Shown in pieces: positions 1 to 64,000 of a stretch of DNA of 64,000 nucleotides. The notes beneath the pieces were generated by a model. It was not told where the DNA came from and searched no databases. It saw only the letters and a list, made by a program, of their open reading frames with translations. Every line of letters begins with the position of its first letter. Within the stretch, counting starts at the first letter, position 1. Source of the stretch: Mucilaginibacter segetis (GTDB lineage Bacteria > Bacteroidota > Bacteroidia > Sphingobacteriales > Sphingobacteriaceae); the NCBI RefSeq assembly GCF_016522075.1, contig NZ_JAEHFW010000003.1, positions 248,001 through 312,000 on the forward strand, read 5' to 3'. The position numbers and the translations under genes are program-made.

Positions 1-932
1 TCCATATGGGTAAAGGTTTTAACAGAGCTTACCAGTTCCGATATCTGATGCGACGATTGGGTAATATCTGCTACCAATTTTTCGGCAAGCAGATAATTGT
101 TCATCCATTTAAGTACCACGTTTAACTGTGGGGCGGGCGTGCAACTGCTTAAATGCTCCATATCCGCGGGGGTAAAGCCGAAACCCGCAAAATTCTCAGC
201 CATATCCAACTCGCTGATATCGTGGTCAAGCAGCCAGTCGGTAAGTTCGTCTTCCCGGTCGGCCATTTGCAGCATACTTAAAACCGGCTGATTAGTATCA
301 GTAAGTTTATGTTGCAAAATATGGTGTATCCTGTCAATTTTTTCGGGAAGAATGTTAAGCCCGGCTGTGGCTTTAAACATATCGGGCATACGTTGTATCC
401 TGTCTTTTAAAGCCGAGGCGCCCCGGTTAATGGCCGCCGCAGGGTTATTCAGTTCATGTGCCAGCCCGGCAGATAGCTTACCCAGGGCAAACATTTTTTC
501 GTTTTGTTGTTGCAGGGAGGTAAAATCGCGTACGCGGCTGGTCATAATATGCACTAATGCTTCCGTAAGCTCATAATGTAATTTTATTCCGGCGTTTACT
601 TTATCGGCAGCGCACTTAAATATCCTTGCTTTTTTTACACATTCGCCATAGCCAATAGCCTTGTTGGCCCTTGAAAAAGGAAGATAGCCGGATATGCCAT
701 CCTTATCCACAACGGTTATCTCGCGCAATTTGCCGTTTTGTACAGCGCACATGCGTATTCGTCCTTCCAAAATAATAAAGGTATTATTAATCGGGTCGCC
801 GGTGTTAAAAAGCCTTTCGCCTTCTTCCAGTTCAATTACAACACCTTCATTAATAAACCATTGTAACTGATCAATAGGTACATCTTTCAGAGCAGGTATG
901 GCCTTTAGTTGTTGGGGCGTTAGGTTATTCAT
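1..932 (-). CDS. Cyclic-nucleotide-binding-domain sensor histidine kinase (C-terminus beyond window edge)
   Basis: Open frame on the minus strand from the ATG at 932 to the window edge, 310 codons visible. Residues 20-125 look like a Crp-type cNMP-binding domain: a beta-roll with FNTGDPINNTFIILEGRIRM near 42-61. A linker follows, then a HisKA dimerisation segment with the H-box GKLSAGLAHELNNPAAA, putting the phospho-acceptor at His159. The ATPase domain must lie outside the window. There is no signal peptide or membrane segment, so this is a soluble kinase. The domain suggests a nucleotide or small-ligand input, but the ligand is not visible. It is divergent from the LOV kinase at 1026. A TATATTTG box lies at 975-982 on this strand. 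Confidence 0.85.
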   Translation of the reverse strand, partial: MNNLTPQQLKAIPALKDVPIDQLQWFINEGVVIELEEGERLFNTGDPINNTFIILEGRIRMCAVQNGKLREITVVDKDGISGYLPFSRANKAIGYGECVKKARIFKCAADKVNAGIKLHYELTEALVHIMTSRVRDFTSLQQQNEKMFALGKLSAGLAHELNNPAAAINRGASALKDRIQRMPDMFKATAGLNILPEKIDRIHHILQHKLTDTNQPVLSMLQMADREDELTDWLLDHDISELDMAENFAGFGFTPADMEHLSSCTPAPQLNVVLKWMNNYLLAEKLVADITQSSHQISELVSSVKTFTHM

Positions 933-974
933 TTTTAAGGCAAATAAGCAGGCGCATCCATTGGGCCGCCGTAT

Positions 975-982
975 CAAATATA
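975..982 (-). promoter_or_regulatory. Putative -7 promoter box (TATATTTG) for the cNMP-domain kinase
   Basis: On the minus strand this reads TATATTTG, a match to the Bacteroidota TAnnTTTG -7 element, 43 bases before the ATG at 932. No clear -33 TTTG was identified. Confidence 0.4.
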
Positions 983-1025
983 GAGTATTGTTAAAGCTAT
1001 AACAAAGTGAACAAAACAATTTGGC

Positions 1026-2624
1026 ATGAAAATTATTTTATATCTTAAAAAAAATTTTAGTACAACATTGGACAATTTTAATAAAGGCGAATTCTCATTT
1101 TCGGAAGGGACTATAGAACAAGACCTTAATCTTTTAGTTAGGGCGCTAAACGCCTCAATTTCAGGCATTATTTTAACTGATAACCGCCAGCCGGACAATC
1201 CTATTATTTACTGTAACAGTGCATTTGAAAAAATATCGGGCTACAAACGCCGTGATATTATAGGACATAATTGTCGGTTTTTGCAGAAAGATGACCGTAA
1301 CCAAAGGCAACGTTTGCAACTAAGGGAAGCCATTGAAAAGGGAATTTCTTGTGTGGTGGAGATACGTAATTATAAAAAGGACGGTACGCTTTTCTGGAAT
1401 GAATTGTATATGTCGCCCATAAAGGATGAAAAAGGCAATGTCAACTATTTTATTGGTGTACAGAACGATATTACACGCAGAAAAAAAGCTGAACTGGAGC
1501 TGCGCAGTAATAACGAATTAATGGAAAGGCGTATAGAAGAACGTACGCAAAGCCTTAAAGAGAGTGAAGACTACCTGGCCAGTATTGTGCAAACTGTTCG
1601 CGAAAGCCTTATTGTACTGGATAAAGATTTTAGAGTATTAAGTGTAAATGAACATTTTTTAAAGGTTTTTAAAGTTAATAAGGAAGAAACCGAAGGTAAA
1701 ATGCTTTACGACCTGGGTAACCGCCAATGGGATATTCCTTTATTAAGGGAACTGCTCGAAAATATATTGCCTACCAATAATCCGGTTGAGGAGTTTGAGG
1801 TTGAGCATGATTTCCCACATATAGGCAAAAAATTAATGTTGCTGAATGCCCATCGGATAGAGCTTGAAGGGCAGTTTAAAGACCGTATATTGTTAGCTAT
1901 TGAAGATATTACCGACAGGCGCGAAATAGAAAGACGTAAGGATGATTTTCTGTCGATTGCCAGTCACGAACTGAAAACACCGCTTACTACCATAAAAGGG
2001 TATGTGCAAATGATGCAGCGTATAATACCTAAGGATGCTGAGGAGAAATTCAGATCGTTACTGAATAAAACAAGTGTTTATATTGAGCGGCTTAACCACC
2101 TTATTGCAGAACTGCTTGATGTATCAAAAATTCAGACCGGAAATATTGAGCTGCATAAAGAGGTATTTGATTTTGATAAAATGGTACATGAAACAGTGGA
2201 GCACATTCAATCTGCAACAAAAACGCATCAGATTGTAGTAAAAGGCAGTGCTACCAATAGTTTTTCGGGCGATGAGTCAAACATTATACAGGTGGTAAAC
2301 AACCTGTTATCTAACGCAATAAAATATTCACCTGATGAAAAAGAGGTGGTAGTTTATCTTTCAAAAGTGAGTGATTACCTTAAACTTTCGGTTACAGACT
2401 TCGGAATGGGTATTAGTATGGAGAATCAGAAGAGGATCTTTGAGCGGTTTTATCGTGTAGGGGAGATACAGCAGCAATTTCCGGGAATGGGGATTGGCTT
2501 GTACGTTTGTGAACAGGTGATAAAAAACCACGGCGGCTCATTGTGGGTAGAGAGCGAACCGGGCAAAGGTTCTACCTTTAGCTTTACATTACCGCTTAAT
2601 GAAAGGGTGGGTAATGCTGAATAA
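1026..2624 (+). CDS. LOV-domain (blue-light) sensor histidine kinase
   Basis: A soluble 532-residue kinase. Residues 40-150 form a LOV domain with the photoactive-cysteine motif GHNCRFLQ (Cys83). The expected flavin contacts are also present: Asn115 and Asn125 in the NYKKDGTLFWNE stretch and the signalling glutamine Gln146 in FIGVQNDIT. A coiled linker (150-180) leads to a second PAS domain (about 183-297), then HisKA with SIASHELKTPL (His314) and a HATPase_c domain with N-box NNLLSNAIKY, DFGMGIS and GMGIGLYV. By family knowledge the LOV cysteine forms a light-driven adduct with FMN and modulates kinase activity. The stop overlaps the start of the receiver gene downstream, so the pair is almost surely one operon. 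The ATG at 1026 has no Shine-Dalgarno, as usual in this phylum. Confidence 0.92.
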   Translation: MKIILYLKKNFSTTLDNFNKGEFSFSEGTIEQDLNLLVRALNASISGIILTDNRQPDNPIIYCNSAFEKISGYKRRDIIGHNCRFLQKDDRNQRQRLQLREAIEKGISCVVEIRNYKKDGTLFWNELYMSPIKDEKGNVNYFIGVQNDITRRKKAELELRSNNELMERRIEERTQSLKESEDYLASIVQTVRESLIVLDKDFRVLSVNEHFLKVFKVNKEETEGKMLYDLGNRQWDIPLLRELLENILPTNNPVEEFEVEHDFPHIGKKLMLLNAHRIELEGQFKDRILLAIEDITDRREIERRKDDFLSIASHELKTPLTTIKGYVQMMQRIIPKDAEEKFRSLLNKTSVYIERLNHLIAELLDVSKIQTGNIELHKEVFDFDKMVHETVEHIQSATKTHQIVVKGSATNSFSGDESNIIQVVNNLLSNAIKYSPDEKEVVVYLSKVSDYLKLSVTDFGMGISMENQKRIFERFYRVGEIQQQFPGMGIGLYVCEQVIKNHGGSLWVESEPGKGSTFSFTLPLNERVGNAE

Positions 2625-2976
2625 AACAATACTTGTTTGTGATGATGATGAAGGTATACTGGATATGTTGGAGATTGTTTTGGAAGATGCCGGTTACCAT
2701 GTTATAGTTGTTAGCAACAGCCTTAAGATATACGAGGCTATTGATAAACAAAAGCCCGATCTGGTATTGCTTGATCTATGGATGCCCGTATTATCAGGCG
2801 ATCAGGTGTTACGTACATTGCGTAAAAATCCGGAAACTGATAAACTACCGGTAATAATAATCTCTGCCAGCAGGGAAGGTAAACATATTGCGGATGAAGC
2901 GGGGGCTAATGGGTTTATTGCCAAACCATTTGATCTGGATCAGCTGGTGAACGATGTGCAAAAGCTGGCATCGTAA
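2614..2976 (+). CDS. Single-domain response regulator (CheY-like)
   Basis: A 120-residue receiver domain with no output domain: acidic pocket DDD at 10-12, phospho-acceptor Asp54 in LLDLWMPVLSG, conserved Ser in IIISAS and Lys in FIAKPFD. The start at 2614 is inside the last codons of the LOV kinase (ATG overlaps ...GCTGAATAA), giving translational coupling. An ATG at 2599 would add five residues, but receivers usually begin just before the ILVCDDD strand, so 2614 is preferred. As the last gene of the pair it is the likely phosphoryl acceptor of the LOV kinase. With no DNA-binding domain it presumably acts by protein contact or in a phosphorelay. Confidence 0.88.
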   Translation: MLNKTILVCDDDEGILDMLEIVLEDAGYHVIVVSNSLKIYEAIDKQKPDLVLLDLWMPVLSGDQVLRTLRKNPETDKLPVIIISASREGKHIADEAGANGFIAKPFDLDQLVNDVQKLAS

Positions 2977-2986
2977 CTACCACTTA

Positions 2987-3517
2987 TTACCAGCCCACAT
3001 AATCCGGGGGCTTAATACCTTTTAAACGCAGGTAAACAATTAGCTGTCCTAAATGGTGGGTTTGATGGTCATGCATTAATATAAGTATTTGCCTGCGGGT
3101 AAGCGGTCCGGCAAAAAACGATACTTTTTCGTTGAGCTGGGCAGGCGAAAGCGTGTAATGTGCTTTTAAGCCGTAATCATAAGCATCCGCAATTATTTTA
3201 ATTACATCGGCTTTATTTAATTTAACGGCATCAGGCTTTGCTTTGGGCACATCAACCTTAAGGTATGATGATACCAGCCATTTCATATTATCAGCAATAT
3301 GCAAAAGCTGTTCTTTAAAACTCATTTCCTCGGCAACGGGTTTAAAATCGTAATCTTTTTCGGGCATTAATTCTGCCATTTTTAATGCATAAGCCTTACT
3401 GTTTGCCCATTTGCGGGCAAGTTCTGTTTCCAGGCTATCGGTAGTACGGGCTTTAACCGAACACAATGCAGTGATAAATAATATAAATGTGAGTATAAAA
3501 GATCGGATAATTTTCAT
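2987..3517 (-). CDS. Secreted DinB-superfamily protein
   Basis: A 176-residue protein with an N-terminal signal peptide (hydrophobic residues 5-20, cleavage probably near residue 23). The body is a DinB-like four-helix bundle with histidines placed like the family's metal triad: His73 in LLHIADN and His149/His153 in HDHQTHHLGQ. DinB relatives in Bacillus are thiol-dependent transferases or have unknown function. An exported version is less common, and its substrate cannot be read from sequence. It converges on the LOV-kinase operon, with only 10 bases between the stops. Confidence 0.8.
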   Translation of the reverse strand: MKIIRSFILTFILFITALCSVKARTTDSLETELARKWANSKAYALKMAELMPEKDYDFKPVAEEMSFKEQLLHIADNMKWLVSSYLKVDVPKAKPDAVKLNKADVIKIIADAYDYGLKAHYTLSPAQLNEKVSFFAGPLTRRQILILMHDHQTHHLGQLIVYLRLKGIKPPDYVGW

Positions 3518-3587
3518 AGTAAATAGCCGGTTAAAGCAGGCGTTTATACCATGAAGATATCATTTTTTTTATCATACTGTGCAGTAC

Positions 3588-4016
3588 CTAATTAAAATCA
3601 GAAGTAGATAACACCACTATACTACCCGGATATTGCAGGTTCGATTCATTTTCCGCGGTTATAAAAACCCGTTTAGCCTTAAAAGGAGAAATGGTAGATA
3701 ACGAACCTTCCAGATCATCAGAGAAAAAACCACTGCTGCTTTTTAACCTGCCCAGATTTTTAATGCCGTTATTTTCTGTCTCCATCCAAACAACGTATAA
3801 TTTACGTTCGGGTTGTAAGCGCGAAGGTTTTGCCAAGTTATTCACCTTTACATTAACCGAGTAATTGCCGTTATCATCCTTATCTATTTTTACCCGCCCT
3901 TCGGCAGCAGGTACTACTGTAGACTTTTGAAAAGTTATTTTTTTAGAGCATGAAGTAAGCGTAAATAATATGAACAGCGTACAAAGTATTGATCTTGTGA
4001 TTTTTAATTGAAGCAT
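3588..4016 (-). CDS. Hypothetical lipoprotein
   Basis: A 142-residue protein with a lipoprotein signal (hydrophobic stretch then LTSC, lipidated Cys near residue 23). The mature part is beta-rich and has no recognised family. It mentions no catalytic motif, and a segment near KLYVVWMETENNGIKNLG resembles extracellular beta-sandwich proteins. It probably sits in the inner leaflet of the outer membrane or in the periplasm. It lies 70 bases upstream (in the minus direction) of the DinB-like gene and may be co-transcribed with it. Confidence 0.72.
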   Translation of the reverse strand: MLQLKITRSILCTLFILFTLTSCSKKITFQKSTVVPAAEGRVKIDKDDNGNYSVNVKVNNLAKPSRLQPERKLYVVWMETENNGIKNLGRLKSSSGFFSDDLEGSLSTISPFKAKRVFITAENESNLQYPGSIVVLSTSDFN

Positions 4017-4370
4017 TTTATTATAAGGTAATTAGAATTAAGCATTGATATGCGTATATATAATTATATTATAAAGACATTCATATTGCTTAATTGTTTG
4101 TAAAAAGGGTATAACATTATGGCATATACCCCAATAAAACATAAACCAGCGGTTTATAAAACGCGATAGACGAGGACGGGAGAATCATCAACATTAGCCT
4201 AATATCCGTGCGGATAAATTCAATAATAGGAAACAAGCCATCTATACCACTATAGGCACAGTGCATAACAGTTGATAAGGTCTAAACTCTTATTTTAGTC
4301 TCTTAAGAAATTATCTTTATCCTGTTTATATGCCGGAGGTAACTTCTGCCAATTTACCTGACCAATTAGT
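4017..4370. other. Intergenic region between divergent genes, nothing recognised
   Basis: An AT-rich 354-base gap separating the lipoprotein (minus) from the GH78 gene (plus). No ORF, RNA or perfect TAnnTTTG box was found. TATCTTTA near 4314 is only a 7/8 match. Confidence 0.5.
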
Positions 4371-6725
4371 ATGAGACATCTTTTTATTTTTTTTGTAATT
4401 TCCTGTTTAGGGATCAGTAATACAGGTTACGCACAATCCTATAGTGCGCCAAATAATGAAAGGCCGTGGAACGCCCAGTGGATAACTACGCAGAGTGATA
4501 CGGGTACTAACTACGGCATTTTTTATTTCCGCAAAAGTGTAGAACTGGCAAAAAAACCTACTTCGTTCATTGTTCATGTATCGGCAGATAACAGGTACAA
4601 ATTGTATGTTAATGGTGCGCTGGTTTCCTTAGGGCCCGCACGTGGCGATACCTATTACTGGAACTATGAAACGGTTGATCTTGCGCCGTATTTAACAGCC
4701 GGCAACAATTTGATATCGGCATTAGTTTGGAACGAGGCGCAGTACCGTCCCGAAGCGCAGATCACCGTGCGAACCGCTTTTATTTTACAGGGAGATTCCC
4801 CGGCCGAAGAAATATTAAATACCAACAACACGTGGAAATCTATCCGCGATTATGGGCATGTACCCGTGCCGGGTTTCTTTTTTGCAGCCACCAAAGGCGA
4901 AATGGTAGTAATGGACCGTACTATTAAGGGCGATTGGAAAGCCGCCAATTTTAATGACAGCGCATGGCAAAAGGCCGCAGTGTTATTTGATGGTAAGCTT
5001 AAGGGCATGTCTGACGGTTTAGCGTGGGAACTGGTGCCTTCATCTATTCCGCCTATGGAACTTAAATATCAGCGTATCCCTAAACTACGTATAGCAACCG
5101 GCATGTCGGTTCCGGCAGATTTTCCTGCAAAAAAGGTAGCTGTTACAGTTCCCGCAAATACCACAGTTACTTTACTGCTCGATCAAACTTATGAAACAAA
5201 CGCCTACGTAACTTTAAATTTTAGCGGCGGCAAAGGTGCGGGTATTTCAATAGGCTACGCCGAGTCGCTTTACGAAAAGGGCAGTAACGGTACACGCAAA
5301 GGCAATCGTAATGAGGTGGATGGAAAAGTGTTTGTTGGGCGGATAGACAGCCTGCTGGCCGATGGAAGTGAAGAACAGTCATATACTACCCTTAACTTCC
5401 GTACTTATCGTTACATACGCCTTATTGTGCATACCCAAAACGATCCGTTAGTAATTAATGATATATACGGTACGTTTACCGCGTATCCTTTTAAGCAAAC
5501 CGCGGTTTTTAACACCGATGATACCGAAATAACAAAGATGCTGGATATTGGCTGGCGCACCGCACGGTTAAATGCCTGGGAAACCTATACCGATTGCCCT
5601 TATTACGAGCAATTGCAATACATTGGAGATACCCGTATACAGGCCATGATATCATACTACTACAGTGGCGACGACCGGCTGGCGCGTAATGCTATTAACC
5701 TGATGGATCACTCCCGCTTAACCGAGGGGGTTACACTTAGTCGTTATCCTACGCATAGCACACAGATCATATCTACATTTTCGCTGTGGTATATAGGTAT
5801 GCTGCACGATTACTGGATGTACCGGAATGATAACGATTTTATAAAAAGCAAACTAACCGGGGAGCGGGCCGTATTAGAATTCTTCAGTAAATTTCAGCAA
5901 GCAGACGGTTCCCTGAAAAACCTGCCCTACTGGACATTTGTTGACTGGGCGGGAGATATGGGCTGGGGACCTAAAGGTAAAGATGGCAGCGCGGCTATTT
6001 ACGATTTGCAGTTACTTTGGGCATACGAGTGGGCTGCACAAATGGAAGCGAAAATTGGTTTGCAGGTTTATGCTGATCTGTATAACCAAAAGGCTGCGCA
6101 GTTAAAGGCCACCATCAAACGTAAATATTGGGATCCGGCTAAAAAGCTTTATGCTGATACCGAAGAGAAAAAGGGATATTCCCAACACGCCAATTCATTG
6201 GCTATACTCACCGGTGTAGTAAACGATGCCGATATGGCTGCCGTAGCACACAATATGCTTACGGACACCACTTTAACGCAATGTACCGTATACTTTAAAT
6301 ATTACCTGCATCAGGCACTGGTAAAGGCAGGTTTAGGCAACGATTATATGAATTGGTTGGGTATCTGGCGCGATAACATCAAAATGGGTCTTACCACCTG
6401 GGCCGAATACTCCGACCTGGAGACCACCCGGTCTGATTGCCATGCCTGGGGTGCAAGTCCTAATATTGAATTTTTCAGAACAGTATTAGGGATAGATAGT
6501 TATGCTCCGGGGTTCAGTAAAATAAAGATTGAGCCTCATTTGGGAACAATAACTAAAGTTAGCGGAGAGATACCTCACCCTGATGGTAAAGTTGCGGTGA
6601 GCTACCTGTTAAGCAAAGGTAAATGGAACATCAGCATCAGTCTGCCACAAAGTACAACAGGCATATTCATCTGGAAGGGGAAAACGTATTCACTTAAAGC
6701 AGGTGCAAATTCATTGGTGATATAG
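4371..6725 (+). CDS. GH78-type alpha-L-rhamnosidase-like glycoside hydrolase
   Basis: A 784-residue secreted enzyme with a signal peptide ending near GYAQ (residue 22). N-terminal beta-sandwich domains (about 30-370) are followed by an (alpha/alpha)6 barrel (about 385-700) and a C-terminal beta domain. The barrel begins with TDCPYYEQLQYIGDTRIQ, which corresponds to the GH78 DCPxRxExxGWxGD acid-catalyst motif in a variant form. A second acidic site appears in TTWAEYSD. The variant motif is shared by a Bacteroidota subgroup annotated as rhamnosidase, but the true glycan is unproven. It is a monocistronic gene without SusC/SusD neighbours, so it is not in a classical polysaccharide utilisation locus. 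Confidence 0.82.
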   Translation: MRHLFIFFVISCLGISNTGYAQSYSAPNNERPWNAQWITTQSDTGTNYGIFYFRKSVELAKKPTSFIVHVSADNRYKLYVNGALVSLGPARGDTYYWNYETVDLAPYLTAGNNLISALVWNEAQYRPEAQITVRTAFILQGDSPAEEILNTNNTWKSIRDYGHVPVPGFFFAATKGEMVVMDRTIKGDWKAANFNDSAWQKAAVLFDGKLKGMSDGLAWELVPSSIPPMELKYQRIPKLRIATGMSVPADFPAKKVAVTVPANTTVTLLLDQTYETNAYVTLNFSGGKGAGISIGYAESLYEKGSNGTRKGNRNEVDGKVFVGRIDSLLADGSEEQSYTTLNFRTYRYIRLIVHTQNDPLVINDIYGTFTAYPFKQTAVFNTDDTEITKMLDIGWRTARLNAWETYTDCPYYEQLQYIGDTRIQAMISYYYSGDDRLARNAINLMDHSRLTEGVTLSRYPTHSTQIISTFSLWYIGMLHDYWMYRNDNDFIKSKLTGERAVLEFFSKFQQADGSLKNLPYWTFVDWAGDMGWGPKGKDGSAAIYDLQLLWAYEWAAQMEAKIGLQVYADLYNQKAAQLKATIKRKYWDPAKKLYADTEEKKGYSQHANSLAILTGVVNDADMAAVAHNMLTDTTLTQCTVYFKYYLHQALVKAGLGNDYMNWLGIWRDNIKMGLTTWAEYSDLETTRSDCHAWGASPNIEFFRTVLGIDSYAPGFSKIKIEPHLGTITKVSGEIPHPDGKVAVSYLLSKGKWNISISLPQSTTGIFIWKGKTYSLKAGANSLVI

Positions 6726-6858
6726 TGTTGCAGTTATGAAAATAGGGCAATACAACTTTAGGGAATGTAAATAGGTAGCGGATTTTAGGCGGCTTCGGGG
6801 ATGGTTTTAAAAACTTATTCAGGCGTTTTACGTAAAAATGTTTTAAACCCCCTGTTTT

Positions 6859-8799
6859 ATGCGCTATTTATTTGTTCTTATTTGTTTTTTTTCGTTACCG
6901 GCTTTTGCACAACAACAAGCCTCAGCATTGGCCAGTCTTAAAACAGCACCGGATAATGAAAAGGTAGCACTATATCGCACCATAGCGCAGGGATACGCTG
7001 CTACAGAACCTGATTCTGCCGTTCATTTTGCTAACGAAGGCATGCGCCTTGCCGAGCAGCGTAATGACCGTCAGGGTCAAGCTTCGTTGATGGTAACACT
7101 GGGTAATATCAACGCGCTGCACCACCATACCGAACTTGCACGTAGTTTTTATAACGAAGCACTGGGCCTGTATCGCAGGCTGCAAGATGCCGCGGGAGTT
7201 GCACACACCTACGACCAATTAGGCATATTGGACGGAAGCACGCAAAATTTTAACAAGGCTCTAAAATATTATCAGGATAGCCATGATAGCAGCGGGCTAA
7301 TTGAAACTTATGAGGGCATGGGTAAAACTGCCGAAGAAAATGGTGAGCGCGAAAAAGCACTAAGTTGGTATCTGCGCGCCCTTACCCAGTATGAACATCG
7401 CCACCACGAGCCCGAAGCCTATTTTGTACTGCTCGAAAAAATAAGTAAGCTTTACCAGGAAAAAGGTGACAGTTCCACCGCGCTGCATTACCTGGAAACG
7501 GGTATACGGAAAGGTAAAAAGCAAGGAGAACCATCAGGGGGGGTGCGTTTACTCAACGATGAAGGACATGTTTTAGCAGATGACCGGCAAATGGTTAAGG
7601 CTTTGGAAGTATATAAGCAGGCTTTGAGCGAAGCTAAGCGATATAATCAGCCTAACGAACAGGCGGAGGCATTGATAGGTATTGCAGGCGTACTTAAAAA
7701 GCAAGATGCCGGCACCAGTATACAGGATTTGGAGCAGGCGCTGAAAATTGCCCGTACCCTGCATGAGCCTAAACTGGAGGCGCGCATTTATGAAGCCCTT
7801 GCCGGTATTTATCAACAGCAAAAAAACTATAAAGAGGCTATGAGCGCCCTTACCGAAGAACACAGTTTGATTGATAGTTTGCTGGATGCTGATACTGTTA
7901 AGGAGATTGCTGCGCTGGATAGCAGTTACGTGTTAGAACGTTCGCGCGAAAAAACAAAAAACCTGGAGCAGGTAAATAGGGTGGAAAGGGCGGAACTACA
8001 TTTGGTGCTGATATTGGCTTTTGTTGTTATTGTATTTTTAGTAATACTTTGGCTGTACCTGCGCAAGGTAAAACGATTGAATGGGGAACTTAAAAAATTG
8101 AATGAAGAACTGATCAACTCTAACCGGGTGAAAGATACTTTGTTCTCGGTAGTAGGGCATGATCTGAAAGGGCCGGCAGGCAGTGCCGCTCAGTTATTCG
8201 AGATGATGGAGACAGAAGAATTTACCCCTGAAGAGATGAAAAGTATGATAGCCGAACTGCGCATACAAACAAGTGCTTCGCTCGAATTATTGAAGGCACT
8301 ATTTGAATGGGGAAAATCACAATTGCAGGGGGTTAAGGTAAATCCATCAGATTTTCAGGTTCGGCCCATTGTAGAACGCAGCATCCATTTGCTAAGTCAG
8401 CAGGCGGCGCAAAAGAATATCCGGCTTAATACCCAATTGCCATCTAAGTTAATGATACACGCCGATGCCGATCATTTTGAATTTATTGTTCGGAATTTGC
8501 TTTCAAATGCTATTAAGTTCAGTTACGAGGGAGGAGAAATAGAGGTTGCTGCTCAAACTCCTGATGCACAGGAAGTGATTTTTTCAGTAAGGGATAAGGG
8601 GGTAGGCATCAGTAAAGAGCAACAGGCAGTTTTCCTCACCAGCAACATTAAGGTAAACTATGGCACAAAAAAGGAACAAGGTAGTGGTTTGGGCCTTTTA
8701 CTTACAAAAGATTTTATTAAGGCCAACCACGGCCGTATATGGCTGGAAAGCGAAGAAGGTAAAGGCACCACTTTTTTTATAGCGATGCCGGCAGCATAA
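6859..8799 (+). CDS. TPR-sensor histidine kinase
   Basis: A 646-residue inner-membrane kinase. It has a signal peptide (1-17) and a periplasmic region of about six tetratricopeptide repeats (40-345), one transmembrane helix (381-401) and a short coiled coil. The cytoplasmic kinase has an atypical H-box, FSVVGHDLKGPAG (His434), and a HATPase_c domain with NLLSNAIKFS, DKGVGIS and GSGLGLLL. This TPR-TM-HisKA design is common in Bacteroidota and usually lacks an obvious ligand. No response regulator is adjacent. The gene is flanked by a GH78 gene 130 bases upstream and a bidirectional terminator downstream. Confidence 0.9.
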   Translation: MRYLFVLICFFSLPAFAQQQASALASLKTAPDNEKVALYRTIAQGYAATEPDSAVHFANEGMRLAEQRNDRQGQASLMVTLGNINALHHHTELARSFYNEALGLYRRLQDAAGVAHTYDQLGILDGSTQNFNKALKYYQDSHDSSGLIETYEGMGKTAEENGEREKALSWYLRALTQYEHRHHEPEAYFVLLEKISKLYQEKGDSSTALHYLETGIRKGKKQGEPSGGVRLLNDEGHVLADDRQMVKALEVYKQALSEAKRYNQPNEQAEALIGIAGVLKKQDAGTSIQDLEQALKIARTLHEPKLEARIYEALAGIYQQQKNYKEAMSALTEEHSLIDSLLDADTVKEIAALDSSYVLERSREKTKNLEQVNRVERAELHLVLILAFVVIVFLVILWLYLRKVKRLNGELKKLNEELINSNRVKDTLFSVVGHDLKGPAGSAAQLFEMMETEEFTPEEMKSMIAELRIQTSASLELLKALFEWGKSQLQGVKVNPSDFQVRPIVERSIHLLSQQAAQKNIRLNTQLPSKLMIHADADHFEFIVRNLLSNAIKFSYEGGEIEVAAQTPDAQEVIFSVRDKGVGISKEQQAVFLTSNIKVNYGTKKEQGSGLGLLLTKDFIKANHGRIWLESEEGKGTTFFIAMPAA

Positions 8800-8888
8800 A
8801 TAAGATTAATTTAAAGTATCCGGCTTTCAGATGAATTGTGGCTATTACATATAATAAGGAAGAATGGGTTTTCGCCATTGTTCCAAAT

Positions 8889-8922
8889 AATTAAAGCCGC
8901 CTTTTTGGGGCAGCTTTAATTA
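8889..8922. terminator. Bidirectional intrinsic terminator
   Basis: Inverted repeat ATTAAAGCcGCC / GGCaGCTTTAAT with a T-rich loop, between two convergent genes (the TPR kinase and the PA2169/YciF gene). It is AT-rich at the base and usable from either side. Confidence 0.6.
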
Positions 8923-8933
8923 TTATTATTATG

Positions 8934-10043
8934 TTAGTCTTCCAATGGTTCGGTACTGGCGTCGTAGTTTACATGATTTTCTGCAATCTCGGTTAACAGC
9001 GCATCCGCCGTTTTTTCCTCTTCCAGTGTTTCATTTAGTATTTCAGCAACATCATAATAACCCAGGGTTTTAGCAAGGCTCACCATACCGCCATACGAGG
9101 CAATTTCGTAATGCTCCGCTTTTTGACCGGCAAATATAAGGCCTACATCCCGTTGAGCTGTACCTTCTTCTGTATCACTAATGATCTCGTCGCCTTCGTC
9201 AACTATGCCTGCCATAGCATCACATTTTGTGGTGTCAGGCTCCAACCCTAAAATACTAAAGATTTGCTCCAACCGGGTCACATGGTTTTCTGTTTCCGCT
9301 AAATGGTTGTTAAATGCGTTTTTTAATTCGACGGTAGTTGCTGCTTCAGCCATATCGGGTAGTGTGTCTACTAACTCCTTTTCGGCCCAAAGCAGGTCTT
9401 TTAGTTCATTCACAAAAAATTCCATTAACTTGGAATTGCCTGTGCCGGTTGATGGTTCATCTTGCCATGCCTCTTCTTCATCAAAGCCCTCAGTCTCATA
9501 TTCATCCTCACTATCGTATTCATTTAATGGTTCGTCGTAGGATGAATCTTCATCTACAATGTCATTCTCCTCATCATCAAAAGATGCTATCTGGTCGCGC
9601 AGAGATTTGATAAGATCGTGCCCTTCGTTTATACTCATCTGCTGGGTTTGTAGTACCTGCACTATATCCGGGCTTAAACCATTCTCAGGGTCAAGTGCGG
9701 TACGGTAAGCCGACTTTATAGCGTCCTCGCCGCGTTCGCACTCATTTAAAATAGCTTCCAGATCGCTTCCGGTAAAAGTGTTTTTAATATCTATCCAGGC
9801 GCGGTGCAGGGTACCGGATGCACTTGTTCCGTCCGCCGGTTCATAGCCGCTTTGCTGTACAAGGCTGCTTAGCTCGATGGCGTTATCGCGGCTCTCGCCC
9901 GCGAGTTTGTTAAATAAAAAATTCAGGGCAGTATTGTTCTGTTCCTGTAGTTCGCTTACAGCTTTTTCAAAGCCTTTTACGCGATCGTTATTGATCTCGA
10001 TCAGATCGTTGATCACTTCTATTGATTTTTCAGAGATTTCCAT
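8934..10043 (-). CDS. PA2169-YciF fusion, ferritin-like stress protein
   Basis: About 369 residues. The N-terminal domain (1-125) matches the PA2169/DUF2383 four-helix bundle, beginning MEISEKSIEVINDLIE. A strongly acidic linker follows (DDEEND... through about residue 190). The C-terminal domain (about 200-355) is YciF/DUF892 with the helices FFVNELKDLLWAEKELV and GQKAEHYEIASYGG carrying conserved Glu/His. The start at 10043 is preferred because PA2169 proteins begin here and it leaves 13 bases after the catalase stop. An upstream ATG at 10085 would overlap the catalase. Both domains are usually separate stress or ferritin-like proteins. Here they are fused and co-transcribed with Mn-catalase, which suggests a role in oxidative or envelope stress (inference). 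Confidence 0.85.
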   Translation of the reverse strand: MEISEKSIEVINDLIEINNDRVKGFEKAVSELQEQNNTALNFLFNKLAGESRDNAIELSSLVQQSGYEPADGTSASGTLHRAWIDIKNTFTGSDLEAILNECERGEDAIKSAYRTALDPENGLSPDIVQVLQTQQMSINEGHDLIKSLRDQIASFDDEENDIVDEDSSYDEPLNEYDSEDEYETEGFDEEEAWQDEPSTGTGNSKLMEFFVNELKDLLWAEKELVDTLPDMAEAATTVELKNAFNNHLAETENHVTRLEQIFSILGLEPDTTKCDAMAGIVDEGDEIISDTEEGTAQRDVGLIFAGQKAEHYEIASYGGMVSLAKTLGYYDVAEILNETLEEEKTADALLTEIAENHVNYDASTEPLED

Positions 10044-10056
10044 AGGTTTATGTGTA

Positions 10057-10989
10057 TTAGTTTTTATAATCGCTCCATTGGGCAACGCCTTGCGGATCCG
10101 TTTTCTTTACTTCGCTGCTTTTAAGCTCACTCATTTCAGTGTTCTTTTTTTCCATTGCCTTAAGATCCTTGTCGGCACCTTTCGGTAATTTGGTTTGCCC
10201 TTCGGTTTCGCGTACATAAGCAACAGGGTTTTCTATATAATCAAACTCCTTACCCATGCCTTTGATCTCCCCTTCGTTCCACGGACCACGGACCGTACCT
10301 TCGGATAAATTATATGCCTGTTGCAGGTAACGCGGATCAGCAGCTAAAACAGCCGGTGGAAAATTAGGTTGAATGCTCTCTAAAGCGGCTTCAAACATTT
10401 TATAATGGGCTACTTCGCGCGTCATTAAAAAGGATAGTGTTTCATGAATGTACGGGTCGTCTGTAAATTTCATAAGGTGTTCATACACCAGTTTAGCTCT
10501 TGATTCGGAAGCAAGGTTACTTCGCAGGTCCACGGTAAGGTCGCCGTTAGATGCGATATACGATGCGCACCATGGAATGCCCTGGCTGTTCCGTGGTGTG
10601 GGACCACCACCTGTAATAATTGCAAACTGAGGATTAGCAGTTAACGCCGCGTGAATAATGTTCTCCTTAGCGGCTTTGCCATTCATTACCTGCATAATTT
10701 CGGAATTATCTGCAGCATCCTTAAGTTCGCCGTTAACACCGGTAAGCAGCATTTGGATAGTAGCACCAACGATCTCCAGGTGACTGAATTCTTCGGTAGC
10801 GATATCCATCAACATATCATACTTGTCGGGATGCGGCATCTTTGCGCCAAATGCTTGGGTAAAATACTGCATTGCAGCGGCAAGTTCGCCGTTTTCGCCA
10901 CCAAATTGTTCAAGTAACAGGTTGGCGAAGCGTGGGTCAGGGCGGGATACCCTGGCATTAAATTGTAGGTCTTTTACGTGATGAAACAT
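10057..10989 (-). CDS. Manganese catalase
   Basis: A 310-residue non-haem dimanganese catalase converting hydrogen peroxide to water and oxygen. Ligand positions match the family: Glu35 (GELAAAMQY), Glu67 and His70 (ATEEFSHLE), Glu162 (ASESRAK) and His195 (REVAHYKMFE). The C-terminal tail is lysine/glutamate-rich and unlike the core. It is the first gene of a two-gene minus-strand operon with the PA2169-YciF fusion. The cytosolic location is inferred from the lack of a signal peptide. Confidence 0.93.
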   Translation of the reverse strand: MFHHVKDLQFNARVSRPDPRFANLLLEQFGGENGELAAAMQYFTQAFGAKMPHPDKYDMLMDIATEEFSHLEIVGATIQMLLTGVNGELKDAADNSEIMQVMNGKAAKENIIHAALTANPQFAIITGGGPTPRNSQGIPWCASYIASNGDLTVDLRSNLASESRAKLVYEHLMKFTDDPYIHETLSFLMTREVAHYKMFEAALESIQPNFPPAVLAADPRYLQQAYNLSEGTVRGPWNEGEIKGMGKEFDYIENPVAYVRETEGQTKLPKGADKDLKAMEKKNTEMSELKSSEVKKTDPQGVAQWSDYKN

Positions 10990-11233
10990 AGTAAATTGTT
11001 TTTAGAAGATTAATAAATAACTGTTAGGGACTTCGCTTTGAAAATTGAGGATCGTGCTTATTAATACAACTAAAAAGAATGTCTAATGTTTCTACTTATA
11101 ATTAAATTAATTTCATTATTTTATAATTTACTTAATTGGATTTTTAAATGTAAAGTTTGGCTTATAGAAAGTTTAGGGAAAATTATACGCTTTAGATAAT
11201 AGAATATTAAAGTTCCGGGATTTCCCGAGGCTA

Positions 11234-11781
11234 TTATTTTTTTATTTCGTAACAATTCAACCATTCCGCTTTTATAAGCCCGTACATCTTTCAGATGTAA
11301 TGCGTGTTCTTTTACGGTATTTTCAAAAAAAGTATTCCGTCGCCTAAAATTATGGGCAAAACTGATTGCCTTATTTCATCCGCTAAGTTCAGGCGCATAA
11401 AGGCACTGGCAAGTTCAGCACCGCCTGCCAGCCAAACGTTATTGTAATTTGGTTTAAGCCGTTCATTTACCAACGTTTCCAGATCGCCGGAGTAAGTTTC
11501 AATATTAATCTGTAAACAGGTAGTTTCCGGTTAGTTAACACAATAGTAGGCACATCCCCGTAAACCCATCAATGTGTTTTTGAAAGCTCCAGGGCTTGTT
11601 CATAAGTGCGTGAACCCATTAGGTAACCATCAATAGTTTTTAGAAAATCTTTTACTTCCTGTTCGGTAACACTTATTCCCTTATCATAATGGTCGGCTAT
11701 TTCAAACCATGAAACACCTATTGTCTATTTTTGCGATGTACCCATCAATGCTTGAACCATATGTATGGTAAGTTTAAACAT
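11234..11781 (-). pseudogene. Decayed RibD-C/dihydrofolate-reductase-family gene
   Basis: Read on the minus strand from the ATG at 11781, fragments of one RibD-C/DHFR-like reductase appear in successive frames. These include MFKLTIHMV, then SSIDGYIAKIDN, then WFEIADHYDKGISVTEQEV..., GDVPTIVLTNRKLP, GDLETLVNERLKPNYNNVW, LADEIRQSVLPIILGDG and a terminal CYEIKK stop at 11236-11234. At least five lesions separate them: a missing base after MV, an extra base after the DN, an in-frame TGA where Gly is expected (near 11570), frame changes near 11520 and 11330, and one before the terminal CYEIKK. Neighbouring genes are clean, so sequencing error is a poor explanation. The rest of the 10990-11901 gap is AT-rich and shows nothing else. 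Confidence 0.85.
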
Positions 11782-11901
11782 TATTACCGGATGATCGTTT
11801 AAAATGTTAAGCTAATATCAGGGTATTTTATACATTATTTAGTTATGCAAAATTATAAATAAGCGTTAGGATTTATAAAACTATAAACTCATTTTTATAT
11901 C

Positions 11902-12384
11902 ATGAAACCATTACTTTTCCTTTCGGTATTTGCGCTGATTTTATTTGGCTGCAACCACGGCACTAAACATGCTGAAGCTAATTTGGACGAACTTACAAAC
12001 CACCTTAAACCGGGTAAGCATAACTATCTGGCCGTTTTTGAAAAGGATAGCGCCAAACTTACGCTTGATATTGGCACTTACGGAAAAATATCCGGCCAAA
12101 TGAGTGTAAAATATAGTGATACCAGTACGGTTGAAAGGCAAGCTACCGACGGCACTTTAATGAAGGCCGAGTTTAAGGGCGATACCTTAAGAGCCGACTA
12201 TTCATTCAGCAGCGGCCCTTCCGGGCAAAATAAATATGTTAACCCCGTTGCTTTTTTGCATAAAGGCGACACACTGATAATGGGTTATGGCCGCGTGCTT
12301 AATTACTTGGGCCGTAATTATTTTGATCCGGCAACACCTATCGGTTTTGAAAAAAGTAAATTCCGCTTTGTACCCGTGAAGTAA
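11902..12384 (+). CDS. Hypothetical lipoprotein
   Basis: 160 residues with a lipoprotein signal: hydrophobic 3-15, then LFGC (lipid Cys at 17). The mature region is a predicted beta-rich domain with repeated GDTL-type turns (FKGDTLRADY, HKGDTLIMGY). It resembles secreted Bacteroidota proteins of unknown function, and no enzyme motif is visible. It is followed by a hairpin terminator at 12411, so it is probably monocistronic. Confidence 0.75.
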   Translation: MKPLLFLSVFALILFGCNHGTKHAEANLDELTNHLKPGKHNYLAVFEKDSAKLTLDIGTYGKISGQMSVKYSDTSTVERQATDGTLMKAEFKGDTLRADYSFSSGPSGQNKYVNPVAFLHKGDTLIMGYGRVLNYLGRNYFDPATPIGFEKSKFRFVPVK

Positions 12385-12410
12385 AACAAACTTTACAGAA
12401 TTTAATATTG

Positions 12411-12442
12411 AGCCCTTCGAAGACTTTTTTGGAGGGCTTTTT
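12411..12442 (+). terminator. Intrinsic terminator
   Basis: AGCCCT...AGGGCT stem followed by TTTTT, 26 bases after the lipoprotein stop. It also forms the left part of a diverged repeat (12411-12526). Confidence 0.65.
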
Positions 12443-12526
12443 AATTTTTCTTTTGGTGCAAAATTTAATCACAATACACCGTTTCTTTTATGATTTGAAG
12501 GGATTAGAAGATTTAAACCTGAATTT
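12411..12526 (+). repeat. Diverged direct repeat, copy A
   Basis: A hairpin plus about 80 bases matching 13143-13255. Shared landmarks in order are TGGTGCA, a short AT-rich stretch, TTTCTT, ATGATTT, GATT and ACCTGAATT, roughly two-thirds identical by eye. The pair flanks the DUF4259 gene. Confidence 0.6.
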
Positions 12527-12578
12527 AAAGTGGTTAATTAGATAAGATGATTGCACTTAATCTTTGATTTTACGGTCT

Positions 12579-12998
12579 TTATTCTCGTAATCGATCAATA
12601 AGTTTTTCTATTCCTTGTCGCCAAGCAGGGTAGAGTTCGTCATTTTCCGACCAAAGCTCGTTTAGTTCAGATATTTCGCCTAAAACTATTTGTAGGGCCT
12701 GTACGGCATCTCCTTTAAGTGAGGATAGATCTATCTCAGGGTGTCTGTCAGGAAATGTGTCTACATCGTAGGGATCGTCGTCATCAACCGCAGAAAACTT
12801 TGTTCCATGTGTTTGCCTGTCAACGTAGGTTGCTGCAACTATTACAGCATTGGCTGCATCAGCATCTAAGTAATCAGTATCAATCGCTGTCTTAAAAGTA
12901 TTTTTGAGTAACCCTTTTGGATTGTCAGATTCTTCAACTTCTGCCATAAAGTCAAAAGCGGCATCATCTTCAAAGTGTCCATAACCCCAAGCGCCCAT
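12579..12998 (-). CDS. DUF4259 domain protein
   Basis: 139 residues beginning with the family signature MGAWGYGHFEDDAAFDFM. It is acidic, cytosolic and has no known biochemical activity. Family members are scattered, often in variable genome regions. Here it lies between two copies of a diverged repeat and next to a decayed gene, which suggests accessory DNA (inference). An immunity or stress role cannot be decided from the sequence. Confidence 0.85.
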   Translation of the reverse strand: MGAWGYGHFEDDAAFDFMAEVEESDNPKGLLKNTFKTAIDTDYLDADAANAVIVAATYVDRQTHGTKFSAVDDDDPYDVDTFPDRHPEIDLSSLKGDAVQALQIVLGEISELNELWSENDELYPAWRQGIEKLIDRLRE

Positions 12999-13142
12999 AT
13001 ATTAATTATTTAAGCTGAATAAATTTGCCCTGAAACTAATAAGATGGAATGATAATACAAAATAAAAGATAGCTGTGTAAATTTATGTATGTAGCTCTTG
13101 ACAGATGCAAGGGCATGCAAGAATAGTAGAAATAAAACAAAA

Positions 13143-13180
13143 AGCCTCCGAACTTTATCCGAAGGCTTTTGAATTTTTTT
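13143..13180. terminator. Hairpin terminator, possibly bidirectional
   Basis: AGCCTcCG / CGaAGGCT stem with T-runs on both strands. There is no gene immediately upstream on either side, so its original transcript may have been lost. Confidence 0.5.
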
Positions 13181-13255
13181 TGTGGTGCAGAATTATTAAT
13201 AACACACAATTTCTTCAATGATTTAAAAAGAATAGCGGATTAAGACCTGAATTGA
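13143..13255 (+). repeat. Diverged direct repeat, copy B
   Basis: Second copy of the 12411-12526 unit: hairpin, T-tract, GTGGTGCAGAATT, ACACACAATTTCTT, ATGATTT, then GATTAAGACCTGAATT. On the minus strand each copy reads ...TTGCACCA before the hairpin, like a tRNA 3' end followed by its terminator, but no cloverleaf remains. Confidence 0.6.
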
Positions 13256-13388
13256 TTTTGGTCTACTTTGCTTGAAATCGCTCTATTACTAAGCGTAGCT
13301 TAATGTATAAACTTGGATTGCTTGAAATATCTTTTTTAACTGTGTAAATTTATATCAACTTAAACTATTGAATAAAGTTCTATCTCTT

Positions 13389-14015
13389 ATGACACAACAA
13401 ATCTTTAACAATAAAAGAGTAACCTGGGAAAGCAGAGCGAAGCAAATTGCACTCATTGTAATTTCTTTTGCATTTGTGGCAATAGCACTTTTGACTACAG
13501 AGAAATATTCATCTTTCAGCTTTCTGGTTATAATAATTCTTTTTGGTGGCGGAGGGATTTTTACGTTGATTCGTTTACTAAATTCCAAAAATCTTTTTGT
13601 TACACATAGTTCAGAACTTGGGAGGATAATTCTTGCTGAGCAAATCAAAACGCGAAAAGAAGAATTCGGATTCTTCACTTATGATGCAACAGGTTTTTAT
13701 TTTGACGAGCAAAATGGCGCGGTGCATTACAATTGGATAGACATCAATACCGTATTTTGTTATAAAGAAGACTGGATTACTACCGATGAAATTTGCCTTG
13801 ACATCTTTACGTCTGATAACAATTGTATTAAATTAACCGAGGATATACCAGGATGGTATCAATTTAATAAAAAGCTTATTGAGAACTTTCCAATAATATC
13901 TGGTAATTGGGAAGGAGACATTGTCTATCCTCCCTTTGAAACTAATTTAAAGTTACTTTATGATAAACTTGGCAGAACAGAAAATCAAGCGAAAGCCGAG
14001 TGCTACATGACATGA
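13389..14015 (+). CDS. Hypothetical membrane protein with two N-terminal helices
   Basis: About 208 residues from the ATG at 13389; a TTG at 13368 is possible but less likely. Two transmembrane helices are near residues 17-37 and 44-62, with a glycine-rich turn GGGG. A cytoplasmic domain follows, with beta-strand-like segments (FGFFTYDATGFYF, GAVHYNWIDINTVFCYK) reminiscent of PH-like/YcxB-type membrane proteins. No exact family is recognised. Its low GC, compared with neighbours, suggests acquired DNA. Confidence 0.65.
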   Translation: MTQQIFNNKRVTWESRAKQIALIVISFAFVAIALLTTEKYSSFSFLVIIILFGGGGIFTLIRLLNSKNLFVTHSSELGRIILAEQIKTRKEEFGFFTYDATGFYFDEQNGAVHYNWIDINTVFCYKEDWITTDEICLDIFTSDNNCIKLTEDIPGWYQFNKKLIENFPIISGNWEGDIVYPPFETNLKLLYDKLGRTENQAKAECYMT

Positions 14016-14044
14016 TGTAATTGAAATATTTATCTAAAACTAAA

Positions 14045-14073
14045 AAAGCCCTCAGAAAATTCCTGAAGGCTTT
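14045..14073 (-). terminator. Terminator downstream of tRNA-Phe
   Basis: On the minus strand, AAAGCCTTCAGG / CTGAGGGCTTT hairpin followed by a T-run, about 40 bases past the tRNA-Phe 3' end. Confidence 0.65.
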
Positions 14074-14112
14074 ATAAAACTTTTTAAATAAATTGACCAG
14101 GTGGTCTTTTAG

Positions 14113-14185
14113 TGGTATCAGCTGGGATCGAACCAGCGACACAAGGATTTTCAGTCCTTTGCTCTACCGACTGAGCTATGATACC
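14113..14185 (-). tRNA. tRNA-Phe (GAA)
   Basis: A 73-nt cloverleaf: acceptor GGTATCA/TGATACC, D arm GCTCAGTCGGTAGAGC, anticodon stem-loop with GAA, T arm GCTGG-TTCGATC-CCAGC and discriminator A. CCA is not encoded. A TACATTTG box lies just upstream on the same strand. Confidence 0.97.
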
Positions 14186-14201
14186 GACCGTTTAAGGTTT
14201 G

Positions 14202-14209
14202 CAAATGTA
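14202..14209 (-). promoter_or_regulatory. -7 promoter box for tRNA-Phe
   Basis: Reads TACATTTG on the minus strand, a perfect TAnnTTTG match 16 bases upstream of the tRNA 5' end. Confidence 0.7.
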
Positions 14210-14453
14210 GCGTTTTTTTTATTTCTGTAAAGTTTTTTTTCATTTTTAGCACGCAATATTTAATACGCTTAACAGCGTACGTATGTGTTCGCTTCATTTT
14301 CAGCATATTAATAGCCACATCAACATGTCTGTTGATTTATGAAAGCAACCGGGAAAACAAACCGTGCGCTTTTTAATTATAATAATCAAAGCGTATAAGC
14401 CCAAACATTAAAAAACAAATCCCTACTTTAGCTTTAAATACTATGCACGCATA

Positions 14454-15746
14454 ATGATTGGTCAGGTAATATTTATAATTATTTTATTGGGTGCGGCTTA
14501 CCTTTTCGGTAAAAACGTAGCTAAAATAAGGCGCAATATATTATTAGGTCGCCCGGTAAACCGGTCGGATAATCCCGGCGAGCGCTGGCGCACTATGGCC
14601 CGCGTGGCTCTGGGGCAAAGTAAAATGGTGCGGCGCCCAATAGCGGGCGTGTTACATATTTTGGTATATGCGGGTTTTGTAATTATCAATATCGAGGTGC
14701 TCGAAATTCTTATCGACGGTATTTTTGGGTCGCACCGGATATTTGCTGCTCCGCTGGGTAGTTTATACGGTCTGCTCATCGGCGGGTTCGAGGTGCTGGC
14801 CCTTTTGGTGCTGCTTTCCTGCGTAGTGTTTCTTATCAGGCGAAATATTATCCGTTTAAAACGCTTTTCGGGCCGCGAGATGACCGCCTGGCCAAAGTCT
14901 GACGCTAACTATATCCTCATCATTGAAATACTGCTCATGACGGCTTTTTTAACCATGAACGCCGCCGACTATAAATTACAGGTATTGCATTTCGGGCATT
15001 ATATCAAAGCGGGCAATTTTCCGGTAAGTACCTTTTTAGCGCCGTTGCTGTCTGCAAAAGCCGGAACGCTGGTTATCATTGAGCGGAGCTGCTGGTGGTT
15101 CCATATTATTGGTATACTGGCCTTTTTAAATTATTTGCCTTATTCCAAGCACTTTCATATCCTGCTGGCTTTCCCGAATACTTATTACTCCAAACTGGAG
15201 CCTAAGGGCCAGTTCAGTAATATGTCATCGGTTACTAACGAGGTAAAGGCCATGCTCGATCCTGCTTTTGTACCGCCCGCTGCGGATATCAGCCGCTTTG
15301 GCGCTAAGGACGTCACCGACCTTACCTGGAAAAACCTGATGGATGCCTACACCTGTACCGAGTGCGGCAGGTGCACATCGGTATGTCCGGCCAATATTAC
15401 AGGCAAGCTGCTTTCGCCGCGCAAGATCATGATGGACACGCGCGACAGACTAACCGAAGTAGGCAATAACCTGGATAAAAATGGCAAGGACCATACCGAC
15501 GATAAAAGTTTATTGGATAATTACATTACCCGCGAGGAGTTGTGGGCCTGTACCACCTGTAATGCCTGCGTACAGGCCTGTCCGGTAAATATCGATCCGC
15601 TGAATATTATTATGCAAATGCGGCAATACGTGGTGATGGAGGAATCACAGGCCCCGTCCAGCCTCAACAATATGTTCGGCAATATGGAAAACAATGGCGC
15701 GCCATGGAAATACAGCCAGGCCGACCGATTTAACTGGAATAAGTAA
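14454..15746 (+). CDS. Membrane Fe-S oxidoreductase, HdrE/DsrM-like plus 4Fe-4S
   Basis: 430 residues. The N-terminal half has about five transmembrane helices (roughly 3-20, 70-90, 105-125, 160-180 and 210-230), resembling NarI/HdrE/DsrM quinone-facing subunits. The C-terminal half carries two 4Fe-4S motifs, CTECGRCTSVCP and CTTCNACVQACP. With the CCG-domain protein encoded 46 bases downstream it forms a split HdrD/GlcF-like membrane electron-transfer complex. Its electron donor and acceptor are unknown. Such pairs are very widespread in aerobic Bacteroidota. Confidence 0.85.
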   Translation: MIGQVIFIIILLGAAYLFGKNVAKIRRNILLGRPVNRSDNPGERWRTMARVALGQSKMVRRPIAGVLHILVYAGFVIINIEVLEILIDGIFGSHRIFAAPLGSLYGLLIGGFEVLALLVLLSCVVFLIRRNIIRLKRFSGREMTAWPKSDANYILIIEILLMTAFLTMNAADYKLQVLHFGHYIKAGNFPVSTFLAPLLSAKAGTLVIIERSCWWFHIIGILAFLNYLPYSKHFHILLAFPNTYYSKLEPKGQFSNMSSVTNEVKAMLDPAFVPPAADISRFGAKDVTDLTWKNLMDAYTCTECGRCTSVCPANITGKLLSPRKIMMDTRDRLTEVGNNLDKNGKDHTDDKSLLDNYITREELWACTTCNACVQACPVNIDPLNIIMQMRQYVVMEESQAPSSLNNMFGNMENNGAPWKYSQADRFNWNK

Positions 15747-15792
15747 ATGTGCGGATGTGCAGATAGGTGTAATTTAAGAATGATTAACAGGG

Positions 15793-16611
15793 ATGACAGA
15801 TAGTATGAGCGATACTTTAAACAACGAAATTATCGTGCCTACCATGGCGCAGATGGCAGCCGAAGGCAAACAGCCGGATATCCTGTTTTGGGTGGGTTGC
15901 GCAGGAAGTTTTGACGAGCGCGCGCAAAAAATAACCCGCGATATTTGCAAGATACTGCAGCACGTGGGCATCAGCTTCGCGGTATTGGGTACCGAAGAAA
16001 GCTGCACGGGCGACCCGGCCAAACGAGCAGGTAACGAATTTCTGTTCCAGATGCAGGCCATGGCTAACATACAGGTGCTGGATGGCTATAACATAAAAAA
16101 AATAGTAACCGGCTGTCCGCATTGTTTTAATACCATTGCTAACGAATATCCCGGTTTAGGCGGCAATTACGAGGTAGTACACCACAGCCAGCTGATACAG
16201 CAATTGATAAATGAGGGCAACCTAAAGGCCGAGGGGGGCGAAAGTTTTAAGGGCCGTCGCATTACTTTTCACGATCCTTGTTACCTGGGCAGGGGCAATA
16301 ATGTCTACGAGGCCCCGAGGGCTGCTTTAGAGGTACTGGACGCCGATCTTGTGGAGATGAAACGCTGCAAAAGCAACGGGCTGTGCTGCGGCGCGGGTGG
16401 CGCGCAAATGTTCAAAGAACCCGAACCGGGTAAAAAGGATATTAATATGGAACGCATGAACGATGTGCTGGAAGCTAACGCCCAGGTTGTAGCGTCGGGC
16501 TGTCCGTTTTGCATGACCATGCTGAGCGATGGTGTAAAACACACCGAAAAAGAGCAGGAAATACAGGTATTGGATATCGCTGAAATTACGGTACGGGCTA
16601 ACGGATTATAA
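15793..16611 (+). CDS. Cysteine-rich CCG-domain Fe-S protein (HdrB/GlcF-like)
   Basis: 272 residues with two CCG modules. Cysteine groups are GCAGSF, SCTGDP, GCPHCFN, then HDPCYLGRGNN, LCCGAGGAQMF and GCPFCMTML. In heterodisulfide reductase HdrB such modules bind a noncubane Fe-S cluster. It pairs with the upstream membrane subunit. The start at 15793 (MTDSMSDT) could equally be the ATG at 15805; the conserved part begins later. It is cytoplasmic and follows the membrane subunit in the same operon. Confidence 0.87.
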   Translation: MTDSMSDTLNNEIIVPTMAQMAAEGKQPDILFWVGCAGSFDERAQKITRDICKILQHVGISFAVLGTEESCTGDPAKRAGNEFLFQMQAMANIQVLDGYNIKKIVTGCPHCFNTIANEYPGLGGNYEVVHHSQLIQQLINEGNLKAEGGESFKGRRITFHDPCYLGRGNNVYEAPRAALEVLDADLVEMKRCKSNGLCCGAGGAQMFKEPEPGKKDINMERMNDVLEANAQVVASGCPFCMTMLSDGVKHTEKEQEIQVLDIAEITVRANGL

Positions 16612-16639
16612 AAAAATTACATGGTTTCAGAGTTCTTGG

Positions 16640-16670
16640 GTCATCCTGAGGTTATCGAAAGATGTGCGAG
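16640..16670 (+). repeat. Dispersed intergenic repeat, TCATCCTGAG family
   Basis: GGTCATCCTGAGGTTATCGAAAGATGTGCG-like segment, matching two further copies at 17511-17630. These are short intergenic repeats of unknown function, common in Bacteroidota. Confidence 0.55.
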
Positions 16671-16722
16671 AGGCTAGGCTCAGCTTTTGCACTTAACCCT
16701 TCCACAAGTAAAACAGGAATGG

Positions 16723-16730
16723 TAAGTTTG
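16723..16730 (+). promoter_or_regulatory. Putative -7 box (TAAGTTTG) for the ATPase gene
   Basis: A perfect TAnnTTTG match 20 bases before the TTG start at 16751. Confidence 0.5.
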
Positions 16731-16750
16731 AGCTGAACAACAGTAAGTAT

Positions 16751-17497
16751 TTGCCGTTTTTATCCAACATATCGTTTCCACCTTTGCAGGATGGTAGTTA
16801 CCTGCAGCAGATCCCGGGCTTGTGCCGTGGATTGGAGCTTACTTTAAAAAGCAATGTAACCTTTTTTGTAGGAGAGAACGGTTCCGGAAAATCAACCCTC
16901 CTGGAAGCTATTGCCGAACAATGCGGATTTAGTTTAAGAGGGGGGAACCGCAACCACAACTTCAATACCGGGGTTAACTTCCAGGGTTATCAATCACCAC
17001 TTGCGGCACATTTAAAACTGGGGTGGACACCCCGCCGCATAAGCAACGGGTTTTTTATGCGGGCCGAAAGCTTTTTCAATTTTGCTTCCTATATTGACGA
17101 ATTGGCCGCTGAGGATAAGGCCATTTTAAAGGCCTACGGCGGTAAATCGCTGCATAAGCAATCGCATGGCGAATCTTTTCTGGCTTTGTTTAATAATCAG
17201 TTCGAGTCGGGTATTTATATACTGGATGAGCCGGAAGCTGCCCTGTCCCCGTCAAGGATACTGGCCTTTATATCGACTATCAGCCAGCTTGAGAAAAGCG
17301 GACGTGCCCAGTTCCTGATAGCCACGCATTCGCCTATGCTGGTATGCTATCCGGGCGCAACCATCTATCAGGTTGATGACACGGGTCTGCACCAAACCCG
17401 GTATGAGGACACCGAACACTATTTTCTCACCAAAACCTTTCTGAATAACCCTGCTTTATACCTGCGCCATTTAACGGAGGAGGCAAATGATGAATAG
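16751..17497 (+). CDS. Predicted ABC-type/AAA ATPase (AAA_21-like)
   Basis: 248 residues, soluble. Walker A GENGSGKST near 43-51, signature-like SHGESFLALF, Walker B IYILDEPEAALSP near 159-171 and H-loop IATHSPML. There is no transmembrane partner, and it is far shorter than SMC or OLD proteins. The start is TTG at 16751, because the frame has a stop at 16709 and no ATG between. Relatives are widespread stand-alone ATPases of unknown role. The next gene (17743) has a possible nuclease motif, but a repeat-filled 245-base gap separates them. Confidence 0.82.
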   Translation: MPFLSNISFPPLQDGSYLQQIPGLCRGLELTLKSNVTFFVGENGSGKSTLLEAIAEQCGFSLRGGNRNHNFNTGVNFQGYQSPLAAHLKLGWTPRRISNGFFMRAESFFNFASYIDELAAEDKAILKAYGGKSLHKQSHGESFLALFNNQFESGIYILDEPEAALSPSRILAFISTISQLEKSGRAQFLIATHSPMLVCYPGATIYQVDDTGLHQTRYEDTEHYFLTKTFLNNPALYLRHLTEEANDE

Positions 17498-17510
17498 AAT
17501 TAAGTTCAGC

Positions 17511-17630
17511 GTGTTATCCTGAGTTTATCAAAGAATGTGCGTTAAGGCATGCCCCGTTATGTTTCGACAAGCCATCATGACGCGCCCTTGTTATTGCTTG
17601 GGTCATCCTGAGCTTGTCGAAGGATAGGTG
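17511..17630. repeat. Cluster of TCATCCTGAGCTTGTCGAA-type repeats
   Basis: Two direct units (TTATCCTGAGTTTATCAAAG and TCATCCTGAGCTTGTCGAAGG), plus an inverted partner GTTTCGACAAGC. Together they can form a hairpin in the 17498-17742 gap. Confidence 0.55.
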
Positions 17631-17742
17631 AAATGGCCTACGCCAGTATATGTATGGTTCGATAAATCTGTGATAGCATATTGTGCTAAATTTTAAATAA
17701 GTTTAGGCGCAACCGAATGTCTATTATACTTATGATTGAAGA

Positions 17743-18507
17743 ATGCCAGATATAATAATAGAAAAATATCACGTAAATCAGTTTCTGAAAATTCTATTAG
17801 GAGAGGATAAACAATGTATATCTCAGAAACCTCCTGAACCCGATTTTTATACAAAAATAGACGGCAAGTTAATTGGTATTGAACATACCCGATTAATACG
17901 TGAAAAGGATGTAAATAAAATTAATATCATGGCACATAGTAAATTTGCAGATGAGATTATGGTTATGGCTGAGGAATTGTTTAACAAAAAAAGCTCAATG
18001 CCCTTATCTGTACATGTAGATTTTAAATGTGATTATGGTTTGGTTGCTAAAAATCCAGTTCAACTAAAAAAAGAAGATAAACAGTATTTAAGTGAATTTA
18101 TAGCTGATTTTGTTTTTGGTGAAGTTCTTAATTTACAGATAGCTGATAAGTATCAGATATTTCAATATGATGCGTTTGATGTAGGAGGAGGTAAGAAAAT
18201 AGACTCAATTACCATCACTCATTCGCCAACGTCTTGTTGGTATGCGGGTCAGGGTGGTACCATACCGAGAATATATCAAAGCGTTGAATTTAAAGCAATT
18301 TTAGAAAAGAAAAATAAAAAGCCTAGTAATTATAAACAAGATTATGCGGAGATATGGCTATTGATTGTAGAGAATTCAATGAATATCACATCTTACTTTA
18401 ATTTTGAAGATCAGCATCCCATTGAAATTGAAACACCTTTTAACCGCGTGTTTATTTTAAGGAGTTCTAATAATGAAATTGTAGAGCTTAAAATTAAAAG
18501 TATATAA
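17743..18507 (+). CDS. Hypothetical protein with possible PD-(D/E)XK-like motif
   Basis: 254 residues, AT-rich compared with its neighbours. The segment EPDFYTKIDGKLIGIEHTRL resembles the PD...(D/E)-x-K/T core of restriction-endonuclease-fold proteins (Asp then IGIE-H-T), but the catalytic lysine is replaced by histidine/threonine. A later aromatic CWYAGQGG and the C-terminal strands show no known family. The low GC suggests horizontal acquisition (inference). An ATPase lies upstream, on the same strand. Confidence 0.6.
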   Translation: MPDIIIEKYHVNQFLKILLGEDKQCISQKPPEPDFYTKIDGKLIGIEHTRLIREKDVNKINIMAHSKFADEIMVMAEELFNKKSSMPLSVHVDFKCDYGLVAKNPVQLKKEDKQYLSEFIADFVFGEVLNLQIADKYQIFQYDAFDVGGGKKIDSITITHSPTSCWYAGQGGTIPRIYQSVEFKAILEKKNKKPSNYKQDYAEIWLLIVENSMNITSYFNFEDQHPIEIETPFNRVFILRSSNNEIVELKIKSI

Positions 18508-18589
18508 ATAGAAATATTAGCCAATTCCTCCCAAATAAATAAGCGACCCCTAATTCCTAAGAGCCGCCACCCAAACTGTTGCTGTCAGT

Positions 18590-19591
<1,002 letters not shown>

Positions 19592-19595
19592 TTAT

Positions 19596-19603
19596 CAAAT
19601 ATA
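19596..19603 (-). promoter_or_regulatory. Putative -7 box (TATATTTG) for the aldo/keto reductase
   Basis: A perfect TAnnTTTG match on the minus strand, 23 bases before the ATG at 19573. Confidence 0.5.
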
Positions 19604-19781
19604 ACACTACAAAGGTGGGGCTTGTTTTTTATCCTGATGTTACACCAATTACGGTAATGTATACCGTTATTACTGATGATGCCGTATGCGGGACATCTTG
19701 GCGCTGAAGCATCTTCCCGTCGTATCAGCGTAAAATAATTTTCTGCGGGTTATCAGCCGGTAATTATCAACCTAAAATGGT

Positions 19782-19789
19782 TAAATTTG
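19782..19789 (+). promoter_or_regulatory. Putative -7 box (TAAATTTG) abutting the start codon
   Basis: A perfect TAnnTTTG only four bases before the ATG at 19794. Transcription would begin at or just inside the start codon, predicting a leaderless mRNA. Confidence 0.45.
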
Positions 19790-19793
19790 CGGT

Positions 19794-20279
19794 ATGGAAT
19801 TTTCGTCACACTCAAGAGTTTGGATATATCAGGCTGATCATGAATTATCGGATGCCGAAGCGATGCAGATACAGGTTTTGCTGGATAACTTCACCACCGG
19901 GTGGACGGCCCATAATAACCAGTTAAAGGCCGCGGCTCAAATAAGATATAACCGTTTTTTGATATTGATAGTTGACGAGAGCCAGGCAGGTGCCAGCGGT
20001 TGCTCTATTGATAAGTCGGTTAATTTTATGAAACAACTGGAGCAGCAATTCGGCATAAACTTGTTCGACAGGTTTAACCTGGCTTACCGCGAAGGGGAGG
20101 AGATACTATCGGCAAACCGCGACGAGTTTGAAGAGCTGCTGAAACAGGGCCAAATTACCGCCGACACTATTGTGTTTAATAATTTGGTAAAGGATGTAAC
20201 TGAACTGCAAACCCGCTGGGAAATTCCGTTTAAAGATAGCTGGCACATGCAACTATTTGGCGATTTGGTTGTTAGCTAA
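19794..20279 (+). CDS. Conserved Bacteroidota hypothetical protein
   Basis: A 161-residue soluble protein beginning MEFSSHSRVWIYQADHELS. It contains a central RYNRFLILIVDESQAGASGCSID segment with a conserved acidic/cysteine stretch. Similar proteins are sometimes annotated as an ABC transporter ATPase, but no Walker motif is present here, so that name is not used. It is the first of three short genes on the plus strand (2- and 22-base gaps). Confidence 0.75.
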   Translation: MEFSSHSRVWIYQADHELSDAEAMQIQVLLDNFTTGWTAHNNQLKAAAQIRYNRFLILIVDESQAGASGCSIDKSVNFMKQLEQQFGINLFDRFNLAYREGEEILSANRDEFEELLKQGQITADTIVFNNLVKDVTELQTRWEIPFKDSWHMQLFGDLVVS

Positions 20280-20281
20280 TT

Positions 20282-20569
20282 ATGTTCATAATTAACCTGC
20301 ATTATATCGTTCCGCTGGATGAGCTGGACACGCACATGGCCGAGCATGTAAAGTATTTGAAAAAATATTACAAGGCCGGTGTGTTTTTAATGAGCGGCCG
20401 CAAAGTACCACGCACGGGCGGAATAATTATAGGCAGGGCCGAATCCAAAGAAATAATGGAGAAGATCATATCCGAAGATCCTTTCTATCAGCACAAACTT
20501 GCTGAATTCACCATCACGGAGTTTTTAACCTCGCAATATCACCCTGATCTGAAGGCTTTGCTGAATTGA
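20282..20569 (+). CDS. YciI family protein
   Basis: A 95-residue ferredoxin-like alpha+beta protein. It has the YciI-type pattern: HMAEHVKYLKKYYKAG near 18-33, GGIIIGRAES and an SEDPFYQHKLAEF motif. The family is related to muconolactone isomerase and dehalogenase folds. The reaction is unknown. It begins two bases after the preceding stop, so it is co-transcribed. Confidence 0.85.
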   Translation: MFIINLHYIVPLDELDTHMAEHVKYLKKYYKAGVFLMSGRKVPRTGGIIIGRAESKEIMEKIISEDPFYQHKLAEFTITEFLTSQYHPDLKALLN

Positions 20570-20591
20570 TTTTTGTATTTAAATTAGTGCT

Positions 20592-21200
20592 ATGGAACAG
20601 TACGATAGCCGGGTTGATGCCTATATCGAAAAGTCAGCCGATTTTGCCAAACCTATATTAACCCATTTGCGTGAGTTGGTACACCTTGCCTCGCCGGAGA
20701 TTACCGAGACCATGAAATGGAGCGCGCCTTTTTTTGAATACAAGGGTGTACTTTGCTTTATGATGGCCTTTAAACAGCACGCAGGCTTTGGCTTTTGGAA
20801 AGCCGATACCCTGCCCGATCCGCATGGTTTGATACAAGCCGACGGTAATGCGGGTAATATTGGTAAATTGACTACGTTGGATGATTTACCCCAGGATGAT
20901 ATCCTTATCTGGTACATCAGGCAGGCTATGGAGTTAAAGAACATGCCGGTAGCAACTAAACCCGCGCCCAAAAAGGCTGCCGCAAAAACGACGGAATTGG
21001 TGATCCCCGATTATTTGACCACTCTGCTGGCAGATAATCCGGCAGCCAAAGAACATTTTGAGAAATTCAGTCCCTCGCAAAAAAAGGAATATGTAAGCTG
21101 GTTTGAAGAAGCCAAAACCGAAGCCACCCGCGATAAACGTTTAGCAGAAGGCATTAGCTGGATGAGTGAGGGCAAAACCCGCCACTGGAAGTATAAGTAA
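20592..21200 (+). CDS. DUF1801/YdeI-like protein with C-terminal YdeI domain
   Basis: 202 residues. The N-terminal DUF1801 domain (about 18-120) has SPEITETMKWSAPFFEYKG. An Ala/Lys linker (KPAPKKAAAKT) leads to a YdeI/OmpD-associated C-terminal domain with FSPSQKKEYVSWFEEAKTEA and GKTRHWKYK. In B. subtilis, YdeI-type proteins affect antimicrobial-peptide resistance, but the present function is unknown. It is third in a small plus-strand operon. Confidence 0.85.
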   Translation: MEQYDSRVDAYIEKSADFAKPILTHLRELVHLASPEITETMKWSAPFFEYKGVLCFMMAFKQHAGFGFWKADTLPDPHGLIQADGNAGNIGKLTTLDDLPQDDILIWYIRQAMELKNMPVATKPAPKKAAAKTTELVIPDYLTTLLADNPAAKEHFEKFSPSQKKEYVSWFEEAKTEATRDKRLAEGISWMSEGKTRHWKYK

Positions 21201-21212
21201 ACCATGACCGGC

Positions 21213-21665
21213 TCATATAAGGCCGAACTGTTTTAAATGGTGGGTAAAGTGTTTGTTATGCCATACCAGCCACTCATCATGCGTAAGTGCGCCAAAACCT
21301 CCATGTATAGCGGTAGCGTCCGGCGTTTTAAAATAAGTGTTAAACGCATCTAGTTCCTGCATAAGCTGATTTATGGCATCGCAGATATCCGCGTATTCAT
21401 ATTGCGGGGGCAGCGTACCCAACACCACGTTGCGAGGTATTTGCGCATCGGTATATATCCACAACTGTTTACTTTTTGCAGCTTCGGCTAAAGGCACGTC
21501 AAGTGTTGATTTTAACTTACCATTGGTAAAACGTACCTGCCTTATCATGTGTTCTACCATTTGCTGTGGTGTCATTTTACCCCAAAGCGGTAGGGTATCG
21601 GGTTTTAAGCGGGATAGTAAATTTAATAAGGCGGCTCTGTCGGTAATATCAATAAACTGATTCAT
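21213..21665 (-). CDS. DUF1569 (DinB-like) protein
   Basis: A 150-residue helical bundle. It has GKMTPQQMVEHM near 30-41 and a C-terminal HGGFGALTHDEWLVWHNKHFTHHL histidine cluster that fits a metal site of the DinB/DUF1569 type. It is cytosolic, substrate unknown. It converges on the preceding operon, with 12 bases between the stops. Confidence 0.85.
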   Translation of the reverse strand: MNQFIDITDRAALLNLLSRLKPDTLPLWGKMTPQQMVEHMIRQVRFTNGKLKSTLDVPLAEAAKSKQLWIYTDAQIPRNVVLGTLPPQYEYADICDAINQLMQELDAFNTYFKTPDATAIHGGFGALTHDEWLVWHNKHFTHHLKQFGLI

Positions 21666-21703
21666 TGTACTGATGGCAAATTAAATATATGCAAACCCTG
21701 CAG

Positions 21704-22111
21704 CTATTTTACCAGCAAAATCCATTGTTTAATTACGTTACTTAAGTGGTGTGCATTAGCCTTTATATGGTTAATATCTTTAAAACTTACCACACGCCTT
21801 CCGTCGGGATAATTGCCTTCTAAAAACCCGGTTGTATCATTCACTTTTACTCCGGTAGGAAAAACCAACATCAGTCGGTTTTTATGCAGGTTCATTACCA
21901 CAATATCACGCTTGTATTGTTTAGCATCAAACTCTTCCATTTCACCCGTATAGTAAAACGCAGGGTTGTTCCATTTAATGTGTTCGCCAATTTTATCATC
22001 ACTGTTCAGGATGATCTGTCTTAACAATTGTACAGCGTCCTGTATAGTGGCATCCAGTTTTTCAATATGTTGGCCAACTTGTCCCTGATTTGTGAGTTTG
22101 GTTTTAGGCAT
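21704..22111 (-). CDS. DUF1801 domain protein
   Basis: A 135-residue protein with the DUF1801 signature IGEHIKWNNPAFYYTGEM and the strand DIVVMNLHKNRLMLVFPTG. It is cytosolic, with unknown function. It shares the family of the 20592 gene, so this locus has two DUF1801 proteins within 1.5 kb. It is read in the same direction as the DUF1569 gene, 38 bases away, and may be its operon partner. Confidence 0.83.
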   Translation of the reverse strand: MPKTKLTNQGQVGQHIEKLDATIQDAVQLLRQIILNSDDKIGEHIKWNNPAFYYTGEMEEFDAKQYKRDIVVMNLHKNRLMLVFPTGVKVNDTTGFLEGNYPDGRRVVSFKDINHIKANAHHLSNVIKQWILLVK

Positions 22112-22207
22112 AAACGAGATGGTTTGCTGATGCTAAAGTAACAAATCTGCCTACATAATTAGCGTAGTAAAATACCTGACGCCGGGGAAAGGGTATAAAA
22201 AAAAATA

Positions 22208-22936
22208 TTAAAATTCCAGCGGCCCCAGGCGACGCATATTTTTAAGGATGAGGGATTGCCTTCGCCTTAAATAACGTGTTGGCTTGGTTGCCGACCATTT
22301 GCGCGGATTGGGGAATATTACCGCTATGGCCGCCGCCTGCCTGCTGGTAAGTTGCGATGCCGGTTTATGAAAGTAAGCTTGTGATGCCGCTTCAATGCCG
22401 TATATGCCGTCGCCCATTTCAATTTCGTTAAGGTAAACCTCCATAATGCGCTTTTTGCTCCAAAAAACCTCTATCAGCATGGTAAAGTAGGCTTCAAACC
22501 CCTTACGGATAATGTTGCGCCCCGGCCACAGAAAAACGTTTTTGGCAGTTTGCTGGCTTATAGTACTGCCGCCTATCAGTTTTTTACTTTTCTGGTTTTT
22601 TTTGATGGCCTTTTCAATGGCGTTAAAATCAAAGCCATGGTTCTCTAAAAAGGTTTGGTCTTCGGCAGCTACGGCGGCGCGTTTCATGGGGTCGGCAATA
22701 TCATCAAAATCCACCCAGGTCTTATCAATTTTCCATGTCTTGCCGTCGGCCTTTCGTTCAAAACCACGTTGTATCATTAACCACGTAAACGGTGGATTAA
22801 CAAAGCGGTACAAAATAACCCCAAACAGGCTGGCGGCTACAAAAGCAATTGCTGCCAGTTTAAGTACGCGTAGTATAAGTTTAACTATGCTGTTTCTGAA
22901 AATGCCTTTCTTTTTCGGGGTCGATCTCTTTGCCAT
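22208..22936 (-). CDS. mtgA: Monofunctional peptidoglycan transglycosylase
   Basis: 242 residues. A single N-terminal membrane anchor (about 28-46) is followed by a GT51 domain. Its motifs are AAEDQTFLENHGFD (catalytic Glu92), GGSTISQQTAKNVFLW and KKRIMEVYLNEIEMGDGIYG. It polymerises lipid II into glycan strands on the periplasmic face and lacks the transpeptidase domain of class A PBPs. The gene follows the rpsF-rpsR-rplI operon in the same direction but is separated by a terminator, so it is probably transcribed by read-through or its own promoter. Confidence 0.93.
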   Translation of the reverse strand: MAKRSTPKKKGIFRNSIVKLILRVLKLAAIAFVAASLFGVILYRFVNPPFTWLMIQRGFERKADGKTWKIDKTWVDFDDIADPMKRAAVAAEDQTFLENHGFDFNAIEKAIKKNQKSKKLIGGSTISQQTAKNVFLWPGRNIIRKGFEAYFTMLIEVFWSKKRIMEVYLNEIEMGDGIYGIEAASQAYFHKPASQLTSRQAAAIAVIFPNPRKWSATKPTRYLRRRQSLILKNMRRLGPLEF

Positions 22937-22949
22937 TTATATTAACCAA

Positions 22950-22980
22950 AAAAGGTGCTTAGCTAAGCTAAACACCTTTT
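22950..22980 (-). terminator. Terminator after the ribosomal protein operon
   Basis: Nearly perfect inverted repeat of AAAAGGTG..TTAGCT and AGCTAA..CACCTTTT with a T-run on the minus strand, 38 bases past the rplI stop. Confidence 0.75.
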
Positions 22981-23017
22981 AAATTTTATTATCCCGATAA
23001 AAATACGGAATTATAAA

Positions 23018-23461
23018 TTACTCAGCTACTACTTCAAAAGGTACCTGAACTTTAACTTCTTTGTGCAGGTTTACGTTAGCAACGTATTCGCCAACAAATT
23101 TTGGCTCCTGGTCAAAAGTGATACGACGACGGTCAACTTCAAAACCTTCTTTTTTAAGGGCATCAGCAACCTGGATGGTATTGATAGCACCGAAGATCTT
23201 GCCGCTTTCGCCAGCTTTAGCACCAATGGTAAGTTTTACACCTTCCAAACGTGCAGCAATATCGTCAGCATCTTTGCGTATCTTATCTTGTTTAAATTGA
23301 GCCTGTTTCAGGTTCTCTGCTAATACTTTACGTGCAGATTCTGTGGCTAATATGGCATAACCCTTAGGAATAAGGAAATTACGGCCATAACCTGGTTTAA
23401 CGTTTACTACGTCGTCTTTATCTCCCAGGTTTTTTACATCTTGTTTTAAAATAACTTCCAT
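23018..23461 (-). CDS. rplI: Ribosomal protein bL9
   Basis: A 147-residue full-length bL9. The N-terminal domain begins MEVILKQDVKNLGDKDDVV with PGYGRNFLIPKGYA. A connecting helix (residues about 40-75) leads to the C-terminal rRNA-binding domain KLTIGAKAGESGKIFGAI. bL9 binds 23S rRNA at the base of the L1 stalk and helps frame maintenance. It is the last gene of the rpsF-rpsR-rplI operon, 16 bases from rpsR. Confidence 0.97.
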   Translation of the reverse strand: MEVILKQDVKNLGDKDDVVNVKPGYGRNFLIPKGYAILATESARKVLAENLKQAQFKQDKIRKDADDIAARLEGVKLTIGAKAGESGKIFGAINTIQVADALKKEGFEVDRRRITFDQEPKFVGEYVANVNLHKEVKVQVPFEVVAE

Positions 23462-23477
23462 TTTGTAAACCTCCTGA

Positions 23478-23738
23478 TTATTTTAATGAGTCCGTAACGT
23501 AAGGCAATAAACCAATGTGGCGCGCACGCTTAACAGCCTGAGCAACTTTACGCTGAAATTTTAATGAAGTACCGGTTAAACGACGTGGTAATACTTTACC
23601 CTGATCGTTCACAAACTTTAATAAAAAGTTCGCGTCTTTATAATCAATGTACTTGATGCCGTTCTTTTTGAAACGGCAATATTTTTTACGGTTATCCTCC
23701 ACCTTAGGAGCGGTAACGTATCTGATCTGATCTGCCAT
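23478..23738 (-). CDS. rpsR: Ribosomal protein bS18
   Basis: An 86-residue bS18, with the conserved core KKYCRFKKNGIKYIDYKD and PRRLTGTSLKFQRKVAQAVK. It binds bS6 and the 16S central domain. Its ATG overlaps the rpsF stop by one base (TAATG), giving translational coupling. The cysteine-rich zinc version is absent (only one Cys). Confidence 0.97.
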   Translation of the reverse strand: MADQIRYVTAPKVEDNRKKYCRFKKNGIKYIDYKDANFLLKFVNDQGKVLPRRLTGTSLKFQRKVAQAVKRARHIGLLPYVTDSLK

Positions 23739-24103
23739 TATTTAGAATCCTCCACTTTTGCTGGTTTCTTTTGGTTGAAAGCACCACTGCGTTTTTTCTC
23801 ATTGTAAGCAATGGCGTGTTTGTCCAAAGCAATGGTTAGGAAACGCAAAACACGCTCATCGCGCCTTAACTCAACCTCCAATTTGTTAATTACATCACCC
23901 GGAGCCTTAAATTCAGTTAAGTGATAGTACCCTGTTGTTTTCTTTTGAATAGGATACGCTAATTTTCTCAAACCCCAATTATCCTCCTGGACAATTTCGG
24001 CTCCGTTATCAGTTAATATTTTGCTGAATTTGGCATTAGCCTCTTTAGCAACCTCATCTGATAACAACGGGGTTAGAACGATCACGATTTCGTACTGTTG
24101 CAT
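23738..24103 (-). CDS. rpsF: Ribosomal protein bS6
   Basis: A 121-residue bS6 starting [16 protein letters not shown], with a core ending near [13 protein letters not shown] and a lysine-rich C-terminal tail. It partners bS18 in the small subunit. It is the first gene of the operon. The preceding 24104-24160 leader carries a TACATTTG box and a short GC-rich hairpin, CCCGTAATAGCGGG, that could be the autogenous bS6:bS18 binding site (speculative). Confidence 0.96.
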
Positions 24104-24130
24104 TATTATACTTTGATTTTTAATTAATTA

Positions 24131-24144
24131 CCCGCTATTACGGG
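24131..24144 (-). promoter_or_regulatory. Leader hairpin of the rpsF operon, candidate bS6:bS18 site
   Basis: The mRNA reads CCCG-TAATAG-CGGG shortly after the predicted transcription start. The only GC-rich element in an otherwise AT-rich leader. It is known that bS6:bS18 autoregulation uses a CCG-containing hairpin in many bacteria, but the match here is not tested. Confidence 0.3.
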
Positions 24145-24148
24145 GCTG

Positions 24149-24156
24149 CAAATGTA
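24149..24156 (-). promoter_or_regulatory. -7 promoter box of the rpsF operon
   Basis: TACATTTG on the minus strand, perfect consensus, 45 bases before the rpsF ATG. Confidence 0.65.
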
Positions 24157-24237
24157 GTGATAAAAAATTAATTTAAAAAACCATTTTATGTTGTATTTTA
24201 GAGCTTAAAACAACCTAAACCATATCAATCACTAAAA

Positions 24238-24846
24238 ATGAAGAAACTTCTACTACTGCTGGTATTGCCTTTTGTATTTATTTCCCACTTAAAAGCCCAG
24301 GATAAACCCGGCCCGGCCGAGCAAAAACTTTTAGATTCGCTGTGTAACAGCATGAACCGGCTTGATCTGTCGAAGATAACTACGCCCGAACAGGCCAATG
24401 ATGCTTTTATGTCCTGTTTCCTGAATTATGCTGATTTGCTTACTGATGTTGCTGAAGAGTTAGGATTGAATTTCACGGATGATGCGGCCGGGGAAAAAGT
24501 TGGTGAATTAATAGGTAAGGAACTGATGAAACAAAAGTGCGGCGCCTTTTTAAAATTAGCCGCCATACTGGCTAAAAAAGGTGATACGCCGGTTGCACTA
24601 ACCACTACAGGTACTTTTAAGCGAATAGACAATAAGGGCTTTAATTATATAGTATTAACAGATTCCAATGGTAATGAGAAGTCATTCTTATGGCTGCGGC
24701 AGTTCCCCGGTTCCGAAAAGTTTATAGCACCAACCGCACTTACAGGTAAAAAGTTAACTATTACCTGGCAGGAGATGGAAGTGTATCTTCCACAGGCAAA
24801 AGGTTACTATAAAGTAAAAGAAATTACAGCAGCTGATACACAGTAA
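24238..24846 (+). CDS. Hypothetical secreted protein
   Basis: A 202-residue protein with a signal peptide (MKKLLLLLVLPFVFISHLKAQ). The helical first half has two cysteines (SLCNS and FMSCFLNY, near 35 and 60) and KQKCGAF near 100. The C-terminal half is beta-rich (FNYIVLTDSNGNEKSFLWL). No family is recognised. It is likely periplasmic. It is divergent from the rpsF operon and 64 bases upstream of a small acidic gene. Confidence 0.7.
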   Translation: MKKLLLLLVLPFVFISHLKAQDKPGPAEQKLLDSLCNSMNRLDLSKITTPEQANDAFMSCFLNYADLLTDVAEELGLNFTDDAAGEKVGELIGKELMKQKCGAFLKLAAILAKKGDTPVALTTTGTFKRIDNKGFNYIVLTDSNGNEKSFLWLRQFPGSEKFIAPTALTGKKLTITWQEMEVYLPQAKGYYKVKEITAADTQ

Positions 24847-24910
24847 ATTGCTAAAATTTTAAAACATATTACAGGGCTAAACTGTCATATCTATATTAAA
24901 AATCTTAGCT

Positions 24911-25198
24911 ATGGAGTTTATAAATGATTATACACAAAACGAGCGCGGTGCAAGTTTTATGTTCGACAGATTATTTTTTCAGGCCCAGGGTAGGAATGAG
25001 GATGTAGCGGAACAGGAATGGGACGAAGATGAACAAGAAACAGCCGATAATGACTGGGATGTAGAAGACGAGGCGGACGAAGAGTTTGATGATGAAGCAG
25101 CTGACCGTAACGACCTGCATGAGATAAGAGTTGGTGATGATGTGCATGAACCCAACCCGGAGGAGGACGACCATCTGCCTGATGATGACCTGCAATAA
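24911..25198 (+). CDS. Small acidic hypothetical protein
   Basis: 95 residues with an extremely acidic composition (runs of D and E from residue 28 on) and no hydrophobic segment. The N-terminal FMFDRLFFQAQGRNE is the only non-acidic part. It is likely disordered, function unknown. It precedes an inverted-repeat element at 25289, then dnaX. A similar acidic protein lies downstream of dnaX (27466). Confidence 0.6.
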   Translation: MEFINDYTQNERGASFMFDRLFFQAQGRNEDVAEQEWDEDEQETADNDWDVEDEADEEFDDEAADRNDLHEIRVGDDVHEPNPEEDDHLPDDDLQ

Positions 25199-25288
25199 GG
25201 CTTAAATAAAAAAACTAATATCTTAAAGACGTTTTTTTGTTCCCAATAAATGGGAATTCAATGAATATTGCACTTTAGCCAATATTTG

Positions 25289-25438
25289 ACTCACCCTGTC
25301 GCGGCTATAACCCGACCACCCTCTCTCTAAATGCGGACAGAAGGTATTTAGATTTTTTTGTAAGTTTAAATTTTCAGGTTTTCCCGCCCTCTTTGCGTAA
25401 GCAGAGAGGTAGACCAGCGTAGAGCAGTCGGGGTGAGT
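25289..25438. repeat. Inverted-repeat intergenic element, copy 1
   Basis: A 150-base element whose ends are inverted: ACTCACCC...CGACCACCCTCTCTCT on the left and ...GCAGAGAGG...CAGTCGGGGTGAGT on the right. The related copy 2 is at 41554-41743. No ORF is inside. It fills most of the 25199-25512 gap. Confidence 0.6.
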
Positions 25439-25512
25439 TACACCATCACCTATTTATGCACAATCTTTTTTGATGCTTTCGGGTAAAGCATTTTCTTGTT
25501 AACTTCGTAGCT

Positions 25513-27327
25513 GTGGATAATTTTATTGTTTCAGCACGCAAATATCGTCCGGCTACTTTTGATACCGTTGTTGGTCAGCAACATATTACCAACACATTAA
25601 AAAATGCCATTAAAAATAATCAGCTGGCGCAGGCATTTTTGTTCTGCGGGCCACGTGGCGTAGGTAAAACTACCTGTGCGCGCATACTGGCAAAAACCAT
25701 TAACTGTACCAATTTACAACCTAATGGCGAGGCTTGCGGAGAATGCGAATCATGCAAAGCGTTTCAAAACGGAAATTCATTTAACGTACATGAGCTTGAT
25801 GCGGCATCCAATAATTCAGTTGATGATATACGCAGTTTAATTGAGCAGGTGCGTATTCCTCCCCAATCGGCACGTTACAAGGTTTATATTATTGATGAGG
25901 TGCACATGCTGTCGCAGGCGGCGTTCAACGCGTTTTTAAAAACACTGGAAGAGCCACCTAATTATGCCATATTTATACTGGCCACTACCGAAAAACACAA
26001 AATACTGCCAACCATACTTTCGCGGTGCCAGATATTTGATTTTAACCGCATTAAGGTTGATGATATGGCCACCCATCTGGCCGGTATCGCTGATAAAGAA
26101 AATATAAGCTACGAGAACGATGGACTGCACATCATCGCCCAAAAAGCGGATGGCGGCTTGCGCGACGCGCTTTCCATGTTCGATCAGATCGTCAGTTTCT
26201 CGGGCGGCAACGTTACCTATCGCTCAGTAATTGATAACCTTAACGTTTTAGATTACGACTACTATTTCAGTATAACGGATAAGCTGTTAGCCGAGGATAC
26301 TGCGGGCACCCTGCTGCTGTTTGATGAGATACTGGCTAAAGGATTTGACGGTGCTCACTTTATAGCGGGCCTTTCCGATCATTTCCGTAACCTGCTGGTA
26401 GCCAAAGACGAAGCAACCGTAAAGCTGTTGGAAGTTAGCGAAACCATAAAGGCCCGGTATCTGGGGCAGTCTAAGGCATCGTCAACATCGTTCCTGCTAT
26501 CGGCTATGAATATTGCCAACCAGTGCGATATCAGCTACAAGCTGAGTAAAAATCAACGCTTACAGGTAGAACTGGCACTGCTCAAAATGTGTCATTTAAA
26601 GGCGGTGTTTAATTTAGTCGCTTTACCTGCCGCATCCGCCGCCGCTCCGCAAGGAGAGGTAAAAAAAAAACCTGATACCGCAGTAACAAGCCAACCAGCG
26701 GCGCAGCAAAAAGCTGAAGAGCCGCAGGTATCCATGGTGACTGAAGAACCTCTGGCATATAATAAGGCCCCGGGGCAGCAAGCCACCAAACCGGTCGTTG
26801 CCGAAGAGGTTGTGGAAACAACCAAGCCAAAGGTTTTTATCCCTAATGTACATACCAGTGCTACTTCGGTAAAAATACCGAGTTTAAAGGAACTGGGTAA
26901 GCAGGTGGAGGAAGCCGCAGCCGAAGAGGAAGACCCCTACCTTAAAGGCGAGGATAAAGAACCGTTTACCAACGACGAGTTTCTGCAATGCTGGAGTAAC
27001 TATGCCGCTAAAATAAAAGGTCAGGGCAAACCCATGAGTCTGTTTACCATTTTTACTGTGAACGCACCGGTAATGCTGCAGCCCGAGCATTACGAAATTG
27101 TACTGGCCAACCGCGTACAGGAAACCGCGTTTCGTGATGAGCGCCCTTATCTGCTCAATTACCTGAGAACCACTTTAAGGAATTTTAGTATTGAGGTGGA
27201 GGCCCGGGTTGATGAACAATCTATAGTAAAACGGCCATATACCGCTACGGAAAAGTTCCAGTACATGGCTAATAAAAATCCCAGTTTAATTGAACTGAAA
27301 AACCGCTTTAATCTTGATTTTGATTGA
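25513..27327 (+). CDS. dnaX: DNA polymerase III subunit gamma/tau
   Basis: A 604-residue clamp-loader ATPase, starting at GTG. Walker A GPRGVGKTT (46-54), a zinc-binding set with Cys65, Cys75, Cys78 and Cys81, Walker B IIDEVHML near 127-134, sensor SRCQ near 175 and the clamp-loader collar to about residue 370. A low-complexity linker follows, then the tau-specific C-terminal part (about 470-604). An A10 run at 26661-26670 in the linker looks like a recoding site giving a short gamma form; shifted frames reach a stop within about eight codons. A TAACTTCG box just before the GTG is a near match to the -7 consensus. Confidence 0.95.
   Translation: MDNFIVSARKYRPATFDTVVGQQHITNTLKNAIKNNQLAQAFLFCGPRGVGKTTCARILAKTINCTNLQPNGEACGECESCKAFQNGNSFNVHELDAASNNSVDDIRSLIEQVRIPPQSARYKVYIIDEVHMLSQAAFNAFLKTLEEPPNYAIFILATTEKHKILPTILSRCQIFDFNRIKVDDMATHLAGIADKENISYENDGLHIIAQKADGGLRDALSMFDQIVSFSGGNVTYRSVIDNLNVLDYDYYFSITDKLLAEDTAGTLLLFDEILAKGFDGAHFIAGLSDHFRNLLVAKDEATVKLLEVSETIKARYLGQSKASSTSFLLSAMNIANQCDISYKLSKNQRLQVELALLKMCHLKAVFNLVALPAASAAAPQGEVKKKPDTAVTSQPAAQQKAEEPQVSMVTEEPLAYNKAPGQQATKPVVAEEVVETTKPKVFIPNVHTSATSVKIPSLKELGKQVEEAAAEEEDPYLKGEDKEPFTNDEFLQCWSNYAAKIKGQGKPMSLFTIFTVNAPVMLQPEHYEIVLANRVQETAFRDERPYLLNYLRTTLRNFSIEVEARVDEQSIVKRPYTATEKFQYMANKNPSLIELKNRFNLDFD
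26651..26675 (+). promoter_or_regulatory. dnaX: Candidate dnaX frameshift/slippage site
   Basis: Shine-Dalgarno-like AAGGAGAGG directly followed by ten A at 26661-26670, in the frame GTA AAA AAA AAA CCT. With one extra A the frame becomes ...AAA ACC TGA, an immediate stop after 387 residues. With one A fewer it stops eight codons on. E. coli uses a -1 ribosomal frameshift and Thermus uses transcriptional slippage at an A run in dnaX. Here it is inferred. Confidence 0.6.
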
Positions 27328-27420
27328 TCAGGTTGTTTTATATTAATGCATTTAGCGGGGAAGGAATATTAATTCAGAGGTGTATTTCGTGAACTTTTAT
27401 TTCAAGTATTACGAACAAAA

Positions 27421-27446
27421 AAAGGACGGTTTAGACCGTCCTTTTT
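27421..27446. terminator. Bidirectional terminator
   Basis: Perfect hairpin AAAGGACGGT-TTAG-ACCGTCCTTT with T-runs on both strands, between convergent dnaX and the 27466 gene. Confidence 0.8.
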
Positions 27447-27465
27447 ATATGATATTGTTTCAATT

Positions 27466-27888
27466 TTACTTTTTGTCATTCTTGGGATAGCCCTCTTCAT
27501 CCAGATCGTCGCGGTCGTCTTCAGGGGTGTGGGCCAGCTTTTCATCTAAAGGTTTAACGCGCACATCTTTGCCATTGTCTATATGCATACCCAATTTGTC
27601 CACATCGGTTTCAATTGAGCGTTTGGAGTCATATTCGCCTTCCACATCATAGTGGTTTGCTTCGTCATAAGTGGAGTTGTAATCTTCCCCGTTTTTGGCT
27701 GCGGTATCGTAAGGGTCGGGATGGTCATAGTCTTCATCCTCTCCTTTTACGTCATATTCGTAACTATTCTCTTCCTCGTTATAATTCAGATCTTCGTTAT
27801 CAACTGTTTCGCCTAAACTGTCTTTCAGAGTCCTGTCCCTGTCGTCAGCGTCATTATTAAATTCAGGATTTTTTTTATCAGTTGCCAT
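27466..27888 (-). CDS. Acidic low-complexity hypothetical protein
   Basis: A 140-residue protein rich in D, E, N and Y with no hydrophobic segment. The middle consists of short DYxxP/DYN-type stretches (EDYDHPDPYD, EDYNSTYDE). It is probably disordered and cytosolic. Its function is unknown. Bacteroidota genomes have small acidic proteins of this kind that are hard to place. It converges with dnaX at a terminator. Confidence 0.6.
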   Translation of the reverse strand: MATDKKNPEFNNDADDRDRTLKDSLGETVDNEDLNYNEEENSYEYDVKGEDEDYDHPDPYDTAAKNGEDYNSTYDEANHYDVEGEYDSKRSIETDVDKLGMHIDNGKDVRVKPLDEKLAHTPEDDRDDLDEEGYPKNDKK

Positions 27889-27960
27889 AGGTTTTTAATT
27901 TTATACTTAAACTATATACTAAAATCCTGCCAAAATACCCTGCCGCCAAAATAAAATGGG

Positions 27961-28668
27961 TTAATAATGTATCTGTTTGCGATAGGAGATAACCCCGCCC
28001 AGGGCAAATTTAAAGCCGATAGAATATTGTAATAGTTTATCCTTATTTACACCCGCTGTAAAACCGTCCATATTATCGTTCAGGTCAAGGTTGTACTGTA
28101 CACCCAGATCAACTTTAAATGATGGCTGATTATATTTATTAAAGAATTTTAATTCGTAACCTACACGTGCAGGTATAAAAAGCTCGTTGCTTTTATCCTC
28201 ACCGCCGGTTGTATAGTCGTTAATAACATATGATGTGCGGTTGATAGATCGTATATCATTAATAAGATACCCGATACCTGCCGACAGATACAAGTTTTTT
28301 AACGCGTTAAAAAACCTGCTTTGCGAATAATCTATAAGTTCGCCGGCTTGTAATTGCCCTCTGAAAACTACTGCGGCATAATTATTTTTAAAGTACCTGC
28401 CCGATTTTGAATCAACACTGCCACCTTCTAACTGTCCGGCCTGTGCCTCAACAATATAGTTAATAAAGGGAGTTTGGTTATAGGTAAAGTTTACAAAACC
28501 CGACGGGGTTGTTTTAACCGATTCTGCATCGCCATATACTTTATTAGCATTTACACCCAGGGCAAAACCATACTGCGCATAGTCGTATCCTATTTGTGCT
28601 TTGGTAACTAATGTAGTTGAGGCTAATAACAATGTAAATAATATTGTTTTAAAGAGCAGCTTTATCAT
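27961..28668 (-). CDS. Outer-membrane beta-barrel-like secreted protein
   Basis: 235 residues with a signal peptide (hydrophobic 5-22, cut near KAQ). The mature protein has alternating aromatic strands typical of a small outer-membrane barrel (QYGFALGVNANKVYG, YELKFFNKYNQPSFKVDLGVQYN) and a C-terminal strand ending near KQIHY. No specific family is recognised. It lies upstream, in the minus direction, of a divergent promoter region for icd. Confidence 0.7.
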   Translation of the reverse strand: MIKLLFKTILFTLLLASTTLVTKAQIGYDYAQYGFALGVNANKVYGDAESVKTTPSGFVNFTYNQTPFINYIVEAQAGQLEGGSVDSKSGRYFKNNYAAVVFRGQLQAGELIDYSQSRFFNALKNLYLSAGIGYLINDIRSINRTSYVINDYTTGGEDKSNELFIPARVGYELKFFNKYNQPSFKVDLGVQYNLDLNDNMDGFTAGVNKDKLLQYSIGFKFALGGVISYRKQIHY

Positions 28669-28905
28669 AATATAATAGCAATGCTACAGGTATAATAGCA
28701 GATGATTAATTTTATAAAAATAGCACCAAAGTTTTAAAAACCAACACTAACCATGTTAATTTAAGTGCTTTTTTCTGATTTTTTAATTAGGACGTTCTCA
28801 AATTTAGTACAATAAGGCAATATTTTTTAATAATATTTAATAATGATGTGCGGCTTTTTTTAATTTAATATGACGGCTATAAAATTTTTCAAGTAAAATT
28901 TTATG

Positions 28906-28913
28906 TAAGTTTG
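28906..28913 (+). promoter_or_regulatory. -7 promoter box for icd
   Basis: TAAGTTTG, perfect consensus, 33 bases before the icd start codon. Confidence 0.65.
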
Positions 28914-28945
28914 AAGCCGTTAAAATCTAAAAACTATAACAAGGT

Positions 28946-30175
28946 ATGTCAAAAATTAAAGTAGAAAACCCCGTAGTTGAACTGGATGGTGATGAAATGA
29001 CCCGGATTATCTGGAAATTTATAAAGGATAAACTGATCATTCCATACCTTGATCTGGATATAAAATATTATGATCTGGGTATCGAATATCGCGATGAAAC
29101 AGATGACCAGGTAACTATTGATGCCGCAAACGCTATAAAAAAATATGGTGTGGGTATTAAATGCGCAACCATTACCCCAGATGAGCAACGTGTAGAGGAG
29201 TTTAAACTGAAACAAATGTGGAGGTCTCCTAACGGAACCATCCGTAATATATTGGATGGCACGGTTTTCCGCGAGCCTATTGTTATGGCAAACGTGCCGC
29301 GTTTGGTACCTAACTGGACAGCGCCTATCTGCATTGGCCGCCATGCTTTTGGCGATCAGTATCGCGCTACCGACTTTTTAACCAAAGGGAAAGGTAAATT
29401 AACCATTACATTTACTCCCGAAGATGGCGGCGAAGAGCAATCATTCGAGGTGTATAATTTTAAAGGTGATGGCGTAGCGTTGGCCATGTACAACACTGAT
29501 GAATCTATAAAGGGTTTCGCGCGTGCGTGCTTTAACCAGGCCCTCATGAAAAAGTGGCCTTTATATCTGTCAACCAAAAACACCATTCTTAAAAAATACG
29601 ATGGCCGTTTTAAAGATATCTTTCAGGAGATATATGATAATGAATTTAAGCTTGATTTTGAAGCCAACCAGTTAACCTACGAACATCGCCTTATTGATGA
29701 TATGGTGGCATCAGCGCTTAAATGGCATGGTAACTTTGTATGGGCCTGTAAAAACTACGACGGCGACGTACAAAGCGATACCGTTGCACAGGGCTTTGGC
29801 TCGTTAGGGTTAATGACCTCAACACTGGTTACCCCCGATGGTACCGTTATGGAAGCCGAAGCTGCGCATGGCACGGTAACCCGTCATTATCGTGAGCATC
29901 AGGCGGGTCGCCCAACTTCAACTAACCCCATTGCCTCCATATTCGCGTGGACACGTGGTTTAGAGTTCCGCGGTATGCTGGATAACAACCAGGAGCTGAT
30001 CAATTTTTGCAAAACGTTAGAGCAGGTATGTATTGAAACGGTGGAAAGCGGTAAAATGACCAAGGACCTTGCCCTTACCATTAAACACAAAGTAGAGCAC
30101 GGTACCGATTACTTATACACCGAAGAATTTTTGGCCGCTATTGACGAAAATCTGAAAGCTAAACTGGGTAAATAA
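28946..30175 (+). CDS. icd: NADP-dependent isocitrate dehydrogenase (eukaryotic-type)
   Basis: A 409-residue homolog of the IDH1/IDH2 subfamily, starting [23 protein letters not shown]. Substrate residues are in the [13 protein letters not shown] and [13 protein letters not shown] stretches, the metal site is near [11 protein letters not shown] and the NADP region is [15 protein letters not shown]. It oxidises isocitrate to 2-oxoglutarate in the TCA cycle. The length and motifs match the family fully. It is monocistronic, flanked by a promoter box and a strong terminator. Confidence 0.97.
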
Positions 30176-30198
30176 TTTTAATTCGTTAATTATAATTG

Positions 30199-30229
30199 AA
30201 GTCCGCACAATTTATGTGCGGACTTTTTT
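30199..30229 (+). terminator. Intrinsic terminator of icd
   Basis: Perfect 11-base-pair stem AAGTCCGCACA / TGTGCGGACTT followed by T's, 24 bases past the stop. Confidence 0.85.
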
Positions 30230-30280
30230 GTTATTGGGACTTTTAGTAACCTTGCTTTAACAGACGGCGTCATACCCGCC

Positions 30281-30976
30281 ATGAAAATTAAACTTAGCTG
30301 GCAATATTTCCTTGCATTTATGGCCTTTGTTTTTGTAGCCGGGCAACTGCACGAGTTGGCGCATCTTATAGCTGCCTATGTGGTTTGTGGTCATCCCGGA
30401 ACACAAGTGGATTTTAACTTATGGACTCTTTGCGACGGTTGCAACTTGCAGCCTGACTCCTGGTTACCAACAGTTTTTGGGCCTGTTTTTAGCTATCTGC
30501 TCATTTGGGCAGGTTATTTTATGCTCTGCTCATCAAACAAAGAACGCTGGCCGGTGGCTTTCGTACTTATTATGGGCAACCTGGCATTTGCTCGCCTGTT
30601 TACGGCATCAATGGGTAAGGGTGATGAAACTACGGTGCTAAAAGTGCTATTTACAGAGCAACCCCTGTGGTTAATTAAATTATCGGGGTTTGTGTTAGTA
30701 TCTGCCCTTACTTTTCCGCCGTTATACATGGTATATAAAAGGATAGCTAATAAGCGCGGATTTTTAATAACAATAGTATTTTGTATAGCGCCGCTGCTTA
30801 TAATGATGCCTTATGAATTCATGCTGCTGGGCAGCGTACTTAAATCAGGGGTTTTAAATCAGCGCTGGTTATTAGGAGTACCCGCTTTAGTTTACCTGCA
30901 TACGGGCTTAATGGCGGTAATTGTTATACTTTTTGCAAAAACCTTGTTTCAGGCTTCTGCAAAATCCATAACTTAG
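30281..30976 (+). CDS. Hypothetical membrane protein with HELAH motif (M50-like)
   Basis: 231 residues with about six transmembrane helices. The first helix carries HELAH at 24-28, an HExxH zinc motif in the position it has in site-2-protease-like M50 peptidases. A following FGPVFSYLL resembles their second helix, but the third-ligand DG motif is not obvious. It is either an atypical membrane metalloprotease or an inactive relative. It is 18 bases upstream of manA, in the same operon. Confidence 0.65.
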   Translation: MKIKLSWQYFLAFMAFVFVAGQLHELAHLIAAYVVCGHPGTQVDFNLWTLCDGCNLQPDSWLPTVFGPVFSYLLIWAGYFMLCSSNKERWPVAFVLIMGNLAFARLFTASMGKGDETTVLKVLFTEQPLWLIKLSGFVLVSALTFPPLYMVYKRIANKRGFLITIVFCIAPLLIMMPYEFMLLGSVLKSGVLNQRWLLGVPALVYLHTGLMAVIVILFAKTLFQASAKSIT

Positions 30977-30994
30977 CCAAAAAAACATTTTTCC

Positions 30995-31978
30995 ATGTCT
31001 GCAGCATTATATCCGTTAAAGTTCAAAACCATTTATAAAGATAAAATTTGGGGTGGCCACAAAATTGAGACCTACCTGCATAAAGATATCGGCGGCCTGC
31101 CTAATTGCGGCGAAACCTGGGAAATATCAGGCGTAAAGTCGGATGTTTCTGTAGTAGATGGCGGCGAATTGGATGGACAATCCTTAGCGGTATTGCTGGA
31201 GCAGTATAAAGAGGAACTGGTGGGCAAAAAGGTTTATGACCACTTCGGGAATATATTCCCTCTGTTAGTTAAGTTTATTGATGCCAATGATGATCTATCG
31301 GTACAGGTGCATCCAAATGATGAGCTGGCAAAAAAGCGCCATAACTCATTCGGTAAAACCGAAATGTGGTATGTGATAGAAGCAGACCCGGGTTCGAGCC
31401 TGATAGCGGGCTTTAACCGTGAAATGACCGAAAAGGAATATGTTGACGCTTTAAACAGCGGCCATATTATGGATATACTTAACCGCGAGGATGTTGCAGC
31501 GGGCGATGTTTTCTTTTTACCGGCAGGCCGGGTACACACTATTGGTAAAGGCTTATTAATAGCCGAGATACAGCAAACATCTGATATTACCTATCGTATT
31601 TATGATTTTGACCGTGTGGATGATAAGGGCAATAAACGCGAATTGCATACCCGGGAAGCATTGGCAGCCATAGATTATAAGCATTACCCGGAATATAAAA
31701 CCCAATACGAGCCCGAAAAGAATGAAACTGTTAAGCTGGTAAAATGCCCGTATTTTACTACCAATGTAATGGATTTTACCCATAACACTACTAAAGATTA
31801 CTCCGGTTTAGATTCTTTTGTGATACAGGTATGTGTGGCTGGCGAATATACGATTGAACATAATGGCAATGCCTATAAGGTAAAGATGGGCGAGTGTATT
31901 TTGCTGCCAAAAACAATTGATAAGGTGGAACTGAAAACCACTTCAGGGTTTAAGATCCTCGAAAGCTTTATAGAATAA
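30995..31978 (+). CDS. manA: Mannose-6-phosphate isomerase
   Basis: A 327-residue cupin-type phosphomannose isomerase interconverting fructose-6-P and mannose-6-P. The zinc site is complete: Gln104 and His106 (VQVHPND), Glu123 (KTEMWYV) and His181 (GRVHTIG). A C-terminal cupin half is present to residue 327. It supplies mannose units for GDP-mannose and extracellular glycans, relevant to the exopolysaccharide locus at 50-64 kb although not linked to it. It follows the M50-like gene in one operon. Confidence 0.93.
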   Translation: MSAALYPLKFKTIYKDKIWGGHKIETYLHKDIGGLPNCGETWEISGVKSDVSVVDGGELDGQSLAVLLEQYKEELVGKKVYDHFGNIFPLLVKFIDANDDLSVQVHPNDELAKKRHNSFGKTEMWYVIEADPGSSLIAGFNREMTEKEYVDALNSGHIMDILNREDVAAGDVFFLPAGRVHTIGKGLLIAEIQQTSDITYRIYDFDRVDDKGNKRELHTREALAAIDYKHYPEYKTQYEPEKNETVKLVKCPYFTTNVMDFTHNTTKDYSGLDSFVIQVCVAGEYTIEHNGNAYKVKMGECILLPKTIDKVELKTTSGFKILESFIE

Positions 31979-31994
31979 TTCAGGATAAACATCA

Positions 31995-32426
31995 TCAGGC
32001 CGATTGTGCCTGTTTAGTATGCTGAAGTAATTTAAATATTTCTGTAAGGTAATTTTCATCAAGGGGTTTCAGCAAATAATCCGTTATGTGCGGATTATTT
32101 TTTGCTCTTTCAATATCAACCGCATCAGCAGAAGAACTTATAACATATAGTGCGATTTTTTTGCCCGTTTGGGATTTTATTTCCTCAAAATTTTGGATAA
32201 ACTCCCATCCATCCATAACCGGCATATTAATATCACAAAGTATGATATCAGGCAAATTGTTAACATAATCAGGATTCGTTAAATAGTCAATAGCATCTTT
32301 TCCGTTACCGAAATCTATCGTTTTCGTATAAAATCCCTTAATTTCTAATAGTTTTTTTAAGCCGTAAGTAAAAATGTGGTCGTCATCAATTACACAAACA
32401 ATTACAGGAACTTTGGCTACGCTCAT
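31995..32426 (-). CDS. Single-domain response regulator
   Basis: A 143-residue receiver. Acidic pocket DDD near 14-16, phospho-acceptor Asp65 in IILCDINMPVMDG, and switch Lys in DYLLKPLDE. There is no output domain. It is transcribed 14 bases after the PAS-kinase at 32441 and is its likely partner. The C-terminal tail (HTKQAQSA) is a normal short extension. Confidence 0.9.
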   Translation of the reverse strand: MSVAKVPVIVCVIDDDHIFTYGLKKLLEIKGFYTKTIDFGNGKDAIDYLTNPDYVNNLPDIILCDINMPVMDGWEFIQNFEEIKSQTGKKIALYVISSSADAVDIERAKNNPHITDYLLKPLDENYLTEIFKLLQHTKQAQSA

Positions 32427-32440
32427 TTTTTAAGGTTAAT

Positions 32441-33922
32441 CTACACTAACCTTATTGTAAATTTTGTGCCAACATTTACGGTGCTGTCTACATGTATCGA
32501 TCCGCCGAGGGCTTCTACCTGGTTTCGGGTCATAAATAAACCAATGCCTTTGGCATCCTGGTTTTGATGGAATGTTTTATATAGGCCAAAAAGCTGGTCG
32601 CCGTATTTTTCCAGGTCTATCCCTATGCCGTTATCTTCAAACAAAAGGTAAATGTGCTCGTCAATTTTTTGGGTATGGCAGTTAATAACAGGGGGCCTCT
32701 CCGCGTGTTTGTATTTTAAGGCATTGGTAATAAAATTCTGGAATATGCTCTCCAGATATGCCGGTATGTAATCTATTTGCGGGCAGTTGCTAAAATCATT
32801 ATGTATGGTAGCTCCGGTTGTTTTTATATCAGCTTTAAGCGCCGATAATACATTATTAAAAATAGCTTCGAAGTTTACTGTTTTGCGGCCCTTGCTTATT
32901 TCTGACTGTATCTTAACAATTTCTTCTAAATGACCCATAGTAGCCATAAAGCTTTCGCTTATTGTTTTTATATGTGCAAAAATCTCTGCCTGATCATCTT
33001 CTTCATTTGTTTCTTCGAACAGGTTAACCATGAATTTAAGGTTGCCCGCGTGCGAGCGTAGGTTGTGCGATACAATGTACGCGAAGTTTTGCAACCGCTT
33101 GTTCTGGTCATCTAACAGATTGATAGACGACTGCATGCTGAGGCCGCGTTTTTTAATGACGTCAATATCCTGAAAAACTCCCCTCACTGCAATACAGTGG
33201 CCATAATCATTAATAACAGGTACACCCTTTGTTCGCACCCAAATCACATTATTGCGGGCGGTTCTTAACAGCACTTCCTGGTCAAAAGGTTTGCAATATT
33301 TAACAGCATCATTAATAGCCTGTGTTATTAATGGGCGATACTTAGGCTCAAAAAAACTTATAACTTCATCTACACTAAGCTCAACCGGGGTTTGCAGTTC
33401 ATAAATATTATAAATTTCGCGGGTTAGCTTAAGCTTCGTGGTAGCGGCATCTATCTCCCAGGAACCTATTTTAGCAATACGTCCCATTTCTGAACACTCA
33501 AAATATTTTTGATCCAGCCTAAACTCTGCTAACTTATATCTATTGATGTTTTTGAGTATACCGTATATAACAGGTTCATTGTCGACAGTATACAGGTAGC
33601 TTGTGCTCTCAAACCATTGATATCCGTTTTCACGGGTTAACAGCCTTATGTGAGCGGGTGGTACATTGGTTTGGCCGGGGCGGTTTATGGCTTTTAAAAA
33701 AACTTCCTTATCATGATAGTAAAGTAAATTCTCAAAAAAGGATTTATAAGAGCAAGCTATCTCATCGGGGTGATAACCCAGCATGTGATAAAACCCGGCA
33801 GACCATTTTGCGTTGCCTGTAACGGTATTATACTCCCATATACCGGCATTCATATTATTAAAAATATGTGCAATATGAGTTATACTTAGGCCCGGAAACT
33901 TATTATCCTCAGAAAAACTCAT
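32441..33922 (-). CDS. PAS-domain sensor histidine kinase
   Basis: A 493-residue soluble kinase. Two PAS domains (about 15-130 and 143-255) precede a variant HisKA: AYIVSHNLRSHAGN with His286, the HNLR-type H-box. A HATPase_c domain has FQNFITNALKYK and DNGIGID. The ligand of the PAS domains is not visible, and no membrane segment was found. It forms a two-gene unit with the downstream receiver. A TATTTTTG box at 33980-33987 on the same strand is a candidate promoter. Confidence 0.9.
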   Translation of the reverse strand: MSFSEDNKFPGLSITHIAHIFNNMNAGIWEYNTVTGNAKWSAGFYHMLGYHPDEIACSYKSFFENLLYYHDKEVFLKAINRPGQTNVPPAHIRLLTRENGYQWFESTSYLYTVDNEPVIYGILKNINRYKLAEFRLDQKYFECSEMGRIAKIGSWEIDAATTKLKLTREIYNIYELQTPVELSVDEVISFFEPKYRPLITQAINDAVKYCKPFDQEVLLRTARNNVIWVRTKGVPVINDYGHCIAVRGVFQDIDVIKKRGLSMQSSINLLDDQNKRLQNFAYIVSHNLRSHAGNLKFMVNLFEETNEEDDQAEIFAHIKTISESFMATMGHLEEIVKIQSEISKGRKTVNFEAIFNNVLSALKADIKTTGATIHNDFSNCPQIDYIPAYLESIFQNFITNALKYKHAERPPVINCHTQKIDEHIYLLFEDNGIGIDLEKYGDQLFGLYKTFHQNQDAKGIGLFMTRNQVEALGGSIHVDSTVNVGTKFTIRLV

Positions 33923-34236
33923 TTTTAATGCCTGTCCACTATTTATTTATTATTTGAGGCTTTAATGCTAATAGTGCGCCAAAAATACATTTGCTTAAAA
34001 AATATAGCTAAATAGATGTTATAGTTTATAAATTAAAACTTCTATCAATCCGGCGCGAATATAACATGAATTTTAAATTATTAAGCAATTAATTTTGTTT
34101 AAATGTTTAATTAACAGGTTTTTAGGTTTAACATGAAATTGCTGTATAAATATATATGTATAGGAGGATAAATATTATTTATAATATTTGGATCATATTA
34201 TATAATTTAAGGAAAGTAATAAAGAAGGGGAGGCGC
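33923..34236. other. AT-rich gap between two kinase genes
   Basis: A 314-base region upstream of the kinase at 32441 and downstream of the kinase at 34237, both on the minus strand. It contains a TATTTTTG box at 33980-33987. No ORF or RNA was recognised. Confidence 0.5.
33980..33987 (-). promoter_or_regulatory. Putative -7 box (TATTTTTG) for the PAS-kinase operon
   Basis: A TAnnTTTG match on the minus strand, 58 bases before the ATG at 33922. Confidence 0.4.
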
Positions 34237-37026
34237 CTACTTGTTTTTGAGCCAAACTGCGGCTTCTTTTGTATCCACAAAAAATTGCGCAGTTATTTTA
34301 CCCATGTTGATATCTACGCTTTTTTCAGCGGCCATACGGCTAAACGTACTGGGCGAATACACCCAGGCAAAATATTCAAGCCCGGCCTTTTCCATTTCAG
34401 GGAACCACACGCTACTGCCCCAGTCAACCGCTTCCGACCAATTACCCAATACATGCGTATTATCATTAAGTACTTTTTTGCATTGGTTTTTTCTCAGCAG
34501 ATCGAGCATTATTAAGCAACCTTTTTTAACCGATTCCAGGTTCTGATAACCTTTCCAGTCAACATCCAGCCATTTAGTATGTTTATTATAGCTAATCGAT
34601 ACAAAATTGCCTTTATAATAGGTTTTATTGTCGGTATCTATATCTAAAAAATCCTGTTTACCGTTTATAGGCAACAAAAAGTAAAAGGTGGAGCCTTCGC
34701 CGGGTTTGCTCTCTATCCAAAAACTACCATTATGTCTTTTGATGATTTCAGCAGCAATAAAAAGCCCAAGGCCCAAACCCTGAAACCGCATTGCTGTATT
34801 ATCAACCCGGTAAAACCTCTCAAACAGATCGTTGAGGTTTTCGCCTGCTATGCCTATGCCGAAATCCTGTACGGAAACAATGATGTTGTTTTCCTGAACA
34901 AAAGATCTGATTATTATTTGATCAGCATCAGGTGAATATTTAATGGCATTGGTTAAAAAGTTATTGATCACCTGCTCCACACGTAATTTATCGCCTTTAA
35001 AGCTGACGTTGGCATTGGCATGTACAATTATCCTGTGATCATCGGTTATATGTTGCACACTCTCTACAGCTTCTGCAAGTGCCTCATCAAAGTTAAATGC
35101 CTCGGTGTTGTAAACCATTTTACCGGCATTAATTTTCGATACGTCAAGCAGGTCGGCTATCAACTTTTCTAACCGGTCCAGTTGTTTACCGGCTTTATCA
35201 ATAAAAATAAAAGAGCGGTCGGTAGTATCAATTAGTTTTTTAGCTAGCTGAAAAAATGCCTTAACCGTTGTTAAAGGCGTGCGTAATTCGTGGCTGGCAA
35301 TACTAATAAATTCATCCTTCTTCTGCTCTTTTAATTTTTGGTCGTGTATATCGGTGATAGAGCCTATCCATTTTACTACCCTGCCCTGGTCATCTTTTAA
35401 TGATAGTGCCCGGGTAAGGTGCCAGCGGTATTCACCATCCTTTTGCCTGAGACGGTGCTCATACTGAAAATCATCGCCGTTTTCCACAACAGCAAACCAT
35501 GCTTCAAGATTATTCTGCAAATCATCCGGATGGATAAAATGAGTTAATGTTAGTTCTTTTATTTTATCGATACTGTAACCGGTAAACTCCTCCCATTGCG
35601 GATTGTAATAATTTATCTGTCCTGTTTTGTCCGTTACAAAAAGCTTCTGCGGTATAGTTTCAGCAATCAGTTTAAATACATCTTCGCTTTGTTTTAAGGC
35701 TTCCTCGGCTCTTTTGCGATCAGTTATATCAACTACAACCCCGGTCAGTAATTTTTCGTTGTTTTGGTTGCTTAATTCCGTTTTGCCGCGTACAAAAAAC
35801 CACTTATTAATACCGTTCACGGTAATACGGTATTCCGTTTCATAAACACCTTGTTCTGCTATGGCTTTATTTCTGAGGCGGTCGGCCACATTCATGTCAT
35901 CCACATTTACCAATTGTCGTAACAGTACAGGGTCGCAACCTTCAGGTGAATAGGGCACACCAAACATTTTTGATATGCTCTCATCAAAATAAAGTGTATT
36001 TTTTTGGGTATCCAGTGTCCAGGTGCCTACCAGTCCGGATGATAATGCCGACCGTAACTGGGCCTGAGTTAACTTAAGTGTTTCCTCAATTTGTCTGCGA
36101 TTTTGTATCTCAGCAATGGCGGCTTCATTTAAACGCGCGTTATCAAGCGCCAGCGCTATATGGTTGGCGAGGTTTTGTGCAAAGCGCAGATCGGTTTCAT
36201 CATAATACTTGCCGGGTATACTGGATATAAAGGTAATTACGCCTTTAATAACATTTTTACTGAACATGGGTACCGTTATTACCGACTGCAGCCCTATTTT
36301 TTCGATCTCCTTTAGCTTCTCCGGATCACTAATGGCAGATTTTATCATTTCATCCGTTATTACCGGCACAAACGATGGTTTGCCGGTTTTAATTACCCCG
36401 CCCGCTCCGCGGTCACTGTTAAGGTCTATCGGGTTATTTTTACGGTAGGAGTGTGCCCAATTTACCGCCTCCGGATCCTCATGGGCCAATATCAGTAAAT
36501 CAGTTCCGTTGTTATTTAAAACATCGATGGTAAACCAGTTGGCAAATTTAGGTACAATAAGTTTTGATATTTTTTGCAGCGCGGTATGCGTATCGCGTGC
36601 CTGTGCCAGTTCTTCAACAGCTGTATTAAGGTACCAGAGCAGGTCCTCGTTTTTTTTATATTGCGTAACGTCGCGGTTAAAAATATAGGTACACGTAAGG
36701 TTATCGGCATCTGTAAAATGGCGGGTAGTTAAAATTGCCCATCGGTCAATATTGTTTTTGCAAATAACGCATACCTCCAGGTTATTTGTTTCCTGCTGCT
36801 CCTGTAAAAGTTTTATGATATTCCCTTTTTCAGAACTGTAAAAGGCCGATAACGGCTTGCCTATATACTCTTCGCTGCTATAGCCTGTTAATTGCAGTTC
36901 GGCCTGGTTGGCATAAACTATAATTCCCTTATCATCAATTGCAGCTGCGCCAATAACACCATCATCCAAAAAATCACGATAGGCGGTATGATCAAAAGGA
37001 GGTCGCTTATTTTTTTGGTCTAACAT
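34237..37026 (-). CDS. PAS-GAF-PAS-PAS histidine kinase with C-terminal STAS-like domain
   Basis: A 929-residue soluble kinase. PAS (20-122), GAF (135-300), PAS (322-437), PAS (447-565), HisKA with SIASHELRTPL (His579), HATPase_c (about 683-787) with NFLTNAIKYS and DFGIGIA. After a short linker a domain at 805-929 follows (YKGNFVSISYNKHTKWLDV..., GLEYFAWVYSPS), resembling the STAS/SpoIIAA-like proteins usually encoded alone in Bacteroidota. A catalytic phosphorylation serine cannot be confirmed. No receiver gene is adjacent on this strand. It is divergent from the MarR gene. Confidence 0.9.
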   Translation of the reverse strand: MLDQKNKRPPFDHTAYRDFLDDGVIGAAAIDDKGIIVYANQAELQLTGYSSEEYIGKPLSAFYSSEKGNIIKLLQEQQETNNLEVCVICKNNIDRWAILTTRHFTDADNLTCTYIFNRDVTQYKKNEDLLWYLNTAVEELAQARDTHTALQKISKLIVPKFANWFTIDVLNNNGTDLLILAHEDPEAVNWAHSYRKNNPIDLNSDRGAGGVIKTGKPSFVPVITDEMIKSAISDPEKLKEIEKIGLQSVITVPMFSKNVIKGVITFISSIPGKYYDETDLRFAQNLANHIALALDNARLNEAAIAEIQNRRQIEETLKLTQAQLRSALSSGLVGTWTLDTQKNTLYFDESISKMFGVPYSPEGCDPVLLRQLVNVDDMNVADRLRNKAIAEQGVYETEYRITVNGINKWFFVRGKTELSNQNNEKLLTGVVVDITDRKRAEEALKQSEDVFKLIAETIPQKLFVTDKTGQINYYNPQWEEFTGYSIDKIKELTLTHFIHPDDLQNNLEAWFAVVENGDDFQYEHRLRQKDGEYRWHLTRALSLKDDQGRVVKWIGSITDIHDQKLKEQKKDEFISIASHELRTPLTTVKAFFQLAKKLIDTTDRSFIFIDKAGKQLDRLEKLIADLLDVSKINAGKMVYNTEAFNFDEALAEAVESVQHITDDHRIIVHANANVSFKGDKLRVEQVINNFLTNAIKYSPDADQIIIRSFVQENNIIVSVQDFGIGIAGENLNDLFERFYRVDNTAMRFQGLGLGLFIAAEIIKRHNGSFWIESKPGEGSTFYFLLPINGKQDFLDIDTDNKTYYKGNFVSISYNKHTKWLDVDWKGYQNLESVKKGCLIMLDLLRKNQCKKVLNDNTHVLGNWSEAVDWGSSVWFPEMEKAGLEYFAWVYSPSTFSRMAAEKSVDINMGKITAQFFVDTKEAAVWLKNK

Positions 37027-37123
37027 TGGTTTTTATCAGCCTGTAAAGGTTAAATATTTATCGAAACATAATTGCATCAATTTAGTGTTGGTTTTTAAAA
37101 AAATATAAAATATATTTTTAATT

Positions 37124-37137
37124 ATTGATATATCAAT
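37124..37137. promoter_or_regulatory. Palindromic operator candidate upstream of marR
   Basis: ATTGATATATCAAT, a perfect 14-base palindrome directly before the -7 box TATATTTG at 37138-37145, between the divergent kinase and the MarR gene. The position fits MarR autorepression. Confidence 0.45.
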
Positions 37138-37145
37138 TATATTTG
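37138..37145 (+). promoter_or_regulatory. -7 promoter box for the MarR gene
   Basis: TATATTTG, perfect consensus, 20 bases before the TTG start at 37166. Confidence 0.55.
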
Positions 37146-37165
37146 CATCAATAAAATATGTAGTT

Positions 37166-37600
37166 TTGGAAAATTTGAATGAAATAGTGTTTTACAGTTT
37201 GGATAAAGCTATACGCAGCTACCGGCAATTTGCACATCAGCAACTCAGCGCGCACGGGTTTGATGTAACGGTTGACCAATGGCTTGTGTTAAGATCAATA
37301 GGCGAAAATCCGGATTATTCACAACACCAGATAGCTGAGATGACCTTTAAGGATTATGCATCGCTTACGCGGATAATAGAATTGCTTGTAAAAAAGAAAT
37401 ATCTGGAGCGTACCATGCATCAGCACGACAGGCGCAGGTTTAATTTAACCTTAACCGATAGTGCACATCAGGTATTAAAGGCCATGCAGCCGGTAATTGA
37501 AAATAACAGGAAACATGCGCTAATGGATATTAGCCATAGTGATATACAGCAACTGCAAAAAACGTTAAGCCAGATCATCAAAAACTGCGGTATTACATAA
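37166..37600 (+). CDS. MarR family transcriptional regulator
   Basis: A 144-residue winged-helix dimer protein with a TTG start; the ATG at 37158 runs straight into a stop. HTH region: YSQHQIAEMTFKDYASLTRIIELLVKK, then wing DRRRFNLTLTDSAHQVL. MarR proteins usually repress their own gene and a neighbour and respond to small phenolic or oxidant signals. It is 25 bases upstream of a serine hydrolase, probably one operon, and divergent from a kinase. Confidence 0.9.
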   Translation: MENLNEIVFYSLDKAIRSYRQFAHQQLSAHGFDVTVDQWLVLRSIGENPDYSQHQIAEMTFKDYASLTRIIELLVKKKYLERTMHQHDRRRFNLTLTDSAHQVLKAMQPVIENNRKHALMDISHSDIQQLQKTLSQIIKNCGIT

Positions 37601-37625
37601 TCAATATCACAAACATCTAAAAAAA

Positions 37626-38930
37626 ATGAAACGGTTAACATTACTGTTATTACTGGCGGTGCCGGTGGTAACAATGGCTCAGAGTATTGCCGAAAAGGCC
37701 GACGGGCTGCTAACAACTTATGCTCAGCAAAACCGCTTTAGCGGCAATGTGCTGATAGCCATTAAAGGAGAAATAGTTTTTGAAAAAGCTTACGGGTATG
37801 CCGATAAGGAAAACAACAGGTTAAATAACCTCCAAACTGAATTCAGGGCGGGTTCATTAACTAAAATGTTTACTTCCACCCTTATTATGCAACTGGTTGA
37901 AGCCAGAAAGATCGCCTTAACAGATAAGGTGAGTAAATATGTGCCCGGCTTTCCCTATGGTGATAAAATAACTATTAAAAACCTGCTGAGCCATACCTCC
38001 GGCATACTGGGCACAACCAGCCCCGATGCTGATAATGCGGCAGATCTGGTTAAAACATTTAAAAGCGAACCCCTTGCATTTAACCCGGGCGAGCGTTTTG
38101 AATACAATAATTTTAACTATATACTGCTGGCATATATTGCTCAAAAAATTACAGGCGTATCCTATCCGCAGTTGGTTAAACAGCGGGTATTTAATAAGGC
38201 TGGAATGATACATACCGGTATCGATTATCCGGGCCGGAAAAGTACCGATGCGGCTTTGGGCTACACCCTTAACCGCGAAACCGGACAGACTGAACGGATA
38301 GAGACCGCTAATGTATCGGCGGCTTCTGGCGCAGGGGCATTATATACTACCGTAAACGATCTGTTAAAATGGGCAAAAGCAATAGATGAGCATAAGGTAT
38401 TGTCTGTTAAAAGCTATGAAACTGCCATTACGCCTGTGCAACCGGGTTACGGTTTAGGCTGGATAGTTAATAACGATAGCGATCGGTTGCGTATAGGGCA
38501 TACAGGTTCCATTGAGGGCTTTATGGCCGATTTTGTACACTACCCTAAAGAGGATATCACTATTATTTTTCTGTGTAATTTATTACCACCGGTTGATATG
38601 CATATTGAGCGGGCACTTATCGCTATTGTTTTTAATGAACCTTATAGCCTTGAGACCGATAAAAAGGAGATAAAACTGAGTACTGATGAATTAGCACAAT
38701 ACACAGGCACATTTGAAACCGATGGCCAAAAGATGGTGGTATCCGTAAAGGATGGTAAGTTGTATGTGCTGGCGCCCGGTGGCGATACAGCCGAACTGGC
38801 AGCACAGGCTAAGGACAAATTTTTTGTAGTTGGCCCCCAGGTAAGTGTGGAGTTTTTACGTAAAGACGGAAAAATAGATGCTATAAGTGTGGATATGCAT
38901 GGCGGGATAACATTTAAAAAGGTTTTATAA
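37626..38930 (+). CDS. Secreted serine hydrolase (beta-lactamase class C family)
   Basis: A 434-residue protein with a signal peptide (MKRLTLLLLLAVPVVTMAQ). The penicillin-binding-type active site is complete: SLTK (Ser77, Lys80), YNN (160-162) and a HTG triad (RIGHTGS). A C-terminal beta domain (about 350-434) with GTFETDGQKMVVSVKDG follows. Such enzymes are peptidases, esterases or beta-lactamases, the substrate not deducible. It sits behind a MarR regulator, which suggests inducible expression. Confidence 0.88.
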   Translation: MKRLTLLLLLAVPVVTMAQSIAEKADGLLTTYAQQNRFSGNVLIAIKGEIVFEKAYGYADKENNRLNNLQTEFRAGSLTKMFTSTLIMQLVEARKIALTDKVSKYVPGFPYGDKITIKNLLSHTSGILGTTSPDADNAADLVKTFKSEPLAFNPGERFEYNNFNYILLAYIAQKITGVSYPQLVKQRVFNKAGMIHTGIDYPGRKSTDAALGYTLNRETGQTERIETANVSAASGAGALYTTVNDLLKWAKAIDEHKVLSVKSYETAITPVQPGYGLGWIVNNDSDRLRIGHTGSIEGFMADFVHYPKEDITIIFLCNLLPPVDMHIERALIAIVFNEPYSLETDKKEIKLSTDELAQYTGTFETDGQKMVVSVKDGKLYVLAPGGDTAELAAQAKDKFFVVGPQVSVEFLRKDGKIDAISVDMHGGITFKKVL

Positions 38931-39345
38931 CACTTAAAAATAAATAAACTATACCACGGATGGGCGGTAAGAAGGTGAATAAAAACACTGGAATGCCGCC
39001 CATTTTTCGTATATTTATAGTATGGTATATGTGGCGAAATATCAGCAAAATAACCCCCGGAATTTATTACCGCTAAAACCTCGTTGAGGCGTAAAAACGA
39101 AAAATTTATTACTACTGTAAGGCGTTTGAGCAGTAAAAAAAATCTATTTTTTTTTATTGTTTAAATATCAAAACCGCGTTTACGCAGCGTAATGATGGAT
39201 TCCTGATCTGTTACCAGAAATTTAATTTTCGCAACTTTTAAAGCGGCTATTTCGGTAAAATAAGGACAAAGTATTAAAAACATGCTACCAGTTTATAGAA
39301 GTTTAGTGTTAAATTGATAAGTTTACCCTAACAATTATACCTGTT
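38931..39345. other. Gap with one possible small ORF remnant
   Basis: A 415-base region with poly-T/A tracts. The minus strand holds a 40-codon ORF at 39161-39283 ending in KFLVTDQESIITLRKRGFDI. Its codon use looks protein-like, but it has no recognised family and may be a tail of a lost gene. The region is otherwise unremarkable. Confidence 0.4.
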
Positions 39346-40419
39346 ATGAAAGCATACCCTTTTACCACCTTAAGTTGTTTACTAATTGCTACCGTTATCA
39401 GTCTGAATGTTTATGCCCAAAAGCAGGCACATGGCAGGGTTTGGTCTAAAGCAAAGGCCAATACCTGGTATGCACAGCATAAATGGATAAGCGGTAGTGA
39501 TTTTATCCCCAGCACTGCCATTAACCAGTTAGAAATGTGGCAGGCCGATACTTTTGATCCGGCTACTATTGACCGTGAACTGGGTTACGCCGAGGGTATA
39601 GGCTTTAACACCATGCGCGTGTTTTTATACAGCCTGGCCTGGAAAGAAGATAATGCGGGTTTCAAAAAACGGGTAGATGAATACCTTACCATTGCAAATA
39701 AGCACCACATACAAACCATGTTTGTTTTTTTTGATGATTGCTGGAACGCCGATGCGAAAATTGGTAAACAACCGGCACCAAAACCGGGCATACATAACTC
39801 AGGTTGGCTGCAGGACCCGGGTAACAGGCTAAATGATGCAGGTATTTATACCGATCTGGAAGCTTACGTAAAGGATGTAATGACCACCTTTAAAGATGAT
39901 AAGCGTATTCTGTTATGGGACCTGTACAACGAACCGGGCAACTCCGGTAAAGGTGATGCATCAATGGCTTTGTTAAGTAAAACCTTTGGCTGGGCAAGAG
40001 AGGTTAATCCCTCGCAGCCGGTATCTGCAGGATTATGGGCCTGGAATTTAGAAAATCTGAACACTTACCAGGCCGCAAACTCCGACGTGCTGACCTATCA
40101 TGATTATACCGACGAAAATTCGCACCTTAAAACCATACAACTGTTAAAAACCAACGGCAAGCCAATGATATGTACCGAATACATGGCCCGCCCGCGTAAC
40201 AGCCGTTTTGCCAATATTATGCCTATGCTGAAAAAGGAAAATGTGGGAGCGCTTAACTGGGGCTTTGTAATGGGTAAAACCAATACTATTTATGCCTGGG
40301 ATACCCCAATACCAGATGGCAGCGAGCCGAAAGAATGGTTTCATGATATTTTCCGGAAAGACGGAACCCCTTATAAACAGGATGAAGTTGACCTGATAAA
40401 GAAACTGAACGGCAAATAA
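39346..40419 (+). CDS. GH5-like secreted glycoside hydrolase
   Basis: A 357-residue TIM-barrel enzyme with a signal peptide ending near NVYAQ. The acid/base is Glu196 in LLWDLYNEPGN and the nucleophile Glu278 in PMICTEYMARP, the clan GH-A arrangement at the ends of strands 4 and 7. Other family residues are FNTMRVFLYS and YHDYTDE. Substrate class is uncertain (beta-glucan, mannan or xylan). No SusC/D pair is nearby. It ends 115 bases upstream of the SAM riboswitch. Confidence 0.85.
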   Translation: MKAYPFTTLSCLLIATVISLNVYAQKQAHGRVWSKAKANTWYAQHKWISGSDFIPSTAINQLEMWQADTFDPATIDRELGYAEGIGFNTMRVFLYSLAWKEDNAGFKKRVDEYLTIANKHHIQTMFVFFDDCWNADAKIGKQPAPKPGIHNSGWLQDPGNRLNDAGIYTDLEAYVKDVMTTFKDDKRILLWDLYNEPGNSGKGDASMALLSKTFGWAREVNPSQPVSAGLWAWNLENLNTYQAANSDVLTYHDYTDENSHLKTIQLLKTNGKPMICTEYMARPRNSRFANIMPMLKKENVGALNWGFVMGKTNTIYAWDTPIPDGSEPKEWFHDIFRKDGTPYKQDEVDLIKKLNGK

Positions 40420-40505
40420 TCCCCCTTAACAATTCATAATAACATATAAAAGATACATTGTTAATAAAAAATTATAAAGTCTATAGGAATTATAGATTTT
40501 ATAAT

Positions 40506-40513
40506 TACATTTG
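40506..40513 (+). promoter_or_regulatory. -7 promoter box of the S-box/peroxiredoxin transcript
   Basis: TACATTTG, perfect consensus, ending 24 bases before the riboswitch P1 helix. Confidence 0.6.
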
Positions 40514-40534
40514 CAGTGTTATCGTTCTTTTAAA

Positions 40535-40650
40535 TACTTATCCAGAAAGACAGAGGGAAAGGCCCTATGATGTCTTAGCAACCTGTACCGGCTGTAAAAG
40601 CAAGTAAAAGGTGCTAATTCCTGCTCCGCCAAACGGGGACAGATAAGCTG
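40535..40650 (+). ncRNA. SAM-I (S-box) riboswitch
   Basis: Landmarks of the S-box in order: P1 CTTATC (40537-40542) pairing with GATAAG (40642-40647), CAGAGGGAAAGGCCCTATGA, CTTAGCAACCTGTA, AAAGGTGCTAATTCCTGCTC and the 3' ACAGATAAG. These match the conserved core of SAM-I aptamers that bind S-adenosylmethionine and switch off gene expression. It sits between the promoter box and the peroxiredoxin gene, with about 117 bases of leader afterwards. The expression platform is not resolved, because no strong terminator was seen. Confidence 0.9.
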
Positions 40651-40766
40651 ATTAAAAAAAGAAAATAACGTTGTAAGGCGTTACTATCTGCACGCTCACT
40701 TTACGGATAAATATTAAAATTTCGGGAACATTAATTAAAATATTAACTACCATTAATAATATTATT

Positions 40767-41402
40767 ATGAGCTTACGATTAGGCGATACCGCCCCCAACT
40801 TTAAAGCAAAAACATCACAAGGTGATATTGATTTTTATGAATTTTTAGGTGACGGTTGGGGCGTGCTTTTTTCGCACCCGGCAGATTATACACCGGTTTG
40901 TACCACCGAACTGGGTAAAACAGCATCCTTAAAGGAGGAGTTTGAAAAACGTAATGTAAAGGTTGCCGCTTTAAGTGTAGATAGTGTAGAATCGCACAAA
41001 AACTGGATAAAGGATATCAACGAAACCCAGGACGTAGAAGTTAACTTTCCCATTATTGCCGATGAGAGCCGCGAAATAGCTGAGGCTTATGATATGATAC
41101 ATCCCAACGCTTCACTTACGGCAACGGTGCGGTCTTTATTTATCATCGGGCCGGATAAAAAGATCAAACTGATCATCACCTATCCGGCATCAACCGGGCG
41201 GAATTTTCAGGAAATACTCCGGGTGATTGATTCCCTGCAGCTTACCGCCAACCACAGTGTGGCTACCCCCGCCGACTGGAAGGACGGCGAGCAGGTGGTG
41301 GTACTGCCATCCATAAAAACAGAGGATATCCCTGCAAAATTCCCTAAGGGATTTGTAGAGGTGAAACCCTATCTGCGTTTAACACCGCAGCCCAATAAAT
41401 AG
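40767..41402 (+). CDS. 1-Cys peroxiredoxin (LsfA/Prx6 type)
   Basis: A 211-residue peroxidase reducing hydroperoxides. The peroxidatic Cys45 sits in HPADYTPVCTTELG and it is the only cysteine, so it is the 1-Cys form. The long C-terminal dimerisation part has DWKDGEQVVVLP and KPYLRLTPQP. It resembles LsfA of Pseudomonas and mammalian Prx6. It is downstream of an S-box riboswitch, meaning it should be induced when SAM (methionine) is low. By analogy with the sulfate-starvation protein LsfA, it may belong to a sulfur-limitation response (inference). Confidence 0.93.
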   Translation: MSLRLGDTAPNFKAKTSQGDIDFYEFLGDGWGVLFSHPADYTPVCTTELGKTASLKEEFEKRNVKVAALSVDSVESHKNWIKDINETQDVEVNFPIIADESREIAEAYDMIHPNASLTATVRSLFIIGPDKKIKLIITYPASTGRNFQEILRVIDSLQLTANHSVATPADWKDGEQVVVLPSIKTEDIPAKFPKGFVEVKPYLRLTPQPNK

Positions 41403-41438
41403 TATTTTATTGATTTAAATAGTTTTTTGTTTTAATTA

Positions 41439-41509
41439 CATCGCGTGACCGAGTGGCGAGGTAAGGGCCTGCAAAACCCTTTACGGCAGTTCGAATCTGC
41501 CCGCGATAT
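41439..41509 (+). tRNA. tRNA-Cys (GCA), atypical
   Basis: 71-nt cloverleaf with anticodon GCA, T arm GGCAG-TTCGAAT-CTGCC and the Cys-type discriminator U73. The acceptor stem pairs ATCGCG with CGCGAT but position 1-72 is C-A and anticodon-stem pair 31-39 is C-A. CCA is not encoded. These mismatches are unusual but the anticodon and U73 identity elements remain. No own promoter box was seen, so it may be co-transcribed with the peroxiredoxin gene. Confidence 0.8.
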
Positions 41510-41553
41510 CAACTTGCAAAGTCATTGTCGGTAATGATGGGGGCTTTGTATTA

Positions 41554-41743
41554 ACTCACCCGGTAGTGGCTCCGCCCGACCACCTTCTCTCTCCGCAAGC
41601 GGAAAGAGGGATTTTGTCATTCTGAACGATAGTGAAGAATCTTATACACCCTGCAAACGTTTAGCATAGCAAAAAATGTTATGTTTTCTCCACCCTCTTT
41701 GCGTAGCAGAGAGGGTGGACCAGCACAGCGCAGTCGGGTGAGT
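41554..41743. repeat. Inverted-repeat intergenic element, copy 2
   Basis: Ends are inverted as in copy 1 (25289-25438): ACTCACCCGG...CGACCACCTTCTCTCT left and GCAGAGAGGGTGGACCAGC...CAGTCGGGTGAGT right. A second repeat type, GTCATTCTGAACGATAGTG, is nested in the middle. It fills the gap between tRNA-Cys and the methyltransferase gene. Confidence 0.6.
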
Positions 41744-41749
41744 AGCTAT

Positions 41750-42376
41750 CTAAAAAACCCTCGGCACTTTCTTTTGCAGGCACCAGGTGGTCATGCAGCG
41801 CAGGTTTTGCACGTTAGTGGTTTTTATCGGTTCAAATAATTCGCCATCCAGTTCGCGGGTATATTCCATTAATATTTGTTCATTCACCAAAAAGCGTTCG
41901 CTGCCATCGGGCAGGGCATACCGGCTGTTACCCAGCGGAATAACCCTGTCCTCTATACCAATATCTGATGCCAGCCTTGCGAAAAAGTAACCACCCGGTT
42001 TTAATACCCGCCAGGCAGAGCGCAGCATGGCATCAAAATGGTTGCTATCGGTAGCAAAATGCAGTACTGCGCTGCAAATCACCAGGTCAAAAGTATGGTC
42101 AGCAAACGGAAGTTTCTCTACACCGGCCACCACAAAGTTTTTGACGGAATTATGCGTCGATAGTTTTTTGGAAAGTGCCTTTATATCGCTTATTGCTTCG
42201 GCGTTTTTATCTACCCCGAAAACCTCAAAACCATTCTGTAAAAAATAAACCAGGTTACGGCCGCCGCCGCATCCGGCATCCAGTATTTTTTTACAGTCAC
42301 CAAACCGTCCCTTCAATAATTGATCGAACAGGTAAATGTCGATATTGCCGTATAATTGTTGTGCTGTTTGCTTCAT
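41750..42376 (-). CDS. Class I SAM-dependent methyltransferase
   Basis: 208 residues with a Rossmann fold. Motif I LDAGCGGGRNLVYF near 33-46, motif II VFGVDKNAEA, post-I DLVICSAVLHF and motif VLKPGGYFFARLA. It resembles ubiquinone/tellurite-type (Methyltransf_11/25) methylases. The substrate is unknown. It is divergent from the DUF5916 barrel gene, and 3' of it lies the inverted-repeat element. Confidence 0.88.
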   Translation of the reverse strand: MKQTAQQLYGNIDIYLFDQLLKGRFGDCKKILDAGCGGGRNLVYFLQNGFEVFGVDKNAEAISDIKALSKKLSTHNSVKNFVVAGVEKLPFADHTFDLVICSAVLHFATDSNHFDAMLRSAWRVLKPGGYFFARLASDIGIEDRVIPLGNSRYALPDGSERFLVNEQILMEYTRELDGELFEPIKTTNVQNLRCMTTWCLQKKVPRVF

Positions 42377-42488
42377 ATTCAGTATATAAAAGTAATACTT
42401 AAAGGCTATTGGCCTGTCATTTTAAAATAAATAGTGTTATTATTGTATATATCACATTTCTAAATAAACAGAACCATAACCTAACACA

Positions 42489-44663
42489 TTGTCAACAGGA
42501 AAACTCACCTTACTGCTGCTTTGCTTTTGCCTTTTGGGCAACTACGCTTTGGGCCAAAAAAAGAACGCTGCTTATCAGTATCACATTAAAAGGGCAACAT
42601 CGGCCATTAAAATTGACGGAGTAATGGACGAAGCCGCCTGGCAACGCGCCGATACCGCCGCCGATTTTTTTATGGTGCTACCGATGGATACCAGCCGTGC
42701 AAATATAAAAACCTCGGTACGGATGACCTATGATGATAACAACCTGTATGTTTTGGCGGTTTGTTATACACCAGGAGCCGGGCCTTATATGGTGCAGTCG
42801 CTTAAGCGTGATTTTGATTTTCAGAAGAACGATAATTTTATATTCTTTATTGATCCGTTTGATGCCCGTACGGATGGGTTTAGCTTTGGGGCCAATGCGG
42901 CTGGGGGGCAGTGGGACGGCAGCATGTACGAAGGCGGAAAGGTTGACCTGAGTTGGGATAATATATGGTCGTCGTCCGTAAAAAACTATGGCGACCGTTG
43001 GGTTTTTGAATGTGCTATACCGTTCAAAAGTATCCGGTATAAAAAAGGCACTCGTAACTGGGGGATCAACTTTAGCCGCAACGATTTGGTAAACAGTGAA
43101 AAATCAAGCTGGACACCTATACCGCGGCAGTTCCCTACGGCCGCGCTTGCTTACACAGGTACACTTGTTTGGGATGAGGATCCGCCGGTTGCCAGTAGTA
43201 ATATATCGGTGATACCTTATTTGCTTGGCGGATTAAGTAAAGATTTTGAGAAAGGCACACCTGTTAGCTGGCGCAAAGATGCAGGTGGCGATGCTAAAGT
43301 GGCGCTTACATCCTCACTAAACCTCGACCTTACCGTAAATCCGGATTTTTCGCAGGTGGAGGTAGATCAGCAGGTGATAAACCTGAACCGTTATGAACTG
43401 TTTTTTCCTGAAAAGCGGCAGTTCTTTTTAGAGAACGGCGACCTGTTCAGTAATTTTGGTTATTCGGATATCCGCCCGTTTTTTTCGCGTAGGATAGGGC
43501 TTAATGCACCTATTCGCTTTGGTACACGTTTAACGGGCAAGATCAATAAGGATTGGCGCGTAGGGGTGATGGATCTGCAAACCGGCGAGGCTACCGTGGG
43601 TGCCTCAGCGGCGCAAAATTATGGTATCCTTACTTTTCAGCGCCGGGTGTTTTCACGCTCTAACATCGGTATCTTATTTGTTAACCGCGATGCTACCGGC
43701 AGCACACCTGCAAGCGGGGTGGCGGGTTCTGCTTATAACCGTAATGTAGGAGTGGAGTATAACCTGGCATCGTCCAATAATATATGGACGGGTAAGCTGT
43801 TGGGGTTAAAATCATTTTCGCCGGGGGTAAAAGGCCATGATTTTGTAGCCGCGGGACATCTGCAATACCTTAGTAAATACTGGACGCTTTACCTGCAGGA
43901 TGAACATGTAGGCAAAAATTATAATGCCGAGGTTGGCTACGTGCCGCGCAGCGGATATAATAAAATCAGTCCGCTTATACTTCATAACTTTTTCCCTAAA
44001 TCAGGCGCTGTGCTTATACATGGCATACAATTGTCATCCACCTATTATTTTGATGAGGCATTTAAACGTACCGATAACGAAAGTATATTAAGTTACGTGA
44101 TCACCTTCCGTAACCGCAGTTCGCTGTCCTTTTCGGGGTTGGATACTTATGTAAAGCTACTGCGCCCGTTTGATCCAACTAATACCGGGCAGGGCAGCCT
44201 GGCCACCGGAACCGAGCACCACTGGAACACCGCCGATGTGCAGTTTGTATCTAAACCGCAAAATGTGTTTACTTACCTGTTTGATGCATCGTGGGGAGGT
44301 TATTATGATAAAGGAACGCGCCTGAGCCTTAGCGGGCAGGTGGGGTACCGATTTCAGCCGTATGTTAATTTAACACTTAATACAACCTATATTGATCTGC
44401 ACCTGCCGCTGCCTTACGGGCAAAACAGTTTTTGGCTGGTTGGCCCGCGTGCAGATGTTACGTTCACCAACTCTTTATACTTTACCACCTTTGTGCAGTA
44501 TAATCAGCAGGTTAATAACGTAAATATTAACACCCGCCTGCAATGGCGCTATCGCCCGGCTTCAGATATCTTTATTGTTTATGGCGATAATTCCATCCCC
44601 TCGCCGTTCACGGTAAAAAACAGGCAGCTGGTAGTAAAGTGGACCTATTGGTGGAATATATGA
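42489..44663 (+). CDS. DUF5916 protein with CBM9-like N-terminus
   Basis: 724 residues, starting at TTG (no ATG or GTG in the open part upstream). A signal peptide (about 5-25) precedes a CBM9/DOMON-like domain (about 35-225) with KIDGVMDEAAWQRA and FDARTDGFSFGANAAGGQWDG. The remainder is DUF5916, an outer-membrane beta-barrel region with FFPEKRQFFLENGDLF and a terminal aromatic strand KWTYWWNI. DUF5916 proteins are abundant in Bacteroidota and their role is unknown; carbohydrate handling is suggested by the CBM9-like part. Confidence 0.85.
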   Translation: MSTGKLTLLLLCFCLLGNYALGQKKNAAYQYHIKRATSAIKIDGVMDEAAWQRADTAADFFMVLPMDTSRANIKTSVRMTYDDNNLYVLAVCYTPGAGPYMVQSLKRDFDFQKNDNFIFFIDPFDARTDGFSFGANAAGGQWDGSMYEGGKVDLSWDNIWSSSVKNYGDRWVFECAIPFKSIRYKKGTRNWGINFSRNDLVNSEKSSWTPIPRQFPTAALAYTGTLVWDEDPPVASSNISVIPYLLGGLSKDFEKGTPVSWRKDAGGDAKVALTSSLNLDLTVNPDFSQVEVDQQVINLNRYELFFPEKRQFFLENGDLFSNFGYSDIRPFFSRRIGLNAPIRFGTRLTGKINKDWRVGVMDLQTGEATVGASAAQNYGILTFQRRVFSRSNIGILFVNRDATGSTPASGVAGSAYNRNVGVEYNLASSNNIWTGKLLGLKSFSPGVKGHDFVAAGHLQYLSKYWTLYLQDEHVGKNYNAEVGYVPRSGYNKISPLILHNFFPKSGAVLIHGIQLSSTYYFDEAFKRTDNESILSYVITFRNRSSLSFSGLDTYVKLLRPFDPTNTGQGSLATGTEHHWNTADVQFVSKPQNVFTYLFDASWGGYYDKGTRLSLSGQVGYRFQPYVNLTLNTTYIDLHLPLPYGQNSFWLVGPRADVTFTNSLYFTTFVQYNQQVNNVNINTRLQWRYRPASDIFIVYGDNSIPSPFTVKNRQLVVKWTYWWNI

Positions 44664-44704
44664 TGGCGTAGTTTTTGTAAAATATAAGGCATAAATATTT
44701 TGCT

Positions 44705-45181
44705 ATGAGTAAAGACCAAACTACCGATCTGCTTAAATTTTTACAACCCTTTGGCGAAGAGATTGCCGAACTGGTGCTGTGGCTGCGCGGCTTTGTATGG
44801 GACAGATATCCTACCGCCAACGAGTTAATTTATGATAACGATAATGAACTTGCTTTTGGTTGGTCGCCTACGGAGCGGATGGAGCATATATTTTGTAAGA
44901 TAACCATAGGTCGTGCCAATAAAAATATACAGTTTGGTTTTTATTGGGGCAGTGAAATAGCCGACCCCAAAAATATACTGATAGGTGAGGGTAAACAGTA
45001 TCGGTATTTATTAGTAAAACATAAAGCCGATTTTCCGCAGGAATATATTTCTAAACTAATGGCAGAGGCTTATATAAACTCACTCGCTAAAATAAAGAAT
45101 CCCGAAGAAATTGTGCAGGGTTTTACCATTACTAAAGCGGTATCAGCCGTGAAATACGAGTTGAAGGAAAAGGATGAATAA
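44705..45181 (+). CDS. DUF1801-like hypothetical protein
   Basis: A 158-residue cytosolic protein. Its features include an N-terminal helix (LLKFLQPFGEEIAELVLWLR) and a beta core with NELIYDNDNELAFGWSPTERM. It resembles DUF1801/YdhG-like folds, but the match is loose. It starts 42 bases after the DUF5916 gene on the same strand and converges with the lipoprotein gene at 45188. Confidence 0.68.
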   Translation: MSKDQTTDLLKFLQPFGEEIAELVLWLRGFVWDRYPTANELIYDNDNELAFGWSPTERMEHIFCKITIGRANKNIQFGFYWGSEIADPKNILIGEGKQYRYLLVKHKADFPQEYISKLMAEAYINSLAKIKNPEEIVQGFTITKAVSAVKYELKEKDE

Positions 45182-45187
45182 TGATTG

Positions 45188-46129
45188 CTATTTATACCCT
45201 TCCACATTAATGATAATTATACTGGGGTGTGGCATCCCTAATGTTTTACCGGGAGTAGATTTAAGATACGCCTTAAAATAACCGTTGATAATACCATGCA
45301 TTGCCCGGTTTGATGGTTCTACAAATTCCGGGAAAATAAATTTTACCGATTTGCGAAAATGAATTTCTCCGTTCTCGTCCACTATGGCCGAAAACGAATA
45401 GTTAAAATCATCATACGCTTTGTTGATAACAATGTTAAATTCCGGTAACAGATAATCTTCCATTACCACGTTCGACGACTTGTAAGCGTCGGTATTACTT
45501 ATTCTTTCTACCGTTAGCAATTTATTTTTACTGGTAAGCGTAACCGGTTGCCGGGCAGCAAATGCCTTAGTGCTATCCTTAATAGATTCTTCCACCTTTT
45601 TGCGGATAAACAGCGTATCCAGATGGTTTGGTTTAATCAGATGCGCTGCATCGGTATGCAGGGTATTTTTAATATAATCATCAGCGTACATGGTCATAAA
45701 CACGGTCGATCTTTCGCGCAGTAGCGCACGATCCTCTACCTTCATTACCTGAAATATAATACTGTCGTGGCTTAGTTTACGCAACCGCAGCCACGCCCAG
45801 GCAATATTAAAAATGGAGTCGTGATCAAATAGCACCGGGGCATTCACAAACATTTTGCGCTTGGGGTTATATATATTAACCGAATCATCGGAAGGGAAGG
45901 AGAAGTGCCAGTTAGGTTCCAGTTGATACCCTTCATTATTAAAGGATAGTCCGGATTTAAAGTTCCGGCGTACTTCGGTAAATCTTCTGCCAAAAACCGA
46001 CTTAAATGACGGGCGGGCATCTTTGGTTTCTTCTTTTTTAGTTTCGGTGTTGCAGGCACTTATAGTAATAATCGCCAAAAGTAAAATGAACAGAACAGAA
46101 CGGTTATGCGGGTGTAATATGCTTTTCAT
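45188..46129 (-). CDS. Hypothetical lipoprotein
   Basis: About 313 residues from the ATG at 46129. This start gives a proper lipoprotein signal with ISAC (Cys about 26), whereas an ATG at 46189 would add 20 residues that do not fit a signal peptide. The mature part has a KEETKDARP linker and a mixed alpha/beta body. No family is recognised. It is likely an outer-membrane or periplasmic lipoprotein. Confidence 0.7.
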   Translation of the reverse strand: MKSILHPHNRSVLFILLLAIITISACNTETKKEETKDARPSFKSVFGRRFTEVRRNFKSGLSFNNEGYQLEPNWHFSFPSDDSVNIYNPKRKMFVNAPVLFDHDSIFNIAWAWLRLRKLSHDSIIFQVMKVEDRALLRERSTVFMTMYADDYIKNTLHTDAAHLIKPNHLDTLFIRKKVEESIKDSTKAFAARQPVTLTSKNKLLTVERISNTDAYKSSNVVMEDYLLPEFNIVINKAYDDFNYSFSAIVDENGEIHFRKSVKFIFPEFVEPSNRAMHGIINGYFKAYLKSTPGKTLGMPHPSIIIINVEGYK

Positions 46130-46224
46130 GCAAACAATATGTTGAAGGCGAATATAATACAAAGCCTTTAAATGAAAAACTGCATACATTATTTAGAAAA
46201 GCGTTTGGAGTGTTTAAAATTTAG

Positions 46225-46232
46225 TATTTTTG
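46225..46232 (+). promoter_or_regulatory. -7 promoter box for tRNA-Gln
   Basis: TATTTTTG, with TTTG at 46204-46207 as a possible -33 element, 33 bases before the tRNA. Confidence 0.6.
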
Positions 46233-46265
46233 CATTACCAAAAGTTGGGTTAAAAACCCGCGTAT

Positions 46266-46336
46266 TTCCCTGTGGTGTAATGGTAACACCTCTGATTCTG
46301 GTTCAGATGATCGTGGTTCGAGCCCATGCGGGGAAA
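46266..46336 (+). tRNA. tRNA-Gln (CTG)
   Basis: 71-nt cloverleaf: acceptor TTCCCTG/CGGGGAA, D arm GTGGTGTAATGGTAACAC, anticodon loop TTCTGGT (anticodon CTG, Gln), T arm CGTGG-TTCGAGC-CCATG and discriminator A. CCA is not encoded. Confidence 0.93.
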
Positions 46337-46496
46337 CTTACTCTTCTATATAATTACTCAGCTTTATGTTATATAATTTCTGCTGAATAGGTTGACAACT
46401 TGCATGTATTAACTTTCTGGCAGGCGTATCTTATTCCATCAAACAACTATGTTCCTTTGAATTACGTTTTGGGGAAATAATGTAAAATAAATTTGC

Positions 46497-46538
46497 GCAA
46501 CTCAAAAGTTGCATATATATTTGCAACCTGAAGGTTGC
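46497..46538. promoter_or_regulatory. Two ArsR-type operators around the promoter of the ArsR gene
   Basis: GCAACT-CAAA-AGTTGC at 46497-46512 and GCAACC-TGAA-GGTTGC at 46523-46538, with the -7 box TATATTTG at 46516-46523 between them. A second TAAATTTG box is at 46488-46495. Two similar 6-4-6 palindromes flanking a promoter fit autoregulation by the ArsR protein encoded 18 bases downstream. Confidence 0.6.
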
Positions 46539-46555
46539 ATAATTTATTATAAAAT

Positions 46556-46873
46556 ATGAAACAAGATATATTCCAGGCCATAGCAGATCCTACACGGCGT
46601 GCTATTTTGACCTTACTCGCCATACAGGCTTTAACACCAAATGCAATGGCCGAAAAATTTGAAATGACCAGGCAGGCGGTATCAAAACATATTAAGGTAT
46701 TACACGATTGCGAACTGATTAAGTCCGAGCAGAGTGGGAGGGAGATTTATTATCATTTTAACGCTAAAAAGATGCAGGAATTTGACCACTGGTTAGCCCA
46801 ATTCAGGCAAAACTGGGAAACTCAATTTAACCAACTTGACCAATTATTAACCACAATTAAAACACAGAAATAA
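46556..46873 (+). CDS. ArsR family transcriptional regulator
   Basis: A 105-residue winged-helix protein, starting [21 protein letters not shown]. The HTH is [21 protein letters not shown] and the wing SGREIYYHF. No metal-binding cysteines are present, so it belongs to the non-metal ArsR group usually paired with AHSA1 proteins. It overlaps the next gene by one base (TAATG). Two palindromes upstream are likely operators. Confidence 0.93.
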
Positions 46874-47373
46874 TGAACAACGATTTGCTATTTGATTTTA
46901 ACGTTGATAAAGCAGCTAAAACGGTGTACATCACCAGGGAATTTAATGCCGGGCTGCCTTTGGTATGGGATGCCTTTACTAAGGCCGAACTACTGGACCA
47001 ATGGGGCGCACCTGCACCTATGCGCGCCAAAACCAAATACATGGATTTTAAGGTAGGCGGCCGACGATTTTACGCGATGATAAGCCCTGATGGACAGGAG
47101 CGTTGGGCGGTGCAGGAATTTACTTCCATTACTCCAAAAACCAATTTTAAAATGTACAACGCGTTTTCAGATGAAAACGAAAATCGGGAACTGCCGGGTT
47201 CGGACTGGGATTATAATTTCAGCGAACAAAATGGCATCACAAAAGTGAACATTACCATTTATAATGAATCGTTTGAGCGATTGGAAAAATTATTGGAAGG
47301 TTTCAAGATAGGTTTCACTATGACTTTAACAAATCTGGAAAATCTGTTATTAAGCTTGTCGGAAAAACAATAA
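46873..47373 (+). CDS. SRPBCC/AHSA1-family protein
   Basis: 166 residues of a START-like (SRPBCC) fold, with [27 protein letters not shown] near 22-48 and the closing helix [17 protein letters not shown]1-type proteins bind hydrophobic ligands or act with Hsp90 in eukaryotes; the bacterial role is unknown. Paired genetically with ArsR through a 1-base overlap. It is the second gene of the ArsR-AHSA1-VOC cluster. Confidence 0.9.
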
Positions 47374-47408
47374 AAGGAAAATTCAAATCACATTAAAAAA
47401 TAAAAATC

Positions 47409-47834
47409 ATGAGAACAATTAATCCATGGATCAATTTCAACGGAAATGCCGAAGAAGCATTTAACTTTTACAAATCAGTTTTTGGTGGCGAATTCACAAA
47501 GGTGGTACGTTTCAAGGATCTGGAAAGTGCCGAATTTAAGGTGCCGGAAAAGGAAGCCAACAAAATAATGACCATTGCCCTGCCGCTTGGTAAACACAAT
47601 GTGTTAATGGCTAATGATGTACCAGAATTTATGGGTAAGGTAAACGAACAAGAAAACAGATCAAAGATAGTAGTAAATGCTGAGAGCCGTGAAGAAGCTG
47701 ACAATATATTTAACGGATTATCGGCAGGGGGAAATATTGAAGGGCCAATTGGCGATAGCCCGTGGGGTACCTACGCCGGAATGTTCAGGGACAAATATGG
47801 TATTGAATGGATAGTGGAATTCGACCCGAGTTAA
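47409..47834 (+). CDS. VOC-superfamily (PhnB-like) protein
   Basis: A 141-residue VOC-fold protein starting MRTINPWINFNGNAEEAFNFYKSVFGGEFT, with the paired strand GTYAGMFRDKYGIEWIVEFDP. Relatives are metalloenzymes or glyoxalase-like; several, called PhnB, have unknown function. Metal ligands are incomplete in this copy. It lies 35 bases after the AHSA1 gene, so it is probably in the ArsR operon. Confidence 0.88.
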   Translation: MRTINPWINFNGNAEEAFNFYKSVFGGEFTKVVRFKDLESAEFKVPEKEANKIMTIALPLGKHNVLMANDVPEFMGKVNEQENRSKIVVNAESREEADNIFNGLSAGGNIEGPIGDSPWGTYAGMFRDKYGIEWIVEFDPS

Positions 47835-47948
47835 TATCCGGTTCAAATTTTATAGATAAAACCTATACTATTTTACTTTAAAAATATTTTGCAATTTCAT
47901 GGGTGATATTTAGGATGAAAAGTACACCTAACTATAAAGCCATGACCA

Positions 47949-48488
47949 ATGAATAAAAACAGATTATCAACTGTTGAGTTGCGTGAAGTGTTTTTTACAG
48001 CGCTTTACACAAAAGCATTTTCGGCTGTCGTCCGTTATATCGCACGAATGGGCGGCAGCCTTGAAGAAGCCCAGGATATTTTCCAGGATTCACTGGTGAT
48101 ATATTATGAAAAAATCACATCCTCACCGGCCGAAATTATTGTTAATGAGAAAGCTTATTTATTAGGTATAGCCAAAAAACTATGGCTGCAGCATTATAAA
48201 GCCAGTAGTAAGCACGAGCCCTTAAATGATTTTGACACTGTAGCGGTAACTGATGAACAACCTGCCACCCTGAAAATCCTGCATTATCTGCAAACCTCCG
48301 GCAAGAAATGCATGGAATTGCTTAAAGCTTATTATTATGATGAATTGCCTGTGCGTGATATCGCTACGCTTTTTGGTTATTCGGGAACACACTCCGCAAC
48401 CGTAGGGAAATATAAATGCCTGGAAAAAGTAAGAGAAACAGTTAAACAAAAATCATTGAACTATGCGGACTTCATTGAACAATATTAA
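47949..48488 (+). CDS. ECF-like RNA polymerase sigma factor
   Basis: A 179-residue sigma70-family protein. Region 2 is near 22-55 (AFSAVVRYIARMGGSLEEAQDIFQDS) and region 4 near 115-165 (LKAYYYDELPVRDIATLFGYS). Slightly divergent from classical ECF sigma factors, but the DIFQDSL core helix is clear. The 3' end overlaps the next gene by 26 bases, and a ClpP gene follows, so all three are likely co-transcribed. Confidence 0.88.
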   Translation: MNKNRLSTVELREVFFTALYTKAFSAVVRYIARMGGSLEEAQDIFQDSLVIYYEKITSSPAEIIVNEKAYLLGIAKKLWLQHYKASSKHEPLNDFDTVAVTDEQPATLKILHYLQTSGKKCMELLKAYYYDELPVRDIATLFGYSGTHSATVGKYKCLEKVRETVKQKSLNYADFIEQY

Positions 48489-48729
48489 AATTATTGACGA
48501 TTACCTTTCAGGATGTATGCCCCACGGTGATGCGCTTTTGTTTGAGGCCAAAATGCTGTTAAATAATGATCTGTCAAAGGATGTGGCCGTTCAGGGAGTA
48601 ACCAATAAAATTATACGGCAGTATGGCCGCCAATGCTTAAAGGCCGAAATTATTGCCGTACAGGCCAAGTTGGCTGCCGAGCCAAAACACAAGGCTTATA
48701 TACAACGCATTGCTAAACTGTTTAAATAA
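48463..48729 (+). CDS. Small soluble anti-sigma-like protein
   Basis: An 88-residue protein overlapping the sigma gene. The N-terminus NNIKIIDDYLSGCMPHGDALLFEAKMLLNND resembles the helical N-terminal part of Bacteroidota anti-sigma factors (a conserved pattern of IDxYLxG...FExxLxxD), but there is no transmembrane segment. The anti-sigma role is inferred from shape and position, not proven. It ends eight bases before clpP. Confidence 0.6.
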   Translation: MRTSLNNIKIIDDYLSGCMPHGDALLFEAKMLLNNDLSKDVAVQGVTNKIIRQYGRQCLKAEIIAVQAKLAAEPKHKAYIQRIAKLFK

Positions 48730-48737
48730 AATAAAAC

Positions 48738-49424
48738 ATGGATTTAAATGATAACGAATTCAGAAAATACGCGGTTAAGCACCATCGTATAGGCAGCCAG
48801 CATGTGGATAGCTATATGGCACGCACAACAGGCATCCCTCAAAGTATGACACCCTACATCACCGAGGAGCGTCAGCTCAACGTAGCACAAATGGACGTGT
48901 TTTCGCGCCTGATGATGGACAGGATCATATTTTTAGGTGAAACGGTAGCAGACCGGATGGCAAACATTATACAGGCGCAATTACTTTTCCTGCAATCTGT
49001 AGATCCAAAAAAGGATATCCAGCTCTATATTAATTCTCCCGGGGGAGATGTTTACTCGGGTATGGGTATTTATGATACCATGCAACTGATCACACCCGAT
49101 GTGGGTACCATTTGTATTGGCATGGCATGTTCAATGAGTGCTATTTTACTTTGTGCGGGCAAAGCAGGTAAGCGGGCCACCCTACAGCATTCGCGTGTAA
49201 TGATCCATCAGCCTTCGGGAGGTATACAGGGTGTATCGGCAGATATAGAAATTACCGCACAACAAATAATAAAAGTAAAGCATGATCTGTATAAGATCAT
49301 CGCCAGGCATAGCGGTCAAACTTATGATTGGGTGCACAAGGCTTCTGACCGCGATTACTGGATGACCGGCGCCGAAGCTAAAGCGCATGGAATTATAGAT
49401 GAAGTGTTAGGAAATACCGATTGA
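48738..49424 (+). CDS. clpP: ATP-dependent Clp protease proteolytic subunit (paralogue)
   Basis: 228 residues with the ClpP catalytic triad: Ser132 (GMACSMSA), His157 (HSRVMIHQPSGG) and Asp206 (SDRDYWM). The oligomerisation motif INSPGGDVYSG is intact. The canonical ClpP sits with tig and clpX, which are absent here, and GMACSMSA replaces the usual GMAASMGA, so this is probably a second ClpP. Its partner ATPase must be encoded elsewhere. Third gene after a sigma factor and an anti-sigma-like protein. Confidence 0.92.
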   Translation: MDLNDNEFRKYAVKHHRIGSQHVDSYMARTTGIPQSMTPYITEERQLNVAQMDVFSRLMMDRIIFLGETVADRMANIIQAQLLFLQSVDPKKDIQLYINSPGGDVYSGMGIYDTMQLITPDVGTICIGMACSMSAILLCAGKAGKRATLQHSRVMIHQPSGGIQGVSADIEITAQQIIKVKHDLYKIIARHSGQTYDWVHKASDRDYWMTGAEAKAHGIIDEVLGNTD

Positions 49425-49624
49425 ATTTACCTGCATAATATAACACATACCTTCCGCCAACATATTCACCCCTGCCGTACAAAAAGCATGGATATATTTT
49501 ATGCTTACAGTTAAGTGTATTTACCAATACTTGCCAATCTGAATAAGAGAGGATATTAAAGAATCAATAATTTATTATGGTTTTGCGGTATTTGATATTA
49601 GCTTGTTTAGTAGCGTTTAAATAT

Positions 49625-49632
49625 TATTTTTG
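49625..49632 (+). promoter_or_regulatory. -7 promoter box of the glycosyltransferase gene
   Basis: TATTTTTG, perfect consensus. It overlaps the GTG at 49632, which argues that the real start is the ATG at 49650. Confidence 0.55.
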
Positions 49633-49649
49633 TGAGCAAATGCAATGGA

Positions 49650-50678
49650 ATGGGTATTAATGCTGCCGAAAGTAAGGATGATTTAAGTACAAAACAGAAG
49701 TTATCTGACGCAGAGTTACCCATCTTTTTTTTGCAATTGGGTGCAAAAACCAGCCTGTTTTTTGACAGGATATTAAAGCAGGCAGTGTTAAGTAATGGTA
49801 CCGAAAATGTATTTATACTAACTGATACCAATTTTGAGCAGTATAGTAACTTTAACTGTATTGATATATCCGGATACGCTAACCGGGAGCGAATATTTGA
49901 TAAAGTTTATAAGCATCATTCAACTAATCCTTACTTTTTTGAAAAAACCTGTTTTGATCGTTGGTTCATTATTAATGAGCTTATAAAGGAGCATGCTATA
50001 GAAAATTTTATGTATGCCGATTGTGATGTACTTATATTAGAAGATATTAAACCCGTTTTTAATAATTTTATTAAAGATTATTACGACGGTACTATGATGT
50101 TTTTTGCCGAGGGAGAAAACAGTATTACATCGGCCCACACCTCGTTCTGGAATAGTAAATTACTTAATAGTTTTTGCGATTTTGTAATTGCTAAATATAC
50201 CGATGAGCAGCAATTAAGCACTATTGTAACTGATGCCGCGGCAGGTAAGTTTTTTGATAATAAAAACGTATCTGATATGATACTGCTGGATGTTTTCAGA
50301 ACGGAGACACTGCCGGCTACATTGCCGTTATTATCTCTTGAAGGTATTGGCATGGGCTTTGATTTTAATATAAATGCATCTTTTAATGGCTATAAGCATT
50401 ATTTTGCCTGTACAGCATATACCCGAATAAAAAAACTGATACAGAGAAGGGACGGCTTATACGGACTTGTAAAGGACGATGTAAAATCTCCGGCTTCGGT
50501 TAAATTTTATACACTTCATTTTCAGGGATATTTAACAAAGGCTTTGATACCGGTTTATGGTAATTATTCCAAAGGTGTTGAACGTTTCAAAAATAATATT
50601 ACAGGCTATTATAATTTTTTGCTGCGTAGAGGTAAATTGGCTAAAAATGCAGTAAAAAGGAGCTTTAGAAAATTTTAA
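49650..50678 (+). CDS. GT-A-fold glycosyltransferase-like protein
   Basis: About 342 residues from the ATG at 49650. An in-frame GTG at 49632 would place the start inside the -7 promoter box, so it is disfavoured. An acidic DCD motif in FMYADCDVLILEDI (Asp124 and Asp126) matches the metal-binding DxD of GT-A glycosyltransferases, after an N-terminal Rossmann-like part with NVFILTDTNFEQY. No exact GT family is assigned. It is the first gene of the exopolysaccharide region, separated from wza by 180 bases. Confidence 0.7.
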   Translation: MGINAAESKDDLSTKQKLSDAELPIFFLQLGAKTSLFFDRILKQAVLSNGTENVFILTDTNFEQYSNFNCIDISGYANRERIFDKVYKHHSTNPYFFEKTCFDRWFIINELIKEHAIENFMYADCDVLILEDIKPVFNNFIKDYYDGTMMFFAEGENSITSAHTSFWNSKLLNSFCDFVIAKYTDEQQLSTIVTDAAAGKFFDNKNVSDMILLDVFRTETLPATLPLLSLEGIGMGFDFNINASFNGYKHYFACTAYTRIKKLIQRRDGLYGLVKDDVKSPASVKFYTLHFQGYLTKALIPVYGNYSKGVERFKNNITGYYNFLLRRGKLAKNAVKRSFRKF

Positions 50679-50796
50679 TTGTGATGTTAAAATGCTGAGA
50701 AGCACAGAAGTGAATAAATATGAAATATTTTACTATTTTTAAATGCGAACGGATTTATATTTAAAAAGTAAAGTAAATTTAGTAAACAATAATTTT

Positions 50797-50804
50797 TAAG
50801 TTTG
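50797..50804 (+). promoter_or_regulatory. -7 promoter box of the exopolysaccharide operon
   Basis: TAAGTTTG, perfect consensus, 56 bases before the wza-like ATG. Confidence 0.6.
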
Positions 50805-50860
50805 CAGTTGCGCAGTATTAGTTATAATGACATTGCAGTCATAGTAACTGTTATTTTTAT

Positions 50861-51643
50861 ATGAAAAGAACCACATCCTATCCAATCAATATTTTTTTAG
50901 CATTAATAGTATTGACTTCATTGAATTCATGTCTGACTTCAAAAAATCTGGCATATTTTAATAATATAGCACGGGATAGTATTTCGCAAATACAACCACA
51001 AAATCTGCAAACCAGTATCAATAAAAATGATATATTACAAATAAACATATCAGTACTGGATGAAACAACCACACATTTGCTTAATGCGCCAACAGCTGTT
51101 AGCACAGGTGGATCTTCAGGGTCTCTTAACGGGTATTTGGTTGATGAAAGCGGCATAGTGCAACTGCCGCTACTAGGGTCAATAAAGGCAGAAGGTTTAA
51201 CCAAGTTTGACCTGGCCTCAAAAATAGCGTCGGAATTATTAAAAAGAAAAATAGCAAAGGAACCTATAGTTAATGTGCGTATACTTAATTACAAGGTAAC
51301 CGTATTAGGTGAAGTAACCCATCCGGGGGTAATACCCGTACCTAATGAGCATATTACCCTGCCCGAAGCATTGGCCAGCGCGGGTGATTTAACGGCCTTC
51401 GGAAAGCGGGACAATGTATTGCTGATAAGAGAGAGTAATGGTCAGCGAATTTATAAACGCTTTAGCCTTAACCAAAGCCAAATATTTGATCCGGAACTTT
51501 ATAATCTTCAAAATCAAGATATTATTTATGTTCAGCCTAATGCAGCAAGGGCGGGAAGCTCAGACCGCGCCACCCAATTAATTCCTATCGCCTTTAGCGC
51601 TGTTTCGCTTTTGTTAGTTATATATCTTCAATTGATTAAATAA
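50861..51643 (+). CDS. Polysaccharide export lipoprotein (Wza/OPX-like)
   Basis: 260 residues. Lipoprotein signal with LNSC (Cys about 24). A Poly_export domain (about 50-130) with INKNDILQINISVLDE and an SLBB-type domain (about 145-225), GEVTHPGVIPVP and LPEALASAGDLTAFG, then a C-terminal hydrophobic stretch (about 240-258). It forms the outer-membrane/periplasm conduit for polysaccharide. It heads the export operon with the Wzc-like gene. Confidence 0.92.
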   Translation: MKRTTSYPINIFLALIVLTSLNSCLTSKNLAYFNNIARDSISQIQPQNLQTSINKNDILQINISVLDETTTHLLNAPTAVSTGGSSGSLNGYLVDESGIVQLPLLGSIKAEGLTKFDLASKIASELLKRKIAKEPIVNVRILNYKVTVLGEVTHPGVIPVPNEHITLPEALASAGDLTAFGKRDNVLLIRESNGQRIYKRFSLNQSQIFDPELYNLQNQDIIYVQPNAARAGSSDRATQLIPIAFSAVSLLLVIYLQLIK

Positions 51644-51657
51644 TATTCTTTTTGTTA

Positions 51658-54096
51658 ATGAAAAACACCGGCAAAAAAAGCAATCTTGATAATCCTTTTG
51701 AAGGAACGAACACCAAAAATACACTCAGTACTATAGCATTCAGGTACTTACCATTTTGGCCGATATTTGTAATTACTATAGTAATATCCTTATTCGTAAG
51801 CTATTTCTATATCAAATATCAAACTCCTATATATGAGGCAAATGCTACTATTTTACTTAAAGACCAAAGAAGCGGAGGTACCGATGCGGATGTTTTGCAG
51901 GCTTTAGGGATATCAAACTCGGCTAAAATTGTAGAGAATGAGATAGAAGTTTTAAGATCGCGTATATTACTACAACAGGTGGCTAAGGATGTAGGTTTGT
52001 ATGCCCAGGTATTTAACAAAGGCACATTGCGCGATATATTGATATATCCCAGTCCGGTTGAATTTGTAGCCCTTAATCCGGATGATTTAAAAAACTCGGG
52101 TAATATTCCTATCTCATTTGAGTTTGTTCCCACCAAAAACTATGTATTAATAGGCGGACAACAATATAAACTGGGCACGCCGGTACGTACACCTTACGGA
52201 GATTTTATTATTAATCCGGTAAAGCATGCTGATGATGCCCCGGTTAAATATAAGGGAGATTACTATTTACAAATACGTAGTTTAAACACCGCAGCGAAAG
52301 GTATTTTAGGCTCTTTAAGCGTAGGTTCAGCTGCAAGGCAATCATCACTTATTGCCTTAAAATTGTTAGATCAGGTACCGGTACGTGCCGAAGATATATT
52401 AAATAATTTGGTACGTGTGTACAATAAAGCTGGCATTGATGATAAAAACGCGACTGCAGCCAACACGCTTGATTTTATAAACAACCGTTTAATTGTAGTA
52501 GCGAAGGAACTGTCTGCTGTGGAGAATAAAATGCAACAATTCCGTACTGATGAGGGTATTGTTGACCTATCTGCCGAAGGCAGAACCTTTATGAGTAATG
52601 AACAGCAAAATGTAGATAAGCTTTCGGAGATTCAACTCCAATTAGATGTGTTGAACCAGGTTGAAAAATACATTGTAAAAAAAGGTGATGCCCCCGGTTT
52701 GGTACCATCTACTTTTGGTATTACCGATCCTTTGTTCCTGCAATTGCTCGATAAATTATATAGTGCAGAGTTAGAATTAAGCACAGCTCGCAAAACCGCA
52801 GGAGAAAACTCACCAACCATTATAGCCATAAAGGACAGAATAGCCCAAATAAAACCCGGTTTATTGGAAAACCTGAACACATTAAGGCAAAACCTGATTG
52901 TTACAAGGAACCGCCTGCAATCTACTAACGGGCAAAATACCGCCTTACTTAAATCAGTACCACAAAAAGAGCGTACATTTTTAGAGATAAGCAGACAGCA
53001 ATCCATAAAAAATAATATATATACCCTATTGCTAACCAAAAGGGAAGAGGTGCAGCTTTCAAAAGCATCAGCCGTTGCAGATAGCCGGATAATTAATTAT
53101 GCGGAAAGCAGGGGGCCTGTTAAGCCTATCCCAATTAATATATATTTAATGGGCCTTACCGTAGGCGTTATTGCAGGTGTAGCATTTGTGTTGATAAGGG
53201 AGCAATATAACAGGGAGGTACTGTTCAGGTCGGAAATTGAGAAGGCTACCAATGCAACTGTATTGGCCGAGATATTACATGATGATAGCGGGGAAACCCT
53301 TGTAATAAAAGATGGCAGCCGAACGGTTATAGCTGAACAGTTTAGGGCACTGCGCACATCATTGAATTTTATTGGTATTCAAGGCGATAAAAAAACGCTG
53401 CTGGTAACCTCCTCCATATCTGGTGAGGGTAAAAGTTTTACTGCTATTAACCTGGCTGTAAGTTTAGCTTTAACCGGTAAAAAGGTAGCTATACTGGAGT
53501 TTGACCTGCGTAAACCTAAGATAAGTAAGATGCTTGATATTAAGCAGGAAAAGGGAATCAGTAATTATATGGCCGGGCTTGTGGAGTATGATGATATAGC
53601 ATTGCCTATGGATGATAAGAGTTTGAACGGGATGGTAATATTTCCGGCGGGTACCATACCGCCTAACCCTACCGAGTTAATGCTGAACGGCAGGCTTGAT
53701 ACTTTTATGGAAAGATTGAAGAAAGAGTTTGATTATATACTGATCGATTCACCGCCAATAGGTTTGGTGACTGACGCTAAAATTCTTAACAAGTATGTTG
53801 ATGCCTGTTTATATATGGTAAGACATAAATATACCCCTAAATATTATCTTAACCTTATCGACCATTTATATGTTAATAACGAACTAACCAACATCAATAT
53901 AATTTTTAACGGCTTAAAAATGCGCGGTATTTTAAATAGCACAGGAAAAGGTTATGGGGCAGGTTATGGTTACGGCGCGGGATATGGTTACGGTTACGGC
54001 TACAGCTACGGCTATACACAGGAAGATGAAAATGTAAAAAAAGGTTTTTTAGGGAACTTAGGTGGAATGTTTAAGAAAAAAAATAAAAAAGATTAA
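51658..54096 (+). CDS. Wzc-like polysaccharide co-polymerase and tyrosine autokinase
   Basis: About 812 residues from the ATG at 51658; TTG at 51652 is less likely. Wzz-type N-terminal domain with a transmembrane helix near 35-55, a long periplasmic coiled region (about 60-500), a second transmembrane helix near 505-525 and a cytoplasmic BY-kinase. The kinase has Walker A SSISGEGKSF, Walker A' ILEFDLRKP and Walker B YILIDSPPIG. The C-terminal tail is a GY-rich segment with nine tyrosines (53950-54015) as the autophosphorylation cluster. It regulates polymer length and export with the OPX protein. Confidence 0.93.
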   Translation: MKNTGKKSNLDNPFEGTNTKNTLSTIAFRYLPFWPIFVITIVISLFVSYFYIKYQTPIYEANATILLKDQRSGGTDADVLQALGISNSAKIVENEIEVLRSRILLQQVAKDVGLYAQVFNKGTLRDILIYPSPVEFVALNPDDLKNSGNIPISFEFVPTKNYVLIGGQQYKLGTPVRTPYGDFIINPVKHADDAPVKYKGDYYLQIRSLNTAAKGILGSLSVGSAARQSSLIALKLLDQVPVRAEDILNNLVRVYNKAGIDDKNATAANTLDFINNRLIVVAKELSAVENKMQQFRTDEGIVDLSAEGRTFMSNEQQNVDKLSEIQLQLDVLNQVEKYIVKKGDAPGLVPSTFGITDPLFLQLLDKLYSAELELSTARKTAGENSPTIIAIKDRIAQIKPGLLENLNTLRQNLIVTRNRLQSTNGQNTALLKSVPQKERTFLEISRQQSIKNNIYTLLLTKREEVQLSKASAVADSRIINYAESRGPVKPIPINIYLMGLTVGVIAGVAFVLIREQYNREVLFRSEIEKATNATVLAEILHDDSGETLVIKDGSRTVIAEQFRALRTSLNFIGIQGDKKTLLVTSSISGEGKSFTAINLAVSLALTGKKVAILEFDLRKPKISKMLDIKQEKGISNYMAGLVEYDDIALPMDDKSLNGMVIFPAGTIPPNPTELMLNGRLDTFMERLKKEFDYILIDSPPIGLVTDAKILNKYVDACLYMVRHKYTPKYYLNLIDHLYVNNELTNINIIFNGLKMRGILNSTGKGYGAGYGYGAGYGYGYGYSYGYTQEDENVKKGFLGNLGGMFKKKNKKD
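53950..54015 (+). repeat. GY-repeat coding tract in the Wzc-like tail
   Basis: 22 codons of alternating Gly-Tyr (GGT TAT / GGT TAC type) with two Ala and one Ser interruption, giving nine Tyr residues. The near-repetitive DNA may expand or contract. Confidence 0.75.
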
Positions 54097-54156
54097 TACA
54101 CCATTTTTCAAGATTATCCATAACAGGCGTAGTATGGTTATAACTATTAAAGTATA

Positions 54157-55014
54157 ATGGAGAAAAATAAACAGGATCAGGAATGGGACCTGGAGATTAA
54201 ACCACATGATACCGTTTTTAATCTCCATTTGCAGGATGTATGGAACTATCGTGATCTGCTGTGGCTGTTAGTAAGGCGTGATTTTGTATCTTTTTATAAG
54301 CAAACCGTTTTGGGCCCGTTGTGGTTTTTTATACAGCCTATATTTACAACGCTTATTTACACCTTTGTATTTTCAAATCTTGCAAAACTAAGCACTAACA
54401 GTACACCACCCGCTTTGTTCTATATGTCGGGTACGGTTGCCTGGGCATACTTTCAGGATTGCCTTACTAAAACCTCAACAGTTTTCAGGGATAATAGCAA
54501 TATTTTCGGCAAGGTTTATTTCCCCAGATTAATTATGCCGTTAAGTATAATATTTTCTAATCTGGTTAAGTTTGGGGTGCAATTGCTGGTATTTGTTCTA
54601 TTACTCATCTACTATTATTTTAAGGGATTTAATGTTGGTCTTAACTCTTATATCCTGTTGTTTCCGGTAGTGGTTATGGTAATGGCAGTTTTAGGTTTAG
54701 GTTTAGGGTTAATAGTTACCGGTCTTACAACAAAATACCGCGATCTGGCTTTTTTAATAACCTTTGGTATGCAGTTGTTTATGTATGCCACCCCGGTTGT
54801 ATATCCGTTATCAAGCGTTCCCGCTAAATATCAAACGATAATAGCCCTTAATCCTATGAGCGGATTGATTGAGACCTTCAGGTATGGTTTTACCGGAACG
54901 GGCCATTTTTATTCGGGTGCATTTACATATAGTATTATAGCCAGTGTGGTTATTTTTATAATAGGGTTAGTGGTGTTTAATAAAGTAGAAAAAAGTTTTG
55001 TTGATACCATTTAA
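54157..55014 (+). CDS. ABC-2 type polysaccharide exporter permease (Wzm-like)
   Basis: A 285-residue inner-membrane permease with six transmembrane helices. The family motif RDLLWLLVRRDFVSFYKQTVLGPLWF sits before helix 1, and YRDLAFLITFGMQ is the cytoplasmic loop motif. It pairs with the Wzt-like ATPase 32 bases downstream and is a member of the polyol-phosphate/polysaccharide exporter group. It moves a finished glycan or lipid-linked polymer across the inner membrane. Confidence 0.93.
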   Translation: MEKNKQDQEWDLEIKPHDTVFNLHLQDVWNYRDLLWLLVRRDFVSFYKQTVLGPLWFFIQPIFTTLIYTFVFSNLAKLSTNSTPPALFYMSGTVAWAYFQDCLTKTSTVFRDNSNIFGKVYFPRLIMPLSIIFSNLVKFGVQLLVFVLLLIYYYFKGFNVGLNSYILLFPVVVMVMAVLGLGLGLIVTGLTTKYRDLAFLITFGMQLFMYATPVVYPLSSVPAKYQTIIALNPMSGLIETFRYGFTGTGHFYSGAFTYSIIASVVIFIIGLVVFNKVEKSFVDTI

Positions 55015-55046
55015 AGAAATTTATTTATAAACTACTAATACACCGC

Positions 55047-56300
55047 ATGAGTGATATTGCTATTAAAGTTGAAAATTTATCTAAAGCATATCAGTTAGGT
55101 GACTTTAGCACCGGCACACTAAGTCGTGATCTGGAACGATGGTGGGCACTAATGCGAGGCAAAGAAGATCCATTTTTAAAAATAGGCGAAGCAAATGACC
55201 GTGCCGTAAAAGGTATAAGCGATGTAGTGTGGAGCCTTAAGGATATCAGCTTTGATATTGAGCAGGGTGATGCCGTGGGCGTTATAGGCAGGAATGGTGC
55301 CGGTAAAAGTACGCTGTTAAAAATTTTGAGCAGGGTTACCACACCCACCGTTGGTTCGGTAAAGGTTAAAGGCCGGATTGCCAGTTTGCTGGAAGTAGGT
55401 ACTGGTTTTCATCCTGATTTAACCGGGCGCGAAAATATATTTTTAAATGGTGCCATACTGGGTATGCGCAAAACCGAAATAAAAAAACATTTTGATGCCA
55501 TAGTTGATTTTGCCGGAGTAGAAAGGTATATAGATACGCCGGTAAAAAGATATAGCAGCGGCATGTATGTGCGCCTCGCCTTTGCAGTTGCTGCGCACCT
55601 GGAGAGTGAAATATTAATTGTTGATGAAGTATTGGCAGTAGGTGATGTGGAATTTCAGAAAAAATGCTTAGGCAAAATGAATGATGTTAGCAAAGGAGAG
55701 GGCCGTACCGTTTTATTCGTTAGTCATAACATGGGAATGATAAGCCAGTTATGTAATAAAGGAATATTATTAAAAAATGGTAATATTATAAGTTATAACC
55801 AAACACAAGAAGTTGTTGCCCGTTATTTAGCCGATAACAACGACAGCAGTTTAAATACGTTTGTCTTCCCTGCCGATCAGAAAAAAACCGTAGGGCAGTT
55901 TCTGAATTTTGAGATCGTAAATGCAGAAGGAGCAGTTGCAGATAAAATATCTTTTGATGATTCTATCCGGTTAAATTATCGTTTACAGGTAAAGCAATAT
56001 ATACCCGGTATACAAATTGGGATAGGCCTGCAAGACAAACTACAGAACCGGATAAGTACTTTTACCAAAGAAATAAATGTGGGCAATGGTGATATTATTG
56101 AAGGCAGCATAAAATTGCCCGACAGCATTATTGCTCCAAACAATTATAATTTTGTAATAGCTATCTGGAACAAAAATGGTGAGGTATATGATATTCATGA
56201 GAATATTGGCTCTGTAACTATTGTTGATAATGGTACTGATCTGTCGTTGTATGAGGGTAAAGATTACGGCGCGGTAATTTTAAAAGCGATATGGGAATAA
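55047..56300 (+). CDS. ABC transporter ATP-binding protein (Wzt-like) with C-terminal domain
   Basis: 417 residues. NBD (about 1-255): Walker A GRNGAGKST, signature YSSGMYVRLAFAVA, Walker B ILIVDEVLAVGD and H-loop VSHNMG. A C-terminal domain (about 285-417) with FLNFEIVNAEGAVADKISFDD resembles the Wzt-C beta-sandwich that binds glycan ends in O-antigen exporters, meaning the exported chain may carry a modified terminus (inference). It overlaps the acyltransferase gene by 10 bases. Confidence 0.93.
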   Translation: MSDIAIKVENLSKAYQLGDFSTGTLSRDLERWWALMRGKEDPFLKIGEANDRAVKGISDVVWSLKDISFDIEQGDAVGVIGRNGAGKSTLLKILSRVTTPTVGSVKVKGRIASLLEVGTGFHPDLTGRENIFLNGAILGMRKTEIKKHFDAIVDFAGVERYIDTPVKRYSSGMYVRLAFAVAAHLESEILIVDEVLAVGDVEFQKKCLGKMNDVSKGEGRTVLFVSHNMGMISQLCNKGILLKNGNIISYNQTQEVVARYLADNNDSSLNTFVFPADQKKTVGQFLNFEIVNAEGAVADKISFDDSIRLNYRLQVKQYIPGIQIGIGLQDKLQNRISTFTKEINVGNGDIIEGSIKLPDSIIAPNNYNFVIAIWNKNGEVYDIHENIGSVTIVDNGTDLSLYEGKDYGAVILKAIWE

Positions 56301-56905
56301 AGCGATATATAGCTGGCTATATTGAATCGGTAGTAAACCAAATTCAATATAAAAAACATCAGGAAAAGCAATTGGCCTATCTTAATGCAGCTACTTTTGA
56401 TCCTGAATCAGTAAGGTTGGATAACACAGTGCAGATATTTAACAACCGTGGCGACAAGAAATATATAAGTATAGGCAATAATTCGTGGATAAAAGGCGAG
56501 TTGTTAACCTGGAAACATGGCGGTGAAATTAGTATAGGTGAAAATTGTTTTATTGGTGATTTTGCAAAAATATGGTCATCAGTTAAGGTGAGTATCGGCA
56601 ATAACGTATTAATATCACACGGGGTTAATATTCACGACAATATATCACATCCACTGAATTCAATAGAACGGCATCAGGATTTTTTGCATGTACGGAAAAT
56701 TGGATTACAGGATAATGTAAATATAAGCGAAGCAGAGATAATTATAGAAGATGATGCCTGGGTTGGATTTAACGCCACCATTTTTAAAGGGGTAACTGTA
56801 GGTAAAGGGGCAATAATTGGCGCAAACACGGTTATTACTAAGGATGTTCCCCCATTTGCCGTTGTAGTGGGTAACCCGGCACGAATAATAAAACAAACTA
56901 CCTGA
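56291..56905 (+). CDS. Hexapeptide-repeat acyltransferase (LbH)
   Basis: 204 residues with a left-handed beta-helix. Repeats include SIGNNSWI, SIGENCFIGDF, SIGNNVLISHGVNIHDN, DDAWVGFNATIFKGVTVGKGAIIGANTV. The family transfers acetyl or succinyl groups to sugars, typically at non-reducing ends. Starts inside the last codons of the Wzt-like gene, so expression is coupled to the exporter. Confidence 0.9.
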   Translation: MGIKRYIAGYIESVVNQIQYKKHQEKQLAYLNAATFDPESVRLDNTVQIFNNRGDKKYISIGNNSWIKGELLTWKHGGEISIGENCFIGDFAKIWSSVKVSIGNNVLISHGVNIHDNISHPLNSIERHQDFLHVRKIGLQDNVNISEAEIIIEDDAWVGFNATIFKGVTVGKGAIIGANTVITKDVPPFAVVVGNPARIIKQTT

Positions 56906-56949
56906 TAAACTAAATATTGATTACGGCGTTAATTGCTAATTAAAAAAAT

Positions 56950-57894
56950 ATGTTTTCAAAAATAAAAGCGTTTTTACGCGGCAAAAGTTATGCTATTGAT
57001 CAGGTACACGAGGTTAGGCGTGATTTAAAAGAACTATTTGGTAACGATCTGAAAAGTCCGAAAGTTAATTTAGGTCAAATACAGGCATATCTAAACAACC
57101 AGCGTACTGCAATTAATTCAATAACTGATGTTGAATTTCAGGTTTTTTCCCAATTCGGAGATGATGGTATAATTCAATATCTGGTAAACAAACTAGATAT
57201 TCCAAATAAGGTTTTTATTGAATTTGGCGTTGAAAATTATAAAGAATCCAATACAAGATTTTTATTGATAAATAATAAATGGAGCGGGCTGGTAATTGAT
57301 GGCGGTAAACAAAATATAGATTATATTAAACGTGATGCTGTATCATGGGCAAATAATTTGCATGCGGTGCACGCTTTTATCACCACAGAAAATATCAACC
57401 AGATAATTGGCGGGTTTTTGGCTAAGGGGTATCCTTCAGAGATAGGTATATTAAGCGTTGATATTGACGGTAATGACTATTTTGTCTGGAAAGAAATAAA
57501 TACAGTTAACCCCATAATTGTTATAGCAGAATATAATGCTGTTTTTGGTGCCGAAAAAGCGTGGACAATTCCATATCAGGAAGATTTTTACAGATTAGAT
57601 GCTGACCCCACCTCTCAATACTGGGGCGCTTCATTAAAGTGTTTATGCATTTTAGCCGAAGAAAAAGGCTATTATTTTATAGGATGCAACAGCAATGGAA
57701 ATAATGCTTATTTTATAAGGAAGGATAAGATAGCAGACCTGAAACCCCTGTCATGTGCCGAAGGCTTTATGCAAGCTACTTACAGGGAATATATTGATGA
57801 AAACTGGGACAGGTTATATGGCGAAGAACGCCTGGAACTTATACGGGGTAAAAAGATGCTGAATATAGAAACAAACCAGATAGAGATAATATAG
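56950..57894 (+). CDS. FkbM-like/putative methyltransferase in the glycan locus
   Basis: 314 residues. A Rossmann-like core with VFIEFGVENYKESNTRFLL and GILSVDIDGNDYFVWKEI resembles FkbM-type SAM methyltransferases (acidic ribose-binding position in DIDGND), but classical motif I is weak. The N-terminus is helical. It probably decorates a sugar in the exopolysaccharide. It follows the acyltransferase by 44 bases. Confidence 0.68.
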   Translation: MFSKIKAFLRGKSYAIDQVHEVRRDLKELFGNDLKSPKVNLGQIQAYLNNQRTAINSITDVEFQVFSQFGDDGIIQYLVNKLDIPNKVFIEFGVENYKESNTRFLLINNKWSGLVIDGGKQNIDYIKRDAVSWANNLHAVHAFITTENINQIIGGFLAKGYPSEIGILSVDIDGNDYFVWKEINTVNPIIVIAEYNAVFGAEKAWTIPYQEDFYRLDADPTSQYWGASLKCLCILAEEKGYYFIGCNSNGNNAYFIRKDKIADLKPLSCAEGFMQATYREYIDENWDRLYGEERLELIRGKKMLNIETNQIEII

Positions 57895-58000
57895 CTTGCT
57901 TGGCAGAAAAATAATTCACAATAATTGAAGGTCCATTTAAATAAATATATTGTATTTGATTGTAATAAATCTTTATCAAAGAAATTAAAGCAACCGTATA

Positions 58001-59164
58001 ATGGCTAAAAGATTTACCATAGGGTTAAATTACTTTTTTGATAATCAATCTAATTCAGGCATTGTTAACTACATTTATAATATAATAGCGGCACTTAATA
58101 TTCTTCCCAAAGATGAAAAGCCGGCAATTGTAGTATTTTATTCAGCCAACGCACCTGTTGATTACCTGAAAACTATCCAATATCCATTTATAACTTACCG
58201 GTTATTTCATCCTTATCCGCTAAACTTTTTTTTGCGGAAGGTAAATGGTTTGGCCAGGCGGATAATTAAAAAGGATATTTATAGAGAAGTAAAATATTAT
58301 AGCAAAATAGACACTTTATACCCTTGTTTTACTATTAACGACATCAACTTTGACGATTATAAAAACAGGGTGTTTTGGCTGGTGGATTTTAATAACAGGG
58401 CGTTTCCGGATCATTATGATGATAAGGGGTCAAATATGCTGAAACAACAGCAGGAGCTGACCTCGTCAGATAAACGTGTGGTGCTTAGTTCAAATGCGCT
58501 GTTTAACGAATTAAAAGGATATTACCCTAACTATAAATGTGATATTAAACTAATGCGATTTGCGAGTTCGTTGCCTGAGCTTAATGAGCAGGATATTCCC
58601 GCAGTAAAAAAAAATCATCATATTGATGTGCCTTACCTGATGAGCCCTAATCAGCTTTGGGAGCATAAAAATCAGGGAATGGTATTAGATGCTCTCAATA
58701 TCATCAGGCAAAAACAACCTGATTTAAAGTTTAAGGTGCTTTTTTCGGGAAGTATTAAAGTAAACAGGGGTAAAGGCTTGTATATTGATACTTTACGTAA
58801 TAAAGTTGAGGAATACGGATTACGTGATTATATAGAGTTTTTAGGAGTTTTAGACAGAAAAGATCAACTACTGTTAATGAAGGGGAGCCATGCTTTGTTA
58901 CAGCCATCGTTATATGAAGGCTGGAGTACCCTGGTAGAAGAGGCTAAAGCTTTAAATAAGTTCATTATCTTGTCGGCTTTACCTGTACATAAGGAGCAGA
59001 TAAGTGAAAATGTTGATTTTTTTGACCCGCATAATGCGCAGCAACTGGCAGATAAAATCATAGCATGTCTTAAGCATTCACCTGTGATCAGCCCTTTAAA
59101 TTATCAGGAAAATATTTATAATTACGCTAAGGACATTTTAAATGCACTTACAATAAACGTATAA
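58001..59164 (+). CDS. Glycosyltransferase (GT4-like, GT-B fold)
   Basis: 387 residues. N-terminal domain with MAKRFTIGLNYFFDNQSNSGIVNYIYN, and a C-terminal nucleotide-binding domain with YLMSPNQLWEHKNQGMVLDALN and LLQPSLYEGWSTLVEEAKALN, the EX7E donor-binding pattern of GT4. It adds a sugar to the growing unit, identity unknown. Next gene is 9 bases away, so they form one operon. Confidence 0.88.
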   Translation: MAKRFTIGLNYFFDNQSNSGIVNYIYNIIAALNILPKDEKPAIVVFYSANAPVDYLKTIQYPFITYRLFHPYPLNFFLRKVNGLARRIIKKDIYREVKYYSKIDTLYPCFTINDINFDDYKNRVFWLVDFNNRAFPDHYDDKGSNMLKQQQELTSSDKRVVLSSNALFNELKGYYPNYKCDIKLMRFASSLPELNEQDIPAVKKNHHIDVPYLMSPNQLWEHKNQGMVLDALNIIRQKQPDLKFKVLFSGSIKVNRGKGLYIDTLRNKVEEYGLRDYIEFLGVLDRKDQLLLMKGSHALLQPSLYEGWSTLVEEAKALNKFIILSALPVHKEQISENVDFFDPHNAQQLADKIIACLKHSPVISPLNYQENIYNYAKDILNALTINV

Positions 59165-59173
59165 TTCATCTCC

Positions 59174-60316
59174 ATGAAAAAACTGCTTTTTGTTAGTCAT
59201 GATGCTTCAAGAACCGGCGCTCCTATAGTTTTGCTGAGTTTTTTGAATTGGCTAAAACAACAGAAAGCGTATGAAATTTCCGTTTATCTGAAACACGGCG
59301 GTGACCTTGAGGATAATTTTAAACAATTTGCTACTACCTATTTGCCTGCTCAAAAAACAATTACTCAAAGAGTTGTAAAGCGGGTGTTTAAAAAGAATGA
59401 AGAAGGGGCGCAAATTCCATCCGAATTAATGGATCAATCCTTTGATCTGGTTTACCTGAATACAGTTGTATGCCTGGATATTGCACCTTTACTTAAAAAA
59501 TTCAAGTGCCCGGTTATTTGCCACGTACACGAGAACGATTTCACGATAAATAACTATTATCCGGAATTTGTGGCAGCAAAAAATCTGCTTGCGGTAAACC
59601 GGTTTATCGCGGTATCAAAAAGCACGCTCCATAATCTGGTAACTAATTATGCTATACCTGCGGATAAAATAAGCTTGGTTTATGAGTTTATTGATCTTGA
59701 TAAAATAAAAAAGCCGTCTGTAACTAAAGATGAAGTGAAGCAGGAATTAGGGTTAACCGATGAGTTTATTGTAGGCGGTAGTGGTTTAACCTCCTGGCGT
59801 AAAGGAATAGACCTGTTTTTATCACTTGCGGCAGAGATTAACAAAATACAGCCCGATAATGGTATAAAATTAATTTGGGTAGGCTCGGTAACGCACGAGT
59901 TTAGTTGCAGGTTTGCTTACGAAGCCGAAAGGTTAGGGATTAAGGATATGGTTATTTTCACCGGCAGTAAAACTATTCCTCAAAATTATTTCCAACTGTT
60001 TGATGTGTTTGCGCTTACCTCTCGTGAAGATCCGTTCCCGCTGGTGGCCATTGAGGCTGCATCGCTTAATAAACCAATACTGTGTTTTGAGCAATCTGGT
60101 GGTATGGAGGAGTTTGTTAAAGACGGGGAAACGGGCTTAATTGTTCCGTATGCTGATGTTAAAGATATGGCAGTAAAAATACTGACCTTGCAGGATAACC
60201 ACAACCGGCGCATAAATATGGGCGAACAAGCCGGTAAATTAAGTGTTAACTACGATATCGGTATTGCTGCACCCCCAATTTTACACTTAATTACGCAGTT
60301 AATAAACGGAAATTAA
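59174..60316 (+). CDS. Glycosyltransferase family 4
   Basis: 380 residues. N-terminal LFVSHDASRTGAPIVLLSFL and catalytic-domain motif VFALTSREDPFPLVAIEAASLNKPIL, with the E-x7-E signature. It is a typical EPS GT4 enzyme working at the cytoplasmic side. The stop is directly followed by the GT2 gene's ATG. Confidence 0.92.
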   Translation: MKKLLFVSHDASRTGAPIVLLSFLNWLKQQKAYEISVYLKHGGDLEDNFKQFATTYLPAQKTITQRVVKRVFKKNEEGAQIPSELMDQSFDLVYLNTVVCLDIAPLLKKFKCPVICHVHENDFTINNYYPEFVAAKNLLAVNRFIAVSKSTLHNLVTNYAIPADKISLVYEFIDLDKIKKPSVTKDEVKQELGLTDEFIVGGSGLTSWRKGIDLFLSLAAEINKIQPDNGIKLIWVGSVTHEFSCRFAYEAERLGIKDMVIFTGSKTIPQNYFQLFDVFALTSREDPFPLVAIEAASLNKPILCFEQSGGMEEFVKDGETGLIVPYADVKDMAVKILTLQDNHNRRINMGEQAGKLSVNYDIGIAAPPILHLITQLINGN

Positions 60317-61258
60317 ATGTCAATGGTATCTGTCGTCATCCCCAATTACAATCATGCTCCTTATTTACAACAGAGGATAGATTCGGTATTGGCGCAAACT
60401 TATCAGGATTTTGAATTGATAATTTTAGATGACTGCTCAACGGATAATAGCCGGCAAGTAATAGAAAGCTATCGCGGGAATGAACGGGTGAGTCATATTA
60501 TTTTTAACCAACAAAATAGTGGTGGGCCTTTCCATCAATGGAAAAAGGGAATAGAGCTGGCGCAAGGTAAATATATTTGGATAGCAGAGAGCGACGACTG
60601 GTGTGAGACAACACTATTGGAAACCCTTGTGCAGGGGTTGGATAATAATACTGATTGTGTTTTAGGCTATGTACAAAGTTATGTGGTAAGCGGCGATAAT
60701 ACCATAGAGAAGATATCAACCCATGATAAACTCAGCGAATATGTTAACGGAAAAGTCTACATAAAAGCACATCTGGCCGAACGCTGTGATATTTGGAATG
60801 CCAGCATGGTACTGTTTAAAAAGGATGCTTACAAAAGTGTTTCCCCGGAGTTCACAGGTTTTAAAATGTGCGGCGATTGGCTCTTTTATATAGGAATGGC
60901 TAAGCAGGGCGAAGTGTTCATATCAGGCAGGGTGCTTAACTACTTCCGTAACCATGATAAGGATGTAAGCGGTAAAATGTACAGTAGCGGTAATAATTAT
61001 GTAGAGGAAATAGCGATACTCAAAATATTAAAAAAGGAGCGTTTAATTACCTTAGGGGAATATAAGGCACATCTGCTGTTCAAATACATCAAGTTTGTTG
61101 TTTTTAGCCCTAAATTCACACCGGAGGTACGAATAAAAATTAGAGAAGCGTTTTACAACGATGATAATGAATCCTATAAGTGGTTTTTAAAAGTGAATGC
61201 CAAATTAAGCCTCTTAAAAATACGTACGCGACGGCGTTTAAATTTGATGCTGAAATAA
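60317..61258 (+). CDS. Glycosyltransferase family 2
   Basis: 313 residues. GT-A fold with SVVIPNYNHAPYLQQRIDSVL, first acidic site IILDDCSTDNS and the DxD site WIAESDDWC. The C-terminal helices (FKYIKFVVF and later) are amphipathic. It transfers a sugar from a nucleotide donor. Starts at 60317, immediately after the previous stop codon. Confidence 0.94.
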   Translation: MSMVSVVIPNYNHAPYLQQRIDSVLAQTYQDFELIILDDCSTDNSRQVIESYRGNERVSHIIFNQQNSGGPFHQWKKGIELAQGKYIWIAESDDWCETTLLETLVQGLDNNTDCVLGYVQSYVVSGDNTIEKISTHDKLSEYVNGKVYIKAHLAERCDIWNASMVLFKKDAYKSVSPEFTGFKMCGDWLFYIGMAKQGEVFISGRVLNYFRNHDKDVSGKMYSSGNNYVEEIAILKILKKERLITLGEYKAHLLFKYIKFVVFSPKFTPEVRIKIREAFYNDDNESYKWFLKVNAKLSLLKIRTRRRLNLMLK

Positions 61259-61272
61259 CAGGTGCCGCATAA

Positions 61273-62109
61273 ATGCTTATGGATAATAAAAGGAAAATAT
61301 GCGTAATCATACCTGTTCATAAAGCTGCACCGCAGCCCGATGAGTTAATAGCACTAAACGCATGCAAAAAACATTTAAGCAGCCATAATTGCTACCTGAT
61401 TTTTCCGCAGGGGATGGATACCTCTGCTTATACCGCAGCTTTTGAAGGTTTGTTGTTAAAGCCTGTAGACCCCGGTTGGCTGGCATCGGTTGAGCAGTAT
61501 AATAAAATGAAGCTGAATCTTGAGTTTTACCGCCTGTTTGCTGCTTATAATTACATGGTTACTTATGAATTGGATGCTTATATATTTAGTCAGGATCTGG
61601 AAAATGCCGGGGCTTTTGATTTCGATTTTATAGGTGCACCCTTTTTTGAGGGTTATTGGGAAGCAAAGCCAGGCGCTAAGTTAGTGCATGGCTGCAATTC
61701 GGGCTTTTCAGTACGTAATATTAATTCGTGTATAAGGGCATTATCAGGGATGAAGAAATTCCGTTTCCGCTGGTTACTTTACCGGTTGTTTTTATCGCAC
61801 TCCTCGCGGTTAAGGTTAAAACTTAACGGGTTGACCAAAGGCAGGTTGGAGGTATTCATTACCGGTCGGTTCGGCTTTTATTTTGCTGATTTCCATTTGA
61901 ACGAAGATGTGGTTTGGACGGAGGTTATCCCCAAATTATTCCCCTGGTTTAAAGTAGCCGACCCAATTACCGCATTGAATTTTAGCTTTGAGTATAATTT
62001 AGAAGATTCACTGAAATTAAATAAAGGCAGATTACCTTTGGGCTGCCATGCCTGGTACAAACATTTAGAATTTTGGAGCAGGTATATTGATACGCGATCC
62101 ATCACATGA
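61273..62109 (+). CDS. DUF5672 family glycosyltransferase-like protein
   Basis: 278 residues with the DUF5672 pattern: CVIIPVHKAAPQPDELIALNACKKHL, LEFYRLFAAYNYMVTYELDAYIF, FIGAPFFEGYW and GCNSGFSVRN. The pattern YELDAY contains an acidic motif like a GT-A DxD. These proteins occur in glycan loci and are probably glycosyltransferases. An ATG at 61279 is an alternative start. Confidence 0.85.
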   Translation: MLMDNKRKICVIIPVHKAAPQPDELIALNACKKHLSSHNCYLIFPQGMDTSAYTAAFEGLLLKPVDPGWLASVEQYNKMKLNLEFYRLFAAYNYMVTYELDAYIFSQDLENAGAFDFDFIGAPFFEGYWEAKPGAKLVHGCNSGFSVRNINSCIRALSGMKKFRFRWLLYRLFLSHSSRLRLKLNGLTKGRLEVFITGRFGFYFADFHLNEDVVWTEVIPKLFPWFKVADPITALNFSFEYNLEDSLKLNKGRLPLGCHAWYKHLEFWSRYIDTRSIT

Positions 62110-62118
62110 TCACCATTT

Positions 62119-63285
62119 ATGAAGTTTGATTTTTACCTTTCGGAAATGTCGGTATCCGACCTGCACGGGGGCGGTTTAACCCTGCAGCGCATTATTGGAG
62201 ATGGGCTCAAAGATATATCGTGGTTCATACATGTTAACCGTTTTGCAACTGATGTGCCTGCAGCGGATGAGTTTTTTAACCGTACTATTGATATTCCATC
62301 GTTTTGGGAAAGGGATACGGTGCGTAAAACAATAGGTAATTCCCTATCGGCCAAATTGGCAAAAAAACTACCTGCTATTAAAAAGCATGCACAACGTGCC
62401 GCCAAGATCATCAATGAAAAATTTGAGAGTGAGCAGGTGCTTTCTGCATTAATATGTCCGCAGGGGGCCAATTCGCTGTTTACTTTGGAGGCACTTAAAG
62501 CTTTGCGTGCGGTAAACTATGTAACATGGGTGATGGATGATCATCTGATAGAATTTACCGATAACCAATGGCGCTATCCGGATGGGGTGGAAGAGGTATT
62601 TGCTAAACATTTACAGGAAGCCAATCATGTTTTTGTAATAAGCCCTGCTATGCAGCACTTTTACCTGGATCGTTTTGGCGTAAGCTCCACCGTGTTATTT
62701 GGTTCGTCCGATCTTTTGAACGGTGCCACTACCAATGCAGGTAATAAAGGTCCGTTAAAGATAGGATATTTTGGAGCGGTAGCAAGCTGGCAGTTAGATG
62801 CTTTGAAGATTTTTGCTGATGCCTTAAAGGGAACAAAAGATGAGTTGCATATTTACTCGACTGTACAAAAACTGCCCGATGCGCTTAATTTAAAAGAGGT
62901 AGTTTTTAAAGGGCGAATAGATCCCGGAGAGGTATTGCCCGCTATGCGTAATTACAATGCGGTGTTATTGCCCATAAGTTTTCAGGAAAAAATCCGTAAT
63001 ATGTCTCAATTTAATATCGCTACCAAAATGGGCGAATACCTGGCGAGCGGTGTGCCTATATTGGCTGTTGGTCCGCCATATGCAGCCATGATAGATTATT
63101 TACACATTAAAAAAGCAGCATTTACGGCAACATCTGCCAATGTAAAAGATATCAGAACATCAGTTGCGTTATTACGTGATCAGTATAAGGTTGTTGAAAT
63201 TTTGAACAATGCTAAAAAATTAGTGTTGAATGAAGTTGGAACGCAACCCATGCGTAAAAAATGGTTATCCGTTATAAATGGTTAA
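62119..63285 (+). CDS. Putative glycosyltransferase (GT-B-like)
   Basis: 388 residues. The N-terminal half, LHGGGLTLQRIIGDGL, resembles GT4-like donors. The C-terminal half has LKIGYFGAVASWQLDALKIFADAL and MGEYLASGVPILAVGPP, typical of the GT-B nucleotide-binding side. It lacks the strict E-x7-E of GT4. Sugar and acceptor are unknown. It is 10 bases past the preceding gene. Confidence 0.8.
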   Translation: MKFDFYLSEMSVSDLHGGGLTLQRIIGDGLKDISWFIHVNRFATDVPAADEFFNRTIDIPSFWERDTVRKTIGNSLSAKLAKKLPAIKKHAQRAAKIINEKFESEQVLSALICPQGANSLFTLEALKALRAVNYVTWVMDDHLIEFTDNQWRYPDGVEEVFAKHLQEANHVFVISPAMQHFYLDRFGVSSTVLFGSSDLLNGATTNAGNKGPLKIGYFGAVASWQLDALKIFADALKGTKDELHIYSTVQKLPDALNLKEVVFKGRIDPGEVLPAMRNYNAVLLPISFQEKIRNMSQFNIATKMGEYLASGVPILAVGPPYAAMIDYLHIKKAAFTATSANVKDIRTSVALLRDQYKVVEILNNAKKLVLNEVGTQPMRKKWLSVING

Positions 63286-63348
63286 ATTGCAGCTTCAAAT
63301 TTATTGCGGTATTAACAGAATAATTAATATAAATTCTTCGCTTACTTA

Positions 63349-64000
63349 ATGGCAAACTCGGCTAAAAAATTACTAGTAACCGGTTCATCAGGACTTATAG
63401 GATCAGAAGTATGTATCCATTTCGCAAATTTAGGATGGCAGATACATGGAGTAGATAATAACCAGCGTGCGGTTTTCTTTGGAACCCAGGGCGATACCCG
63501 CTGGAACCAAAATCGCATACAAACGCAACTCGGTGGTAATTTTATTCATCATGAAGTAGACATACGCGACAGGCAGGGCATACTTAACCTGCTTAAAGAG
63601 GTACAACCCGATGCAGTGGTGCACACCGCCGCGCAACCTTCGCATGACAGGGCGGCTGCCATTCCCTTTGATGATTTTGATACCAACGCGGTAGGCACGC
63701 TTAATTTGCTGGAAGCCGTGCGCCAGTATTGCCCGGAATCTCCGTTCGCTCATATGTCTACCAATAAAGTATACGGCGACAGGCCAAATTCAATAGATCT
63801 TGTGGAAGGGGAAACCCGTTGGGACTATGCCGATCCGGCTTATTATAACGGTATTACCGAGGAATTTTCTATTGATCAAAGTAAGCACTCCTTGTTTGGT
63901 GCTTCAAAAGTTGCTGCCGATGTTATGGTGCAGGAATATGGCCGATACTTTAATATACCTACTTGCTGTCTGCGCGGAGGGTGTTTAACAGGTCCCAATC
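63349..64000 (+). CDS. NAD-dependent epimerase/dehydratase, CDP-paratose 2-epimerase-like (partial)
   Basis: 217 codons visible, running off the right edge. An extended SDR fold with NAD motif [11 protein letters not shown] near residues 11-21, Ser/Tyr/Lys site [11 protein letters not shown] and [13 protein letters not shown], and GGCLTGPN near the end. STNKVYGD and [12 protein letters not shown] are typical of CDP-paratose/tyvelose-type epimerases, suggesting production of a dideoxy or branched sugar donor. The start ATG at 63349 is chosen for the intact Rossmann motif. Confidence 0.85.

Follow-up and report, generated by a model that had tools for sequence, protein, structure and literature searches.

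A LOV-PAS histidine kinase overlapping a lone receiver in Mucilaginibacter segetis: a probable blue-light two-component pair from a widespread Bacteroidota family

The window, i.e. the whole analysed stretch of 64,000 nucleotides from Mucilaginibacter segetis, carries near its left end a gene for a histidine kinase with a LOV domain and, overlapping it on the same strand, a gene for a receiver. The features of this region are as follows.

1..932, minus strand: divergent histidine kinase with a weak cNMP-binding N-terminus, extending to the left of the window; not conserved beside the relatives
1026..2624, plus strand: open reading frame of the LOV-PAS-HisKA histidine kinase, 532 aa as listed; likely start TTG 1068, giving 518 aa
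1134..1508, plus strand: LOV domain, residues 37-161, with GHNCRFLQ, Cys83 (codon 1272-1274), Asn115, Asn125 and Gln146
1473..1601, plus strand: long helix, residues 150-192, in the predicted model a probable coiled-coil linker between LOV and the second PAS domain (PAS2)
1602..1910, plus strand: PAS2, residues about 193-295, without LOV motif, highly conserved
1938..2141, plus strand: HisKA/DHp domain (Pfam PF00512) with His314 and HELKT, a HExxT phosphatase-type motif
2268..2600, plus strand: HATPase_c catalytic domain (Pfam PF02518)
2599..2976, plus strand: single-domain receiver (REC) with Asp15, Asp16, the phospho-acceptor Asp59, Ser89 and Lys109; likely start ATG 2614
8934..10085, minus strand: DUF2383-DUF892 fusion, a YciF-type stress protein (Pfam)
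10057..10989, minus strand: manganese catalase (Pfam PF05067)

The domain order of the kinase frame is LOV-helix-PAS-HisKA-HATPase_c. Pfam reported two PAS regions, HisKA at residues 305-372 (58.9 bits) and HATPase_c at residues 415-525 (105.8 bits); the latter two scored above the curated cut-off. GHNCRFLQ begins at residue 80, and residues 83, 115, 125 and 146 are Cys, Asn, Asn and Gln, exactly as the original prediction had named them for the photoactive cysteine and the flavin contacts. By sequence, the solved proteins nearest to the first PAS domain were LOV-FixL chimeras, YtvA and a short LOV protein of Pseudomonas putida, and the best PDB match to the kinase (E 1.2e-46) extended over a whole LOV-FixL chimera. 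The photoactive Cys and the three flavin contacts were in register in the alignments to the two best solved matches. The Pfam domains and the solved LOV proteins agree with the earlier assignment as a LOV kinase, and a photoreceptor kinase that is predicted to respond to light is the best reading of this gene. Degeneration of the first PAS domain with loss of flavin binding is highly improbable. We found no point in its favour, and the relatives show no variation in the four contacts or in the LOV core around them; the four residues themselves are invariant in 56 of 56 aligned kinases with an adjacent receiver.

An AlphaFold2 model of the kinase, built from 15 sequences, was of moderate confidence (pLDDT 74.3, pTM 0.38). 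In it, one helix (150-192) spans the stretch that separates LOV from PAS2, and a second (296-333) runs into HisKA; the linker helix is partly of low confidence (pLDDT <50 at 183-191). The LOV-FixL chimeras and the full-length, dimeric Brucella LOV-PAS-HK (6ph4) were among the Foldseek matches of this model. PAS2 showed a mean pairwise identity of 0.69 over 56 rows, and H314, E315 and T318 were invariant in all of these. As HELKT fits the HExx-hydrophilic motif of HisKA kinases, described in PMC6798134, switching between kinase and phosphatase is probable.

The listed frames 1026..2624 (532 codons) and 2599..2976 (125 codons) share 26 nt. In 10 of 14 aligned relatives the start Met lies at the equivalent of kinase residue 15, which corresponds to TTG 1068, and the receivers of most relatives start at, or one residue past, the Met at 2614. 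Since the starts of the relatives align with TTG 1068 and ATG 2614, the likely products comprise 518 and 120 aa with an overlap of 11 nt, and Cys83 would become Cys69.

Response_reg was the sole Pfam domain in the 125-aa receiver frame. With its acidic pocket, Asp, Ser/Thr and Lys and no other domain, the protein is a single-domain response regulator; D15, D16, D59, S89 and K109 were invariant in 56 of 56 rows. An overlap of the kinase with a stand-alone receiver had been claimed before, and a complete receiver without output domain was indeed found at 2599-2976. The claim that the output through this partner is not transcriptional stands for the receiver itself, which has no output domain, but relay of the phosphoryl group to a transcription factor is possible.

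Among 60 related genomes, 14 long LOV-PAS-kinase loci were inspected with their flanks, and 13 of them had an adjacent co-oriented receiver (present in L038-L050, absent in L051). None of the three short LOV kinases of about 375-380 aa (L052-L054) had one. A scan of named genomes yielded at least 79 loci, of which 61 were counted as intact LOV kinases; L177, L178, L180, L188 and L189 (truncated or broken) and L190-L202 (13 loci, not LOV) were left out. The intact loci belong to Mucilaginibacter, Pedobacter, Sphingobacterium, Chryseobacterium, Daejeonella and other genera; Olivibacter is also among the genera of the scan. GxNCRFLQ, both Asn, the Gln and the His were kept in 61 of these 61 Bacteroidota relatives, and a co-oriented receiver adjoined the kinase in 55. 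Thus, the pair is not a chance arrangement. The adjacent receiver was missing in the remaining six (L145, L169, L172, L174, L175, L186) and also in a three-genome clade (L209-L211); hence it is not indispensable.

Three single loci are described here for themselves. In L169 (Pedobacter petrophilus) the LOV kinase is directly followed by the PAS kinase that follows the receiver in L132; the receiver seems to be lost. In Mucilaginibacter sp. Bleaf8 (L051 / L175) a bacteriophytochrome kinase is encoded divergently beside the receiver-less LOV kinase, a possible blue/red sensor pair. L191, on a contig of a Saccharibacteria MAG, encodes a PAS-kinase 46% identical to PAS2-kinase of the window, with LOV unaligned and a receiver following; contamination is possible.

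For 56 kinase-receiver pairs (55 relatives and the window) the pairwise identities of the receivers correlated with those of the kinase domains, with r of 0.75 for DHp-REC, 0.75 for CA-REC, 0.66 for LOV-REC and 0.62 for PAS2-REC. By their adjacency and a co-divergence that is closest to the kinase core, kinase and receiver appear to behave as a cognate pair would, with phosphotransfer presumed between them.

The abundance of LOV genes was estimated with a back-translated GxNCRFLQ-like DNA pattern, which is loose, as it also accepts Ser in place of Arg and Phe in place of Leu. One match was obtained in the 4.09-Mb genome of the window (reversed control 0). The pattern occurred in 50/149 genomes of the genus (reversed control 5/149) and in 35/395 genomes of an even phylum sample (reversed control 3/395). 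Of the 50 genomes of the genus with the LOV pattern, 44 also have a phytochrome PHY domain; the search for this domain in the window's own genome found none. Beside its single LOV-pattern gene, that genome gave 68 receiver and 53 PAS matches. Photoreceptor histidine kinases had been described as sparse in soil Bacteroidota. For the genus Mucilaginibacter these frequencies contradict this statement, and light-sensing kinases are not sparse there.

Several known proteins share part of this architecture. The LOV-FixL chimeras YF1 and SB1F1/SB2F1 (4gcz, 8a7f), the best PDB sequence matches of the window kinase, likewise have a LOV domain joined by a coiled coil to a HisKA kinase, but they are engineered and lack a second PAS domain. 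FixJ, the partner of LOV-FixL chimeras, is a transcription factor. With 168.8 bits over residues 36-167 the LOV domain resembles the YtvA family (NF052652), but it stays below the cut-off of 250 and outside this family; the output domain of YtvA is STAS and not a kinase. The order of LOV, long helical linker, PAS domain of unknown function and kinase is that of Brucella abortus LOV-HK (6PH4), and a LOV kinase with a cognate receiver is also found in Caulobacter LovK-LovR. The kinase of Brucella LOV-HK is of the HWE/HisKA2 class and that of LovK of the HWE class; Caulobacter LovR is a single-domain protein. To our knowledge, LovK has no second PAS domain. In the window kinase neither HWE_HK nor HisKA_2 was detected with Pfam at E 0.001; PF00512 HisKA was found instead and, unlike in LovK, carries the HExxT motif. 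Thus, being HisKA where theirs are HWE, the window kinase falls outside the kinase class of LovK and Brucella LOV-HK. It also differs from the Brucella protein, which has PhyR as its partner, in having its own single-domain receiver. PMC8092228 describes the LOV-PAS-HK build and the PhyR partner for Brucella, and PMC12148442 assigns alphaproteobacterial stress-response kinases in general to the HWE/HisKA2 class. LovK-LovR regulates a stress pathway and is linked to the general stress response, according to PMC4844311. This 2014 review was also what the searched open-licence library offered on LOV domain histidine kinases, Bacteroidetes and blue light; in the same library no paper joined Mucilaginibacter, blue light and LOV, and none joined DUF892 with a response regulator.

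Downstream (3') of the pair follow DinB, an unknown gene, a rhamnosidase-type gene and a TPR kinase, and the DUF2383-DUF892 and Mn-catalase genes lie 6-8 kb downstream on the opposite strand. Beyond the divergent cNMP-kinase, to the left of the window, lies a receiver-thioredoxin-reductase-like fusion. This flavoprotein (L058:5847-7502) and the weak-cNMP kinase beside it (window 1-932) form a pair with a redox-enzyme response regulator. A further lone receiver (L058:2487-2852) is located ~5 kb left of the window. The genes flanking the window's pair were not found beside the LOV kinases of relatives. Hence the neighbouring genes (cNBD-kinase, receiver-reductase fusion, DinB, rhamnosidase) were dropped as a guide to the output. 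In L216 a DUF892-DUF2383 fusion and a Mn-catalase gene lie about 9-11 kb from the LOV kinase.

Because stress-type genes recurred near relatives, the linkage to DUF892 was examined for 73 LOV-pattern places in 50 genus genomes, which are pattern matches and not all verified LOV genes. Observed and expected numbers both rest on the 150 listed of 251 DUF892 matches. A listed DUF892 gene lay within 10 kb at 17/73 LOV places (0.83 expected at random positions) and was absent from this distance at 56/73; within 25 kb the count was 27/73 against 2.05 expected. Split by score, ordinary DUF892 genes accounted for 7/73 within 10 kb (0.64 expected) and weak-scoring ones for 11/73 (0.19 expected). As a control, HisKA kinases at a distance of over 30 kb from LOV (150 listed of 284 HisKA matches) were used in four one-contig genomes. 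Of the LOV places, 4/8 had a listed DUF892 gene no further than 10 kb away, and of these listed HisKA kinases 2/137 (Fisher p 5.7e-5, where P values assume independent genomes and relatives are not). This control is biased toward LOV, as the genomes were chosen after a linked LOV place had been seen in each; the genus-wide count is free of this selection bias. Weak-clade DUF892-like genes also lay near phytochromes (9/55 within 10 kb, 0.29 expected). In four of five inspected phytochrome-linked loci (L224, L225, L227, L228) they stood beside the same gene, which we take to be rpoN-like. Shared ancestry explains much of this, and the phytochrome linkage is therefore not independent support.

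Heme catalase was within 10 kb of 3/73 LOV places (0.34 expected), and the idea of an operon with catalase was abandoned, as it concerns few loci only. In three Pedobacter loci (L139, L173, L174) genes for DUF892, heme catalase and ankyrin proteins lie no more than about 5 kb from the LOV kinase. In L055:4319-4780 a shortened LOV domain continues in frame into an ankyrin-repeat end; by appearance a recombination product, it adjoins a DUF892 gene (G011). Linkage to catalase and YciF-type genes would suit a redox signal as well as light, and a LovK paper title in the reference list of PMC4844311 speaks of integrated light and redox signals. It is nevertheless improbable that the LOV domain serves chiefly as a flavin redox sensor for which light is incidental, since the adduct Cys, needless for a pure redox sensor, was kept in 61/61. 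Sensing of blue light is the reading followed here.

The DUF892 genes with weak scores make up a subfamily, D892R (profile A3). Its profile matches the YciF structures 2gyq, 4eru, 7tmv and 2gs4, and other residues occupy several Glu/His positions that are conserved in the ordinary DUF892 family. An HPt-like role of D892R was rejected, as the profile matches were to YciF structures and no HPt evidence was seen. Scores of at least 200 bits were reached by 38 D892R genes, and 21 of the 23 inspected were immediately preceded by a co-oriented gene for a lone receiver of about 120-150 aa (REC2R). The two others are L210, which stops at the contig end, and L237, which has none. Beside the DUF892-like genes of 11 weaker-scoring loci (L223-L228, L238-L242) no REC2R was found. 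Within 10 kb of a LOV place were 13 of the 38 genes (0.21 expected) and within 10 kb of a phytochrome 4 (0.22 expected). At a threshold of E 1e-25 the D892R profile was found in 6/395 phylum-sample genomes, all in the family of the window.

The REC2R-D892R two-gene unit was observed in L203-L209, L211, L212, L214, L215 and L229-L236, near LOV kinases and sometimes phytochromes. The one-strand order LOV-HK, REC, REC2R, D892R occurs in L203-L206, L167, L170 (Daejeonella lutea) and L171, a list in which some genomes may appear twice under different names. The unit precedes the kinase in L207 and in L212, where the kinase frame is broken, and in L208, L209, L211, L214 and L215 it is nearby in another orientation or place. 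The REC2R of L229, L231, L232 and L235 scored somewhat higher in phmmer to L058:2487-2852 than to the window receiver.

For DUF892 in general there is a considerable, though less than even, chance that the genes are hitchhikers that gather with LOV genes in accessory islands without functional link. The flanks of LOV loci are highly variable, and the enrichment reaches to 25 kb, wider than an operon. Against this, the other HisKA kinases of the four genomes were not enriched and the one-strand order recurs, Daejeonella included. Furthermore, the linked kinases are not one clade in a tree of 86 kinases. This tree needs 5 changes for the label 'other arrangement' and 2 for 'downstream' (labelled rows only); thus a single inherited event does not seem to account for the linkage.

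The second receiver bears on the role of the first. The receiver may be a phosphate sink or a feedback regulator of the kinase, the real output running via another receiver, e.g. of the REC2R type. Such a role would suit a single-domain protein without output domain. A second receiver follows the first in all loci with the one-strand order, L209 and L211 keep only REC2R near the LOV kinase, the first receiver missing, and LovK-LovR is partly a negative regulator of its stress pathway in PMC4844311. For the window we consider this role possible but rather unlikely, as no REC2R-D892R pair stands beside its kinase. The genome has one weaker D892R relative (C1:1085394, 123 bits), with no receiver within 5.5 kb on each side. 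For the same reason REC2R-D892R cannot be claimed as the output of the window's pair.

We regard it as probable that kinase and receiver form a blue-light two-component pair, a HisKA kinase with its cognate lone receiver, the output of which is probably stress protection. Both proteins are probably cytosolic. The LOV domain would bind flavin and, as expected from its family, form an adduct between Cys83 and flavin under blue light. The light-induced change may run via the helical linker and then PAS2 to the HisKA kinase and shift the balance of autokinase and phosphatase, the latter suggested by HELKT. The length of the linker was discarded as an unreliable predictor of the sign of light control. 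Asp59 of the overlapping receiver would accept the phosphoryl group; this transfer is suggested by the observed adjacency and co-divergence. The receiver may then bind another protein or take part in a relay. An effect on the stress or oxidative-protection state, to which the gene linkage in relatives points, would be the most likely output.

A more far-reaching proposal, which we consider doubtful, is that Sphingobacteriaceae (Mucilaginibacter, Daejeonella and relatives) have their own light-and-stress pathway from LOV-PAS-HisKA and REC via REC2R to D892R, with the window as a branch. In this pathway REC2R would control D892R, a YciF-like helical bundle with several conserved Glu/His lost, which might be a signalling partner and not an iron protein. 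The window's pair would then be a branch wired to the DUF2383-DUF892 and Mn-catalase genes.

In itself, the kinase-receiver pair of the window is real and belongs to a known kind and to a widespread Bacteroidota family. This family is large, its members are probable blue-light kinases that have a lone receiver, and it includes typical soil and plant-surface genera. The linkage to stress genes is the part of the finding worth following. Should YciF-type and catalase genes be functionally linked to these kinases, non-photosynthetic Bacteroidota would use blue light to anticipate oxidative stress, which is testable. REC2R with a degenerate YciF protein would add a new type of output for a receiver, and the Sphingobacteriaceae pathway, if true, would be a Bacteroidota counterpart to the stress switch of Alphaproteobacteria, built from different parts.
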